NCBI GenBank assembly: GCA_009192285.1
Contig: WBVU01000018.1
Span: 868,001-932,000, forward strand
Reading direction: 5' to 3'
Source of the DNA: Morchella semilibera
Taxonomy: Eukaryota > Ascomycota > Pezizomycetes > Pezizales > Morchellaceae
Length of the DNA: 64,000 nucleotides
The notes beneath the pieces were generated by a model. That model was not told where the DNA came from. It did not search any database and saw only the letters and a program-made list of their open reading frames with translations. Position numbers and translations under genes: made by a program. Below, piece after piece: positions 1 to 64,000 of this stretch (position 1 is the first letter of the stretch; every line of letters starts with the position of its first letter).

Positions 1-497
1 ACGAAGGCGGTGATGGTGCTGAGAAAGGTCATCGCCAAATACCAGGTGTCATCTCATGCATTTTCACCAAGTGGGAGAGCGCCTCTCTAGCGAACACGAA
101 AACCCCCCATTAAAGAGAATCGATAATTTTATTATTCTCACCGGCCAAAGGCCGGGAACGACAGGTACATTTAGATATATGAAAAGAACAAGCGCTAACA
201 AAATGCAAAAGACAACATATAACACGTGTGCAAATCTTTAATCTCGCAGAGTTGGCAATAACTCTGGTGAATATGTGGTGTTTAGAGTCAAGCCTTGACG
301 TATCAATAATTCCGACCAGAATTAACCAGCCAAAACCTAAGTCATCTATCAGCAAAGGCCATGCATGAGAAGGTGTCAAACAAGGCAAAGCACTATACCT
401 TCTAGCTCAGGTTTTTCACCAAGGAGCAGGCATAGCAGCCTGCCTCGAAGCAAAGGAATAACTCGAATATATTTCGGTATATGGTAACTCGTTGAAC
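1..497. other. Left-edge intergenic stretch
   Basis: No coding region, RNA gene or clear repeat could be supported here. The only open frames are short and lack codon structure or recognisable motifs. It lies downstream of the acidic repeat protein, which is read leftwards. Confidence 0.4.
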
Positions 498-755
498 TTA
501 CTCGTCCAACGTAAATAAAAAAAACTCAAGGATAAACCTCCCTTGGCTCACAGCCAACTCCGGGAATCTCTTCTCGGTTTTGATAAGGATCAATCGGGTC
601 ACATCTTCATCTTCAGGTCTCTCCAATAATGAGGGAAGACGATCTGACTTCAAAATTTGTGTAGCTGATTGGGAAGTGGCTTCTTTTTTCAAGCCTACAT
701 CCTCCCACCAACCAGATGCGTGCCTCTTCTTAGTAGGCTCTGGTTCAATACACAT
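498..755 (-). pseudogene. Degenerate extra repeat beyond the stop of the SGWWE-repeat protein
   Basis: An open frame of 85 codons starts with the signature of the upstream repeats (MCIEPEPTKKRHASGWWEDVG-like) followed by a variant of the RLPxLLE..EDE tail. It is in a different frame from the main protein, whose stop lies only about 20 bases upstream, and the linking sequence also has a TGA in the repeat frame. It therefore looks like a former additional repeat cut off by an indel plus a stop, or an exon joined by a splice I cannot see. No GT donor in a suitable place was found. Confidence 0.5.
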
Positions 756-772
756 GGTGGATAAATCTCAAT

Positions 773-2965
773 CTAGTGCCAAAAATATGGTGATTGGACT
801 GGGGTAAAGAAAACGTCGTCATCGTCGTCATCGTCGCTATCGCTACCAGAACATGAGTCTGAATAACCGTTGCAATCGAATGCAAGATCGGAGGGTGAGA
901 TTTCGACGAGCTGCTCTAACGAAGAGATATCGGCATTCTCTTCTCGGTTTTGCTCGAGAGGTGTCTCATCTTCATCTTCAGGCTCTTCGATGATTGATGG
1001 AAGTCGATCTGACTCTTCATAATTGGTGTAGCTGATGGGAAACTGACTCTTTCTTGAGCCTACATCTTCCCACCAACCTGATGCATACCTCTTCTTATTA
1101 GGCTCTAATCCAACAAACATCGTGGATAGGTCTTCATATGATCTCCATGGTGATGGTGTAAAGTTCTCATCGTCGTCTTCATCATCGCTATCGGTATAGT
1201 CGGAGTCTGAATAATCGTAATAATCGAATTCAAGCTCAGATGAGACGTCGGACTGCTCTGGCGAAGAAGGATAGACATTCTCTTCTCGTTTCTCAAGAGG
1301 TATTTCATCTTCAGACTCTTCGATTGATGGAAGGTGGTCTGACTCTTCAAACTTGGTGTAACTGATGGGGAACTTGCTTAGGCTCGAGCCTATATCCTCC
1401 CACCAACCAGATGCGTACCTCTTCTTAAAAACTTCTTGTCCAACAAACATTTTTGACAAGTCTAAATATGAGGCCGATGGCGATGGTTGTATGCAATCAT
1501 CGTCATCATCGTCGCTATCAGAATATTCGGAGCCTGAATAGTCTGAATAACCGTTGCAATCAAATGCAAGCTCGGGTAAGGGGTTGACGGATTGCTCTGA
1601 AGAAGAGATATCATAAATATTCTCTTCTTGGCTCCAGTCTAGAGGGAGATCTTCTTGGTTTTGACAAAGGTGAAGTGATATTTCATCATATTCAGGCTCC
1701 TCTGATATTGAATGAAGACGATCCGCGTTTTCATAATTAGCGTAGCTGATAGGGAAGGTTTGCTCATCTATGCCAACCTCTTCCCACCAACCAGATTGGT
1801 ATCGTTTCTTGATATAGGGTTCTGGATCAAGCGGTACTGCATCATCAGATACCTCAAGTAATGGTGAAAGACGTTCTGACTCTTCGAATTTCGTGTAGCT
1901 GATGGGGAACTTGCTTAGGCTCGAGCCTATATCTTCCCACCAACCAGATGCATACCTCTTCTTATCAGGCTCTAATCCAATACACATCGTGGATAGGTCT
2001 TCATATGATGTCCATGGTGATGGTGTTTGTATCGCTGGGGTAAAATCATCATCGTCATCATCGTCACTACCAGAATAATCGGAGCCTGAATAGTCTGAAT
2101 AGCCGTTGCAATCAAATGCATGCTCGGACGCGGCATCAGTGGGCCGCTCTGGCGAAGAGGCACTCTGTTCTAGACTTTGCTCGAGAGGGATACTTCCTTG
2201 GCTTTGGTGAGGGTCGATATCGGGTATGATCTCATCATCTTCAGACTCCTCTGGTATAGGAGGAAGACGATCCGAGTTTTGATAGTTGGTGTAGCTGATA
2301 GGGAAGGCTTGCTCATCTATGCCAACCTCTTCCCACCAACCAGATCGGTATCGCTTCTTGATGTAAGGTTCTGGATCAAGCGGTACCGCATCATCAGATA
2401 CCTCGAGTAATGGTGGAAGACGTTCTGACTCTTCGAAGTTCGTGTAGCTGATGGGGTAGTAGGTTCTTCTCGAGCCTACACTCTCCCACCAACCAGAGGC
2501 ATACCTTTTCTTGGTAGGCTCTGGTCCCATACACATATTGAATAAGTCTTCATATGATGATGGTTCTGATGATGCTACCGAAAAGAAATCGTCATCGTCG
2601 TCATCGTCATCACCATCATTACTATCAGAATATTCAGAGTCTGAATAATTGATCTGATCGAGCGCAAGCTTGGAGGGGTCGTTGACGGGTTGCTCCGATG
2701 GAGAAGTATATGAAGTGGAGGTAGTACTAGCTGTAGGACTACCACTCCGAGCGGTAGACCCAACCGAAGATCTATTGTCGGCTTTGGGAGTTTCCCACCA
2801 GCTATCGTAAGAAGAGTTGGAGTCGAGGAGGTCACGGAATGACATGGTGGGTTGTGGGGGGGAGTATTCGGTATCGCTCACGAACGGATTCGTCTGCTGA
2901 TTTTGTAGCTCCACCTGGGGAGAAGAGATAGTTTGGGAGGATGGGTTGATCTCGGATGAAGCCAT
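773..2965 (-). CDS. Acidic tandem-repeat protein with KKRYxSGWWE motifs, function unknown
   Basis: Single-exon frame of 730 aa; I do not recognise the family. The protein alternates two block types. One is a Ser/Asp-rich acidic stretch, with runs of 7-9 Asp after a YSDYSGS-like lead. The other is a conserved block containing KKRYxSGWWE(D/E)(V/I)G, then FPISYTNxExSxRLPxxxE. Six clear SGWWE copies are visible, several of them paired as ...LEVSDDAVPLDPEPYIKKRYxSGWWEEVG. A degenerate one occurs near residue 55 (SSYDSWWETPK). There is no signal peptide or membrane segment, so it is probably intracellular. The start is the first Met after a GA-rich leader. The alternation of an aromatic/basic plug and an acidic linker suggests a multivalent binding protein (inference). 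A seventh copy lies out of frame downstream. Confidence 0.7.
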   Translation of the reverse strand: MASSEINPSSQTISSPQVELQNQQTNPFVSDTEYSPPQPTMSFRDLLDSNSSYDSWWETPKADNRSSVGSTARSGSPTASTTSTSYTSPSEQPVNDPSKLALDQINYSDSEYSDSNDGDDDDDDDDFFSVASSEPSSYEDLFNMCMGPEPTKKRYASGWWESVGSRRTYYPISYTNFEESERLPPLLEVSDDAVPLDPEPYIKKRYRSGWWEEVGIDEQAFPISYTNYQNSDRLPPIPEESEDDEIIPDIDPHQSQGSIPLEQSLEQSASSPERPTDAASEHAFDCNGYSDYSGSDYSGSDDDDDDDFTPAIQTPSPWTSYEDLSTMCIGLEPDKKRYASGWWEDIGSSLSKFPISYTKFEESERLSPLLEVSDDAVPLDPEPYIKKRYQSGWWEEVGIDEQTFPISYANYENADRLHSISEEPEYDEISLHLCQNQEDLPLDWSQEENIYDISSSEQSVNPLPELAFDCNGYSDYSGSEYSDSDDDDDDCIQPSPSASYLDLSKMFVGQEVFKKRYASGWWEDIGSSLSKFPISYTKFEESDHLPSIEESEDEIPLEKREENVYPSSPEQSDVSSELEFDYYDYSDSDYTDSDDEDDDENFTPSPWRSYEDLSTMFVGLEPNKKRYASGWWEDVGSRKSQFPISYTNYEESDRLPSIIEEPEDEDETPLEQNREENADISSLEQLVEISPSDLAFDCNGYSDSCSGSDSDDDDDDDVFFTPVQSPYFWH

Positions 2966-5900
2966 GGTTCAACGAGATATAGAGAGATATAGAGAAGAGA
3001 TATAGAGAAGAGATATAGGGTGGAGGTATGGAGGAGATATGGAGAAGAGAGATATAAGGGGTGGTATGAAGAGAGATGGAAAGAGAAGAGAGTGATGGAA
3101 GAGAGTGAGGTATGGAGGAATTTGATGTGAGAGGGGAGATATTGAAGACGAAAGAATCAATTCCGAAGGATTAAATTCCGGAAAGATGAGATGAGATGAA
3201 CGTAGAACCAAAGAAGGTTAAAGTTCGAGAGGATGTTAATAGAGTTTGAGAAGGTGGAAATGATAACCGAAGAAACAAGCTTAGCGAGATATTTAGAAAA
3301 ATATCCGTTATAGCAAGTTTGGTGATTGGGGATGAGGACAGATAACCAATGTGCGTGGGCGAGAAACAACCTCAAAAGGATGAACTCTAGATGTGCAACA
3401 AGGTCGACGCGTCCCAAGACCCCTCAACGCGTAGCGAGAAGTCGAATAGAAGTCTCTAGATTTGCGGAGGAGTGGCGGGAAGATTGTTTCGAGGAAAGTG
3501 TTTGGTTTTTGAAAAAAACTATTCTAGTGCGAGAAAGGCCTTCACAAGAAGGGCAGACTCTGAGGGGTCGAAGTAGTTATTTCGAGAGTAGTTTAAGCAA
3601 CTACAGTAGGTTTGGAGGCTTTGATTGCGTGCCTAAAAGGCAAGGAGGTGGAGTTACTAATTGTTTTGTAGTTGAACTGCTGTATGGTATACGGGTTTTA
3701 TAACGTAGCTGGGTGTAGTCTTTGAATGGGAGGGGTGAGATTAAGAGGGGTGAGGGGAAGAAGTGGGTTATATAGTCGCTAGAAACCCTAAACAACGAAT
3801 GGTTCCATCATCCTTCCCCCCCCCCCCCCTCTTCTCCGGAGAAACTGTGCCGGCCATTGCGCAATTCCCCTAAACACTCCCAGAAGCGAGCACTAAATTA
3901 AGAACATTGGAAGAGCAGGAATAGGTTAAGTTGGAGAACATCGTGAGATTTCTGAGTCCTACGTAATTCTGAATTCGAAAAACTACATAACATGTACCCT
4001 TAGAAATTCATGTCTTCTGTAAAGAAAAAAAAGTGACCGTTCACGCCGTCGGCAATGGTGCTGCTCTCTCTCTCTCGGCTATGAACATTTCCACCCCACT
4101 GATTCCCTCGACCACGCCATAGCTCCGCCAGTAAGGATCTTCACGATCCAATTCATGCTACGCGATCATTCACCCGCGCGCTCGTTAAAGTGCTTCACAG
4201 GCGATCACTCGGTTCTCTACCCTCGCCCCTACACCCCCACAACCCACGCCTTCGCACGCCTCGGCACCGCCAAATGCGCTTCAACAATGGACGGAACAGT
4301 TGGGACCGATAAACCCACATTTCTCTACGCGTATTATAGCTTCACGGGATATCACTCGGCCGTGCATAAAGAAAAAAAACACGTGCATAAAAAAAATTTC
4401 TTTCCCCTTCTTCTTCCCTGAAGCTTGGAATCCCTTTTTCCCTTCCCCTCTTAATTGCGCCCTCGAGTGCCACCCCCCTGAATTCATGAACCCGTTGTAT
4501 TAATACCGTGTCCTCGACCTGTGCCCGCCACGGGGACTATCTCCTGGTGCATTGTACTGGATGGGTCAAGTCGAGTTGAGTCACTCGGAGAATACCTCCC
4601 CGCCCTCGCGGGCTGGTGGGGACAGATCTTGGTTGTGTCATATGTGTTCGTTGAGGTGAGGTGTGCGGCATGGGGTGTCACTCGGTTTGGGTGTCTTGGC
4701 GGGGGGTGGGGGGCATTGGTTCTATCTACGTGAAGTCGCTACCCAAGGTTTTCGCCTGTTACGCCTATTACCTTCCAAGTGTAGAACTACAACACAATTA
4801 ATTATAATGATGAAAACAGAGGTAAACCATTTTGACCCCCGAGAGAAGTTGGTAAAAAGGTGTAATAAAACACCTTAGTGGAGAACCCGTTTCTGGTTGG
4901 GTTTGTATGGGGTTTGCCACTGAATGTACATGTAGGCTTTCACGGGGGGTTGCTTTACGTTACATGTATCCAAAAACCATGCCTGCTTCGTGAGGATGTC
5001 GTATATTCAGGATGTCGGCAGCAGATACCCTCTTTCTAACCCTCATCCTCATCCTCATTCTCATCCTCATTCTATAACCCGCCACTTTTTTTCTCTCTTC
5101 CCCCCCCCCCCTACAGCGCGTCACGCCACAGGAACGAGAATCCCCACGCGCTATGTATGTAGGTCCCAAGTTTACACCCTTCCTAGCTTACCATACCACC
5201 CCCGGTTCTGAACCAAAGGACCACCATCTAGCTAGCAACTGATTGACGTCCGTACCTGCATTGGCGACTTACATATTGCGTGCGATCGATCTCCCCCATA
5301 CATACATACATACAGGATATGTACTTGACATGAATGCTTAGGTTTACGACGACGTCTGTGGAATGCACAGATGGGTGGGTTGGTTGGTTGGTTGGCAGCT
5401 CGCACGTCCTGGGTCTAGAGCTGCCGCTGGGGTTGTTGGGTCTGGATACCAGGCTTACTAGCATAAAAGCTCGAAATCAATTCCCACTACGTAAGCATAA
5501 CCCCCCCCCCCACAAAGAAAGGCTACCAAGTAGATTCGAACCCCCACCCCACGCACCCTCTCTCTCTCCACCATGCTGGTAGCGTTATGTACTCAGTCAG
5601 CTACACACGCCCGCCCCGCCCCACGTACAGCCAGATGTAGTTCCAGATGTAGACTCGATGTAAAAGGACGACAGAATTCTATTTCGTTCCTCCCCGTAAC
5701 CCACAGACCAGACCAGACCAGACCACAGACCAGAAAAGAAAAGAAAAAGCGGACATGCACCCCCCCCGCAACCACTACAAAAGAAAGAAAGGAGGCAGTG
5801 AGAAATAAGTACTGTTATACCATAGCTAGCTAGCTAGATGACCACTGACTGTCCTGTGTGCTGTTTATCGCCTGACCCAATCCCCAACACCCAACGTCCT

Positions 5901-6116
5901 CTTGCTCCTCCTGCTGATGAGACGGCCTCTCTGGCCGACTAGACCACTGCACATGAAATACCTACAGATGAAAAGAAAGCGAAAGAAAAAGAAAAAAAAG
6001 GACCAAGATCAAAGCTACTTCGTAGTAGGTAGTAGGTAGTAGAATTGTATTGTAGTAGTGATGCCCCATAACCAAATGATAGAAACAAAAAAGAAAGAAA
6101 AAACAGTCTAACCCTT
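2966..6116. other. Intergenic region, 3.1 kb
   Basis: Just upstream of the repeat protein there is a purine-rich tract of AGAGATATAGAGA-type units (about 2966-3120), probably its 5' leader or promoter. The rest holds a 14-base poly-C run at 3816-3829, further C runs at 5100-5111 and 5501-5511, a CCTCAT/CCTCATT microsatellite near 5040-5075, and CATA repeats near 5297. No gene with coding character was found on either strand. Confidence 0.5.
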
Positions 6117-8410
6117 CTAACCACCACTGACCGAAATGTCCGACGTCCCATCGACCCACACGCCCTCCCACCACTTATCCAGCGCGTCCTTCAGCTTCTC
6201 GGCCTTCATCTTGACGTACTCGAGCCAGTCCATGGCCTGCTTATTCGCCTCCGAGTCCTCGTCGGCCGTGCTATCGGTCGGCAGCTGCGTCGGTGTCGGT
6301 GTCGGTGCGGCCGTCGCCGCCGCCGTCGCCGTCTGCGTCTTAGTGGCCGGCAGCGGCAGCTTCGGCTCCGAAGACCCCCCCTCCTTCTTCTCCTCCTCCC
6401 CGTCGTCAATGATAATCCTGAGCCCGTCCACGCCCACCAGCGTCGCGTTGGTCCCCGCCGCCGGCTCCTTGAGCCCCAGCGTATCGCAGAGCATGCGGTA
6501 CACCTCCACGTTCGCGAACGGCTCCACCACGCCCGCCTGCACGGGCGCGTCCCCGCCGCCGCCGTCGTGCTCGTCGAGCCTCCAGGCGCCGCCGCTGCCG
6601 TGCAGATGGCTGAAGGCGGGGCCGCGCGCAATGAACACGGCGCGCATCAGCGGGTGCGTGTTGTCGTAGCCGTGCAGGCCCGCCGGCGAGTACCTCTGGC
6701 CCGGGGCGGCCTTGGAGACGTCGAACTCGCTGCGCGTGACAATGGCGTAGCCCGTCTCCGGCACGATCCACAGCGGCGCGATGCGCGCGTTGTTGCTAAA
6801 GTGCCAGCGCTCGGGCATGTCCCCGTCGCGCAGGAACACGTCCCAGTGCGAGTCGCCCTTTGCGGCGTTGGCCGCGACCTCGGCTTTGAGCGTGTCGTGC
6901 AGTGCGGTGAGGTTGGCGTGGGGGGCGGGGCGGAGGCCGTAGAGTGGCCAGCCGTCCGTGTGGCTGATCTGGGACATGTCGATGATGTCGTCGATGTAGA
7001 TGAGGCGGTCGTTGGACGTGCTGGCCATGCCGTGGTCCGAGACGACCACGATGTTGATGAGCTCCGTGATGTTGCGCGCGTCCAGGCCCTTGAGAAGCTC
7101 CGCGAACATGTCGTCGACCGCGCGGATGACATCGTCGGTCTGCGTGGTGTTGGGGCCGAACTTGTGTCCCACAGAGTCGATGTTGGGCACGTATGCGGCG
7201 ATGAGCTGCGGCCGGTCGACGAGCTCCTTGTCGAGGAATTCAAGGATGCGGGAGGTCTTGCGCGGGAGCACCTCCGACCCGTTGTACCGGTCGAGGTAGG
7301 TGATCCCCCAGCCGTCGGCGGCCTCGGAGCCGGGCCACATGTGCACGGCCGTCTTGACGCCCTGCTTCTCGGCGGTGGCCCAGATGGGTTCGCCGCCCCA
7401 CCAGGAGGCAGAGTGCGAGCGCGCGGGGTCTGTATAGTAGAACTCTTTGCCGGTGGCGGGGTCGAAGAAGCTGTTTCCGACGATGCCGTGGGATTCGGGG
7501 TACAGGCCCGTGACGAGCGTCCAGTGGTTGGGGAAGGTGACGCTGGGGAAGCTGGGCGTCATGAACGGCGGCGAGAGCCCGGAGGCGACGAAGGCGGAGA
7601 GCGTGGGTGTGAGGTGCCGCGAGAGGAAGTCGGCGCGGAAGCCGTCGAGGGAGATGAGGATTGTGGTGGGGCGGAAGGAGTGGGTGCCATTTGAGAGAGT
7701 TGCGGGTCGTGGGTTGATGGGGTAGGCACTGCGCGTGGAGAGGGAGAGGGAGGCGAAGATGAGAAGCATTAGGAATGTGAGGAGAATGCTTGTCACGAGG
7801 AGCATGGAGCGTCCGTTCGGTTTTCGAGGCTGCTCGGCGGGTTAGCTGTGGTCACAGACTCAAAGCCATAAAACGAACAAGAGAGAAAATGCGTCGATAT
7901 ATGGGGGGTATATATTTGAATTTCGCTACAAGAACATCTACCTACCTTCCTCTCATACGCCAACTTCTCGGCCAACAAATCATCCTCCTCAATCTCACTA
8001 TCACTCGTGTCGCTGCCGCCCCCGATCCCAAACTCCCCACCCTCCTCCATACCCAGTCTCTTGCCGCCCATCATGGCCACCACCTCGCGCACGCCCTTCC
8101 GGCGCCCCACTCCCCGAACCTTCTTGCCGATCTTGATGCTCCCGTTCCCGACCTTGCGGCCGATGCTCCCAAACAGGCCCTGTCCGCCCGACAGCAGCTT
8201 CTCGCGCTCCTCCTCCTCCCGCAGAACCTCCATGTCGCGCTCGCCGCCGGCTTCTTCCTCTTCCTCGTCGGAGAAGGGCTCGATGGCGGAGGTGGGGGTT
8301 GCGGTGGTGCTGGTGGTGGGGTGCTGTTGTGGGGAGGTGCTGGTGGGGACCGCGGCGTAGGCGGACGCGTCGGCGTCGTAGGAACGCCGGGAGAAGAGGC
8401 CTGGGGCCAT
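6117..8410 (-). CDS. Type II membrane nucleotide pyrophosphatase/phosphodiesterase (NPP family)
   Basis: Two exons, 8410-7946 and 7829-6117, join in phase 0 (donor GTAGGT, branch CTAAC, acceptor CAG) to give about 725 aa. That is close to yeast NPP1/NPP2. The cytosolic N-terminus is acidic, then basic. A membrane segment follows at about residues 164-184, then an extracytoplasmic alkaline-phosphatase-fold domain. Visible catalytic elements are the metal-binding SLDGFRADF near 217, the nucleophile Thr in PSVTFPNHW near 253, VPNIDSVGHKFGP, and VVSDHGMAS. The family cleaves phosphodiester and pyrophosphate bonds of extracellular nucleotides, and fungal members serve phosphate scavenging. The C-terminus is a low-complexity Thr/Ala/Pro stretch with a short amphipathic end. 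Neither exon alone would contain both the cytosolic tail and the catalytic domain, which supports the join. Confidence 0.9.
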
Positions 8411-9460
8411 GGTGGTGGTGGATGTGTGCTTGCTTGCTTGTGGGTAGATAGAGGCGTCCTTGAGATATCTATCTACCTTGTATATGCGTATCGTTTTGAG
8501 CTCCGAGAAGCTCTCTCTGATGCTGATGCTGCTGATGCTGCTGATGCGGGGCTAACAGCTGATAGTAGACCAGATAATTAGCAGTTAGTAGTTAGCTGTC
8601 CTGCATGTAGCAGTAGGAGCACATCACGTAGTTAGTTAGTAAGAAGTAAGTAGTAGTATATTAAGGAGGAGTGCAGTGCAGTGGGCCGGGTAACCACAGC
8701 CTGCCGAGCCACCCGGGTAGTGTTGCTGCCGAAATTAGATTTCTATGCATATGCTTCATACGTACATATACCGCCAACGAGGATAGAAATAGACTGAAGT
8801 GGCTATGGGAGAAGGGGAAAACATCAAGCCCAAGCAAGAGAAGAGTAGATGCATGTACATGTATGCTGGTGGTCATGGACTCTCACTCGCTTATCTCCTG
8901 CGTAGGGGTTACAGTCACACGAACGGCGGGACAGGTCTGGGGTACGTACTGTTGTGTCCTTCTCCATCGGGTATTTGCTATCTCGTAACTGTACATGTAG
9001 CCACATACTCTGCATAAGAGTGAACACTCCGCCGTGGCCAGATCAATCCCACTCATGAGCCTCTCTCCTCCCCTCGATACAGTGCCAACGCTCAACTATC
9101 AAAGAAACAGCTGTCCTCTGTGGCGATGCATAGATCAGTAGAGTACACGGGAGGGAGTCTGCATGATGCCCAGTATATTCTACATTGCAATACAGCACGG
9201 GTTCTACAAATACCTCCTGTTGGATGTGGCACCATACCTGGAGAATCCTGACAATAGAGTTCTGCTAGGAGATGGGGATCTTGAGTGGAATTCTTTTAGA
9301 AAAACTCATTTATCATTGAAAGAACACAAAAAAAACCTAGGTAGTTACACCGCCCCCGAAAGAAATACAAATGATATCACTAAAGAAAGAAAAGAGAGTG
9401 GGAAAGGAAGAAAACCTAAAGAAAGAAGGAAACCTATACCAACACCAACACCTATATCTA
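8411..9460. other. Intergenic region between NPP and the P450
   Basis: Contains GATGCTGCT trinucleotide repeats (8517-8550) and AGTTAG-type low-complexity sequence (8580-8660) upstream of the NPP gene. A purine-rich stretch (9340-9440) lies just past the P450 stop codon. No gene was supported. Confidence 0.45.
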
Positions 9461-11179
9461 CTACGCCTTGCGCAACCTGACGGTTGCCAGTGCTGGCGCT
9501 GTCGTTAATGAAGAGCTTAACGGGACCTCATCATGCGAGGTGCCATCAGCCGCTTCGATGCTCTCATACTTCTGCAGTATCCTCAGCACGACATACGACG
9601 CCTCGGTCAACGCATATTGTTCTACAATCCGCGTTAGCACACTTCTTAATCATAGTCAGGATGGACAGCCACTCACGTCCCAAACAGATTCTCGGCCCGC
9701 CATTGAATGGGAGATAGTCCCAGCCCTTTCCAACACCCTCTCCCCACCGCTCCGGTCGGAATTCGGCCGCGTCGGGCCCGTATAGATCCTCGCGCCGATG
9801 CATGGCCCTGACAGAATAGTCGATTCTCTGGCCCTTTGGCACAAAGACGGGGGACCGCCCGTCTGGTCCGCCGCCCTTGGGAAGAATGGTGTTTGTCACT
9901 GCAATACGGCCATTGAGTGGGACAGATGGGAACAAGCGGAGAGCTATCATTGTTCTTTCGTCAGTACCCATTGATATATATATATATATATATATATCAG
10001 GGGATTTGGGGATTTGGGGATGAACTTACTTTCGTTTAGAACATAGCGGAGGTAGGTAATGTCCTTTAGGTCGGTAAAGGATGGGATTCTGTTGTCTTTC
10101 CCGTCACCGACAGCCTTGAGGATTTCGGCGCGCAGTTTTGCGTAGACGGCTGGGTGTCGGGAGAGAAGTACGAAGCATGCGCCGAGTAGGGATGCGGTGG
10201 TGTCCCTTCCTGCTAACAAGATGTGCAGAACTTGATATCTTATATACTCCGGGTCCTGGTTCTGCTCCGCGATCGAATCCAGGAATACATACTTTTTCTT
10301 CTCTTGTTGCTGCAATCCTGCCTTCGAGTTCCTCTGCTTGTCCAAGGCGGCATACACAAAGCGGTCCACGAAGTCGTGGCAAATCTTGTTTGCCGTCCGA
10401 AACTCCTTGTTGTTGACCAGCCAGTATAGCTTCATTGCCCTCATCCGCACCATCAAATACTTCTGTGATGTATCGAACGCCTGCCCAAAGCCCATCTCCC
10501 CGTCCTTACCACTCGCCTCGGCACCAGGCAACAGGGTATTCACGCTCTCTCCCAACAGGAATTCCGTGGCAGAGTCAAGCGTTAGCCTGAAGAACAGCGG
10601 CTGCAGGTCCACGACCTCTCCAGCAGACTGGTCCATCAATTCCATGAGACGGTTAACGTGGATATCGAGACACTCGATATCACTGACCTGGTCCCTCGAG
10701 AACTGCGGCCTCAACATAGCCCTCGAGTGCTCCCACGCCGGCCCATCACTCGTAAAGATGCCCGGGCCCAGCAGCGGGTGGAAAGCATTGAAGCGTGCCG
10801 ACCCCAAGCTCCAGTCCTTGAAGTTTGTTGCGAGTATCGCCTTGAGATTCTCTGGCTCGCAGGTCGCGAGGGACCTGCTGCCGACGATGCGGCCGGCGTA
10901 TGTATTTCCGTATTCCCTATAGCGCTTGCCAAGCAGCTGGACGTGCTCAGAGGTGCGGGCGGCCTTGACGATGGTGAGCCAGTTTTGGACGCCAAACCAG
11001 GGCGAGGGGAACCAGGGGGGCGGGAGACATTTGTTTGCGGCGGCGAAGCGCCGGTTGGTGTACGATTTGTAGACGGAGAGGATGAGTTTGCGGACGAGGA
11101 AGGCGAGTAGGAGACCGAGGGCTAGGGACTTTATGTTGAGCCCAGGCAGGTGCGTCATGTCTTTGGCTTTGATGTGCAT
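9461..11179 (-). CDS. Cytochrome P450, CYP52 family-like (fatty acid/alkane omega-hydroxylase)
   Basis: Three exons, 11179-10030, 9943-9677 and 9621-9461, both introns in phase 1, give 525 aa, the usual CYP52 length. An N-terminal membrane anchor lies at about residues 14-35. The I-helix oxygen-binding motif is [12 protein letters not shown]. The K-helix ExxR is formed across intron 1 as [15 protein letters not shown] (E383, R386). The meander is FRPERW, and the haem loop [12 protein letters not shown] (Cys near 470) is completed across intron 2. Members of this family hydroxylate terminal carbons of fatty acids or n-alkanes at the ER, feeding dicarboxylate formation and peroxisomal beta-oxidation. 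A peroxin gene is the next gene along, but with 3.5 kb between them this may be coincidence. Intron 1 carries an AT dinucleotide microsatellite. Confidence 0.92.
9974..9997. repeat. (AT)12 microsatellite in P450 intron 1
   Basis: An uninterrupted alternating A/T run inside the first intron of the P450 gene, upstream of the TACTGAC branch site. Confidence 0.9.
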
Positions 11180-12173
11180 TTTGGAGAAGGAGGAGGAGGA
11201 GGAGGAGGGTGGTTTGTGTTTGTTTGAGATGGAGGGGTAGGAGAGAGGGGGCGCAAGATGCCTAGTCTATATACTACTTTTTTTTTCACTTCTTTGCTTT
11301 TCGCCTTTCTTTCCTTTTTTCTTTATTGATTGATATTCACGAGCTTGCTCGCAACTACACACCCACCCACCCACCCACCCACTCCTTGCATTTAGAAGAC
11401 ATGGAGGAATAGATTTTCATTTTCTAGAACTAATCACTCATAAAAATGATTAATATATATGTACTGTTGTCTTGCCGTGTTTTCCTGTCCCCAAGTCAAT
11501 TGCATATACTCTATACGTCGTCGTCGTCGTCGTCGTGGTCGTGGTCCGGTAAACCGGGAGCGAACATACGCATCATGTACCTACAACCTTTTACATGTCG
11601 ACACAGCGATGCAACGACTCACCACATGCGACCCAATGAAGCATAAAGAATCCACCAACCGTATTCAAGTAAAAGAAATCAAGTTGTGAATCTACTAAAG
11701 CCTCACCTATGTAGCTAATAGTGCAATCCCAGCCCTGTTAGGGACCCTGGTACTCTAATAATACATCATCAACTAATACCTGTAGTACTAGGGTATTGTA
11801 GCCAACCACACACACGTTACACGGGTGAATGTACCTACCTACATGTACTAGTACATATAATCTACTATGTATGTGTGGATGGGGCACAGATAAAAAAAGA
11901 ATACCATACCTGATTTGAGGGCCACACACTGCATCCAGTGCCCAATGGACGTCGGGGTCGGGGTCGGGGCAACCGTGGGCGTCGGGCCCGGGCGTTCTAG
12001 CGCCGGGGGCCCGGTGTTGAGTATTCAGGTCCGACCGGTGCGTCTACAATAGACGAATTTGAACAGCACAACCCCCCCGTTCGTTGGTTTGCAGGGACGA
12101 CATAATCTATAATATTGTATATACAGCACTTGACCTACCTACCGACAAGCCGGGGAGGTATTGTATACTAGTG

Positions 12174-12349
12174 CCCACCGTCAATTCTCGAGAAATCCAC
12201 TATCCCCGCGTCGCCAAATCTTAATTCCGGGTGAGGAAATGGTATGTACCTGCACGAAGTCCGTGAAGTTTGGTTCGCCAATCCACCTTGGCCCGGACTT
12301 ACCACAGACAAATACGGGGATAGTGGATTGTTCGAGAATTAACGGTGGG
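12174..12349. mobile_element. MITE-like element with 35-bp terminal inverted repeats
   Basis: Ends at 12174-12208 and 12315-12349 are inverted copies (CCCACCGTCAATTCTCGAG... against CCCACCGTTAATTCTCGAA...) with about 3 mismatches in 35 bp. The 106-bp interior has no open frame. No convincing target duplication could be read. A second, partial copy 1.5 kb away (13829-13916) shows it is a dispersed family. Confidence 0.75.
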
Positions 12350-13367
12350 TATGTGTTTACTGAAGTAGTGCCTAGGTACATGTATTTACTGTTTACTCTC
12401 TCTCTGTCTGTCTGTCTGCCTCCCCCGATCTCCACAACATGGAGGCTGCCAGCCACAGACAGCATCTACAGACTCTACTGCCTAGGCAGGCATGTGAAGA
12501 TCTGCCCTCGGCTTGGGGTTGCGTTATGCATATTGTGATGCGTCGTCTGGACAAAGAGACGTACATACATAGGTAGTTGCACTCCCGGGGCTGAAGGTGT
12601 CTCAGAGAGCCGCCCCGTGGGGAGCTTTGGTTTGTGTGCTTATCGTGTGTTTGTGCTCTACATACAGGAGTCAAGCCTTGTCTGGGAAAGGGCGATATGA
12701 TGATGGGCACGGGGATGAATTGTGTGGGTTGGAGCGGACCTACGTCCTGTTCTACTCTGCAATACGGAGAGTATGTAGTGTAGCGCCGGTGGCTGCACTT
12801 TATCCTCGTTGTATCGTGGCCGTTTGCAGACGGTATATACTTGTAGCTACAGATGGCGTTATAGCTTTTCTTTCTTCCTTACTCATACAGTTGCTCTAGA
12901 GCGGTGGGTGGGGGTAGGGCGACCTGCATTTCCTCCTGCCATTGATTCCCCCAACGCCTCAACTGTGGACTGTCTCGCTACAGTGATGCGCACCTGGTAT
13001 CGAATATAGCAAAAAAAACAATACCTATCATCAGCATACTACACGCACCTGGGGCTGCCGACATAGGTATATGGACTCTCCTCTACTTGTCTGACTACGC
13101 AGAGGTGAAATCTCCACGACGATATCAAGCCTCCATCCTTACGCCGCCGGGATGTTCCATGTCCGTTGACGGAATGTAGGACCCCCTCGCCAACCGGATG
13201 ACGTCTGGTAGCCTAGGTGAGGGCGGCGGCAACCATCAAGTCGGGCCATGATTCCATCCATCTCGATATAACTATATATCCTCCGGGCCAAATGGTCTGG
13301 TCGTCTGGGATAACATTCCAGTACGTACTGTGCTAGAGGGACCACCCCGCGACTGCGAGGTCCTGCT

Positions 13368-13455
13368 TCCCACCTCCATATAGCCCTCTCCCACCTCCAT
13401 ATAGTTTTTTCCTCCAGTCCACTAGTTGCTCATCCAGCACTAGTTGCTCATCCAG
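13368..13455. repeat. Two adjacent short direct duplications
   Basis: CCCACCTCCATATAG occurs at 13369-13383 and again at 13390-13404. The 17-mer ACTAGTTGCTCATCCAG occurs at 13421-13437 and 13439-13455. They look like recent local duplications. Confidence 0.85.
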
Positions 13456-13828
13456 TACAGCTGGCCTGACTATATATGGCCCACCCCGGTAATCATTGTA
13501 GTTTTCTTAAACTCGCAAAAAGTATGTACATAGTAGACATGCACATGTAGATACTCCAAAGCCCAGCGACCACACCGGGCTCTGATATGACAAGGCAGGG
13601 CCCGGGAAACGGCGGTGTACTCTACGTATGTGGCAGCGGCCCCGCGGTATTACTGTGTTTCGTTTGGGGGTCTAAGGACAGCGTACCTGCCTCTCTACTG
13701 AGTGTTGGCGCCCCGCGCGCATGTGGGGGAGGGGAGATAGAGAGATAGAGTGGTGGGGTTGGTACTGTAGGTGGGTCATGGGGGCGGGTGGAAAAACCCT
13801 TACCCTTGGATTCTTGATACAAGCCGTT

Positions 13829-13916
13829 CAATCTCGAATAGTCTACTATGGACCCCCCCGTATGTGCATGTGGTAAGTCCGAACCAAACACTTCGCGGAT
13901 TCGTGCAGGTACCCAC
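13829..13916 (-). mobile_element. Partial, diverged copy of the 12.2-kb MITE-like family
   Basis: Aligns to the reverse complement of 12174-12349. It shares the CCGTTxAATxCTCGAA terminus, a TGTGGTAAGTCCG block, GAACCAAAC and TTCGTGCAGGTA, with an internal deletion of about 17 bp and no second end. Confidence 0.65.
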
Positions 13917-14638
13917 CTGGAATGAAGCGGAGATGGTGGGGTTTGTCGGGGGTGGCAGTGTGAGACTGCCTCACGGGCAACATGGCGGTCCGCGTTGGGA
14001 AAAAAATCGTGAACGTGGGCCTCTGGCTTAGTTAGCCACGAGCCCCCGATCCAGGGATCTCGGGTCGTTCACTACCGGGAACTTTATGGCAGATAACTTT
14101 GACTAAGCTGCATGCAGTGTGAGCCTGACGGTAGGTGACCATTGAGAGGTTTGTCTCCATCACGAGAGGTCACTCGGTCACGGGACTCCCTGGAACTAAC
14201 CGCCTACCCGGAAGAGGAGTGGACGTAGCTACGTGGGGTTATTTGAGGATGTAGGTGGGGCATCAGTTGGAGAAAGGGAGGCTACATGTAGCGAGGGTTT
14301 TCCGTGGATGTTCAACTAGGAGGAGGGTATAAACAGCATGTGAACCGTATTTAGGAATTCAGTGTACTCAAGGTGCATCCAGCAGGTATTGTTCTATATA
14401 GAGTGTCTATAATTACAAAATTGGTATATCATGTATGTGTACCCGCCCAATCTTCCATCTTGTCCCTCATTAATAATAAAATAAACCATACACTGTTTTT
14501 TTTTTTCTTTAAATCATATCAGTCCGACTTGTCCGACCTGTCTGTAAACACATTCTCCCAATACTCCACCAGATCCCTGACCACTAGCTTCCTCCTAGCC
14601 CTCGGAAACGTCATTGCGCCTGTCTCGCAGCCCTCGAT

Positions 14639-17600
14639 TCAGGAACCTCCACCGTAGAGCTCGTCGTCGTCACCTGCCGCGGAGTCTTCCCATTCGCCTG
14701 TGGCCGGGCCGGTGCTGCTGCCGCCGCCAAGATCTAGCTGGGGTCGTTTATGGAGACCAGAGTCTTCGAGAGGCTGTCCGGACCTGTCGAGGAGGAGGGC
14801 TTTGCCATTGTTGGGCTCGTAGGGCGGCGTTTCGCTCATGCTGATTTCGATGGCATTGCCTTTGCCTTTGCCGTTGTTTTGCGGCTTCTTTTTGCTCCCG
14901 TCGTCTTCGGCCTTTTCAAACTGTTCACGCACGCGCTGGTAGTGCTCAAGTTCCTTTGCACTGTTGTTTTGTCCTGATCAGTATCTTCGAAGAAAAAATA
15001 CTCGCCTTTCAAAAGGTGGGGAGAAGAAGTAATACCTAACACTACCCACGAGTTCGTTCCTCGCCTCTTCAAAGTCACCCTCTTCGACAAGAACAGTGGT
15101 GTCCTCTTCAGTCGCAACGTGGTCGAAGAAATAGGCAGTGCTCATACTCTCACCGCTCTGGCCGTTGAGGATCCTAATCTTTTCATCTACCCTGCCGGCT
15201 TGGCGGGTGATCGCCTTCAACATTGCGTCTGAGCACAACGCGTACAAGTCTGCACCCGTATACGTGAATGGCAAGGTCTCTGCTATCTTCCTCAGCGAGA
15301 GCGAGGGATGGAGCGCAAACCTATCCACAAATCAGTAACATATACCAAATATCAGAAGGGGTCATGTTCGTACTTCCTAGTCAACGCCTCCAAGATGGTT
15401 AACTGCTTATCATGCGTATCACTGACACCCAAGTACAGCATCTTGTCAAATCTTCCCGGCCTAAGTAACGCCGCGTCCAATAAGTCAGGACGATTGGTCG
15501 CCCCGATCACGAAAACACCGCCACTTCCCTCAGCACCTTCGCTCATACCATCAAGCTCCGCCAACAACTGGGACACAATACGGTCCATGACACCACCGGA
15601 ATCACCCTGGTTACCTCTCTTCGGCGCAACTGAGTCCAACTCATCGAAAAACACAACGCAGGGTCTTGCATCACGTGCACGTTGGAAGACGCGGCGTACG
15701 TTGGCTTCAGACTCTCCAATGTACATGTTCAGCAATTCAGGCCCCTTGACAGAGAAGAAATTGAGCGAGAACTCTGTTGCAATTGCTTTTGCCAGGAGGG
15801 TCTTTCCTGTTCCTGGCGGCCCGTAGAAGAGAATACCAGAGCGCTTCTTCATACCCTTAGCAAAGAGCTCTGGCCGCTCAAGTGGGAGCTGGATGGTCTC
15901 CATAACGGCGCTCTTGACGTTGGAAAGACCTCCAACGTCGTCCCAAGACACGTTGGGGATCTTCGGAGCGCCAATTGAGTCGGCGAAGTTTCGACGCGCA
16001 GCTTCGACTGCGACTTCGAAATCGCATTTGAGGATGCTGGTTGCTTCGTCTCCCCCGGCGATCTCGAGGTCTTGGACCGTTAGTGGCCCCTCGACGGATC
16101 CGGTATTTTTTATTCTTGCGCGGCATTTCTTTGCTAACTTTGAAATCCGCTCACCGCTAGCTGCGACAGCTCTCTCAACGACGTCGACTAAATCGCCTGC
16201 CACTAAAGCCGCAGTCTTGACTGCGACACCACTAAGCTCAACCTCCTTCCCGAGTCTAACTCTTCGCTCGTCTACAATTGCCTCCAAGAGCCCTGCTCTC
16301 TCTTTTTCGTCAGGCGCACCAACATCCATCTCATGTGTAAAAACATTACGCACGTTATCAGACAGTTTATCCACTTCTGTGGTGGTCGCAACAACAATCC
16401 TGAACTGACTAACGATGTCCTTCAACACTTCGCCCATCTTCCCCGCCGTAAGGGCTTCGATATGAGACAAGAGCAAAACACAGCTCTCCTTTCCACACGA
16501 CAGAGCCCTGTCTACTCTTGCCCTAAGGAATCCCTCTGTTTTAACGTCTCCTGACCCGCCGTCTGAAATGATGTCGTATGCATCAATATGGAAGACATGG
16601 ACCCCCACGTCCGACGCTGCCCTCATCGCAATCGTCCGCTTACCAATTGCTCTTTGGGTGCTTGTCAATAGAATCGCAATAGGCTGCAAACCTAGCTGTA
16701 TAGCTCTTGGGGACGTAGCTGCAGATACCAGCTCCCTTAACCGCCGCTGCGTTTGGTTAACATAGCGGTTTGGGAAAATCAACGCGGTAGGCTTGTTTTG
16801 TTCAATAGCCAACCTAACTGGTGGCGGCGACAGCCCAAGGTAATACTCCCATGTAGAAGACACTGTGGGTGGGATCTTTCGTTTCTCGGAGCCAGCTTGC
16901 ACCATACGCGTAGTTGCCGGGTCAACGAACACCACCCCACACCACACACCATCTTCTGTTGCTTCTTTCCGGTCTGCGCCTCGGCGACCAATTGGGCTCT
17001 TGTCACCATGATTTTCGTCGGAGGCAGAGACGATATTACCGACCTTGAACCAGGCGACACAGGACTTCTTACCGCCTTTACCGTCTTCGACGTTACTAAT
17101 TAGCAGCTCTTCCGCGATACCGTCTTCGCCGCTATCACCATAGAGACTTCTAGCTAAGACTTCGTCAATTCCCACACCAATGACGTCGCCTTTCTTCACG
17201 AGTCGCCGACAGGACTCAAAGTAGGATTTTAGCTGAAGTAGCAGTGAAGGCTGAAGTGCCCGATCTGTTGAGGTTGGTGAAGCGATACGTAGCAGTGTGA
17301 CTTCCTTGGCCGGGGGAGGAGAGGTAGGGCCTGGATCACGTAGAGACTTTGTGGGCATCTCAAATGGCGATAATACAACCTCGGTAGCCATGGCTACTAA
17401 AGGAGAGATGTTTGCAAGGAGAATAGGTGACAGGTAGACGATGCTAACTTCCCTCCTTAGCTCACCATCAACCTCTTTCCCCTTCCCATTACGTCTTTTC
17501 TTTTTCTCATTGGGTGAAGAGCTTTCCCAACCCTCAGGAAGCGAGTAGATCCTTACTGGGCGCCCAAGTTCTGCATCATCGCTCCGCATTGAGGAATTGT

Positions 17601-18998
17601 CACGTTGGTTCCGTGAAACGGGTCTGCTTCCATTTACACCTCTCATTAGGGGAACTCCCAGTCCGCGCCCTCGTGCTACGGCTTCAGCGGCAGTCCTGGC
17701 CGAGGTTAAAGCGGAGCCCTCTACTGGTGGGGATGGGAGTGATATCCTGACCCAGTCGCCAGAGAAGCAGCCCAACTTTGCTAAATCTCCTACTTTTACA
17801 AAAACTCGTGCCTCATCGTCGTCGTAGTCCTTTGGTTTGGGGAATAGGAGCCCCGACGGTATTGGTATTGTGAGCGATTGAGCCTTGAATTCCTTCCCCT
17901 GCCCGGCCGTGCTTGACTGTAAGCTAGAGTTTGGAGATATAGACCCATTGCGCATATATGGCGTCGAGTTCATACTCGAGTAGGACATTGGCCCCGGGCT
18001 GGGCAATGATAGGAATGTAGAAAATTCCAAATCACCCTCTTCCTCGTCTCCTAAGTCTTCACCCTCAGAGCCCCCATCATGCTCACGTCCACCACCCAGG
18101 ACTGTAATCCCATCGACCGCAGCCTGTTGCTTTCTCTGCATGCTCTCCCTCTCTTTCAAAATCACTATTTTTGTCTCCTCTAATATCAACCCCTGCTCTA
18201 CTGGCTCACAAATCTCAATCTTTGCTTGGCCTCTCTCAATTCTCCCATGTGCATACCGCAACGGCAACTCATCTCCCGCACGAACAATTTTCTGCGTTGC
18301 GAGTGCTTCTTTTACACGATCTTCAAGGTCCTGGTCGTACTGCGAGGTCATATTGGCAGGAACGCGGACGTTCACAATCACGGTATCTAGACCTGCAGGG
18401 ACAACATCCATCACAAGCACGCCGAGAGCTTTCGCGCCTTTTTCGCCTGCTGCAGAAAGCTGTGGGGGGAGGGTCATGGTATTTGGGAGCATTATCGTGG
18501 AGGGCGCGAGGCGCATAAACTGGGAGCTATCTGGAAGGAAGGTTACGGGGAAGATGGACCACTTTTTTGAAGCTGCCTCTCGCGCTGAGCTGAGAGGTGT
18601 TATGGCGATGTGGAGGGTCGGGGGTATTGGCTCTTCTTCGGGCTCCTCTGTATATAGCTATTAGAATTTTGAAATGAATAAACTGTGAATAACGAGCTAG
18701 CTAGCTTACCGTCATCAATCATGATTGTTTCCCCATTAATAATCTCGGGGTGCTGCTCGGGCTTCTTGGGCTCCTGTTTGATGAATCCAAACACATCTCT
18801 CCAGATGTCCTCAGAGACATATCCTACGTCGCCACGGAGCTCATCAACCACGAGTCGCGCCACGGTCGGTGCCCTGTTTTTCCGCTTCTTGCGGAGTGGT
18901 TGACGCGGCGGAGCTTGTTGCTGCGGCGTTGAAGCTGAAGCTTGTGAAGCCATTGCGGCCATGGCAGCCATGGCAGCTGGGTGCAGAGCTGGTGCCAT
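14639..18998 (-). CDS. PEX6: Peroxin-6, AAA ATPase of the peroxisomal receptor export complex
   Basis: Four exons, 18998-18710, 18647-15374, 15320-15036 and 14960-14639, phases consistent, give 1,389 aa, typical of filamentous fungi. The N-terminus has a basic stretch and then the Pex6 start (VARLVVDEL..GDVGYVSEDIW). A degenerate first AAA module follows, without a visible Walker A. The conserved D2 domain has NVSWDDVGGL, Walker A GPPGTGKT, Walker B VVFFDELDS, MYIGESEANVR and the second region of homology GATNRPDLLDAALLRPGRFD. The sequence then runs LTRKFALHPSLSL across intron 2 and FTYTGADLYALCSDAMLKAI. Pex1-Pex6 extracts ubiquitinated Pex5 from the peroxisomal membrane. The start is the Met of MAPALHPAAM. 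A DNA transposon is inserted about 300 bp upstream of it. Confidence 0.96.
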
Positions 18999-19291
18999 CC
19001 TGTCTTGTTCTGTCTGTAGAGGTAGGTAGGTAGGGTTTTTGTTTGCAGCTGGAATGATAAACCGGGGCTTACCGCGGGATCGACGGGTGAGGTTTGGGGG
19101 GGAGGTTGGGTTGGGGGGAGGTACCGAGGCCTCGGGAATGTTATGGGGGGTGCGTGCCCGGCCCGTGATCGTGGAAGGGTAGGTTGTGTTGGCTTGGCGG
19201 GGGTTTGACGCCGGTTTCCTGGTCAACGGGAGATGCGGCGGCGAGTGATTGGCTGTGCTGTGGTCAGCGCGCAAGCACCCGGCGCATATGA

Positions 19292-19297
19292 ACCAAC
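19292..19297. repeat. Target-site duplication, left copy (ACCAAC)
   Basis: ACCAAC lies immediately outside the left terminal inverted repeat and is repeated directly at 26634-26639 immediately outside the right one. Confidence 0.8.
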
Positions 19298-19329
19298 TAC
19301 GGGGGCACGTATAAACCAAATTGCAAAAT
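19298..19329 (+). repeat. Left terminal inverted repeat, 32 bp
   Basis: Begins TACGGGGGCACGTATAAACC and matches the reverse complement of 26602-26633 at all 32 positions. After it the two ends share a shorter imperfect block (GGCAACGCAACCACCAC against GGCAACACAACCACAAC). Confidence 0.95.
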
Positions 19330-19383
19330 AAAATACAAGGGATTGTGGCAACGCAACCACCACATCAAAGAAACATTGCCGAG

Positions 19384-20150
19384 TTTTTTTCCCCAATGGG
19401 AAGAACTAGACATGCTGCCGAGTCTTTTTTTGTATGGTATTGCTAATAGGGAATGACTAGACATGGTGCCGAGTCTTTTTTTTCCTTATAGGGAAGGACT
19501 AGACATGCTGCCGGGTATTTTTTGTTGTATGGTATTCCTGATAGGGAAAGACTAGACATGCTGCCGAGTGTTTTTTTATATTTATTCCAGATAGGGAAGG
19601 ACTAGATATGCTGTCGAGTGTTTTTTGTGTGGTATTCCTGATAGGGAAGGACTAGACATGGTGCCGAGTGTTTTTTTTGTATGGTATACCTAATAGGGAA
19701 GGACTAGACATGCTGCCGAGTCTTTTTTTATCTGATAGGGAAAGACTAGACATGCTGCCGAGTATTTTTTATATGTTATTCCAGATAGGGAAGGACTAGA
19801 CATAGTGCCGAGTGTTTTTTTGTATGGTATTCCTAATAGGGAAAGACTAGACATGCTGCCGAGTCTTTTTTTGCCTGCTAGGGAAGGACAAGATATGCTG
19901 CCGAGTATTTTTTTTGTATGATTTTCCTGATAGGGAGGGACTAGATATGCTGCCGAGTCTTTTTTTGCCTGCTAGGGAAGGACTGGATATGTTGCCGAGT
20001 ATTTTGTTGTATGATTTTCCTGATAGGGAAGGACTAGACATGCTGCCGAGTGTTTTTTTGTATGGTATTCCTAATAAAAAAGGACTAGACATACTGCCGG
20101 GTTTTTTTTATATGGTACACCTCTGATAAATATGCTGCCGAATATTTTTT
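19384..20150 (+). repeat. Left subterminal tandem array, about 15 units
   Basis: Units of roughly 40-55 bp with core GGGAAGGACTAGACATGCTG followed by CCGAGT, a run of 6-9 T and a TGTATGGTATTCCTGATA-like spacer. I count 15 clear cores plus one decayed one. Substitutions concentrate at a few positions (ACATG/ATATG, GCTG/GGTG). Likely transposase-binding sites and/or a silencing-prone region (inference). Confidence 0.95.
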
Positions 20151-20221
20151 CTTATAGTTGAAAATCCCTGGACATTAGAAACATTGAAAGAATAGTATAT
20201 TTTAATGATAACTGATTTTAC

Positions 20222-22044
20222 TCAAATACATTCTTCACCATCAGTCTCTTCACCTATGTCTTCATACCCTTCACTTTCCGAAACCTCCTCTGGTACAAAT
20301 AAATCCTCCCTTAAATTTGGTGGAATTCCACGTTCTCTGATGATTTGTGCTTCATTACTTACAAAATGATTTTCATTAGGGGGGTCAAGCAGATGTAGTT
20401 TGGGGTTTAAGTTACCCTTTGCTATATGGTGCTTTACATGACTCCTGAGAAAACAATACATGACAAAGTGTGATCTTTGTCCGTTCTCCTCTCGACCTTC
20501 ATAATTAGCTGGTAAAGTATATCCCCCTCTAATCAATAATCTTTCACACCAAAGTAACGTGGTTTCTGGTAAATATATATCATGATCTAGAGAGATTATT
20601 AATCAATTAGCACTAAATCCAGAAAATCGAAATAAGGAATAGTAATTAATTACCATAGCCTGTAACTCTATTTTCGAGAATCTGCAGTTTGGCAATTGAA
20701 GGAATAGAAGCATAGTTTTTAACATTATCTGGTGGATAAAAATAATTATAGTACGGCACACCAGTTGGTAAGTTGGGTCGGTTTTTCTGTGCTCTAATTC
20801 TATGAGAATTCCAGTTATCTACAAACTGGTGTAGTTTGTTCCGAATTATTGGCATATATATGTATAATAAGCTGATAATATCGTCGTCTGACCCATCGAA
20901 GAGATTTGAGTTCTGTAATTCGACAAAGTATCTCTATTCCAATTGTTAGCTATATGTCTGTTTAGAGTGAATGATATCCATACCTTCCACTCGATTTCCT
21001 TGCTTTTAGATAATTGTGCCCACCATGACTCAATCCTGACATTTTTGGTTGATGTCCCATACATGAAGGTATCAGAGAGGGAAATTTCTGAATCCTCCTC
21101 TTTATGTAGCTCCCAATGTCCGTCGGCAATCATCATAGTTTCGGTGCCTCTATCAGCTCTTAAAAATTTAGGGAATATATTATACTCCCTAACAGTTTGA
21201 AGATACTGGCTTAAAACACTAATACCAGTCCTTGCAGAAACTCCACAATAAAACCAGGTAATAAAACGTGAGTAGGCATCGATAGCAGCATAAATCTCAA
21301 TACCAAACATCTCAAGCTTCATATGCCCATCTATAGACCAACACCAGTTGGGTCCTGGACAAGAGAAATATGCATGTTTTCGGTTGACATCTTTAGTCCT
21401 AGCATCTACTCCTGCTGGGTCAACAATTTTCAAAGCTTTTCGGATCCTCTCACTTGTAATAGAAATTGATTAGCTGTCAACAACTCTTCAAATAGTAAAA
21501 AGACCATTTCTTACGCTGAAGCTACAACACCTAAGCTCCTGAGATGTACCCATACAGCTCTATGACCCGACAATGTTATTTCTCCCTTTAGCAATTCTTC
21601 CTCAATAATTTTCTTAAGGTAATTGTCGGCATTTTTTATGTCTCTAGTAAGAGTCTTTCGTCGCATTCCCATTGAATATCTTATTCTTATTAGGCGTCGC
21701 ATTTCAATCTGAAAACCGTGAATCTTGAGTACCTATACTAATATTAGTTTACAGTAGATTATAGGATTAATATTATATACCCGTAAAATCTGAACATCAC
21801 TTAGGTGCTGTTTCCAAAAGAGATATGCAAGCTGTATCCTGAGCTCAGGGCAATCCTGAGATTTTGTATTTTTCGTAAAATCCCACCTCTTCAGTTGAGC
21901 AGCCAAAGAACGTGGTGAGCAGTAAAATTGAAGTTTTTGGAGTTCATCTAAAACCTCCTTTAGCGTATGGTCTTGCTCTATATAAAGCTCATGAATAAGA
22001 TTCCGGTATTGATTGAAAGGTAAACGTGGAGGTGCCATTGACAT
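20222..22044 (-). CDS. Transposase: N-terminal Clr5-like domain plus DDE integrase-type core
   Basis: Five exons, 22044-21781, 21732-21515, 21452-20984, 20933-20654 and 20586-20222, with short consensus introns, give 531 aa without an internal stop. Residues about 5-55 (APPRLPFNQYRNLIHELYIE..TLKEVLDELQ) resemble the fungal Clr5 DNA-binding domain. A second helical region runs LRVLKIHGFQIEMRRLIRIR. The integrase core has the triad D202 (WCWSIDGHMKLE), D261 (FLRADRGTET) and E302 (NVRIESWW), a DD40E spacing. It ends with the family-typical MPIIRNKLHQFVDNWN and RAQKNRPN segments. The C-terminal tail is acidic. All catalytic residues are present. The family is widespread in fungal genomes as integrase-core proteins. 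It should bind the terminal and subterminal repeats of its own element (inference). Confidence 0.92.
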
Positions 22045-22247
22045 TCAGGTGTTGCTATGAATAATGTTTAAGCAAAGAAAAAAGTGAAAAGTGTGATTAC
22101 TTATTAATTTTCGACAATAAAACATATATGTTATTAGCCCTAAAATTGTTACCGTTGTCCCACAAAGTACCAACAAAACTTACACACAAATATACATCGC
22201 TTAAAAAGTATAGTAGCTTTTTAATTATCAACATACAGCATCACAAT
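22045..22247. promoter_or_regulatory. Divergent intergenic promoter inside the transposon
   Basis: About 200 bp of AT-rich DNA separates the start codons of the transposase (-) and the SUMO-motif gene (+). The two genes must share this bidirectional control region. No specific site was identified. Confidence 0.5.
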
Positions 22248-23751
22248 ATGGACGAAAAACCAGCTGGCCGATTCTGCTCTCAGAGTTTGGAGGGTAGAGA
22301 ACATAAACCTTCTCCAGATTTAAGATATGAATGCTGTGGAAAGTTAGTTCCGGCTTCACTCAAAATCGATACTGCTATTCATTCGGCTACTACATCTCAA
22401 CATACAGCTAATTACAATCCAATCAAACAAAAATTAATCAAAAGAAAACGAATGAAGGGCAGTCAAGGCAAGTCCTCACTTGTTGCACCTATTATCGATC
22501 TCATTTCTAGCCCATCGGATTCGGAAAATGAAAGACAGAAGCATGGAGAACACAGCATAGGATATAAACATACAGGGGGGGGACTTATCAAAAATGAATC
22601 TCACTTTTCTCATACAAATTCATGCAAAACAGGTCAGTTACGGTCTATTTCCCGGATAATCATTGAAGCTGCCCGGCAGAAATCAATTAAATCGTCACAA
22701 GCAGAAGCAAACCAAAAAAAATTCGGAAGCAAATTTGGACTCTCAGATCCTCCCCCGGCAATGGCAAAACCAACTATGAAATCAGATGGATTTAAAGTCT
22801 CTGATACCCGAAAGCTATCAATTTGGTTTAATTCCACTCCAACTAGTTCACCAAAAACCGGTTCTACATATTGGAGCGAATTTGTTCAAGTTGGTAAGTA
22901 TTTCCTATAATTAATTCACTATTTTCAAAATACTCATTTTTATTAATAGGTGTTTCCTCAAAGCTATTTTCTGACTTGCAAGAACCACTTTCGGGCCCCT
23001 TGCATGAATATATTAAAACAGAATTATTAGAAAAATCCACTGCATGGATTGAGTGGTGTAAACGCAGACCAAAACCAACTGACAAAAAAAGAACCTTATC
23101 TTATGTTCTTGCTACTGGTTTTCATTTAAAGGAAGGGCCCCATTACTTAGAGGTTATGGAGCATATACCTTTGACAGCTGGAGAATTGCTAAGCAATTTT
23201 CCTAATGGAACTGGTTCTGGGGCAGGCCGGATCTTTATCATTGTTGAGGAATTCTATGATGATGAGGATAAAGAGGATATCTCGATACCTTCGTTGGGGA
23301 AGCAAGGACACAAAAGACAAAGATGTATACTTTCATCCCAGAAATAGATTTATTTAACATCTGCTAATAATTATATAGCTTTAGACAGTTCACTCGAAAT
23401 ACCAGTACCAAAGATTAAAAAAGAAAGGTTCAGAGGTAGAACTATCAAAAAGGAGATCAAGCAGGAGCCGATTTTAGAAGAGAGGGAGGGGGAAACGAGT
23501 TCGATAGGTTCTGCTAGTGATTTTACTGAGCATGAGACTCTCAGTGATGAGGAATTAGAGGGTATTTTAGGTGAATGTTTGAAGGTAAATTAAATTATCG
23601 TACCCTTATTATTTCTTATTAATACTAATTAGCTATTAAGTTGTCACCACCCATAATTCAGGAAAGAAAGGTAAAAGAGGCGGAATTACCTTTTGCAGAT
23701 CCACCGGCGGAAGGAACTAGATCTAAGACGAGGGGAAAAACTGCTATTTAA
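22248..23751 (+). CDS. Transposon-encoded orphan protein with SUMO-interaction and sumoylation motifs
   Basis: Four exons, 22248-22893, 22950-23324, 23379-23584 and 23662-23751, phases 1, 1 and 0, give 438 aa. I know no homologous family. Visible features are a basic nuclear-localisation-like KRKRMK (65-70) and a classical SUMO-interaction motif PIIDLISSPSDSENE (hydrophobic core at 82-86, then Ser/acidic). A globular-looking central part runs from WSEFVQVGVSSKLFSDL to YVLATGFHLKEGPHYLEVMEH. Three psi-K-x-E sumoylation consensus sites cluster at IKKE 353, IKKE 363 and IKQEP 367, followed by an acidic region and a basic tail. The start at 22248 avoids an AT-rich leader; an upstream in-frame ATG exists at 22128. 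It is divergent from the transposase and convergent with the demethylase gene. A role linking the element to SUMO-dependent chromatin is inference. Confidence 0.82.
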
Positions 23752-24280
23752 ATTACTTTATATTTATTTTTTAATCTCTATTATTTTTTCGATCTATAAC
23801 TATACAGCTTTGTAGGATAATATTTAAGCAACATATCTATGTTTTTGATATGTCAATAATCATGATTTATTACTCTTACTATTTTAGAAATTTACTAGTA
23901 GCCACCCCTAATTCCCTTCAAACAAAATTTGTTATAGTGAGACGAATTTTCGAAATATTGCTACAGGACTTTATATTGATATATTTATACACTATATATA
24001 TGATTCTGCGGTGTCAACGATCCCATATTATGACTTCTATAATTTCCGAATTTCTGTACTGGTCCCCCAATATAAAATATATAGTAACCTTAAATTATTT
24101 ATATCACAATAGGCTTTTAAAATATTGGTTTGAGATTTGAATAATATATATTTGTATACTATATATCAGTTTATATAATACCAAATATATCAAATTTTGA
24201 CTTCCAAAAATCCCGAATTTTTCAACCTAATATATATGCTATCTCAAGTATGGCTAGGTATACTGTCATACAGAACCGAT
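23752..24280. other. AT-rich intergenic segment between convergent transposon genes
   Basis: The 529 bp between the stop codons of the SUMO-motif gene and the demethylase gene are very AT-rich (ATATATA tracts near 23970-24240) and presumably hold both 3' ends. No gene was seen. Confidence 0.55.
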
Positions 24281-25778
24281 TTAAGCCTTCTCCTTACCCT
24301 TTCCCTTATCAGCCTTCTTTTCCTTCTTCATTGCCTTCTGAAGGTCCTGCTCCTGCTTTTTGTCCTCCAAATATTTCTCAATAAGCTCAAAATCCAGAAT
24401 GATTGGCTCAGTTGGGGAAATATCACAGTTGCAAGGTTGATATTTTTTGGCCTCAGGGATCCAGTCTTCAGTGGCGAAATTCATTGCTTCTGCAAGATTC
24501 CAGCCACTATTAATACCAGAATGGTAAGCTCCAGGCCAAACAATGATCATTTCATTCTTTTCCTGAATGAATTGGTGACAAGCATAACCATATTGAGACC
24601 AGAGTTCAGGTGTAATAGGTGGCTGGGAAAGCACAAAACCCTGATGGCGAAGAGTCTGTGGGCAAGAGGTAATATCAAGCTCTACAGTAGCTGTTCCCTT
24701 AGTTAATATAAAATTCGGAATTTATAAGCTATGAGTATTTACCTTTAGATTCAGCAACAAAAAGCTGCATAGAATGTCCAGGAATAACATGCCAGATCTT
24801 GGCTGCACCATCAAGGACAGTATTGGCGGAATAGCAATGATAATCCTCTACATGCCAGGAAAAGGCAGTACCTGGAGTACCAAAATAAACATAGGGGGTA
24901 GTAATTCCCGGAATTACAGGAAGACCTGGAGTCAGGAGCAAGTTCCAATCTGGGTCATCAAAAATTGGTGTCCAACTCTTGCCCATATTGATCAAAGAAA
25001 CTATATTAAAGCTGTTAGTAAATTCGATTTTGATAAAGTAGTAAAGATAATACCTTCAGTATCAACCCCATAGTTCCTAACTTGAGATGAAGCCTTATTT
25101 TTTGAGGATTCCACCTCCTTTGCAATCTTCCCCCAGAACTCATCCAAAGTACCAATTAATTGATAGTCCATCTTTTTCCCAACCATTTGAGTCTGCCAAC
25201 GAGACATAGGAAGCTTTCCAGGTAAGGACGCAACTGTATAAGCCTTTCCTCCATAGCTGGTAGTGTAAGGGAGCTCCTCAAACACTTGCTTCCTGACTGC
25301 AAGATTGATTTGGGACAAAGGTTTAGAAATATGATTCCATTCCTTTCCTTCAACTATAATTGGGAGCTTAAGCTTCACAGCTCCATAAAACCGCCCAAGC
25401 TCTTGTAGATATTTTAATAAGGTTGGAAACTCCTTAAGGCCTTGAATTGTTGGGATAATAAGTGGAGGTTGAGTTTTATCAGGGTGCTCAATTCTGGCAT
25501 GGGTTTCAGGAATCTTTTTGAAACCTTGGCGGGGGTAGGTAGGAATTTCAGCAGTTGATTCAGTGTCTGGAAGTATGATTGGATTGTTTGCTATTTATAT
25601 ATTAGTATATCAAAAATCCGATTTTTAGAGGATGGAAAGTACCAATCTTGAGGACTCTCTGCTTATGGTAGTAAAGAAGTTTCCTAGCTGCTGCTTTTGG
25701 GTCTGCAGCTCTAGATAGGGATGTTTTATTCTTCATAGTTTCGAAGGTATTATTGATAAAGACAGCTTGAGAAGGCAT
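24281..25778 (-). CDS. KDM4-type JmjN/JmjC histone lysine demethylase-like protein encoded by the transposon
   Basis: Four exons, 25778-25643, 25590-25054, 25000-24743 and 24681-24281, give an intact 443-aa protein. A JmjN-like segment lies at about residues 88-122 (IPTIQGLKEFPTLLKYLQEL, then GRFYGAVKL). The JmjC core follows, with TPYVYFG (Tyr equivalent to KDM4A Y177), iron ligands H274 and E276 in FSWHVEDYHCYSAN, the 2-oxoglutarate Lys K292 in AAKIWHVIPG, and the third iron ligand H364 in GAYHSGINSGWNLAEAMNFAT. The KDM4-specific zinc site is conserved too: C317 and H323 (SCPQTLRH, same six-residue offset as C234/H240 of KDM4A) and C394/C396 (PCNC). KDM4 S288/T289 are replaced by Ala/Met. 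The protein ends in a Lys-rich tail and has no PHD or Tudor domain. KDM4 enzymes remove methyl groups from H3K9 and H3K36. Activity here is inferred, not shown. Confidence 0.93.
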
Positions 25779-25869
25779 GGTGTAGTGAGGTTATTGACTC
25801 TTGTTTGTTGTGTGGTGATGGTTGATGTAGAGGTGAGGTCTAGTCCTGCCTGTTTTGGTAGTTAAGTAG

Positions 25870-26560
25870 GGTAACTTTACAAAAAACCCGGCAGCATGTC
25901 CAGTCCTTCCCTATCAGGAAAAAAAAAACTCGGCAACATGTCTAGTCATTCCCTTTCAGGAATACCATGCAAAAAAGGGCTCGGCACTATGTTTAGTCTT
26001 TCTTTATTAGGAAAAAAACTCAATAGCATATTTATTAGAATACTATAAAAAAAAAAACTGGGCACTAAATCTAGTCCCTCCCTATCAAGAAAAAAAGACT
26101 CAGAAAAATATCTTTCCTATTAGGAATACCATATAAAAAAAACTCGGCAACATGTCTAGTCCTTCCCTATCAAGAAAAAAAAAAAACCCGGCAGCATGTC
26201 TAGTCCTTCCCTATCAGGAAAAAGCCTGGCAACAGGTCTAGTCCTTCCCTATCAGGAAAAAAAAGACTCGGCAGCATGTCTAGTCCTTCCCTATCAGGAA
26301 AAAAAAACTCGGCACCATGTCTAGTCCTTCCCTATCAGGAAAAACCCCGGCAACAGGTCTAGTCCTTCCCTATCAGGAAAAAAAAGACTCGGCAGCATGT
26401 CTAGTCCTTCCTTATCAGGAAAAAAAAAAACCCGGCAGCATGTCTAGTCCTTCCCTATCAGGAAAAAAAACTCGGCAGTATGTCTAGTCCTTCTCTATCA
26501 GGAAAATAACTCAATTATACAAAAAAACTCGGCAGTATATTTATTAGGACACTATAAAAA
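25870..26560 (-). repeat. Right subterminal tandem array, about 15 units
   Basis: Units are the reverse complement of the left-array unit: CTCGGCAGCATGTCTAGTCC, then TTCCCTATCAGG and an A run. Most spacers are shorter than on the left, about 40 bp between cores. Those nearest the demethylase gene (25885-26130) are the most decayed, and the outer ones (26145-26510) are nearly identical. Confidence 0.95.
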
Positions 26561-26601
26561 ACAAGTAGCACAATATTAGTTGTGGTTGTGTTGCCAAAGT
26601 C

Positions 26602-26633
26602 ATTTTGCAATTTGGTTTATACGTGCCCCCGTA
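26602..26633 (-). repeat. Right terminal inverted repeat, 32 bp
   Basis: Reverse complement identical to the left repeat over 32 bp, ending CGTGCCCCCGTA. Confidence 0.95.
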
Positions 26634-26639
26634 ACCAAC
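26634..26639. repeat. Target-site duplication, right copy (ACCAAC)
   Basis: Direct repeat of 19292-19297. The local sequence ACCAACCAACC could also mimic a duplication, so the length of 6 bp is likely but not certain. Confidence 0.75.
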
Positions 26640-27213
26640 CAACCAGGTGAATAAATTGATAGTCCGCTCACCTGCACACAGCTGATGGAAGTGCCCCGGA
26701 ATGATTCGGTCTGTTTTCATAATGTATATGAGGCAATTGTAAGATATCGTACAGCTGGTCAATTGTCTAGACCTATAGATCTATAGAACGCACAGGAATA
26801 GAAGGTACGTGCAAAGTGTAGCTTCATGACCAAAACTGACATATGAGTACCTAGTACCTACAAAGATCTAGACTCTTGCAATTGGTTGTCTTCCAAAAAT
26901 GATGCAAGGTCATCATCACCAGTTCATCGTGGCATACTGATTGCAAGCTTGTTTGAGCTTCACCTGCGGACTATTGTTTGCTACTGCTACACAGCGTGAC
27001 ACCAAAAACCATGGAGCACAAGAACACATGATAAACTGCACATCCCCGGACCCAGATACACGCATGTTGCACCCATGATTCCACCGCCTGTTAACTTTTT
27101 CCATGATCTTGTTTAGTATAAATGGCCTATGTGAAACCTTACTTGATACGTTCTCTGTATCCCCATCCCACTGCAACTAAAGAAACGCCAATAACCAACT
27201 TCGCTTGATTCTC
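26640..27213. other. Intergenic region right of the transposon
   Basis: No gene recognised. This is the pre-insertion flank that once adjoined the PEX6 upstream region. Toward its end a TATAAATGGC box near 27116 precedes the next open frame. Confidence 0.4.
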
Positions 27214-27789
27214 ATGATGTTTTCCCTATCGATTTCAAGCAGCGTCTACATATACATTGAGGTCTCGATCCTCTTCAGCGCCGCCCTTATTTTCACCTAC
27301 CACTACCTGGAACCCCCCCGCCCCGCCCCTCCTCCCCCAGACCATCCCCGCGCCGCCCCTCGGGAAACTGGTGAGCCCGTAAGAACCAACTGCTGCGTCC
27401 GCAATACCCAGCGCAACCAGCCCGCCACCCAGCACAATGACTGGCTCGACCAAGCCTCCGCCCAGATCCGCTCCGAGCTGGAAAAATACCTCGCTGGGCT
27501 GCAGAGCCCCCCGGCAACACCAGCGCCCCGGAAGAGGCTTCCTGACCCAGACAGATGTATAACCATCTTCATCGAGCTGTTCCCGGGAGAACCGGGGCGG
27601 TATGAAGGCGACTGCCCCCGGCGGCTTGAGGTGTTGGTGAGGGAGACGTATGGGTTGGAGGGAGAAGGTATGGAGGGGAGGGTGTTTACGTTGGATGCTA
27701 GAACTTCGGGTCCAGTGGAGGCCGCGGGGGTGGAAGAAGAGAGAGTTAGTGTGGTGGTATTTCTGGTGATTTGTAGGTGCATCTGCTAA
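27214..27789 (+). CDS. Hypothetical single-pass membrane protein
   Basis: A GC-rich, coding-like frame of about 190 aa. The N-terminal hydrophobic segment (residues 4-30) could be an anchor or an uncleaved signal. It is followed by a Pro-rich linker, a short helical stretch (DWLDQASAQIRSELEKYLAGL) and a Pro/Gly/Glu-rich end. No family is recognised and no homologous motif was seen. The start is one of two adjacent Met codons (27214 or 27217). It may be an orphan gene or a chance frame in GC-rich DNA; base composition unlike the AT-rich surroundings favours a real gene. Confidence 0.4.
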   Translation: MMFSLSISSSVYIYIEVSILFSAALIFTYHYLEPPRPAPPPPDHPRAAPRETGEPVRTNCCVRNTQRNQPATQHNDWLDQASAQIRSELEKYLAGLQSPPATPAPRKRLPDPDRCITIFIELFPGEPGRYEGDCPRRLEVLVRETYGLEGEGMEGRVFTLDARTSGPVEAAGVEEERVSVVVFLVICRCIC

Positions 27790-28884
27790 TGGAGGCTTAG
27801 GATCATGCTGGAGAGCTCCCGGAACGCCTCCATAATCAATCCACGGATGAATACAGGTATGATGGTGTAATTATGACTCCATCTAGTTTAAATGACTCCT
27901 ACTACAGCTCCCGCTCCGGTGACGGGCATGATGGTCCATATGAAAACACGCTATATATGGATGAGAAAGTGGCTCCTAGCGTACTTCCTCTCCAGATAAA
28001 AAGAAGGAAAACAGTGTTAGGACTATCCAGTTAGAAGATAGGGTTCAATGAGGTAAACAACGCACCGATTTTGATAGATGAGCTTGGATGTTACGATGGA
28101 TGGTTTAGGGGGATCAATTTTTTACACGGCACGATTGGGAGATTTTTTACGTTTTGAAGCCTGCTATAAATAAAGCTTCTTTTAATTCAATAATAATTTT
28201 TTCAAGGCGGGTGCTACAATAGTTGTGAGACAAAACGGTAGCGAATGGTGGTATCGAGTGATATGGTATGATACAGAGTATTAGGATCTTGGCTCGTCCG
28301 TTCCCTTCCCTTGTCGGATATTTGAGACGAGATTACTATTGGGATACTGGATATCTCTCTACCAAGCAGGTGACATGCTTTTAAACCGTAAGAGCATAGG
28401 CGATTTGCTTGGGTCCTTAAGGGTTTAAGAAATCACCAATACCGAGGGTTTAGTATAGTAATTTCTATATTCAAGTTCAAAGATATATGCACGGCTGTTC
28501 TTATAAGTATACCACTTCATCCAAAAAATTATAATAGTGCTATTACATATTTATCCAATGTCTGTTGCTTACAAGTAGGTACCCAAACAACAACAGCCCA
28601 TCTCTTCTTTCGTGTTTCTTACGAGCAACGTATACCTATGTGATTTTTCCTTCTCTATAAGTAACACGAACTGTCTAGTTCTCCTCTCCTTCTTCTCTTT
28701 CCCCTTACTCTTGACCCTCTTTAAAAATTTTACCTCTATCCGTCTATTACCTAAAAAATCTTTGTACAGGTCACCATATCTCCTACGATACCCTTCCCTC
28801 ACCGCCCACCCAGAACCCACAAAGATCTCGTACCCATCAAGATATATTTCACAGTTCCCCTTCCACCATCAGATACTACTCAGG
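27790..28884. other. Intergenic region
   Basis: AT-rich with no recognisable gene. The last 250 bp are pyrimidine-rich (CTTCTC, CCCTTCC tracts), as expected of a fungal promoter/leader for the gene at 28885. Confidence 0.4.
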
Positions 28885-29801
28885 ATGACTACACGCTGCG
28901 TTCTGGCCCGCTACACCCTCGACTGCTGCGACGGCGCCGGCCCATCAACCCCTTATACCACACCACGCACCACACCGTCTCCGCCACAATATCCCCTATC
29001 GCATCCCCCCAAATACCCCCCCTCTAACCAACCCCTAGAGTGCAATCCGCTTGACCCCCTAGACTCACCGATTGGCCACGTCAACGAACTCATGAAAACG
29101 ACCAGCAACACCATCATGGGGCTTCAAGCCAGGCTAACCCACCTTGAGGAGCTAGTCACAGCCAGATCAGGTCTGTGTATCAAGGGCATGGAAAATGTTT
29201 ACGCGGAGCTCGCCGCCTACGAGGACTCCGATGTATCTGCCTGTCTGGATCGCATCGAAAGGGACCTGTGGGCCCTCCTCGCCAAGGGGAAATGCCCAGG
29301 GCAGTGGGCCTTCGAGGCTTACAACTTGACTTGCGTGCAGGTACAGCACCTGTTCGCGGTCCGGGTCGGAATACATGATCTTAAGCAGAGGGTGTTGGTG
29401 ATGCTGGAACACGCGGCCGGTAGTGGGCCGGATGTTCCTAGCCTTGCCCATCGGCCGCAAAAGGAGGGGCACCCGCTGGAAAATTCAGGGTACAATATGG
29501 GAGAGTATAACATGTGGTGGCCCGATACGAGAAAGCCTAGTATGATGATACAATATTCCGAGGACAGAGGGAGTATTATGATACGTACGATACTACCATA
29601 GCCGACTTGGGAAATACGACGCAGATGCGGGCGAATGCGAAGGGTAAGGAGATTGAGAAGTTTATGGAAGATGAGGTTACGGATACCGAGGAGGAGAGGA
29701 CCAAGGAGACCATCAAAGCCTCAGTCGAGGGCAAGGAAAAAAGGAACCAAGAGAAAGAGAATAAAGATATAGCTGAAGCCATACGCTTGTCGCTACTCTA
29801 A
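28885..29801 (+). CDS. Orphan protein with helical core and C-terminal UIM-like helix, one apparent frameshift
   Basis: The frame from MTTRCVLARYTLDCC runs through a Thr/Pro/Tyr-rich linker and a helical domain (HVNELMKTTSNTIMGLQ.., LEELVTARSG, CLDRIERDLWALL, VQHLFAVRVGIHDLK) and then hits a stop at 29601. In the next frame, coding-like sequence already runs from about 29571 (EYYDTYDTTIADLGN) to 29801. It ends in KDIAEAIRLSLL, which fits a ubiquitin-interacting motif (AxxxS core with acidic lead-in). One missing base near the GGG at 29569-29571 would unite the two halves into about 305 aa, so a sequence error is the simplest explanation. The family is unknown. A Met 273 bp upstream extends the frame but looks like a pyrimidine-rich leader. 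Confidence 0.5.
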
Positions 29802-30356
29802 ATTGTCATATCCCGATATTCCGAAGGCAGAGTGAATACGCCTAAGGCTATGTAGAGTTTGGTCTATAGAACCGATTGTTCCCTATCCTACTCTCCGGAG
29901 GGCCTAACCATTGCTAAAGGATGTATGCTGGAGGGAACTGAGTTGGTTATATGTATCTTGCGGAATTAATTAATTAATGGACCTTGCGTTCTTGGCGCTG
30001 GCGAGTGATCTAACATGATTAAAAATTGACCCACCCATGCTACACTTATGAGCCCTTATGATGCCATCACAAAGAATCACTCGGAGCCAGGTGGCCCTGT
30101 CGTTGTACTCTCCTGCAAAAATGCTATATTTCCCTAATTCATAAAACCGTGGGGGGTAATTCAAATAGCTATATATCTGCAAGCACCACCAGAGCAAAGA
30201 AAGAATAAAAAACCACCATCCTATAAAATCAAAAGCCCCTACAAGACGCCGTGCACCCATCCATCCATAACTACAATACAAAATAATACAAAATAATACA
30301 AGATACAAAAAGAAAAGAAGAAAGAAAAAGAAGAAGCCCCTTCCCTTCACCCACGC
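29802..30356. other. Intergenic region between converging genes
   Basis: 3' flank of the UIM-like gene (+) and of PSO2 (-). It contains TTAATTAATTAA and AGAAAGAAAAAGAAG stretches. No gene was supported. Confidence 0.45.
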
Positions 30357-33300
30357 TCACCACACCCCCTTCCCATCCTCCACACTAAACAGCCCACTCT
30401 TCCTCTTCTCCGCCTCCCACCTCTTCACCCACCCCATCATCTCCCCCCTCCTCTTGGCAGACCCCACATTCACCGTGGGCACCACCCTGCCCACATTCAG
30501 CGCGCAGCAGAACATGGTCAGCTCCCTGAAGCTGCTATGCTCGCTATACGGGACGGCATAGCAGCGCACCGCCGCGCTCGACCCCCTCACCGGCTCCATC
30601 TGCGCCAGCCCATACGCGCTCCTCCACGACTCGCCGTGCAGCACGCCCGCGACGGTGGGCGACTGGACCGCGCGCGAGTTCGGCGGCCGGTAGCTCCACC
30701 CCGAGGGGCGGAAGCCGACGATGCGGTCAAAGTGCGGGCGGAAGGCGGCGAGATACTCCTGTAGGCTGGGGAGCTGCAGGTCCATGAGCGGCGTCATGTG
30801 CACCTGGGCTTCGTGCGGGTCGCTGGTGAGGAGGCGGTCGAGGAGGGGGTCCTCGAGCTGGTGGCAGAGGTGGCGCTTGTTGGGGGGAGCGAAGATCTTG
30901 GTGTTGAGGGCTTGGGCGATGCCGAGGCAGAGGCGCTCCTTACCGATACTATAGGTGCCGACGATAATGAGGAGGCGGCCGGGGGGTTTCATTGTAGGTG
31001 TGGGGGCGGGGACGGCGGGGGTTATGAAGTTTGCGAGGGTGGATTTACGGGCATGGGTGGGCCCGGAGATGCCGGTGGAGGCTTCTTTTTGTAGTTTTAC
31101 GCTCATGGCGGCGCAGGCTTCGATGACGCTGCTCTGCGCGGGGAATGCATATTTGGGATTTAGGTATGTGGTATCGAGATATACAACGTCTATTTTCTGG
31201 CCATTTAGTCCCTCCTTCCCCGGTGCCAGGAGCGGATGTTGCAGATGCTCCGGCCGTGCCCGGAAATCGCCACAGTGTAGAATCCGCTTCCCGCCCTTCC
31301 TCGTCTCCTCGAATAAGAATAGCATGCTCCCGGGACAATGATTCGCATCCAGCCCTCTAACCCTGATCCCACCCACCCCAAAATCTGTCCACTCCTCCCA
31401 TGCAAGCTCGTGAACGTATTTTGGGTCCACACCAAGTTTTGTCCTCACCAGATTTGCCGTAACACGGGAGCAATAAATTGGCCCATGGGTCCACTTCGAG
31501 CTGAGTCCAATGTAGTGATCGCTGTGAAAATGAGAAAGAAAGTAAGCGCTGCAGCCAGGGACTGCGCCATAACGGAAAGCATCGACGGTGACCGGCCCGT
31601 TGAAAAGTATCTTGTAGAATGGGCATGTACGGTCTGCGGCCTTCTTGCCGCGGGAATCTACTTCTGCTTTTGCGGCGGAAGCCCACGCCTGGCTTTCGCT
31701 GTTGGTTGACATTAGTTTCGTGAACGCAGACGGTCTAGAGGAGGATGACGGGGTGATCACTGGCGCGCGGCCAAAGAACGGGGAGGCCAGGTTCGTGGCG
31801 CCAGGTTTGGGGGGGAGGATGACCGGTTTGGACGGGGGGGTGGGGAGTGGGATTGGGGTACCATCAAGACAGTGATTGACGTGATCGTTCTTGTCATTCT
31901 CAGGCAGGCTTCCGATGTTGATTGCGCAGATGGGGCATCTAACCGCTTCTGCTTCGGCGGGGGTGCTGTCTTCGATCTCGTCGGCTTTGGAAATATTCTC
32001 AAGGTCTTCGAGGTCGCCGTCAAAGTCCTCGTAACCAGCCTCGGCGCGAGAGGCGGGGTCAAATCTGTAGGCTTCCTGTTCTTCAAAGTTCAGTTCTTCG
32101 GAAAAATCTTCAATATCCTCATATTCTTCCTCCTCAAACGCGCTGCCTTCTCGTTTGCGGGCTTTAGGAATGATACTGCAGGCCTCTAGCTTTTCTTCGG
32201 CCCCAGGAGGTGGATCATCCGTAGTATCCCCCCCCTCCTCCTCCTCCTCCTTTGTGGGGCTACTACCTGACGTTTCCAGCACTTTTCTTGACCCTTGCAT
32301 GAATGCTTGCTCTCGAGTCCTTTTAGATGCGACCCCACCAGCCCCCGACTCTTCAGTCTTTTCCACAATAGATTCTCCAATATTCCTGTTTGTTCTGTCG
32401 CCAACCAGCCCTGTCTCTTCACTTTCCTGATCACTGGAGTCGGTCTCCCCTGTAACTGATTTGGAAGGGCTCCGTTTCAATTTTTTGAAAGGAGCTGGTA
32501 TAGGCCCTTTGCTTGAGAACAAGAAAGACCCCGCACCATCGAGCTTCAGGCTCGCCGGATTAAATTTTGGCGTAGATCCCGAAATTCTACTGCCCGATGT
32601 CTCCCCTGTGGTGGTAGTAGTAGTGGTAGAGGTACCAGGTAATATATCCGTGGTAGGAGCGGTTGACTCAATCTCATCCACCACATCCTCGCTCATGACC
32701 ACATCATCCTCACCGTCCTCCTCATCGTGATCAGATAGCGGCGGCCCAGGGCGCCCATGCTTCGCCCTCACCGGAGAGGAGTATAGATCATCATGCCGTC
32801 TCGCCAACTCCAGCTCCCCCGCCGGGGCACGCTCCACCGACCATGCACTCTCATCAGCCTCATCCTCCTCCTCCTCTGGCTCCGAAAGGTCCAGCTCATA
32901 ACCCCCATGCCGAATGAATAGATCGTCACTCTGCGCACCCGCCACCTTACTACCTTTCGCCGCCCCCTTCACAGGGGTCTTCATATCTGCTGGTGCAGAA
33001 GGCTTAAAGAAGCTCAGAATAGACGTATTGCCGCCCTTCTTCGCCGCTGACGACTTCCCTGTAGACGTTGCGGGCTTGAAGGCCATCCGCTTCCCGCCGC
33101 CAACCGAATAAGGCGTCAGTAGCGACTGCCTTGGCTTTCCTGGCTTCTTTCCTGGCGTTTTTGCAGGTGTCTTTACGGGTGCTGCCATCTTTTGCCGCTT
33201 CGGTGAAGGTGGTGAGGCGGCTGGATTCGGTGCCGGGTCAGTATCATTTGGTGGATCTGATTCTGACGGAGGAGATGGGGATTCGTCTGGGAAGGGAAGG

Positions 33301-33449
33301 GGCGAAATGTTGACGAGAGGTTTGTTGAACATTGGTCTGGGGCTGGTGGCGTTCGTTGGGGAGGGAATGCAATGTGGTTGACGCGAGGAAGGGCCTTGGT
33401 CTTTCTTTTGTGGTTGGGTTTTCGCGTTTTTTTTTGTGCAGGGGGACAT
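30357..33449 (-). CDS. PSO2: DNA interstrand cross-link repair nuclease, SNM1/PSO2 family
   Basis: One exon, 1,030 aa, started at the Met of MSPCTKKNAK; an upstream Met at 33587 looks like leader. A long disordered N-terminus with Ser/Asp-rich and Lys/Pro-rich nuclear stretches includes a PIP-box-like SILSFFKP. A UBZ4-type zinc finger lies near residue 503 (RCPICAINIG...DHVNHCLD). The metallo-beta-lactamase domain follows with the HxHxDH motif FLSHFHSDHYIGL (first His near 640), LDANHCPGSM and HCGDFRA. The DRMBL region ends at PTVNVGSAKRRGEMMGWVKRW. The family is a 5'-3' exonuclease acting on interstrand cross-links in the nucleus. All metal-binding motifs are intact. Confidence 0.95.
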   Translation of the reverse strand: MSPCTKKNAKTQPQKKDQGPSSRQPHCIPSPTNATSPRPMFNKPLVNISPLPFPDESPSPPSESDPPNDTDPAPNPAASPPSPKRQKMAAPVKTPAKTPGKKPGKPRQSLLTPYSVGGGKRMAFKPATSTGKSSAAKKGGNTSILSFFKPSAPADMKTPVKGAAKGSKVAGAQSDDLFIRHGGYELDLSEPEEEEDEADESAWSVERAPAGELELARRHDDLYSSPVRAKHGRPGPPLSDHDEEDGEDDVVMSEDVVDEIESTAPTTDILPGTSTTTTTTTGETSGSRISGSTPKFNPASLKLDGAGSFLFSSKGPIPAPFKKLKRSPSKSVTGETDSSDQESEETGLVGDRTNRNIGESIVEKTEESGAGGVASKRTREQAFMQGSRKVLETSGSSPTKEEEEEGGDTTDDPPPGAEEKLEACSIIPKARKREGSAFEEEEYEDIEDFSEELNFEEQEAYRFDPASRAEAGYEDFDGDLEDLENISKADEIEDSTPAEAEAVRCPICAINIGSLPENDKNDHVNHCLDGTPIPLPTPPSKPVILPPKPGATNLASPFFGRAPVITPSSSSRPSAFTKLMSTNSESQAWASAAKAEVDSRGKKAADRTCPFYKILFNGPVTVDAFRYGAVPGCSAYFLSHFHSDHYIGLSSKWTHGPIYCSRVTANLVRTKLGVDPKYVHELAWEEWTDFGVGGIRVRGLDANHCPGSMLFLFEETRKGGKRILHCGDFRARPEHLQHPLLAPGKEGLNGQKIDVVYLDTTYLNPKYAFPAQSSVIEACAAMSVKLQKEASTGISGPTHARKSTLANFITPAVPAPTPTMKPPGRLLIIVGTYSIGKERLCLGIAQALNTKIFAPPNKRHLCHQLEDPLLDRLLTSDPHEAQVHMTPLMDLQLPSLQEYLAAFRPHFDRIVGFRPSGWSYRPPNSRAVQSPTVAGVLHGESWRSAYGLAQMEPVRGSSAAVRCYAVPYSEHSSFRELTMFCCALNVGRVVPTVNVGSAKRRGEMMGWVKRWEAEKRKSGLFSVEDGKGVW

Positions 33450-34140
33450 TGACAGGCGACCACGCGTTGAGTGCTCCAGATTAGGAATTGGGTGTAACCA
33501 CAAACTCTCCCTCAGAGAAGTATGGGCACGCAGAATGTACGGAGGCTTTGAGGCTTTACGGAAGCATTGAAACTTCAAGGATATCATGTCAGGGTCGATA
33601 TAGTTTCTTGTGCTATGTAGCTAGGTACGTAGGTGGAGATACATATACTACACAAGTGACGGGCAGGTGGGGCTATCTGTGAGCCTAATGCTACATGTGG
33701 CTACACCCTACGTATGAGCGTACCTACATGTAGGTCTAACGTCTTCATCGAAATATCAATGCATAATTTAGGGTGCATGGTGGGCCATATATGAGTTGGG
33801 GTGTAGTACGTGTGCTGGGTGTCAAGTGGATTTCGGAGATTTTTGTATTATGGTTATACCTATATTCCGTTCTTGGGGGTGTTGCAAATTATAAAACCCA
33901 TCGTAATTTATTATTGCCATCCGAAGGTGTAGCTTAGGGTTGAGAAATACCTAGTCATACACATATCGGTATCGAGTGATATCCTATGAACTTGATGAAG
34001 TGCCGACGTACTCAAATTGCGGGGCGATTTGGTACTTGTCACTATATGATGGCTTGAAATAACTATGGTAGACTATATCGGGACGATCTGGGAATTGGGG
34101 GTTTTGGAGGATCAGGAAGCAGCCTCCCGAGTGTACTGAT
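33450..34140. other. Intergenic region upstream of PSO2
   Basis: Contains a perfect 14-bp palindrome ACCTACATGTAGGT at 33722-33735. No gene was recognised. Confidence 0.45.
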
Positions 34141-34507
34141 CAGGGTGTCGGAAAGTGATGCACATTCAATGGTTTATCAATCAACCACCAGATGGTTACA
34201 TGACACATCAGGTTATTTCCAGGTTAATATGATCGTTTATATTCTTATTGTGACTAGGAGCTAAAAAAAAGGGGGGGGGGGGTCTGTTAATAATTTTTTC
34301 TGTGAACTTTACCACTTATTTTTACTACCTTGCAGTGACTTCTTCCCTGTGGGGCAAACCTTTAGTATCCAGACATCTCTAGATACATTCTAGGCAATAA
34401 AAAAGGGAATATATACTCGAAACTCCCACCTAGAAGGTATTTTGAGTTGAGGTATTTGGGTGTATTTAGGCGTTAAGTCAAAATGTGCATCACTTTCCAG
34501 CACCCTG
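34141..34507. mobile_element. Second MITE-like element with 26-bp terminal inverted repeats
   Basis: 34141-34166 and 34482-34507 are inverted copies matching at 24 of 26 positions (CAGGGTGTCGGAAAGTGATG against CAGGGTGCTGGAAAGTGATG, both then CACATT). The 367-bp element is non-coding and holds a 12-G run (34271-34282). No target duplication could be read. The CAGGGTG terminus recalls non-autonomous Tc1/mariner-type elements, but that is a guess. Confidence 0.75.
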
Positions 34508-34869
34508 GGTACACCAGCTATATATGGGTAATTACATGTAATTCGGGAGAGGTAGCTCTCTCTCTGAAACCACGCGCGTGTCTACGTGAATATATTTTTT
34601 AATTTCTTACGTGGTAAACTATAGGTAATACCTACATTCATGTACGTGTATATTCTGTGGGTGCACATACATCTCTGGTTCGCCTTAAATACATGCGTAC
34701 AGGGTCCCCTGTCATCTGTGAAATTTTAATCTTTTAATTTTTGTGGACTAATTACAAATTTTAGTATCTAAATATAATTTCAGCGGTTTATACACTTCCA
34801 GTTGAATATTTCCATCCTATATGTTCCCCCCCGAAATACACCCTTCGTTCTCATTCTTTCGGAATCCGT

Positions 34870-35780
34870 TGCTACCTGACGCAGTCGACGGTGACCTCTT
34901 GGTACTCCAACTCACTAGGCGCTGGGAATTACCCATGTGGGCCTGCCATTGTCTCGCGACAAAATCAGTGTTGTGATGGGATGTAAGATCCAATGATAAT
35001 AGAGACTTTGCGCAGATGGAGCCAGCTCTATATTTCGATCATCTGATTGGCAGGCCATGGGATCGGCATCAATCAGGTCTGCGGAGTTTATGCTGTTTCA
35101 GAATATTATCACATTACCTACGGGGTTCTGGATTGTTATGTTAGCGGTAGGTTTAAGTTCCCCAGAAATATACGCGTGAACTGCAAACGCTATATTCTGA
35201 TATTTTTATACGAAAAAGCTAATATATTTTTTAGTGCCAGTCAGGAACTAAGCCAAGTGCCTTTGGAAGGCCTTAGTTGCTCGAATTGGGTACCAGATTT
35301 CGCCACGCGATACACTACTAGGACTTAAATCTATTCCTTTAGGTGGTGAGTTTCACAATTCCTTTACTTTCGAGGCATTTATCAGTACTTCTAGCTACCA
35401 GGCCCTTTACGGTGTAGGTACTTATACATATATATAGTTTAGATAAAGAGTTTTCCCACTGTGGCCTCTCCATTCTAATGGATACTCTCGGTTTCAATTT
35501 CGCCTGGTTCACTTGCGAGCCAACTTATGTGACATCAATCATCGTTACGTCTTCTTCAGCCACTACGGTTACACGGACGCGTGCCACAGCATCTACTGGT
35601 CTTTCCAATGCGTTTGTTTTAAACACTGAGTCCCCCCTACTAGAATCCAACCCAGCAGCACCAGCACCAGCACTTCATACACTTGGAATCTGTATAGGAC
35701 TGCTTGTCGGACTCGTAATGATCATCATTCTAGCATATTTCCTACGGCGGAGACGTCTAAAACATGGTTTTTCCCAGTGA
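34870..35780 (+). CDS. Cysteine-rich surface protein with C-terminal membrane anchor (partial model)
   Basis: At least four exons can be pieced together. Exon A (ends near 34971) encodes CYLTQSTVTSWY...NYPCGPAIVSRQNQCC. It joins at 35052 to HGIGINQVCGVY...YGVLDCYVSG, restoring the CCxxG...xC spacing of a common fungal Cys-rich family. A further exon (35235-35325) carries LEGLSCSNW. A last one (from about 35478, ending 35780) has AWFTCEP, a Ser/Thr-rich stalk, then a membrane span and RRRRLKHG tail. The family is found in many filamentous ascomycetes with no fixed function; surface or secreted roles are assumed. The start and first exon were not found, and donor sites are weak (GTGATG), so it may be decaying. 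Confidence 0.45.
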
Positions 35781-37135
35781 ATCTGAGCACACGTGGAACC
35801 CCTAGTTACTGGACCAGGAGTACAGCTATTGTCGAGGTTACGAGCCGTGAAATCGAGGCGAAAATGTGCTAGTTACTGCACCAGTTGAAGCAGAGTAAAA
35901 TATCCCCCCCCCTCCTCTTCTGGGTGTTATCAATATTGTACCTGCTCTATTCTGTATATAATCTGCGAGATATATATTAGTCCACACCCCCTGGTATTAT
36001 TTAGCCAAATTTGAAATCTGCCTTAAAGAGAGACTTCATGTGTGAAGCCGCCGTTTAATTGATACCACTTGCTCTTATTGTAGTCCTACCCAGCCAATAG
36101 GCACATTTCTTGGCTTTATTAATTAACTTCCCACCCATGTTCCCCATGTTTGTTGTGGCCCGGATTACGCAGACGTCTATAACCTTTACCCGTCCAGGTT
36201 ACCTTGTGCCTTTCTGCTTCCCCCCCCTCCTCGAGTGATCGTGCGTGATGCACCACAATGTCTACTACCCTCGTTTGGGCTATATCTCTGCTGCTGCATA
36301 GTGATTTGTCCAGGGGGTGCTGATTCTGACCGCATGGTGATTACAGTACTTGGTACTCTTCTCCAGGTAGATGTAGTTGATCAAGTAACTTGTAGAAGTA
36401 CCCATTTGATGTAGGTATCCCACAGAATTAATCCCTAACAAGTATTAGCTTGGTAGTACAACTACCGTTACCGCCCGGCAATAGTAGATGATTGCAGATC
36501 TGGCATACTTCCGCCGAAGTTGCTGGAACTCCATTGGTTGTGTTACCGTGATGGTCCTAGGTGGGTGGACCTACATGTAGGTACGTGCCTACATGTACCG
36601 GTACAATGTACGTTTGTGAAGAGGTTACAAGAAACAGGTCTTGGCAAGAAATCAAAACCCTGCTCAGTGTATCGGCTCCCGCTTAAATAAACTATCACTA
36701 CGAGTTTGGAGGTATAAAAAATATATTGTAAATTAAGCCAAGTAGCGTCCATCCTAAAACTGGCCTATTCTTAAAAGAATAGACGCAATGATGCGTAATG
36801 CCCAAACCAATAAATAAAAAAATAGGCTAGGAAAAGGATTCATAAGTGACATCGTAAGTAAAAAGATTCCAACCTCATCAAGACGTGACACATATTTAAG
36901 TACAGTACAGTATTACTTGAAACACCCTGAAAGAATCCTGCGGAATCCAGAGTAAAATAAACCCATAAAGTGCAAGCGAGCGTATGCACCATCATAATAC
37001 GGACAAAGAAAAACACTAACCAGCCAACCAACTCCTCTCTGAACTCGGCCTGACTGGTACTGTAGATTCCGCCTAGTCCTGCCAGAGCAGACCTTCACAA
37101 AAGTGGATTATATCCACAAAAAGTTGTAGATGACC
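35781..37135. other. Intergenic region
   Basis: No gene supported. It contains a perfect 14-bp palindrome ACCTACATGTAGGT at 36569-36582, followed at once by a related GCCTACATGTACC. Confidence 0.45.
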
Positions 37136-38465
37136 CTAGAATGCGGTAACGCTTGTAAACTTTGTCATTCCAATGCCCTTACTTGTTGTCTTCAACGCCG
37201 CCTTCCCACCCTCCCTCCGACTGACACTACCAACACTACTAAGCAACCCGCCCTCCCCCTTCCCAACTTCCTTGCCTAAAGCATATCCAGCAGAGAAAGT
37301 AATGGCGCTTAAGACAATGATCGCACCGGCCGAGATGGCCAGGCTCATGTAAGAGAAGTTCGATAAACTCATCGATTCATTCTCATTAATAGCTTCACGT
37401 GTCCGAGAGCGTGATCTTCGCTTTGATTTTGAAGATGATGATTTACGTTTCAACTTCTTAGGGTCCTTCATCGAAAGGCTCTCAGATGATGGCGAGCGTG
37501 ATGTAGAGGCTGTTGCTGTGGATGTAATCGAAAGGCTTCGGGGCTTCGTAATGGAATTACTAGGCTCGCTGCCTTCCCTCACAAGCGTCAGGTTATCGAC
37601 TGCCACCCTTCCCCCTTGCTGTGGGGACTGGTTTGCTTGCAATGTTTGACTTGACTTTGGAAGTCCCCTTGCTGCTGCTGCACAACTCAAAAGTGTTGAT
37701 AGGGATGCCCTTAGAGCTGCGTCGTGGTCAGCCGCATGGTTTGGTGCGAACGAGTTGAACCCATGGGCATGACTTGTGGATGCCGATGGCGTGGTTTGTG
37801 CCCGTCTGTATGGTACGCCCGAGCGCTGTGACGGCACCGAGGGCGTAAAAACTGCCCGCGGCCTAACGTTGGAGTCTGAAGCCGAAGCTTCGTCATCGCT
37901 CTCATCATCGTCGTCGTCGTCGGGAGAAGAGTAGTCGTCAGAGCTCATAGTCATTGAGTGGATCATTGTCCCCATATCTTCACCTTCGCTCTCATCATCG
38001 TCTTCTCCTGAAGATTGTTCTGGTTCTGGCTCAGATACATGAGGTATCTCTTGGTGACGTGCAGTAGGCCTAGCTGTCCCTCTACGTCGCCGACGAGTTT
38101 GCGAGATTCGAAGACCTGCAGTTATGATATGGTCATCGGAGGACGATGTGTATTGGCTATCACTAGGGTGAGAAGCTACTTCGATCCAAGAGTCGGATTC
38201 AGCTACGCAGACGACAATGAGTTAGCTTATTGAACATTACTTAGATCAGAATAGTTGAGTAATCCACAGTTTAGAAGATAATAATTGTTTCTTTAAGGTT
38301 CAAATAGAAATCTCTTCAAAGAATTAAAGCTTCAGCGGCAATAAACAACGTAGAGAACTAACCTCCATTGTTCACCAGTGCACTTTGAGTTCTCGAGGAA
38401 TTCCCTCCGGCCCCAGATCTCACTGCCCCCCCCCCTCCTTGTGTTGAAAACACCGATGGCTGCAT
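37136..38465 (-). CDS. Tail-anchored-type protein with WIEV (LIR/AIM-like) motif, candidate organelle autophagy receptor
   Basis: Two exons, 38465-38363 and 38202-37136, joined in phase 1, give 389 aa. The N-terminus is disordered, with a Gly run encoded by a 10-base homopolymer. Residues about 35-44 read AESDSWIEVAS: an acidic/Ser lead-in to W-I-E-V matches the Atg8-family interacting motif W-x-x-(L/I/V). Long acidic Ser/Asp stretches and a basic Ser/Arg/Lys-rich segment (KRKSSSSKSKRRSRSRTR) follow. A single hydrophobic span near the C-terminus (YMSLAISAGAIIVLSAITFS) then leads to AGYALGKEVGK and a short tail. This layout resembles tail-anchored mitophagy/ER-phagy receptors, but receptor function is inference; I do not recognise a named orthologue. 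Confidence 0.75.
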
Positions 38466-40445
38466 CTCGATTTACACTATTCTATTCGCCGACCGCCGGT
38501 TGATTAAGCGATAATGAAGTTAAGCTTCGTCTCTGTTCAAGAGCTTTGCGTAAGTGCAAAAAAGAAAAGATTTATGTATTGAATAGTAAGTTGAAGCGAA
38601 GAAGGAGAAGGGAATAGTTGAATAGATAAGAAAGAAGGCCCTTCCAACCCTCTTGACTGTACTCTTGTCTGTGCTTTATGTAAACCCCCCCCCCCTAGAC
38701 TCCACGTGTACTTCGTACTTTCCTTTCTATGTGCTGCTCCAGCCCAAGCCTAAAAGCAAGCAAGCCCCGGGAAAAGAGAAAAAGGGGGCAGGCAGATAGA
38801 ACGAACACGACAACCAAGCTCCCTCTCTGAAACTGCCCCAACAAATCTGTACCTATATGTCGTCACAACGTACCGCTATGTTCTCTCCCCCCACGCCTGG
38901 GCTCGATATATTCACTATTTACTTTTTTCTGCCCGTTCTCGTACGAAGAGTCGAAAGGTATAGGGTACTTCTAGGGAGAAATTGGGGGAGCGAAGAGTGC
39001 CGGAGTGGAGTGAGATGGGATGGGGAGCTCTACTGTGGTTGTATGGCATGCTAGCTAGGATATGAGAGGTAATCGATAAGCAATAAGCAATTAGCATAAC
39101 ACCTGCGCCTTCCCTGACGACTCATTGGAGCGGTCTAGTGACCTTATTATCCCTACTATCTGCTTACGTCATGTACTCACGCGCAAAAACCCAAGACTGA
39201 GGACAACTTTACCGACCAATAAACGCCATCGAGCACACTGCCGTTAGCCCTGAATTATCATATCATCATTCTCAGGTTGACCTTCAGCTAGATTCACCTA
39301 TTTTGCGCCCTGAGGAGGGATTGTTTTGAGCTTGGCGGTAGCTATAGTTGGCTACCACAAAGGTCGCGTGCTCTTTCTGCTTTCACAGAATATCCAATCA
39401 AGTATCCCTCATTGCTAACCGAGTCCCAGTTTGCGCAACTGATGTCTGAGTGAGACTGGCAACAGGATTCCTGAATATCAGAGGCCGAGTGATTGGCTGT
39501 GAAAATACCTATATTGGTAGTGGGGGCAGTCCCTTATCTGAGCTCCACAAACAGGCATCACCCTGGAAGAGTTTCAAACACAATGTTACGTGTCCTACTA
39601 ATCTTATCAGATTAAATGTTGGGATCAGTCACAACGTTGGGAAATGATCTGATAAGATCCGGAGATAACACCGTGAGTGGTTTACAAAAAAAAATTAATA
39701 GAGGGCCCGAGCTTTCTTTTTACGGAAGCTGTTAACGTAGACTCATAAGATGAGAGCTCGGATCACTAGGGTATATTTGGTATAGTTTTTTATGAGCATA
39801 AACAGGCGATTCCTATTTACAGCAATCAACCATCTGGTTCGACCTTGGATTATGTTAAGCTTGAGGTTTGCGGGCTCCGTTGCTGGGATCGAACCATGTT
39901 TACATGGGCGTACGCACATCTTCAGGAGCTTTAGCATCTGATCACCCAATCATAGGTCGATCAAACACATAATTAATATTCTAACCTTAGTAGATGTCGG
40001 ACGACTCGTATACATGTATGCCTATGCGTACCTGCACTAGGAATTCATCAAAACACCCCACCAAGACCATCAACGTATTCGTATTCTAGAAAAGCTATCC
40101 CGAATTATTTCTCTCATCCAAAAAGTTTGGGAGCTAACAACTTGTGGGACTAACAACTTGTTGGGTCGGAAGGCTACCCTCGGAACGCGGAATCGCAATA
40201 TGAGTTGTTGTAACGTGCACATGCTAATGTCAGGCGAACTATGCAGGAAATACTTGGATCGGGTTATAGAAACACATGTATGGCCAATATTTCATTGCTT
40301 TAATTAATGGAACGTCCGGGATACCTGGGACTTTTTAAAGTCTCGCTCAAATCATTACACAGTCCAACTTACACAAAAAAGAGAAAAAGCGGAACAAACA
40401 AAACAAACAAAACACCAAGACACCATAAAAGCACTGTCACAAACT
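38466..40445. other. Intergenic region, 2 kb
   Basis: Promoter side of the WIEV protein with a poly-C run near 38690. Short inverted segments around ATCTTATCAGAT/ATCTGATAAGAT occur at 39600-39660. No gene was supported. A tRNA-like T-loop string at 39885 does not form a stem. Confidence 0.45.
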
Positions 40446-41135
40446 CTACCTAAACCTCAGGACCTCACAATATTGTCTTCCAGTATCTAGTATCGTCCAT
40501 TCTTTTCCCTTCTCATAGCCCTCTGCCGGCGCAAACGTAAACTTGCCTTCGGGAGGTTCCAACCCCATCAGGAAATCTCTAATTATCGCCTCTCCCTGCT
40601 CGATATACGAGCAGGGGCCGTACTCAACCTCCACAATGCATCCTTTCATCTGATCTCCCTGGTGTAGTTCTGCAATCCTTACCCGGAAATCATCAACCTC
40701 ATAACCCCACCCATAAGCCTTGAGTGTTTGCCTTAGTGTCCACATTGGCGCCATCTTGGATCGTACAATGAGTTCAAACTCGCGCTCGCTGGTTATCATC
40801 TGCTTATCGGCGAGTACAAAGAGCATGAACGGATGGTAGGAGAGATCCAGCCATTGCATAAACTTGTGTTGTGGAGCCTGTGGCTGTGGTGCAGTGGGAG
40901 TATTCGGGGTAGCTGGTACTGGAGGGGGATTCTCACGCAGTAGCTTGTGTTCAAGGTGCCAGCGAGTTGGGGAGAAGGGCTGATGGCGTTTGGAGAGTCG
41001 GTCGGTGAGGATCTGGATCGCAGGGGGATTTGTGGGTTCGGAGATGAAGTATAGACTGCAAGAGTATTAGTAGCTGGAGATCTAGATATGTATTATAAGG
41101 GGGGAATGGGTATATTCGTACCCAGTTACAGGCAT
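40446..41135 (-). CDS. MED20: Mediator complex subunit 20
   Basis: Exons 41135-41122 (only 14 nt) and 41055-40446, intron in phase 2, give 207 aa, the usual fungal length. The start MPVTGLYFISEP is split by the intron, matching the conserved Med20 N-terminus. It is followed by TRWHLEHKLLRE, LSYHPFMLFVLADKQMI, WTLRQTLKAYGWGYEVDDFRVRIAEL and the end QYCEVLRFR. Med20 sits in the Mediator head with Med8 and Med18 and contacts RNA polymerase II. The tiny first exon makes the gene easy to misannotate from an internal Met. Confidence 0.95.
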
Positions 41136-42277
41136 CGCGTCAAGGCGGCGGGTTTCTCGCGAGCGATGAGAGTTTTACGCGGACTGCCTGGGTGTTAGTT
41201 GACCTACAAATAAGATGCGGCTGAGCCAAGACCAGCACCCATGCCACCGCGCTACAGGACCTGCAACTGATCTAAGACAACAGGGAAAGTCTTTGGACTC
41301 GCTTGTTTTGAGTGTTTATCATAAGATCAGATCGATCTCCGAAGACCGACCTAGGTGATTATCCTGTCCCATCTTTACGTTTGATCAGCTCGTATCCGAT
41401 ACTCGAATACTCGCTGCGCAGGCCTTGTTGTGAAGCTGGCTAAATGTTTACAGCACATAAGTATAACCAATTTAAATACCTAAATCCCGAAAAAAACTGG
41501 GCCGCCAATTTACATGTACTATATGTAATATACTCCACGCGCGGTAGGTGCATCATATATCACCCCCTAGTTTTCGAAAGCCAATCGACTAACGAGACCT
41601 GATTGGACCAAGAATCACCTCGCCTTGTATGGGTACCTATCCAAGGATGGTTTAAAGTCCAGCCGCCGAAAATGAAGATCAAGACTTTTAATCACAGCTC
41701 CAAAGATAGAGACAAAATCATTACCACCATCTTTGACAACGCTACGACAATGCGGCCCCGCATTGGATGGAAATCTGAAATAGCACCAGGGCTACATAAC
41801 ATCCATCATGCGCGGCAGTTGTTTTATGCATGCAAGGTTTATGAATTGGGGCCGGTTTCTGAACTGGTGTCAACGAATAGGCTTTTGACCTTATGCAAAC
41901 CTAGTTATGCGCCTATAATAAGAACGCGGCTAGTATTTTGGTCTCATAGAGATTTAGCTAGAGTTTAGGCTCTTCGTTTCCGCAGGCGAGCACCATATAC
42001 CAATAAGGAACTCTTCTAAATATATGACCGCACGATGCGCGCCACCCATGCATATGCACATCGTCAATATTTGCAAAACCTGCAGATCAGGCAAACAATC
42101 ATGATGTTGGCGGGGAAGCTATCTACGCCTTATATATGTGTGACTACAGACCTCAGTGGGTGGGGTAGACTCCAAAGCGATACAACACTGCTCGAGCAAT
42201 ATTTACAGGAATATTCAGACCATCGAATTATATCCAGGCTAGATTTCCCAGTGCTTATAATTTATTTACGGTAAAAT
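41136..42277. other. Divergent intergenic region between MED20 and the kinase gene
   Basis: A 121-codon open frame at 41603-41968 has no coding signature and was not called. No repeats or RNA genes were recognised. Confidence 0.4.
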
Positions 42278-44426
42278 ATGGCGCCCACGACTATCGATAT
42301 CAATCAATTCAAGCTGAACCCGGAGCCTACCCTTTGGAAAACGGTGAGACGTCTTGGGAGCGGAGGTTTTGGTGAGGTCGAGCTTGAAGAAAATGCAGAT
42401 GGAGAGCAGAGGGCACTCAAGAGGATATCCGGAGCTCAAACCACCATGCTCAAGCGGGAGTTGGAAACTCTAGTAGTGGTTATAGAGGTATATAAATACC
42501 TAGTTTGTCATAATTTTGAGCGGTACTGACGTGGAGGTGACAAAACCCCAGAAACCAGATCTTTTTGTAGAACTTTTAGGGTGGTATGAGCTTGGTGGGG
42601 ATACGTACCTTGCACTTGAGTATATGAGTGAGGGTGACTTAGGGAGATATCTTGAAGACAATGGTCGACAAACGGAAGCCATTGCGAAAGAGATCACCAA
42701 ACAAATTCTAGAGGGACTTTTGTTTTTGCACAAAAAGCGAATTTGTCACCGCGATTTAAAGCCAGAGGTTCGACTTTCATCCTTTTGTGCTAGGCCGCCT
42801 GTGCATCTGTTTGAATGCTAAAGTTACTTTTAGAATGTTCTGTTGGCTTCAAAATCGCCAGTCCGGGTCAAATTGACCGACTTTGGATTATCAAAATCCC
42901 AAGAAGCCACGACTCTTCGAACCCTAGTTGGAACACAAGAATACATGGCGCCAGAGATGCTTGGAACATTATCTGAGAATCAATCTACTCCTGGGTCGTA
43001 TACGACAGCTGTGGACATGTGGTCTTTGGGTTGTCTTGTACACAAGCTCTATACCCTGAAAACACCATTTAGAGATATACAATTACAGTCAAGCCCATCC
43101 TCTTGTTCCACAGAAACGCTATCTGTTACGTCTTCATCTGTGGGGGATACGGAGGAGGAATTAAATTTTGATCATATGATGAGGTACTGCAGTGGCAAAG
43201 AAAAATTTCCAGTCAATTACCTAGTAGAGCACAAAATGAGCGACAGAGGGATACAATTCATCAAAGATTTGATGGTTCCTTTCCCCCCAAGTCGGATCAC
43301 TGTGGCGGATGCCATGCGATCTAGATGGATGTCGGAATTGCCTATCGACCAGAACGACATCATTAGAGGCCAGTTTTCGGAGTTAGGACTTCATCTCAGC
43401 GTACCAGATACCGAAATATTGATCCAACGGGCAGGAAAGGCGCGGCAAGTGGAGGCCCCGGAATACGCTCCAGAAATCAGCAATGATCCCACAGTTTTGT
43501 TGGGTCGCAATGGATTGAGGCTGTTGCTTCGGTCATATGGAGTAAATGTCAAGAAAGTTGACCCTACGACTACAGTCAGGTCGCCTCAGGATTTGATGCA
43601 TGCAGCAGCCTCAGCTGGCTACACTGCGATTGTTGAAATGCTCTTCTATCTTACCCCTTTTAAAGCCGATGAGGATTCAGAAGAGGGAGGGTTGGATTTC
43701 AGAATAAATGACTGGACGATGCTTCAGTCGGCAGCTAAGAACGGACATGCCGACGTAGTAAAATTTCTCGTGCAAAAAGGCGCCGACGTCAACGCCCTTG
43801 CAAGCCAAGAGAAAGGCGGTCGAACAGCCCTACAAGCAGCCGCCGAAAACGGCTATATGGAAGTAGTAAAAATACTCCTAGACGCGGAAGCAAACATAGA
43901 AGCAAAGGGGATTTCCGCGCATGGTCGAGGAGCGTTACAAGCAGCCTCACAAAGTGGAAATCTTGAAATAGTCAATATGCTCTTAGGAAGAGGTGCTAAT
44001 ATCAACATGCCACCCGCCATAATATGTGGTCGAACAGCATTGCAGGCCGCATCGGAAGGTGGACACTTGGAGTTGGTCAGGCTATTTGTCAAGGAAGGTG
44101 CCAAAATGAGCGCAAAAATCAGCAGATCGGGGGGACGGACACCTATTCAAGGGGCAGCGGAGGGTGGTCACCTCGAAGTCGTTAAGTTCCTTTTGGAATC
44201 AGGTGCCAAAATCGACGAAGAGCCTAGCGAAGAAGATGGTAAGACGGCACTGCAAGCTGCAGCAGAGAAAGGGAACCTCGAGATGGTCAAATTTTTATTA
44301 GAGAATGGTGCGGATGTCAACGCCTCGGCAGAGGATGGGGAAGGAGAACTTTCAGCACTTGATTGCGCAAGAAAAGGGGGAAATGCGGAGGTGATAAAGC
44401 TGTTGGAGGTTATGTCTACGGAGTAA
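42278..44426 (+). CDS. Ser/Thr protein kinase fused to C-terminal ankyrin repeats
   Basis: Exons 42278-42487, 42537-42767 and 42834-44426, both introns in phase 0, give 677 aa. The kinase domain is complete: glycine loop LGSGGFGEVEL (26-36), Lys48 in ALKRI, catalytic CHRDLKPENVLL (D143, spanning intron 2), DFG 163-165, the activation segment with VGTQEYMAPEML, and VDMWSLGCLVHKLY. A linker of about 80 residues leads to roughly seven ankyrin repeats (about 395-670) with the consensus GRTALQAAAENGxxEVVKxLL. Repeat units have unusually uniform spacing. Fusions of this design are common and variable in Pezizomycotina, with proposed roles in non-self recognition or signalling; the substrate is unknown. 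The kinase residues suggest an active enzyme. Confidence 0.88.
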
Positions 44427-45203
44427 ATTTGGTTCCTAAGCGCAAGATTTCCAGCAACCAAATAGGGTGGACTGGAAGTTCCACGACAATATCCTGGAGG
44501 ATAATACCATACCGCTCTCATTTATTCCTGCCCTGCAAAAAATCCCATGCATGTAGCCATACAGTTATTAGTTCGTTTATTTGTTGATTATTGATTATTG
44601 GAACTCTGATGATTCGTGGAATCTATATACCAGGATACATCTTCAGTGGCCATGTCCTAACTTATCTTATTAGCGCATTTATTTACTAGGTTCCCCATAA
44701 ATATCCTTAGTTACGAAAAGTCACTCTTAATTAACTTTGAGAGTGGAAGCTGTCGGCTACGGCCCTTATACCATAACCGTAGGAGATAACTGCTGAAATC
44801 TCCCTATAGTGTCCCATCCTTTATTGGTACCATAAGTTATTGATGAATCGCTTCCCTAAAACTTTCACACTTCCTCTTCCATATATCAAAGAAAGTATAA
44901 AGTCGCTCGCGCAAAATCATCGCAAAATCAAGTAATGAATAAAGAAGAGCCAAATTTGCGCCGGACCGTGAGAAGCTATAGGCATCTATAGACCGAACCT
45001 AAGAACTGCTAACTACCGCATCTGAAGTCACATTATATGCCCAACGGTGGAGTATCTGTAGTAATATAAAAGATCCTATAACACCGCTTGTCGAGTTCAT
45101 TAAACACAGACCTGAAAAACATGCCCCTGGTATTTTAACACCCCCGGCTGTGTTCCTTCGAACTAGACCGTTCCGCGCCAATCCCCCTGCTCTATTCCAA
45201 AAA
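44427..45203. other. Intergenic region between kinase gene and LSM2
   Basis: AT-rich 3' flank of two converging genes. No gene or repeat recognised. Confidence 0.45.
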
Positions 45204-45745
45204 CTATCGTGTTCTTGCTGCTGCGGCATTACTCGCTTCTGCACAGAGTTTTCGCAATTAGTACCAGGCCACCCCCCCGAGTCAATAGAGTATTAACGAA
45301 CCTCGCCTTGTAGCATCCTCCAACAACGCTGTATCCACCGCGTTCGCTGGTAGGTGTACGTATCTGACTACGCTACCTCTGATGAAAACACTCTTTACCG
45401 CCGACTAAATTTAACTTGTAAGCTACCAAGAATTTAATTTTCGGGAGTCTCGTGCGCATGGGGGTAGATACCAAATGGGGATACCGAGCTTCATCGACAA
45501 CATGGATTTCGTCTAGCTTGATATTTAGGAACTGGTCTACAGACTTGAGAATTCCGCGAATTAAGAGGTCGTTTTTGAGCTCGATTGTAACCTAGACGGC
45601 CGTAAGATTAATTGGGGCAATTGCGGGGGGGGGGGGGGAAATGTGTACCTCGTGGTCAACGAGTGTCTTGAAAAAACTGCGAAGAGTGTCAGCTGTAACG
45701 CCTTTTATGACTTTGAGTAGGTACCAAGTACCTGAAAAAAAGCAT
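45204..45745 (-). CDS. LSM2: U6 snRNA-associated Sm-like protein LSm2
   Basis: Five short exons, 45745-45732, 45676-45649, 45591-45472, 45404-45302 and 45238-45204, give a 99-aa protein, the normal LSm2 size. Read in order they spell MLFFSFFKTLVDHEV, TIELKNDLLIRGILK, SVDQFLNIKLDEIHVVDEA, RYPHLSAVKSVFIRGSVVRY and VHLPANAVDTALLEDATRRE, with both Sm motifs intact. LSm2 is part of the LSm2-8 ring (U6 snRNA, splicing) and the LSm1-7 ring (mRNA decay). Because the exons are 14-120 nt, no single frame reveals the gene. The second intron holds a 14-G run (45625-45638). Family conservation fixes the exon 4 start at 45404. Confidence 0.96.
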
Positions 45746-46546
45746 TATTGGGACTTGTCGGAGGTAGTGGTAGAGGAGCTATGTTCGTTTAGAGGTGAAA
45801 GATAGTGGGGTTATGTAGAATTACATACGTCCGGGTAAGGTGCTGAGGGCCTTAATTTTAAGCCCCAATACCTAACAGGGGTGTTTCACATACACTATTG
45901 TCATAGCTCCGTAAATATACATACTTTTGCTTGGCGATATATAGACCACGATGTCATGTTATACCAAGAACCCCGACACATGATCAATCAACCCTCAAAA
46001 TCATGCCCCAGATTGGAACGATGAATTGTCAGTTAGCAATGTTAGGCCGATAGCTCTTCTACAACGACATTACACATGCTATCGAATGGACAGGAAGCTA
46101 AGAAAAATAAACCTCCGAATCCCACTAATCAAAGATTTCTTCGGTACTGTCAGCGGAACAATCAATTAAAAAAACGCTATAATAGGCTCATAATCACCAT
46201 ATTGCGGTTATAAATAAGTAACAGGTTCATTCCGGGGGCCGTAATACATGCATTGTGTAATGCTTACACGTTCCTAGAAGAAAAGGGTAGATGGAGGCCT
46301 AGCTAGCGACGTAGTGTAATATATATAGTGTAATATAAACCTGAATTTCTCAAGGCCATTTTGTGAAGACTTTTCTTGTTGTTGCTATCATTCTCTGTTC
46401 TTAACGCATATTAGGGGCTTCACTGGGAATCATCCACTCTCCATGGGTTTAACGACCAGCTATAGGTACCCTGCGTAGACATGAGTGCATCTGCCGAAAT
46501 ATATACATCGCAAAGTAAATTCCTATTCTACATACCGTGCTCATAT
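45746..46546. other. Intergenic region
   Basis: Between LSM2 (-) and the 3' end of mL54 (-). AT-rich, no gene recognised. Confidence 0.45.
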
Positions 46547-47396
46547 CTACCTCCCCAAGGTACTCAGGAAATTCTTCTCCTTGATAGCGGCCCTACTCTT
46601 CTTCCTCATCTCCTTCCTGACCTCTAGTCTTGCTGCGTGCGCTTCCTCTGCACTAACCTGCACCTCTCCGCCAATCTCCACCGTTGACGGCCTTATTGCC
46701 TTGCCTAGTCCAGGTTTCGCGCCAGGTATGTTCTCACCTACACCCCCAACCGCTGCTACCACTCGGGTGAATGGGTGGTCGGGAGAGGTGGTAAATGGTA
46801 GATCGATAGTTTGTTCAGTGATGGGAATACGGATTTCTGAGTTGAGGGATTGGAGGGCAGCAACCTTTTCGGCACGCTTTTTGGCAATCTTACGTTCCTT
46901 TTTAGATTTTGCTATAGAGAAGATGTTAGTACTGATGATTTCACCAGCGAAGTGGGGGGGGGGGGGGGGTTGCCGGAGGAACTCAATCATAGAGACAGGA
47001 CTTACAGTAGAGATCTCCTACTTCTTCTCCTTCTAATCCGTCCACAGTAGCCTTTTTATCTAGCAAAGACCACACCCATTCGGGATATTCAGAGTCCTCC
47101 AGAGCAACTGGATCGCTTTTTCCCTTCAAGTAGTTGATGTTCTTCAGCGGAGTTCCAGCCTTGGTTCCACTAACCACTGTGATCTTTGGCTTCGCTGCGA
47201 TCTTTGGTGCAGCGGGGGTAAGAGGTGTTGAGAACGGTTGCGCAGCCGACGTACTCGTAGCACTGGGCGGTCCCTCACCACCGGGGGTGCTGGACTGTAA
47301 CGGTTTCGCCTGGTTCACAACATTCGGGTTTGCAACGGAGTAGGTCCGTAGAGCTCTCAACGAGACCGCCGGTTGAATTCGACGAAGGAAAAACAT
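46547..47396 (-). CDS. MRPL37: Mitochondrial large-subunit ribosomal protein mL54 (MRPL37 family)
   Basis: Exons 47396-47006 and 46911-46547, phase 1 join, give 251 aa. The N-terminus MFFLRRIQPAVSLRALRTYSV is a basic mitochondrial targeting sequence. The family signature LKGKSDPVALEDSEYPEWVWSLLD follows, continued across the intron by GDLYSKSKKERKIAKKRAEK. The C-terminal extension (residues about 155-251) is longer than in the yeast protein. The intron contains a 17-base poly-G run (46953-46969). It functions in the mitochondrial ribosome. Confidence 0.88.
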
Positions 47397-47860
47397 ATTG
47401 AGAGGATCAATTGGGCGTCAATTGGTGGTTATTTGCCAATATTTTGATCTGTTGTAAGGTGCAAAGGAAAATTTGGAGTTTCCGATTGTCGTGATGAGTT
47501 ATTCAATTTACGCGCATATTTGAGACTGGCATCTTTACAGGGTCCACACCCCACGTCGCGGCGGGGTTTGCTGCATGAGTGTCATGAAAATGGTTTAGTT
47601 CATGTTTACCGCAGAAATACCCTAGTAAAATCACGTCGCACATTGCAACCGATATCAGAAAAAAAAAAAAGCGAGCGAGCCAGCATTTTTTTTTTTGCGA
47701 AATCTTGGCACACCGAAGGCTACTGTGGAAAAAGTTATTTCAACGCGACTTTCCCCCTCCTTCGCCATCTTCTTCTTCTCTCTCCTTCTCTCTCTCCCTT
47801 TAACACAATCACACAAATTCTCATACTCCAAGACTGAAGTTTGCCGCACCGCAATTTGCA

Positions 47861-48015
47861 TCTGAGGGCTTATTATCTCATCTGAGGGCTCGTTCTATTC
47901 AGTTGGCTTGTTGGCTACCGAGGGCACTATCATATCAATCAATTTTAACAAATTGATTTTTGTGGGCACTGAGGGCTTCATCTGAGAGACTTTTCACAAT
48001 CATCTACTGAGGGCT
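47861..48015 (+). promoter_or_regulatory. Promoter/leader with four CTGAGGGCT repeats upstream of the nucleolin-like gene
   Basis: CTGAGGGCT occurs at 47862-47870, 47882-47890, 47969-47977 and 48007-48015, twice within CATCTGAGGGCT. The copies lie 100-250 bp before the start codon. A role as binding sites for a factor controlling ribosome-biogenesis genes is inference. The canonical PAC and RRPE sequences were not seen. Confidence 0.5.
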
Positions 48016-48111
48016 TTGTTGGCTTTTTGTTCCTGTCCCCGTCCCTGTCCCAATCTTTTAAACCTTTCTTTCCCAAAACCCCCCCCCCCCACCGCTATCA
48101 CCACAATCAAA

Positions 48112-49892
48112 ATGGGAAAATCCGCCGTTAAGCCTACCAATGGTAAGGCCTCTAAGAAAGACGCCGTCAAGGCCGCCGCTCCTACCAAGCCTACCGCCTC
48201 AAAATCCAAGGACGTTGCCAAGAAGACCAGCGCCGTCGTCGACAAGAAGTCCTCCAAGAAGGACAAGAAGAAGGAACCCACCCCGAGCCTGAATCCGACT
48301 CCGAGGACGACTCTGAAGACTCCGAGGACTCGGATGATTCCGAGGAAGATTCTGGCTCCGACTCTGAAGAGGAGGCCAAGCCCGTCCCCAAGAAGGTCGA
48401 GACTAAGAAGGCCGACGCCAAGAAGGCCGACGTTAAGAAGGCCGACGCTAAGAAGGCCGACACTAAGAAGGCCGCTGCCGCCAAGGATAAATCTTCTGAC
48501 TCTGAAAGCGATTCCGAGAGCGATTCCGACAGCGACGAGTCCATGAAGGATGCCCCTGCTGTCGCCACCAAGAAGGAGTCCGACTCTGAATCTGATTCCG
48601 ACTCATCCGATAGCGACTCCGACTCATCTGAGGATGAGAAGCCTGCTGCCAAGAAGGCTGAAGTTAAGAAGTCAGCTGCTAAGGAATCTGTAAGTCACTA
48701 GCCTAAGTTTTTTTTGCTGGGATTTATCCTAAATTCTTGTTTTCTTCCCCATAGTCCGATTCGTCCGACGATTCCGATTCCGACTCCGATTCCGATGATT
48801 CTGACTCTGACTCTGACTCTGACTCTGACTCTGACTCTGATAAGACCAAGGCTTCCGACAGCGATAGTGACAGCGACTCGGACTCAGACTCCGACTCCGA
48901 CTCTGACAGCGATTCCGACTCCGAGGTTTCTAAGCCAGTAGCCGACTCCAAGAAGCGCAAGGCTGAATCTAGTGCCGAGCCTACCGTCAAGAAGGCCAAG
49001 ACCGATGCTGCCGCTGACGGAAACCCCAAGAACCTCTTCGTTGGTTCTCTCTCATGGAACATTGACGAGGACTGGCTCCGTGGAGAGTTCGAGTCTTTCG
49101 GTACCATCTCTGCTGTCCGTATTGTCACCGATCGTGCCACCGGCCGCTCCAAGGGGTACGTTCTCCTTTACTTTTTTACGTTATTTGAATAATCCACTAA
49201 CATAAATACAGTTTTGGATACGTCGAGTATGAAGAAGCCTCCTCTGCTAAGGCCGCCCTTGAGGCTATGAACGGCAAAGATCTTGACGGACGCGCCCTTA
49301 ACATCGATTACTCTACTCCTCGTCCCGAGCAGCCTGCCCGTGAAAACCGCGCCAACAAGTACGGCGACCAGAAGTCGCCTGAGTCTGACACCGTCTTCGT
49401 TGCCAACCTTTCATTTGATGCCGATGAAGAGTCAGTCAAGGCTGAGTTCGAGTCTTTCGGTAACATCATTGGTCTTAGGATCCCTACCGACCCGTAAGAA
49501 GGCCCAAAATCCATTTTTATTTATATATATATTGATACTAATTACATTCTAGTGATTCTGGTAACCGTAAAGGTTTCGGATACATCCAGTATGATTCAAT
49601 TGACTCTGCCCGTGAGGCTGTCGAGAAGATGAACGGCGCATCCATCGCCGGTCGTGCTATCCGCACTGACTTCTCCACTCCTCGTGACCCCTCTTCTGGT
49701 GGTGGTCGCGGTGGCCGTGATGGTGGTCGCGGTGGTGGTGGATTCCGTGGCGGCCGTGGTGGTGGTGACCGTGGTGGCCGCGGTGGTGGTGGATTCCGTG
49801 GCGGCCGTGGTGGTGGCCGCGGTGGTGGTGCTCCCAGCCGTAACCGTGGTGGATTCGGCGACTTTTCTGGGTCAAAGAAGAGGTTCGATTAG
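48112..49892 (+). CDS. NSR1: Nucleolin-like NSR1/Gar2 protein (acidic region, two RRMs, RGG tail), with one apparent frameshift
   Basis: Exons 48112-48689, 48755-49155, 49212-49493 and 49553-49892. A Lys/Ala-rich start leads to long Ser/Asp/Glu repeats alternating with KKADAKKAD units. RRM1 follows (KNLFVGSLSWNID...GFGYVEYEE), then RRM2 (DTVFVANLSFDAD...GFGYIQYDS) and an RGG tail ending KKRFD. NSR1 works in pre-rRNA processing in the nucleolus. The frame breaks near 48281-48284. The first 55 codons and the acidic repeats are in different frames, with no intron signals between. One extra C in the CCCC run would restore KKKEPTPEPESDSEDD, so a homopolymer error is likely. The alternative frame encodes Arg/Pro-rich sequence and is a shadow. 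Confidence 0.9.
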
Positions 49893-50654
49893 ATTTTACT
49901 AATTGATGCAAAAAAAACGCGGGATGATAGCAGTGCGGGTTTCTTGGCTTGATACGATTGATGCCTATACTTAATAACTACTGGGGCTTGTGAGGATTTG
50001 TGTGTGCATCTGTGGGCATATATATCCCTGAGAGTTTCTTGGTTCCATCCTAGATAAGCGTGTACGATATGGCTGGCCACCAAAAAGTTTCTTTTTCTTT
50101 TCCTTCTTGGGTCTAACTTTTGTGTATTCTTCCTACCTTTTCCTTTCTCGATCCGTTTGCGATCTTAACCTGTTTGGGTAGGATTGGCAATTGAACTGTC
50201 CCGACAGTTCAGTGGTGTACATAGAATCATGAATAAGGATAATATTCCAATGATCATTGGGCTTTTGAGTTTGTTTGATGGGTTGGTGATGCTTGATGAC
50301 ACCCTTTATAACTGGGTATTTTTGATGACTGAGTTCTCGTTCATCTTAAATCCCCCCCCCCCCCCCCCTTTCGCCTCGGGCTTGACCCCCAGTTATTTCG
50401 AACAGTTCTATGTTTTGCTAACAACCTAACAACCTAAATAGACCTAGAAGCTACGTACTGTCATTACCCCCCACTCAACCCCCAACCAAGAGTCCATCAA
50501 TCTACTGACAAGCTCACACCCCACTCACTGCTTCTAGGAATCCATCAGCTCACCTCCACGCCCACTCTCTATAGCTAGAACTTACTACACCTAGTACACT
50601 CCTCCAAAACCCCCCAAAAAACCTAAACCCCCAGCACCCAGCCAACCACCCCCC
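49893..50654. other. Intergenic region
   Basis: 3' flank of the nucleolin-like gene and promoter of the next gene. It holds a 17-base poly-C run (50352-50368). No gene was called. Confidence 0.45.
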
Positions 50655-52907
50655 ATGAACTGGACCGGCGGCAGCCGCGCCCGCAACGGCAAACCCACCA
50701 CCGACACCGTCCGCCTCCAAAAGAGCTACTTCGCCAAAGTACGTGCCCGGGCCTCCGTGTCGAAGACCCGCATCCCCGAGCTCGACATCATCCAGAACAA
50801 GAAGCGGAAGCCATCCCACGGCCCGCTGGCGCCGTTCGAAGGACTGGGACTGGATAGGGAGGAGGAGGAGGGTGGTGGCGGGGGCGCGGACATGAAGGCG
50901 AAGAAGCGGCGTCTGCTGGAGGAGGAGAGCTGGGTTTGTACGGCGGCGCTGGCGAGGCCGCTGGGATTGGGGGGTCGGCGGGCGGATGTGGGTGTGCGTG
51001 TGAGTCCCCAGGGTAGGGCCACGCCGGAGGTGTTGAGGAATCCGGAGATGTTTTTACTAGGTCCGGTTGTCCGGGGTGGCTGTGGAGGACTACTTGAGGA
51101 GATTCCCCACGGCAGCCACTCTCGGTATCCCTCTGCTGGCCCTGCAGGTTGTGAGAGCCGGGGACCCCGTAATGAGGTGTTCCGGAATCTTAGTGACGGG
51201 GGGTTCGTCCAGATTGGTGGTGAGAGCACACAGTGTGGGGGGAGTATCTATGGGCAGCAACGCGGCGGATCCGTGGGGCGGGAACTGTCCGACATTTCAG
51301 AGGAAACAATGCTTTTCGACATTGGGGGGCGGCAGGAAGAAAGCTCCCCGCCAGTGACGACGACGCTCCCAAGAAAGGGCTCCGGTAGTATATTTACGAG
51401 GAGAAATGGGGTTGAAAACGTTAGGAGGGATACGGCGTTTAAGCTGGATGACTGGAGTCTCAACCGACATGCCCACATGCACGGTGGGCTCCCCTCTTCA
51501 CCGCTGGCCCCGTATTCGCAGGGTCCTCGTGAGTGGCGCTTGTCGACGACTCCGGTCAAGAGGTTTACTGGAACGGGCAAGGGGGGCGAAAAGGACATAC
51601 TGGAGGAGATTGACGAAGCGGCTACAGAGATATGGGTCAGCAGCCCCTTCGAGGTCCTTCCAGCCAAAGGTGCCCAACCCCAGGCCACCCCGCCCGCCGG
51701 CCTTGCCCCTCTAACCCGTAGTATACACGCCCATGAGGACCCCCCGGATGGTACAACTAACGGTGGGAATAGCACTAGTCTGAGCCGTCTGCTACAGCAA
51801 GAGGACTCCTGCCAGACGCAGAACGAGTCCCTGGTTGCGTGTGCGTCCTCTGGGGGCTCGTCTGCAGGTGAGGATGAAGGCGAGGAGTGGATGTTGGGCT
51901 CAAACATTCCTCCTCCTGGGTCGTCCCAAGGGAGCACGGCTGCCAGTGACCAAGCGACTGCGGGTGAGGGTCATGAAGATGGATGGGAAACGTTCTTGGA
52001 GGGCCATGTTGTTAGTGTAGAAGAAGACTCAATAGATTCACATACCCCGGGGCCAAACGAACTATATGTACAAGAACCTGATGTTCCAGAGGGTTGTGCT
52101 AATACCACCGGTGAAGCCGGCCGCCAGGAAACACAATCCCAGGATTTCATCAAAAGTCTAGACTTGGAATATAGAGAGCCGTCAGTGGCCCCCCTGAACT
52201 CTAGGCCAGCGCACACCCCCGTTTTGGCAAGCAATGGGGACACGCAGGAGAACTGGAGGGAATTTGTCAAGGCCCCACCAGAGAAAGACGGGCCCGAAGC
52301 AAACAGAACCGTCGACCAGGCAGAGAAACCTGGTAATCCTCCCTCTAAAACAAATACCAACCAGGGAGGAGGGTCACTGCTAAGAGACACCAACCCCTGC
52401 GCGGAGGAGGACGAGGAGCTACAAATAGCCCTCGAATTCGACAAGGACGAGGATAACGCCTGGAGGGCGTTTGTATTTGGCGGCCTCAGCGACGCCGAGC
52501 CCGAACCCGAACAACCCCACCGGCGCACAACCCTACCGCTCAAATCATCCCTGAAGCCTCCAAAGGCCACTCTACCACCAGCAGCTCCAGAGCCCCAACT
52601 CCCCAGCCCAGGGGTGAGCGAGGCTCTCTACGCCCCCTCACTGGCCGCTGCCACAGCGGGGTCAGCCAGCTCCGAGGACACCGGCGCCGGCTCCCCCGTG
52701 GCCCGGAGGGCGTCACGGTTCTTCGGCTCCTCGCCGCCGCCCGATACCGGGCCGAGGGCCTTGCGCCCGATTGGGTGGAGGGGTAGGGGGAATCTGTACT
52801 CTGGGAGCCGTGGGCGTGGGCGTGGGCGTGGGCTGGGAGCGTCGGGGAGGGAGCTGGAAAAGGCAGGGAGTGTCTCGGAGGATGTGGAGGATATCGAGGA
52901 CTGCTAG
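50655..52907 (+). CDS. Large disordered fungal protein of unknown function, RG-rich C-terminus
   Basis: Single exon, 750 aa, started at the Met of MNWTGGSRARNGK. The N-terminal 60 residues (NWTGG...QKSYFAKVRARA...NKKRKPSHGPL) are basic and look conserved in style with other filamentous-fungal hypothetical proteins that begin NWTGG. The middle is long, low-complexity and acidic/polar with recurring EEW and WREFVKAP-like patches (EDGWETFLEGH, NWREFVKAP, NAWRAFVFGG). These three short aromatic/acidic motifs are spaced over about 160 residues. The tail has RGRGRGRGLG. There is no membrane segment. It is probably nuclear, judging by the basic patches (inference). No known domain was recognised. 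Confidence 0.75.
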   Translation: MNWTGGSRARNGKPTTDTVRLQKSYFAKVRARASVSKTRIPELDIIQNKKRKPSHGPLAPFEGLGLDREEEEGGGGGADMKAKKRRLLEEESWVCTAALARPLGLGGRRADVGVRVSPQGRATPEVLRNPEMFLLGPVVRGGCGGLLEEIPHGSHSRYPSAGPAGCESRGPRNEVFRNLSDGGFVQIGGESTQCGGSIYGQQRGGSVGRELSDISEETMLFDIGGRQEESSPPVTTTLPRKGSGSIFTRRNGVENVRRDTAFKLDDWSLNRHAHMHGGLPSSPLAPYSQGPREWRLSTTPVKRFTGTGKGGEKDILEEIDEAATEIWVSSPFEVLPAKGAQPQATPPAGLAPLTRSIHAHEDPPDGTTNGGNSTSLSRLLQQEDSCQTQNESLVACASSGGSSAGEDEGEEWMLGSNIPPPGSSQGSTAASDQATAGEGHEDGWETFLEGHVVSVEEDSIDSHTPGPNELYVQEPDVPEGCANTTGEAGRQETQSQDFIKSLDLEYREPSVAPLNSRPAHTPVLASNGDTQENWREFVKAPPEKDGPEANRTVDQAEKPGNPPSKTNTNQGGGSLLRDTNPCAEEDEELQIALEFDKDEDNAWRAFVFGGLSDAEPEPEQPHRRTTLPLKSSLKPPKATLPPAAPEPQLPSPGVSEALYAPSLAAATAGSASSEDTGAGSPVARRASRFFGSSPPPDTGPRALRPIGWRGRGNLYSGSRGRGRGRGLGASGRELEKAGSVSEDVEDIEDC

Positions 52908-53548
52908 GGGGTGTAAATATGGCGGTGGGGGATAATGGTATAGTAGCTAGAACTTGGCTGGGGATCTAATTGCTTTGTATGTCTGCTGTCACTCGGAGGG
53001 TTGGTCATGGGTCATCACTCGAGTGCGGTCTGTCTAATATCATCTATCTGCCCTGGCTTCGGAACTCTCAAGATGGGCGGGTGTGTGGGATAACTACATG
53101 TAGACCGCTGATGGGCGTTGTGTGTCTACCTGCATGTACTTGTGTGTATCTGCTTGTATCTATCTACTAATGCGCCCAGGGAGGTAAATAGCTTGTTTGT
53201 AACAACCATTTCCGTGATTGCATTAAGTGTTATTCCGAGGCTGGGGTAATGATACTTATGCAGCTCTATTGTAGCAGATGGACGTACTTCCTTTCTATCC
53301 CATTATAATTGTTAGAAGCAGGACCTGGACCAGATACCCACTCACCAATCACAGTCGCAATCACGATCACTGCCTACAATCACCATAAATCCAAACCCGG
53401 GATTCAATCTATGAAAGTTCTAGAGTCTACATACATGCAAACCCCTACACAGGCACCTTATATAAGCGCCAACCCCACCCCGCAGAGCCTCACCCCCCAC
53501 AACGTCATTCCATCCCATCTTACCCTCCCCCCACAACCTTAAAAAAAA
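52908..53548. other. Intergenic region
   Basis: Between the disordered protein and IBA57. It contains CTACATGTAG at 53094-53103, a TATATAAG box-like sequence near 53459, and a run of A just before the IBA57 start. Confidence 0.45.
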
Positions 53549-54652
53549 ATGCGCCCCCGCCGCCCCCACCTCCACCTCTTCCCCTTCCGCCGTCCCTACA
53601 CCACCACCGCCAAACCGCCGCCGCAGAACGGGGCGGCAAGACTAACAGACCGCACACTCATCTCCGTGCGCGGCGCCGACGCGCCAAAGTTCCTGCAGGG
53701 CCTCGTGACCAGCCAGGTACCCCCGCCCGCGGGGAAGGGCACGTACTCGTGTTTTCTGAACTCGCAGGTATGGTGGCCCCCCGGAGAGGAGTGGTTGACT
53801 GACTGACTGACTGGTGGGTAGGGGAGGGTTCTCTCGGACGCATTCATATACCCCCGTGGCAGTGAGGAGCAGGAGCAGGAGGAGCCACACTACCTCATTG
53901 AGCTCTCCGCGCCGGCAGCGCCGCACATCCTCGCCACGCTGCGGCGGCGGCGCCTGCGCAGTAAGGTATCGCTGGACCTTGTCGCGCCCGAGGAGCAGTC
54001 CGTGTGGGCCGTCTGGGGCGACCACAACCTTACCCACGCCCACGCAGCGGACGAACGGGCGCCCGGGTTCGGCGCGCGCGTTGTTGCCCGGGAGGTGGAT
54101 GCAGGGGTGGGGGTGGAGGTGGTGGGGCTGGAGCAGTACACGCTGCGGCGGTACCTGTGGGGGGTTGCGGAGGGCGCCGAGATGCCCACGGGGGTTGCGC
54201 TGCCGCAGCAGAGCAACGTGGACTATATGGGCGGCGTGGACTACCGCAAGGGCTGCTATGTCGGGCAGGAGCTGACCATCCGTACGCACCACACGGGGGT
54301 TGTGCGGAAGCGGGTGCTGCCCGTGCAGTTTAGCGGTGCGCCGTTCCCCGAAGGGGGGGCTGGAGTGGTGTATGACCCGGGGGTGGTGCTGCCGGCGCGG
54401 GTCGAGGCCGGGGATGCCGTGAGGAGGGTGGGCAGGCGGGCGAGGGCCCCCGGGGTGGTGCTGGGGTGCGTGGGGAATGTGGGGCTTGCGCTGTGTAGGT
54501 TGGGGACTATGACGGAGGAGGGGGAGGGGGAGGGGGGGGAGTGGCAGAGGGGGGACCAGTTTGTGGTTGGGGAGGAGGGGAGGGAGGTATGGGTGAGGGC
54601 GGTGGTGCCGTGGTGGCATAAGGAGAGGGCGGAGGCACTGAGGAGGAGGTGA
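53549..54652 (+). CDS. IBA57: Iba57, mitochondrial iron-sulfur cluster assembly factor (GcvT-like)
   Basis: Exons 53549-53767 and 53822-54652, phase 0, give 349 aa. An Arg/His-rich mitochondrial presequence (RPRRPHLHLFPFRRPYTT) precedes the tetrahydrofolate-binding GcvT-like fold. Visible motifs are LISVRGADAPKFLQGLVTSQV, RVLSDAFIYP across the intron, and the family hallmark KGCYVGQELTIRTHHTGVVRKR (starting near residue 216). Iba57 works with Isa1/Isa2 in making [4Fe-4S] clusters for aconitase and radical-SAM enzymes. The C-terminus carries a Gly/Glu low-complexity insert. Codon third positions are extremely GC-rich compared with intergenic DNA. Confidence 0.94.
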
Positions 54653-55161
54653 GGGGGGCCATGGAGGAGTGTAGATAGATGTATATATACGAGTATGTAG
54701 GGAGAATAGAGGAATACCGGGCATGTACAGAATAACACGTTGATAATATCATTGCATGCAGTGCCCAATCATGCCGCATCACTCGATGCTTGACTTCCGC
54801 CCGCAGTCCACGCACGAATCGTCACTCGAGTTGACAAGCAAGAGAAACAGTTCAATTCCTCTCTCTCTCTCTCCCTTTATAATAACCCAATGGATATACG
54901 ATAATTAATTAATCAATCAGTCAATAAAATGCATTAATCAAATATCTCACCCTGGTTACCCTGCCCTGTGTTAGATTAGCGTTTCTGTCGTCGCCGTTGA
55001 GCCTTTTTTTTTTATCGATGAGAGCGGTTAAGACTCGAACTCTCAACTTCATCTCCAACTTCAACTTCAACTTCAACTTCAGTCTGTTCCTCTGGTCTAC
55101 ACTCTCAATTCTTTACCTCTCTCTCTCTCTCGTCTTCTCTCTCCTCTCATCTTCTCTCACC
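54653..55161. other. Intergenic region and TRM61 leader
   Basis: Holds CTCTCT tracts, AATTAATTAATCAATCAGTCAAT and a direct repeat of AACTTC (about 55046-55080) within the probable 5' leader of the next gene. Confidence 0.5.
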
Positions 55162-56787
55162 ATGGCAGACCCTGAGCCTGCAGCTACAACTACGACTACG
55201 ACTACGGCAGTGATGGCCCCCCCCCCAGAGCCTTCTCCGTTCCTCGCCCCCCCCCCTCTAATCGGCACATCCCCCTGCCCGTCAATAATCCACCTCAAGC
55301 GCGACCTCCTGATCCCCGTCTCCTTTGCGTCCTCCACCGCTCCCGCCGCCGCCACCACCGCCGAACGCTCCTCCCGCTCCGGCGCCCGATCAATTGACGG
55401 CGTCCTCAACACCCGCTTCGGCGACTTCCCGCACTCCACGCTCCTCAACATCCCCTACGGCTCGCAAGTCCGCGCCACTGGTCCCGGCCACAAACGCAAG
55501 CGCAGCACCCCCACCGCCGCCCCCCCCGAGAGCGGGTTCCTGCACATCCTCGCGCCCACCGCCGAGCTCTGGACCGCCTCGCTCCCCCACCGCACACAGG
55601 TCGTCTACACCCCCGACAGCGCCTTCATCCTCCACAAGCTCCACGTGCGCCCCGGAAGCGTGGTTCTCGAGGCCGGCGCCGGCAGCGGCAGCTTCACGCA
55701 CGCCGCCGTCCGCGCCGTCTACGGCGGCTACCCGGACGGGCGGGAGTCTGGCGGCGGCGGCGTGAGCCCGTGCCGCAAGGGCCGCGTGTGGAGCTTCGAG
55801 TTCCACGAAGAGCGGGCCGCGAAGCTGCGCGACGAGATTGGCCGCCACGGCCTCGACGGCCTGGTCGACGTCGTCCACAGGGACGTGTGTAAAGACGGGT
55901 TCCTGGTCGGCGCCAACGGCGACTCGAGCCCCGGCGCGACCGCAATCTTCTTGGACCTCCCCGCGCCGTGGCTGGCGCTGCCGCACCTGACACGGCGGAC
56001 ACACGCCACCCCGCCCCTCCCCACACGCACCGGCCTCACGCCCACGCCCTCCCCCGGCCCCGCAGCAGCAGCCGCCACAGAACCAACCACCCCCGCCCCC
56101 GACACCACAAACCCGGCCATCCCGTCGGCGCTCTCGCGCACCGAGACAGTCCGGATATGCACCTTCTCCCCCTGCATCGAGCAGGTGACGCGCACCGTGT
56201 CGGTGCTGCGCCGCCTCGGCTGGGTCGAGGTGGAGATGCACGAGGTGCAGCACCGCAACCTCGAGGTCCGCCGCGCCCTGCGAAAAAGCTACACCGAGGG
56301 CGCCGGGCCCCGCAACGTCGACGAGGCCCTAGTCCGCCTCCAATGGATGAACGACTACCGCGTGCGCCGCCAGCTCGAGGCCGAGGCCGGCACCCCGGCC
56401 GACGCCGAAGCCGACGCCGAAGCAGACCCAGAGCAGGAGCAGGGCACACTGACGGAGGGGAAGATGGTCACGAGGGTCGAGAGCGAGATCAAGACGCACA
56501 CCAGCTACCTGGTGTTTGCTGTTCTTCCGCGCGAGTGGACGGACGAGGACGAGGGCGCTGCGGCCGCCCTGGCCGCCGCGGCCAGTAAGGCGACGGCGGG
56601 GGACGCGCCGGCGCCCGTTGTTGGGCCTGGCGAGGCGTGGAAGTGGCCTGGCGCTACGGGGAGGGCGCAGAGGGTGTCGAAGCGCCAGATGAGGAAGATG
56701 GAGAGGGAGGCGAGGAAGGCTGCTGAGAAGGGGGAGGGGGAGGGGGAGGGGGAGGGGGGGGTGATGGAGGTTGATGGCGTGGTGTAG
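55162..56787 (+). CDS. TRM61: tRNA (adenine-58-N1)-methyltransferase catalytic subunit Trm61/Gcd14
   Basis: Single exon, 541 aa from the Met of MADPEPAA, long for the family because of Thr/Ala/Pro-rich inserts. A Met 165 bp upstream exists but lies in a CT-rich leader. The conserved N-terminal part has VLNTRFGDFPHSTLLNIPYGSQV, then HILAPTAELWTASLPHRTQVVYTPDSAFI. The SAM-binding motif I is VVLEAGAGSGSFTHA (near residue 168), followed by WSFEFHEERA and the catalytic-site FLDLPAPW. A late RICTFSPCIEQVTRTV is followed by the conserved MHEVQHR. With Trm6 it makes m1A58 in tRNA, needed for initiator tRNA stability, in the nucleus. The C-terminus ends in Lys/Glu-rich repeats. Confidence 0.94.
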   Translation: MADPEPAATTTTTTTAVMAPPPEPSPFLAPPPLIGTSPCPSIIHLKRDLLIPVSFASSTAPAAATTAERSSRSGARSIDGVLNTRFGDFPHSTLLNIPYGSQVRATGPGHKRKRSTPTAAPPESGFLHILAPTAELWTASLPHRTQVVYTPDSAFILHKLHVRPGSVVLEAGAGSGSFTHAAVRAVYGGYPDGRESGGGGVSPCRKGRVWSFEFHEERAAKLRDEIGRHGLDGLVDVVHRDVCKDGFLVGANGDSSPGATAIFLDLPAPWLALPHLTRRTHATPPLPTRTGLTPTPSPGPAAAAATEPTTPAPDTTNPAIPSALSRTETVRICTFSPCIEQVTRTVSVLRRLGWVEVEMHEVQHRNLEVRRALRKSYTEGAGPRNVDEALVRLQWMNDYRVRRQLEAEAGTPADAEADAEADPEQEQGTLTEGKMVTRVESEIKTHTSYLVFAVLPREWTDEDEGAAAALAAAASKATAGDAPAPVVGPGEAWKWPGATGRAQRVSKRQMRKMEREARKAAEKGEGEGEGEGGVMEVDGVV

Positions 56788-57746
56788 AGACGTTTCCTTT
56801 CCTTTCCTTCTGTCTCTGTCTGTCTCTGTCTGTCTGTCTGGTTTGTGGGGTGTAAGATAGTTTTATATACATCTTTACCATTGCCATTGCTTGACTGATT
56901 GACTAATTCGCTGATTGACTGATTGATACATTGCCATTGGACTGATTATACTACCATCCCATCCCCATCCCCATTACCAGTCAGTAAAAGCACCAGCCCA
57001 GCTATATACAGCTCTACTCGAAAAGCCCTAGCACCCTACATTGTGTCCATCTATGAACTCTCACCTCCCGGGCATACCCAAAATTGATAGGTATCTCTCT
57101 GTTGTTATAGTCTAGTCACAGTAATGGGAGAACACCCTCGTGCTTTTGACCCGGGCTTTTCGAACGGGGCTGTGCGTTACATATAGCGCTACCACATCCA
57201 CATCCACATCCACCCTACCCCATAGACAGAACGAGTGACCGCCCATGACCCACCCACCCACCCACCCACCTCCAGCCAGCCAGGTAGGTACTACCACCAC
57301 GTAGAAAGGAACAATCAAAACAGCCCTCCACTTACTGTGCGCTATCAATCCTATGGCTTAACTAAGACGAGAGTCGCATGATCCACTAAGTTCGGCATTG
57401 CTGGTACGGGTGCACCTACCTATCCACGCCCATGCACTGTATCGAGAGCTTGGACAGATCTACTAACCCCCCCCCCCCCCAATCTCTGTGGAGTGGGGCT
57501 GCCACCAACACAGGTTGGGCGGGTGGATGCCCCGTCTTTTGGAGAGAGTTATGGCCATCGTAGATAGGGACTGGTGGACATGGGACTCGGTTCAGCCCGT
57601 GGCCTGGAGAACTTGTGGTCTGATGGGGGGAAGCATCTGTTATTTATTTTTATTTTGCTTGCTCCCATGCAAGCAAGATATTATGCATTTCTCGATCGCG
57701 GGCTCTCAACACTAAACGCAGCTTAAAATAAAACATTAAGACTACC
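56788..57746. other. Intergenic region between converging TRM61 and GCP5
   Basis: Contains CTGTCTGT and TGATTGAC simple repeats after TRM61, CCACATCCACAT and CCCACCCACC repeats (57190-57275), and a 14-base poly-C run (57467-57480). No gene was called. Confidence 0.5.
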
Positions 57747-60700
57747 CTACAGCACACCCCACCTACCCATACCTCCCCCCCACCCCACGCCATCCAACCC
57801 CTCCGCCAACGTCTCCAAATGCGGCATGACCCCCGCCCTCGCCACGCCCCGCAGCCCGGCCTTGACAAAGTCCAGCAACGCATTAAACCTGACGCTCCCG
57901 GCGAGCACCCTCCTCCCCGCCTGGCCGTCCTCCTGTTGGTGGTGGTCGCCATCATCAAGGCTGACGCCCTCCTGGCCGTCCTCGTCGGAATCAGAGTCAG
58001 AGTCACCGCCGCCGCCGGTCCTGCGGCGGGGCGAGGCGGGCTCGTCAGCGAGGAGAAGGGCGGCTTGTGTATCGCTGAAGGTGATGGCGAGGTCGAGGAG
58101 GGTGACGATGGTTTGGTGGATTGGTGCTAGCTGTGTGGTGGGTGTTAGTTCGAGTGATATTTCATGACTCACCGGGGGGGAGGGGGGATACCTTAGGCCC
58201 CAGCAAACACTGCTCCTGCACCTTATTTATGAAGGCGCTATGTACGCTAATCATGCCATCGACGTCCAGTGCCTCCTTCATCTTCTTCCGCATCTTTGCC
58301 GCCAGCGGCATGAGCACCTGCGCCGTAAGGTAGTAGTACAGCGTGTCCGCGAACCACAGCAGCCGGTGCTTCAGCGAGTAGTAGAGTTTTCCCTCGGCTG
58401 GATCACCGTGCGCACGCACGTCCGTCTTGAGCACGGTGAGGCGCTTGAGCGCGTGTTGGGCGCGCCGGATCTGCAGGAGGAGCGTGTGCACAGACTTGTA
58501 GATGGTGAAGGAATGCTTGGTGAGGATATTCATTATGGGCCATGGTAGCTGTGGGCGAGAGTGGTTAGCGCGGGGATTGAGGGGAGGGGAGGGGGAGGGG
58601 GGAGGTACGGCATAGTCGACTTCGACGCCGGAAAGCATCCTGACGGATTTGCGGGCGTCGCGGAGTGTGCAATTGGCTGGCGTGAGGCCCCGCATACGGA
58701 GGCGGATGACCTCGACGGGGGGGACACCGGCATATACCCCCTGTACCATCTCTGTGAGCAGGAAGCGGTCGCCCCATGTCTCCACGCCCTTATCAATCTT
58801 CTCGAAGACCTGCCCGGCCAGCAGATCAAACAGGTACCCGTTACTACACAGGTAGACACACTCCAGCGCATCCAGACTCTTCCACAGCCCGCAGTCGCGG
58901 TACAGTATATCCCTCAGTCTCGAGGACACGCTGTGATGGCGATCATTGATCCACCTCTCGAACGCCGCCGCAAACACATCCTGGAACGGCGCGAGCGAGT
59001 CCCCCTCAGGCACAGTCAGCTCCACGGCGGCGCCGCGCTCAGCATTCGCCGCGTCCGTCTCCAGCATTGCCGATGGCAGGTTATGCTCCACGAGACGTTT
59101 GAGAAATACCACGCTCTTGCCGTGATAAAGATGCGGTCTGCGGCGGCATGGACGAAGCGCGGTGCCTGGAGGGCACCCGTGGTAGTGTCTCTGCGGAGTG
59201 AGAATTGGTCCTGCCAGAGCCCGCCGAGCTCGACCTCGTCGGAGGCGCGGGTTTGGGTGACGAGGAAGATCTCGCCGGGGCGGAGCTCGCCGCGCTCCAT
59301 CCAGGCGCGGATGGGGCGGAGGTAGGTCTGGAGGCAGGTGAAGAAGAGTGAGGTCATGAAGGTGAAGGTGGAGTGATCGTTGATCGATTGGAGGGTGCAG
59401 GCGGAGGTGAAGAGGTGCTCGAGGTGTAGGGTTGCGAGCGTGGTTTGGGGGATAGGGGCGGAGGGACTAGTTATGGAGGCTATTATGCTGGAGAGGAGCA
59501 TATAGGGGCGGAGGAGGGGTTCGAGCTCGGACTGTAGAGAGAGGAGGGAGGCAATCTGGTTGGTGGCGGAGTTGCCTACGAAGCGCTGTTCGATCTCGAT
59601 GAGGTGCTGGTCGAGGAGGAATAGCTTTCCGGCAACAGCGGAGGTGAAGGTTTGCTGTTCTGGTGAAGCCTGGGTGTTGTGAATCGATGTAAAGCTGCGG
59701 ATGCGGTTCAATTGAGTACCTTTGTCGCCGTACCAATTGAGCAGCGCTTTAAAGGCGGATAAGGAAGTGTGCCGGAGCGCGAACTGTGTGGATAGCACAG
59801 GAGTCTCGACCGAGACTATGCCATTGTCGCTTTGGAATAAAACACACGGGTAGCCCAAGAGCATAAAGAGGACCTCGCGGACAGCCTGGACCTCGGAAAT
59901 GATCGATATGCCTTCCACTGCACGCACAATCCGATTAGCATAGCCCCACATAATAGCAGTACCGGACAACTTACCCCCTCCAGACCCCAAAGAAACATCA
60001 ATCTCCTCCTCATCCACAGGCCGCACCCTATGCTCCTCATCCCAATACTGCGCCATCTTGAGCGCCTTGAGTCCCTCCTTATCACCCGTTATGATGAACC
60101 CCTCGATACTCGCGCCTCTCCCCACATCTCCCTCCTCCTCTTCCGCCCACCTTCCTTTCCTTTTTTTCCCCTCCATCTCCATCTCTCTACGCTCCCACAG
60201 GTCGTCTTCTCCATCATCGGACCACTCGTCGCTGCTCTCCGCGCCAAAGTCAACATCTTTCCAGATATCACCCTCTAATGGCTCCTCGGCAATGATATCA
60301 GCCCAAGTGAGCGCCCTTGGCCTATTATCACACTTGATGAGCGCGTCAAGGTCATCCAGGTGCGAGTTCTCTAGCGGCCGGTCCGAAAGACTCAGGAAGA
60401 GCGAGAGGAGCTCGGGCGTGAACGTCTGTACGGGGAGCTCATCGAGGCGCGAGCGTAGGGCGTCGGCGATGTCATCGCGGTTATAGATTCGGAACTTCTC
60501 CTCGAGCCTGTGGATCAGCAGGTCAGCTTAGCTTAGCTTCATCAAGGAGAGAAGGGGGAAGTTGGAGAGGGAGTACCCAGAGAGCTTGGAGTTTACATCG
60601 AACTGGTTTGTGCGCCCGAATTTGTAGCCTTTGAAGTTTCGGAGTGTGAATTCCTATGCTCTAGCTGTCAGTCCTGCGCATAAGTGCATTTATATAAAAA

Positions 60701-60906
60701 CCACCAGTAGAACCTACACGACAGAGCTCAAAGTTGTCAGGATCTTCCTACACGATTTGGACAGTCAATTCCCCAACCCTTCCCTAGGTCCTAATTTACT
60801 ATGTAGATCGAGAGAGGAGGAGCAAGCACACCTGGGGCGTCAGTCCCGTAATGCAGGTAATCAGCTCATCTGCCAGCCTTTTCACCTTTGCCGGAGTCGC
60901 AGCCAT
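57747..60906 (-). CDS. Gamma-tubulin complex component, GCP5-like (Spc97/Spc98 family), with one apparent frameshift
   Basis: Six exons, 60906-60832, 60747-60718, 60653-60577, 60507-58609, 58548-58192 and 58130-57747. The N-terminus MAATPAKVKRLADELITCI, EDPDNFELCR and EFTLRNFKGYKFGRTNQFDV forms across three small exons. The GRIP1 region has SGTAIMWGYANRI, AFKALLNWYGDKG and RPIRAWMERGEL. The C-terminal part has VDYALPWPIMNILTK, FTIYKSVHTLLLQIRRA, LYYSLKHRLLWFADTLYYYL and FVKAGLRGVARAGVMPHLE. The total coding length is one base short of a multiple of three. Near 59115-59130 the frame changes between DRIFIT and GKSVVFLKRLVEHNL with no intron signal, so one base appears to be missing. With it the protein is about 940 aa. 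It should act in microtubule nucleation at spindle pole bodies; assignment to GCP5 rather than GCP4/6 rests on the C-terminus. Confidence 0.87.
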
Positions 60907-61123
60907 CGTCAGTGTCTTTCTGACTTCCGACGTTGTCGTAGACTCCTGCTAAATAGTTACATGTAACCACTGGCAGAAGTCTCGCCAAAATGCACAGTGC
61001 ACACCCCACGTACGAATCGAGTAAGCGTTGTGCAACCTCAAAAGAGCCTCCATAGCCAAGACCCTAAAAACTTCAAAACCTCAAACCATAAAAGTCCAAA
61101 CTAACAAACGCAAGCAACCCACA
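60907..61123. promoter_or_regulatory. Shared promoter of GCP5 (-) and FAF1 (+)
   Basis: Only 217 bp separate the two divergent start codons. A perfect 12-bp palindrome GTTACATGTAAC lies at 60956-60967. No other specific site was recognised. Confidence 0.5.
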
Positions 61124-62099
61124 ATGCTTGAAATACAGAAGAAGCGAAAACGGGCGCCCAAAGATGATACTGAGGAAGCTGTTGGGGAGAGCTTTGACGC
61201 GATGGAGGTGCTCCGGCGGCACTTTGAGAGCCAATTTGCGCCCCTGCCGGAGGTGAAGGGCAGTAAGAAGAATAAGAAGACGAAGGCAGCCAAGGGCGCA
61301 AAGAAGGCCAAAATCGAGGCAGTGCAGGAGGAAGACGAGAGCGAATGGGAGGGCGTATCTGATGAAGAAGATGGTGGCAGTAAACCAGCAGGTTTGTTTC
61401 CTATGTCTACATACTCGATACAGCACTAACCCACCACCGCCGCGCTTTCTAGTCCCTACCCCCAAAGCTCCAGAAGTAATCCACTTCACCGGTGGCGACC
61501 CCCTCAGCTCAAACACAAAGCTCCCAAAGAGTATTCTCAAGCCCTTCATATCCTCTAAACCACCTCCGATCAGGTCGTTCGACACTCCCGCCCCCACCGC
61601 CACCAAAAAGCCCGACGAGTCAGACGAAGAGGACGGCACGACGGAAGCCAAACTTCTCAAGAACGACCTTGCGCTGCAGCGCCTCCTGAAAGAGTCCCAT
61701 CTACTTGACGAGAACCTCGAGGCCACTGGCAAGAACCGGCTCAAGGCCATTGAGGCCCGGGTGCAGGCGCTGGGCGGGAAGGACCTCACAAAGCATAAGA
61801 TGCCAATGAAGATGCGGATAAATATTGCTGCGTCCAAGAAGGCCAAGGAGGAGAAGAGGAGAAGGGAGGCGAAGGAGGCGGGAATCGTCTTAGAGAAGGA
61901 GGTGAGGGTTAAGAAGGAGGTTAAGAAGAGGGACCGTGGGTTTGGGCCCAGTATTGGAAAGTTTAGGAACGGGACATTGGTCCTGAGTAAAAAAGATGTT
62001 ATGGACATTGAGGGTAGGAGTGGTGGTGGGGGTGGTGGGAAGGGTGGGAAGGGCAGAGGGAGAGGCGGTAAAGGTGGTAAAGGGAAAAAGAGAAGATAG
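61124..62099 (+). CDS. FAF1: Faf1-like 40S ribosome biogenesis protein
   Basis: Exons 61124-61391 and 61453-62099, phase 1, give 304 aa. Key parts are the N-terminus MLEIQKKRKRAPKDD, DAMEVLRRHFESQFAPL, an acidic stretch (EEDESEWEGVSDEED), PEVIHFTGG after the intron, LLKNDLALQRLLKESHLL, and the conserved basic end with RDRGFGPSIGKFRNGTLVLSKKDV and a Gly/Lys tail. Yeast Faf1 is needed for early 18S rRNA maturation in the nucleolus. It is divergent from GCP5. Confidence 0.9.
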
Positions 62100-62552
62100 T
62101 TCTTATGTACACAATTAATTAGATTTTTCCTTCACTCTACAAATAGTCATTCTTGGGATCATATTGGCCTGATTGAAGCTCATAAAGCCTCTGCTGGACA
62201 TATTCGAAACCTTCTAAACCCAAATTCCCATACGCAAGATCATTTCTCCCCTTCCCAAGGACAACATTAACATCCCCAGTACCGAAAGGTGCCCGCAATT
62301 GCCTATCCTAGCATGTGCATTGCATATTGAGTATCTTCCAATGTTTGACATGATCCCAAAACCTTTCCACGAACTGGAAAAAACCTATTCTCCAAATTAG
62401 GGCTATCTAGCACCACACCTCACCCACAGTCAAACCATCAATCATTGACCCCCGGAACCCCTGTCACCATTTCTTGGCAAACCTACACAACACCAAAGCT
62501 CCAAGCTCAGGCTCCACTTCCCTTCCACCTCCAAACCCAGCACAAAGAAACA
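62100..62552. other. Intergenic region between FAF1 and APC13
   Basis: No gene recognised. CA-rich sequence toward the right end precedes the APC13 start. Confidence 0.45.
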
Positions 62553-63098
62553 ATGGTACCCCCCACCCCCTTCTTTCTCCCCCACTAAACATACACACCC
62601 GACTTACCTACTCCCCAAACAGTCCAAAGACTCCAGCCACACCTACATCCACTTCGCTAGCGGCCGCATCGCTGACCTCTTCGAGGACTTCTGCCGCGAC
62701 AAGCTCCCTAACGACGACGTCTACGTGCCTCCGCACCACCAGCCCATCAATCCCGAAGACGAAGACGACGGTTCACCCCCCCGCTGGCGCATATCAAGGA
62801 AATACTAACACCAGTCGACTTCCTCGCAGTGATCCCCGATCAGCACGCAGCCTTCGGCATCGCGCAGGCGCAGCAGAAGAAACATGAGCCGGCGTGGAAG
62901 GATCTAGGGCTTTCGGAGCTGATGAGGAAGGGACCGAAGGAGGGGATAAGGCGCCGAGAAGGTTGCCGAGGTAGAGCTGGGCGGGTCTGTAGGTCTTTCT
63001 TCTCTCTCTCACACCTTTCTAATGGCATGATGGGTTTATTTCCTTTTCTTTTACTTCGTTTTGGGGGTGATAATGAGCACGGCTATTCTTGCTATTGA
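62553..63098 (+). CDS. APC13: Anaphase-promoting complex subunit 13 (Apc13/Swm1)
   Basis: Modelled as exons 62553-62555 (only the ATG), 62623-62770 and 62830-63098, about 139 aa. Conserved parts are DSSHTYIHFASGRIADLFEDF, CRDKLPNDDVYVPPHHQPIN, PEDEDDVIPDQHAAFGIAQ formed across the second intron, and EPAWKDLGLSELMRKG. Apc13 stabilises the TPR subunits of the APC/C ubiquitin ligase. The family core ends at LMRKG. The remaining 45 or so residues (REGCRGRAGRVCRSFFSL...) look like read-through, so the true 3' end may involve another splice. The start by a lone-ATG exon is likely because no other Met precedes SKDSSHTY. Confidence 0.82.
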
Positions 63099-63715
63099 GG
63101 TAAATGCGTAGTGCGAATCTGGTGAGATATAATGTGGCAGGGGGGAGGATTCGAGCGATCCTTCTCGTTGGTATCTTCAAAATCGACATTTACTTGTGCG
63201 TCCCTGGCTAGTGGCATTGCTTCATGTATATGTGATTCCCCATTGGTCTAGGGCCTCTAAAATAGGAAATGTAGCCGCGGAGGAAGCCGATTCGCCCAAT
63301 ATCAAGTCTTGATCAGGGGATCTAGGATTCATATTGACAACAAATATTGATAATGAGAGCGTCGATAGGGATTATTGTAATCTGTCAGATATCACGCCTC
63401 TAATCTAAGACTACGGGGCGCTAAGCCCTAGGGGAATTTCTACTAAACTTTGGATGGTAATTATTCACTAGTGAAAGAAACGAAGATTGTTGTTAGAAAA
63501 TCGCTTTTATACCCACGATCCTATTTACAAAAAACCTGCGGCTGACGGTACCTTCCCCCATTTTTTGTCCCCCCCCCCCAGTTACGTGAAATCATACAAA
63601 AGAACTCCAAGATTGAAAAAAGAAATTTTTTTCCACCAAATGCATGTGCATTCATACAAATGAAAACAGAAGAAAACGCCAATAGTAGTTACGACAGGTA
63701 TGGTATGTGCAGAAC
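63099..63715. other. Intergenic region
   Basis: AT-rich 3' flanks of APC13 (+) and of the gene at the right edge (-). It contains a 10-base poly-C run near 63570. No gene was called. Confidence 0.45.
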
Positions 63716-64000
63716 TCAACAGCACTTGGCAGCATCCTGGTCGATCTCAGATCTCAACTTCTTGGCTGCGGGCTCACCGTCGACGGCCATCTCATCGATT
63801 ATGGGGGCGGGGTGGTCAAGCCCCTTGAGCAATGGGGTGTCCTTGCCGGTCTTGATGTTGAAGTGGTATTGACGGATGATAGAGTCACTAAAATAAACCC
63901 ATATTAGCACTACTCTTAAGATAGCACATCAGAACTCGCAAGGGTAGCATACACATCATCAACGTTCAATGGCCTGACATCAGCCAGCTGCTTGATGTTG
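63716..64000 (-). CDS. 3' end of an unidentified gene (last two exons)
   Basis: A partial exon (64000-63953) encodes NIKQLADVRPLNVDD. It joins in phase 2 (GT|GTATGC donor, TTTAG acceptor) to a final exon 63887-63716 encoding SIIRQYHFNIKTGKDTPLLK, DHPAPIIDEMAVDGEPAAKK and a Cys-Cys end. The splice restores one continuous frame of about 73 residues, so a real gene is likely, but I do not recognise the product. The rest lies beyond the window. Confidence 0.65.

Follow-up and report, generated by a model that had tools for sequence, protein, structure and literature searches.

A complete DNA transposon of the IS3EU type occupies positions 19298-26633 of the 64-kb stretch of morel DNA that was analysed (the window). 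It has terminal inverted repeats (TIRs), a target-site duplication (TSD), two subterminal repeat arrays and three genes, here called D, O and J. The gene models were obtained by placing GT..AG introns by eye from the sequence, and the exons below are predicted.

19292-19297, no strand: left copy of the 6-bp TSD, ACCAAC (flank comparison)
19298-19329, plus strand: left TIR, 32 bp, beginning TACGGGGGCACG (end comparison and genome-wide pattern search)
19398-20117, plus strand: left subterminal tandem array, unit of ~51 bp, 15 copies of the 25-bp motif GGAAGGACTAGACATGCTGCCGAGT at ≤6 mismatches (repeat search)
20222-22044, minus strand: D, IS3EU-type DDE transposase, 531 aa (spliced frame, Pfam, DDE triad); exons 21781-22044, 21515-21732, 20984-21452, 20654-20933 and 20222-20586
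22248-23751, plus strand: O, orphan protein, 438 aa (spliced frame); exons 22248-22893, 22950-23324, 23379-23584 and 23662-23751
24281-25778, minus strand: J, KDM4-like JmjC protein, 446 aa (spliced frame, Pfam, PDB match, alignment); exons 25643-25778, 25054-25590, 24743-25000 and 24281-24690
25881-26506, minus strand: right subterminal tandem array, unit of ~42 bp, 13 inverted copies of the 25-bp motif at ≤6 mismatches (repeat search)
26602-26633, minus strand: right TIR, 32 bp, same sequence as the left TIR (end comparison and genome-wide pattern search)
26634-26639, no strand: right copy of the TSD, ACCAAC (flank comparison)

The TIR pair ending at 19298 and 26633 is identical at 32 of 32 positions and reads TACGG..CCGTA, and the flanks GAACCAAC and ACCAACCA give the 6-bp TSD ACCAAC. 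An initial annotation of this DNA had described perfect 32-bp TIRs, a 6-bp duplication and three intact multi-exon genes, and all of these were recovered, with J, O and D each splicing to one open frame. A genome-wide pattern search using 30 bp of the TIR (≤3 mismatches) returned three sites, compared to 0 for the control. Two are the ends of the window element, and the third belongs to a broken copy on contig C17, of which it is the right end. IS3EU termini are described as TA..TA (PMC10045372, PMC12730594), and those of TET-carrying IS3EU families of fungi as TAYGG..CCRTA with a 6-bp TSD (PMC12730594). The termini of the morel element, TACGGGGG..CCCCCGTA, fit both patterns and its TSD has the usual length for IS3EU. 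D is an integrase-like DDE transposase that matches the Pfam families rva_4 (integrase core, 3.7e-32) and Clr5 (3.5e-11) and has the catalytic triad D202, D261 and E302. The element is thus an IS3EU-superfamily DNA transposon and, judged by its sequence, appears to be autonomous. Related elements of the same genome have TSDs of 6 bp (C1, C21 and C5) or 7 bp (C9 and C19). No Rfam match was obtained for the window at gathering scores.

The 25-bp subterminal motif is present in 28 copies in the window element at ≤6 mismatches. Genome-wide, at ≤3 mismatches, 27 copies were listed, 23 in the window element and four in the C17 copy, with 0 in the control. At this threshold the motif is specific to the window-element family.

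O gave no Pfam domain at E≤1 and occurs in this genome only beside D. Its N-terminus carries a C-H-C-C pattern common to its relatives, and it also contains a SIM-like sequence, IIDLISS, and a cluster of PsiKxE sites. The SUMO motifs claimed for O in the initial annotation were borne out for PsiKxE (five sites compared to 1.2 expected; 7 of 1000 shuffles reached five) but not for SIM-like sites (two compared to 0.57 expected, P 0.11). Among the four O proteins tested, the PsiKxE enrichment was modest, and not significant in the O of C9, and the SIM-like sites exceeded chance frequency in none. With its Cys/His N-terminus and SUMO-type motifs, O is a putative targeting factor that accompanies the transposase in this lineage.

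The JmjC protein J and its recurrence

J matched the Pfam JmjC domain (2.1e-22) and no further Pfam domain above the cut-off. Its best PDB match was Rph1 (3opt, 3.7e-29), followed by 2w2i and KDM4D. All ten checked iron, 2-oxoglutarate and zinc residues are present in the window J and align with Rph1 and KDM4D: H274/E276/H367, K292, Y261 and N284, which we take to be the Fe(II) and 2-oxoglutarate ligands, and the zinc site C320/H326/C397/C399. J therefore shares with KDM4 and Rph1 the JmjC core (H-x-E..H, Lys, Tyr, Asn) and the C-H-C-x-C zinc site. It differs from them in its mobile-element context, in forming a separate clade, in a JmjN region that is degenerate or absent and in a core identity to KDM4-like proteins and Rph1 of only 34-36%, so that its substrate cannot be read from the sequence. 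Of the JmjN/JmjC architecture proposed initially, the JmjC part stands, but no Pfam JmjN was found at E≤1 and the collinear match to the JmjN region of Rph1 was non-significant (-2.6 bits).

The remoteness of J from proven KDM4s would also fit a protein that needs no demethylase activity to counter silencing and that, for instance, recruits chromatin proteins or competes for them, as reported for fission yeast Epe1. However, the checked iron, 2-oxoglutarate and zinc residues are all retained and would be needless for a purely non-enzymatic role, and we consider this explanation unlikely. We favour a J that acts as a demethylase.

The only other trace found of the window-element family is the broken C17 copy, which has a right TIR identical to that of the window element and carries J at 91.5% nucleotide identity, with stops and with the catalytic Lys replaced. 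In this copy C-to-T changes are in excess (C>T or G>A, 73; the opposite direction, 36); CpA accounts for 24 of the 73, and classical RIP, which would show a CpA preference, is therefore unsupported. A second TIR family is represented on C19 by an element of 1781 bp that lacks a transposase and holds a truncated J in which the second iron His is missing. As dS was saturated for the D comparisons and for the comparison of the window and C19 J, identities by codon position were used. The two J proteins are 54% identical over 347 codons, with 69% identity at codon positions 1+2 and 38% at position 3. This protein identity, despite saturated third positions, indicates purifying selection. At C1:5506040 only a J-like N-terminus of ~50 residues was found, and no TIR, D, O or other J exon was recognised in the 3.1 kb inspected.

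The host genome has its own KDM4-like (C2:1838568) and KDM5-like (C2:4222472) genes, and the possibility that J is the sole KDM4 of the host was rejected. In a 9-row tree, the transposon J proteins formed one clade (100/99) on a long branch, separate from the host KDM4-like and KDM5-like genes, Rph1 and C19:2297793; the tree does not fix the place of this clade among the KDMs. No J homologue was confirmed in viral contigs. The initial annotation had proposed a KDM4-like JmjC passenger in an integrase-type transposon, to be abandoned if J were absent from all other copies or were the only KDM4 gene of the host. Neither is the case. That J is a maintained passenger is supported by its recurrence, as a decayed gene in the C17 copy of the same family and as a truncated one in the second family (C19), and by the separation of its clade from the host genes and Rph1.

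A single accidental capture of a host KDM4-like gene, with no advantage to the element, would explain why the window copy is the only intact J found in this genome, the others being decayed (C17), truncated (C19) or a short fragment (C1:5506040). It would not readily explain the presence of J in two diverged TIR families at the above protein identity, the intact catalytic and zinc residues of the window J, or the occupation of the same slot in related elements by other enzymes of similar purpose. This explanation is distinctly unlikely, and J is not a one-off passenger.

The third gene of related elements

We surveyed the third gene at eight of the 13 transposase loci listed for this genome; the survey left out C10, whose coordinates and scores equal those of C9, as well as C2:2819405, C1:2368238, C2:2766296 and C3:2143775. 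The C1 and C9 elements have homologous D and O genes and, in the slot of J, a TET/JBP-like dioxygenase gene; such a gene also adjoins the C5:72.6k transposase. The Pfam Tet_JBP matches (C9, 2.1e-5; C1, 0.0076) are both under the 34.9-bit cut-off, and the two proteins match loci of the same genome that are above it. Nothing relevant came up when the TET-like alignment was used for a PDB profile search, so the TET assignment rests on these sub-cut-off matches and on the links to the stronger loci.

The C21 and C5 elements, also with homologous D and O, have in this slot a putative Fpg/NEIL-like glycosylase, for which the evidence is weak. The protein starts MPE, consistent with the P2/E3 N-terminus. 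All 20 matches at E≤5 in a PDB profile search were to Fpg or NEIL1 (best E 0.26), and 16 of 19 phmmer matches at E≤10 were of Fpg/NEIL type (best, NEIL1, 0.056). NCBIfam Fpg was matched in one of four rows (8.7e-4), as was Pfam H2TH (0.013), which ranked below PV_NSP1 (9.4e-4) and NFACT_N (0.0065). hhalign gave E 0.0064 with a probability of 5.9%, and a genome scan with H2TH did not recover the protein. A recognisable third gene was missing at two of the eight loci. One, at C1:1864501-1871500, has a transposase of 38% identity, no such TIR pair and, among ORFs of at least 90 aa, none recognisable as a third gene. The other, at C1:5209001-5217000, has a degenerate transposase that is not framed by such a TIR pair, and likewise no recognisable third gene, the sole J match there having E 0.66 over 37 residues.

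Another possibility is that J regulates transposition directly, through a non-histone substrate encoded by the element (the transposase or O, for example) or by the host. JmjC enzymes include non-histone hydroxylases, and O is found beside D only. In contrast, a zinc site of KDM4 type suggests membership in the branch of histone demethylases, and tblastn found no J in the C1, C21, C5 and C9 elements, which pair D and O with other third genes, indicating that J is not a fixed partner; we judge a non-histone substrate to be quite improbable. The enzymes of the slot could have repair, or protection from mutation such as C-to-T hypermutation, as their common purpose instead of relief of transcriptional silencing, given that DNA bases are the target of TET-like and Fpg/NEIL-like enzymes and that the C17 copy has a C-to-T excess. 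This is very unlikely, as the excess is without the CpA preference of classical RIP and a JmjC enzyme is not known to act directly on DNA bases.

We tentatively suggest that this IS3EU lineage has an interchangeable eraser slot next to D and O (JmjC in one family, TET/JBP-like in others, Fpg/NEIL-like in another), often together with its own tandem repeats near the ends. This possible modular anti-silencing toolkit would be directed against histone and DNA marks, with O as a shared targeting subunit.

A proposed anti-silencing role and its precedents

Our preferred reading, which we consider probable, is that this IS3EU transposon keeps a KDM4-type JmjC 2-oxoglutarate dioxygenase as a passenger to undo host silencing of the element. 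By analogy with KDM4, J would strip repressive histone lysine methylation (H3K9me and/or H3K36me) off the chromatin of the element. O may act as a guide for J or for the transposase, either to SUMO-rich heterochromatin or to the subterminal repeats specific to the family, and the transposase would then gain expression and access. An anti-silencing module had been suggested in the initial annotation, and the TET/JBP-like genes that related elements carry in the slot of J strengthen this idea.

The precedent given there was the dioxygenase-transposon link of KDZ elements. A nearer one is in print: TET/JBP-carrying transposons are published for IS3EU itself, with Tuber indicum among the hosts (Kojima 2025, PMC12730594). 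As described there, these fungal elements share with the morel element the superfamily, the TAYGG..CCRTA ends, the 6-bp TSD and a 2-oxoglutarate dioxygenase passenger for which the removal of silencing marks has been proposed, and they are known in Pezizales. They differ in carrying a TET/JBP gene and an alpha-kinase gene rather than JmjC and the orphan O (PMC12730594); the term jmjc has 0 occurrences in the main text of that paper. It also cites DNA transposons of Phytophthora with a histone-modifying enzyme (HarbingerS and MuDR with SET methyltransferases), which encode a writer of histone methylation, not an eraser, and belong to other superfamilies and hosts.

The endogenized giant viruses of Amoebidium are likewise selfish DNA with KDM4-like enzymes reduced to the JmjC domain, which coexist with canonical host KDM4 and are read as countering host chromatin silencing (PMC11244446). 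In contrast to the fungal TIR transposon with its own transposase, they are viral insertions in a protist; their likeness to J is by description, and the portion of PMC11244446 drawn on here describes no orphan O or private repeats. Like the morel element, the Arabidopsis VANDAL elements have an encoded protein (VANC) and family-specific noncoding tandem repeats; their anti-silencing is sequence-specific, as that of the morel element would be, and the repeats targeted by VANC diverge rapidly (PMC10398659). VANDALs differ in being MuDR elements, and the morel element encodes its own oxygenase, with its repeats as a candidate target only. VANC binds DNA and is not known to be an enzyme.

Published cases thus include transposons with TET/JBP or VANC as well as KDM4-like genes in giant viruses, and our literature search found no paper reporting a DNA transposon with a histone demethylase. 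The morel element is best read as a variant on the anti-silencing already known from selfish DNA, with a histone demethylase in a DNA transposon. If this is right, it would provide a direct test case of a selfish element attacking histone-based silencing, and a demethylase of compact size whose candidate address is a set of family-specific DNA repeats. The eraser slot, if true, would mean that mobile elements hit histone and DNA marks at different steps, and would suggest that selection swaps eraser chemistries within one slot. Together, the sequences suggest that these jumping genes may pack interchangeable tools for undoing host silencing.

A well-formed IS3EU-type element with three intact genes

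The transposon lies where the initial annotation had placed it: its 32-bp TIRs at window positions 19298 and 26633 are identical, and ACCAAC flanks both. A genome-wide pattern search with 30 bp of the TIR (≤3 mismatches) returned three sites and none in the control; two are the ends of the element and the third is on contig C17 of the same genome. The three genes described inside it do remain open after splicing at GT..AG introns, in gene models drawn by eye:

D, minus strand, 531 aa: IS3EU-type DDE transposase
O, plus strand, 438 aa: orphan protein
J, minus strand, 446 aa: KDM4-like JmjC protein

D matched Pfam rva_4 (3.7e-32) and Clr5 (3.5e-11), with D202, D261 and E302 as its candidate catalytic triad. 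The ends, TACGG..CCGTA, and the 6-bp TSD fit the description of IS3EU elements, for which TA..TA termini and a TSD of usually 6 bp are given in a passage of PMC10045372. The element is real and well-formed. Its insertion point is 300 bp from window 18998, on the upstream side of a minus-strand gene that presumably starts there and encodes AAA and PEX6 domains. Elsewhere in the window, a 731-aa ORF (773-2968, minus strand) is built from acidic repeats and units of the KKRYASGWWE type.

Twenty-eight copies of a 25-bp motif (≤6 mismatches) line the two sides of the element, 15 forward on the left and 13 reversed on the right. At the same threshold the motif was absent from the remaining window and from the related elements on contigs C1, C21, C9 and C19. 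Genome-wide, at ≤3 mismatches, 27 copies were detected (control 0), 23 in the window element and four on C17. Related elements have repeats too: 101 bp near the left end in C1, short repeats near both ends in C21 and C5, and 175 bp between the third gene and the right end in C9. No such repeat was seen in the C19 element.

A JmjC passenger that recurs and is maintained

J had been described as a JmjN/JmjC protein. The JmjC domain was confirmed (Pfam 2.1e-22), but the JmjN region is a remnant at best. The closest solved structure was Rph1 (3.7e-29), followed by 2w2i and KDM4D. J keeps H274, E276 and H367, which from KDM4 structures we take to be the iron ligands, K292, Y261 and N284, presumably on the 2-oxoglutarate side, and C320, H326, C397 and C399, presumably zinc-binding. 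J is not the only KDM4 of its host, since the same genome has a KDM4-like gene at C2:1838568 (core 60% identical to Rph1); a KDM5-like gene with PHD is at C2:4222472. In a tree of nine rows, the three transposon J proteins formed one clade (100/99) apart from the host JmjC genes, Rph1 and KDM4D, the separation that the initial annotation had put up for checking, although long branches leave its placement unsure. An unusual host JmjC ORF of 482 aa (C19:2297793-2298149; HAE..WPLAYHQG motifs) has a long branch far from KDM4 and KDM5, and its core is 25-34% identical to those of the transposon J proteins.

A genome search with J matched strongly the window, C17 and C19:1813k, and more weakly the three host JmjC genes; one further match, at C1:5506040, was short (E 0.0045). 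The initial annotation had asked whether a JmjC gene recurs between the same TIRs. Within this genome, C17 carries a J with an identical right TIR, in a decayed copy where the left part of the window element is not recognisable. From J as far as the beginning of the right array, the C17 copy is 91.5% identical to the window element; next come ~17.7 kb of other sequence, and after them the right end, which has the identical TIR and four copies of the motif. Its J contains stops and lacks the catalytic Lys, and comparison with the window copy gave dN/dS of 0.44-0.59. Direct repeats of ~0.6 kb (82% identical) flank this relict at C17:470676-480235 and are perhaps the LTRs of a nested retroelement. 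The third J lies in a 1781-bp element on C19 whose IS3EU-type TIRs are identical over 40 bp and whose TSD is 7 bp; this J stops short of the second iron His, and no transposase was found inside the element. At C1:5506040-5506159 only a J-like N-terminus of ~50 residues, lacking the JmjC part, was detected (residues 1-13 and 15-53, MPSQAV..SRAADPKAA..; tblastn E 8.7e-7 in a search of a 3.1-kb locus); it is a relict or a shared leader, and no TIR, D, O or further J exon was recognised in that locus.

Over 347 codons, the J proteins of the window and C19 elements agree at 54% of amino acids; the codons themselves are 69% identical at positions 1+2 and 38% at position 3. The D proteins of the window and C1 elements gave similar values over 519 codons (54%, 67% and 41%). 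J and D have diverged alike, suggesting that selection on the J protein reaches back about as far as the divergence of the transposase families. The J passenger of the window element is maintained and recurrent.

Putative alternative enzymes in the position of J

A genome search yielded 13 transposase loci, of which eight were examined, the window included. Six of the eight hold a third gene: one JmjC, three TET/JBP-like and two copies of one glycosylase-like family. The related loci are:

C1:5438958-5445281, TSD GGTAAG: a 402-aa ORF (Tet_JBP 0.0076) takes the place of J beside D (54% identical to the window's, 519 codons) and O
C21:2986481-2992939, TSD GGGCTG: D, O and third gene; one family with the C5 element
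C5:1842521-1849019, TSD CACGAC: D, O and an intact 440-aa third gene (L031:1053-2372)
C9:31405-37811: D, O-like protein and third ORF (Tet_JBP 2.1e-5)
C5:72.6k: D with an adjoining, similar TET-like ORF (Tet_JBP 0.0017); TIRs not found in the 8-kb stretch covered
C1:5209k and C1:1867k: transposase; no third gene recognisable

The TET-like genes of C1, C9 and C5:72.6k are below the Pfam cut-off. The C9 and C1 proteins both match the above-cut-off loci C6:1734k and C7:461k; C21:913k is matched by the C9 protein only and C11:1610k by the C1 protein only. TET+ transposons have been described in Pezizales, the order of morels, and fungal TET+ IS3EU elements have ends TAYGG..CCRTA (passages of PMC12730594), a pattern to which the ends of the window element conform.

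Several further features were observed. Genome-wide, 13 TET/JBP-like matches were found at E≤0.01 (four above the Pfam cut-off), 11 of them with no adjoining transposase match. The C9 transposase (L050 = C9:31001-39000, ORF 2683-3543) reads WSINGH where the window, C1, C21 and C5 proteins read WSIDGH, so that its first catalytic Asp appears to be replaced by Asn. TSDs are 7 bp in C9 and C19 (GGACGTA, GTACGGG) and 6 bp in other members. Matches on C9 and C10 have identical coordinates and scores, and those on C21 and C22 nearly equal coordinates, suggesting duplicated or haplotypic stretches.

The third protein of C21 and C5 is probably an Fpg/NEIL-like DNA glycosylase, the least certain of the slot assignments. 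It begins with MPE, as Fpg/Nei enzymes do, and its WGK, DRNR and NGIG..EIL..IHPE stretches follow one another as the Fpg/Nei motifs do. All 20 PDB sequences listed for its profile at E≤5 were Fpg or NEIL1 (best E only 0.26), as were 16 of 19 rows in a single-sequence search (best 0.056). NCBIfam Fpg matched one of four rows (8.7e-4), and Pfam H2TH one of four (0.013), outranked by PV_NSP1 (9.4e-4) and NFACT_N (0.0065). Alignment to E. coli MutM and Nei with hhalign gave E 0.0064 at a probability of 5.9%, and a genome H2TH scan found only the host gene on C3, not the C21/C5 third genes. Relatives of this gene at C16:924362-925294 and C1:5076297-5077091 have no adjoining transposase match. Interchangeable erasers in the slot may be a wider rule.

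The orphan protein and a putative anti-silencing role

A genome search with O gave four matches (window, C1, C21 and C5), each adjoining D; the C9 relative was missed by this search and recognised by eye. The aligned O proteins of the window, C1, C5 and C9 (n=4; the last three joined from pieces) have a common C-H-C-C N-terminus and a hydrophobic IxLISS-like core, and dN/dS between window and C1 was 0.20. O had been described as carrying both sumoylation and SIM motifs. The former were modestly enriched in all but the C9 protein, with five PsiKxE sites in the window protein (shuffle P 0.007) and 5, 3 and 2 in C1, C5 and C9 (P 0.003, 0.028 and 0.12), but SIM-like sites by our own rule (2, 2, 0 and 1, respectively) were not significant in any.

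Anti-silencing is the best explanation for the role of J, as judged from sequence. J, possibly brought to the subterminal repeats by O or D, would lessen repressive histone methylation on the element, and transposase expression and access would follow. In VANDAL transposons, tandem repeats that diverge rapidly are bound by the VANC proteins of the same family (excerpt of PMC10398659), and we hypothesise a parallel targeting through the 25-bp repeats. Kojima made a like argument for transposon TET genes, whose function there is without experimental validation (section 4.2 of PMC12730594).

Among the literature matches listed (titles and abstract starts), none described a DNA transposon that encloses a JmjC gene, and JmjC is mentioned zero times in the main text of PMC12730594; priority is uncertain because subscription papers and Repbase Reports were outside the search. 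KDM4-like genes do occur in other selfish DNA: many, reduced to the JmjC domain, lie in giant viruses endogenized in Amoebidium, a host with its own canonical KDM4, and the authors read them as directed by the virus against host chromatin (passages of PMC11244446). With giant-virus KDM4 as precedent, the window element adds a new form to the known epigenetic erasers of selfish DNA.
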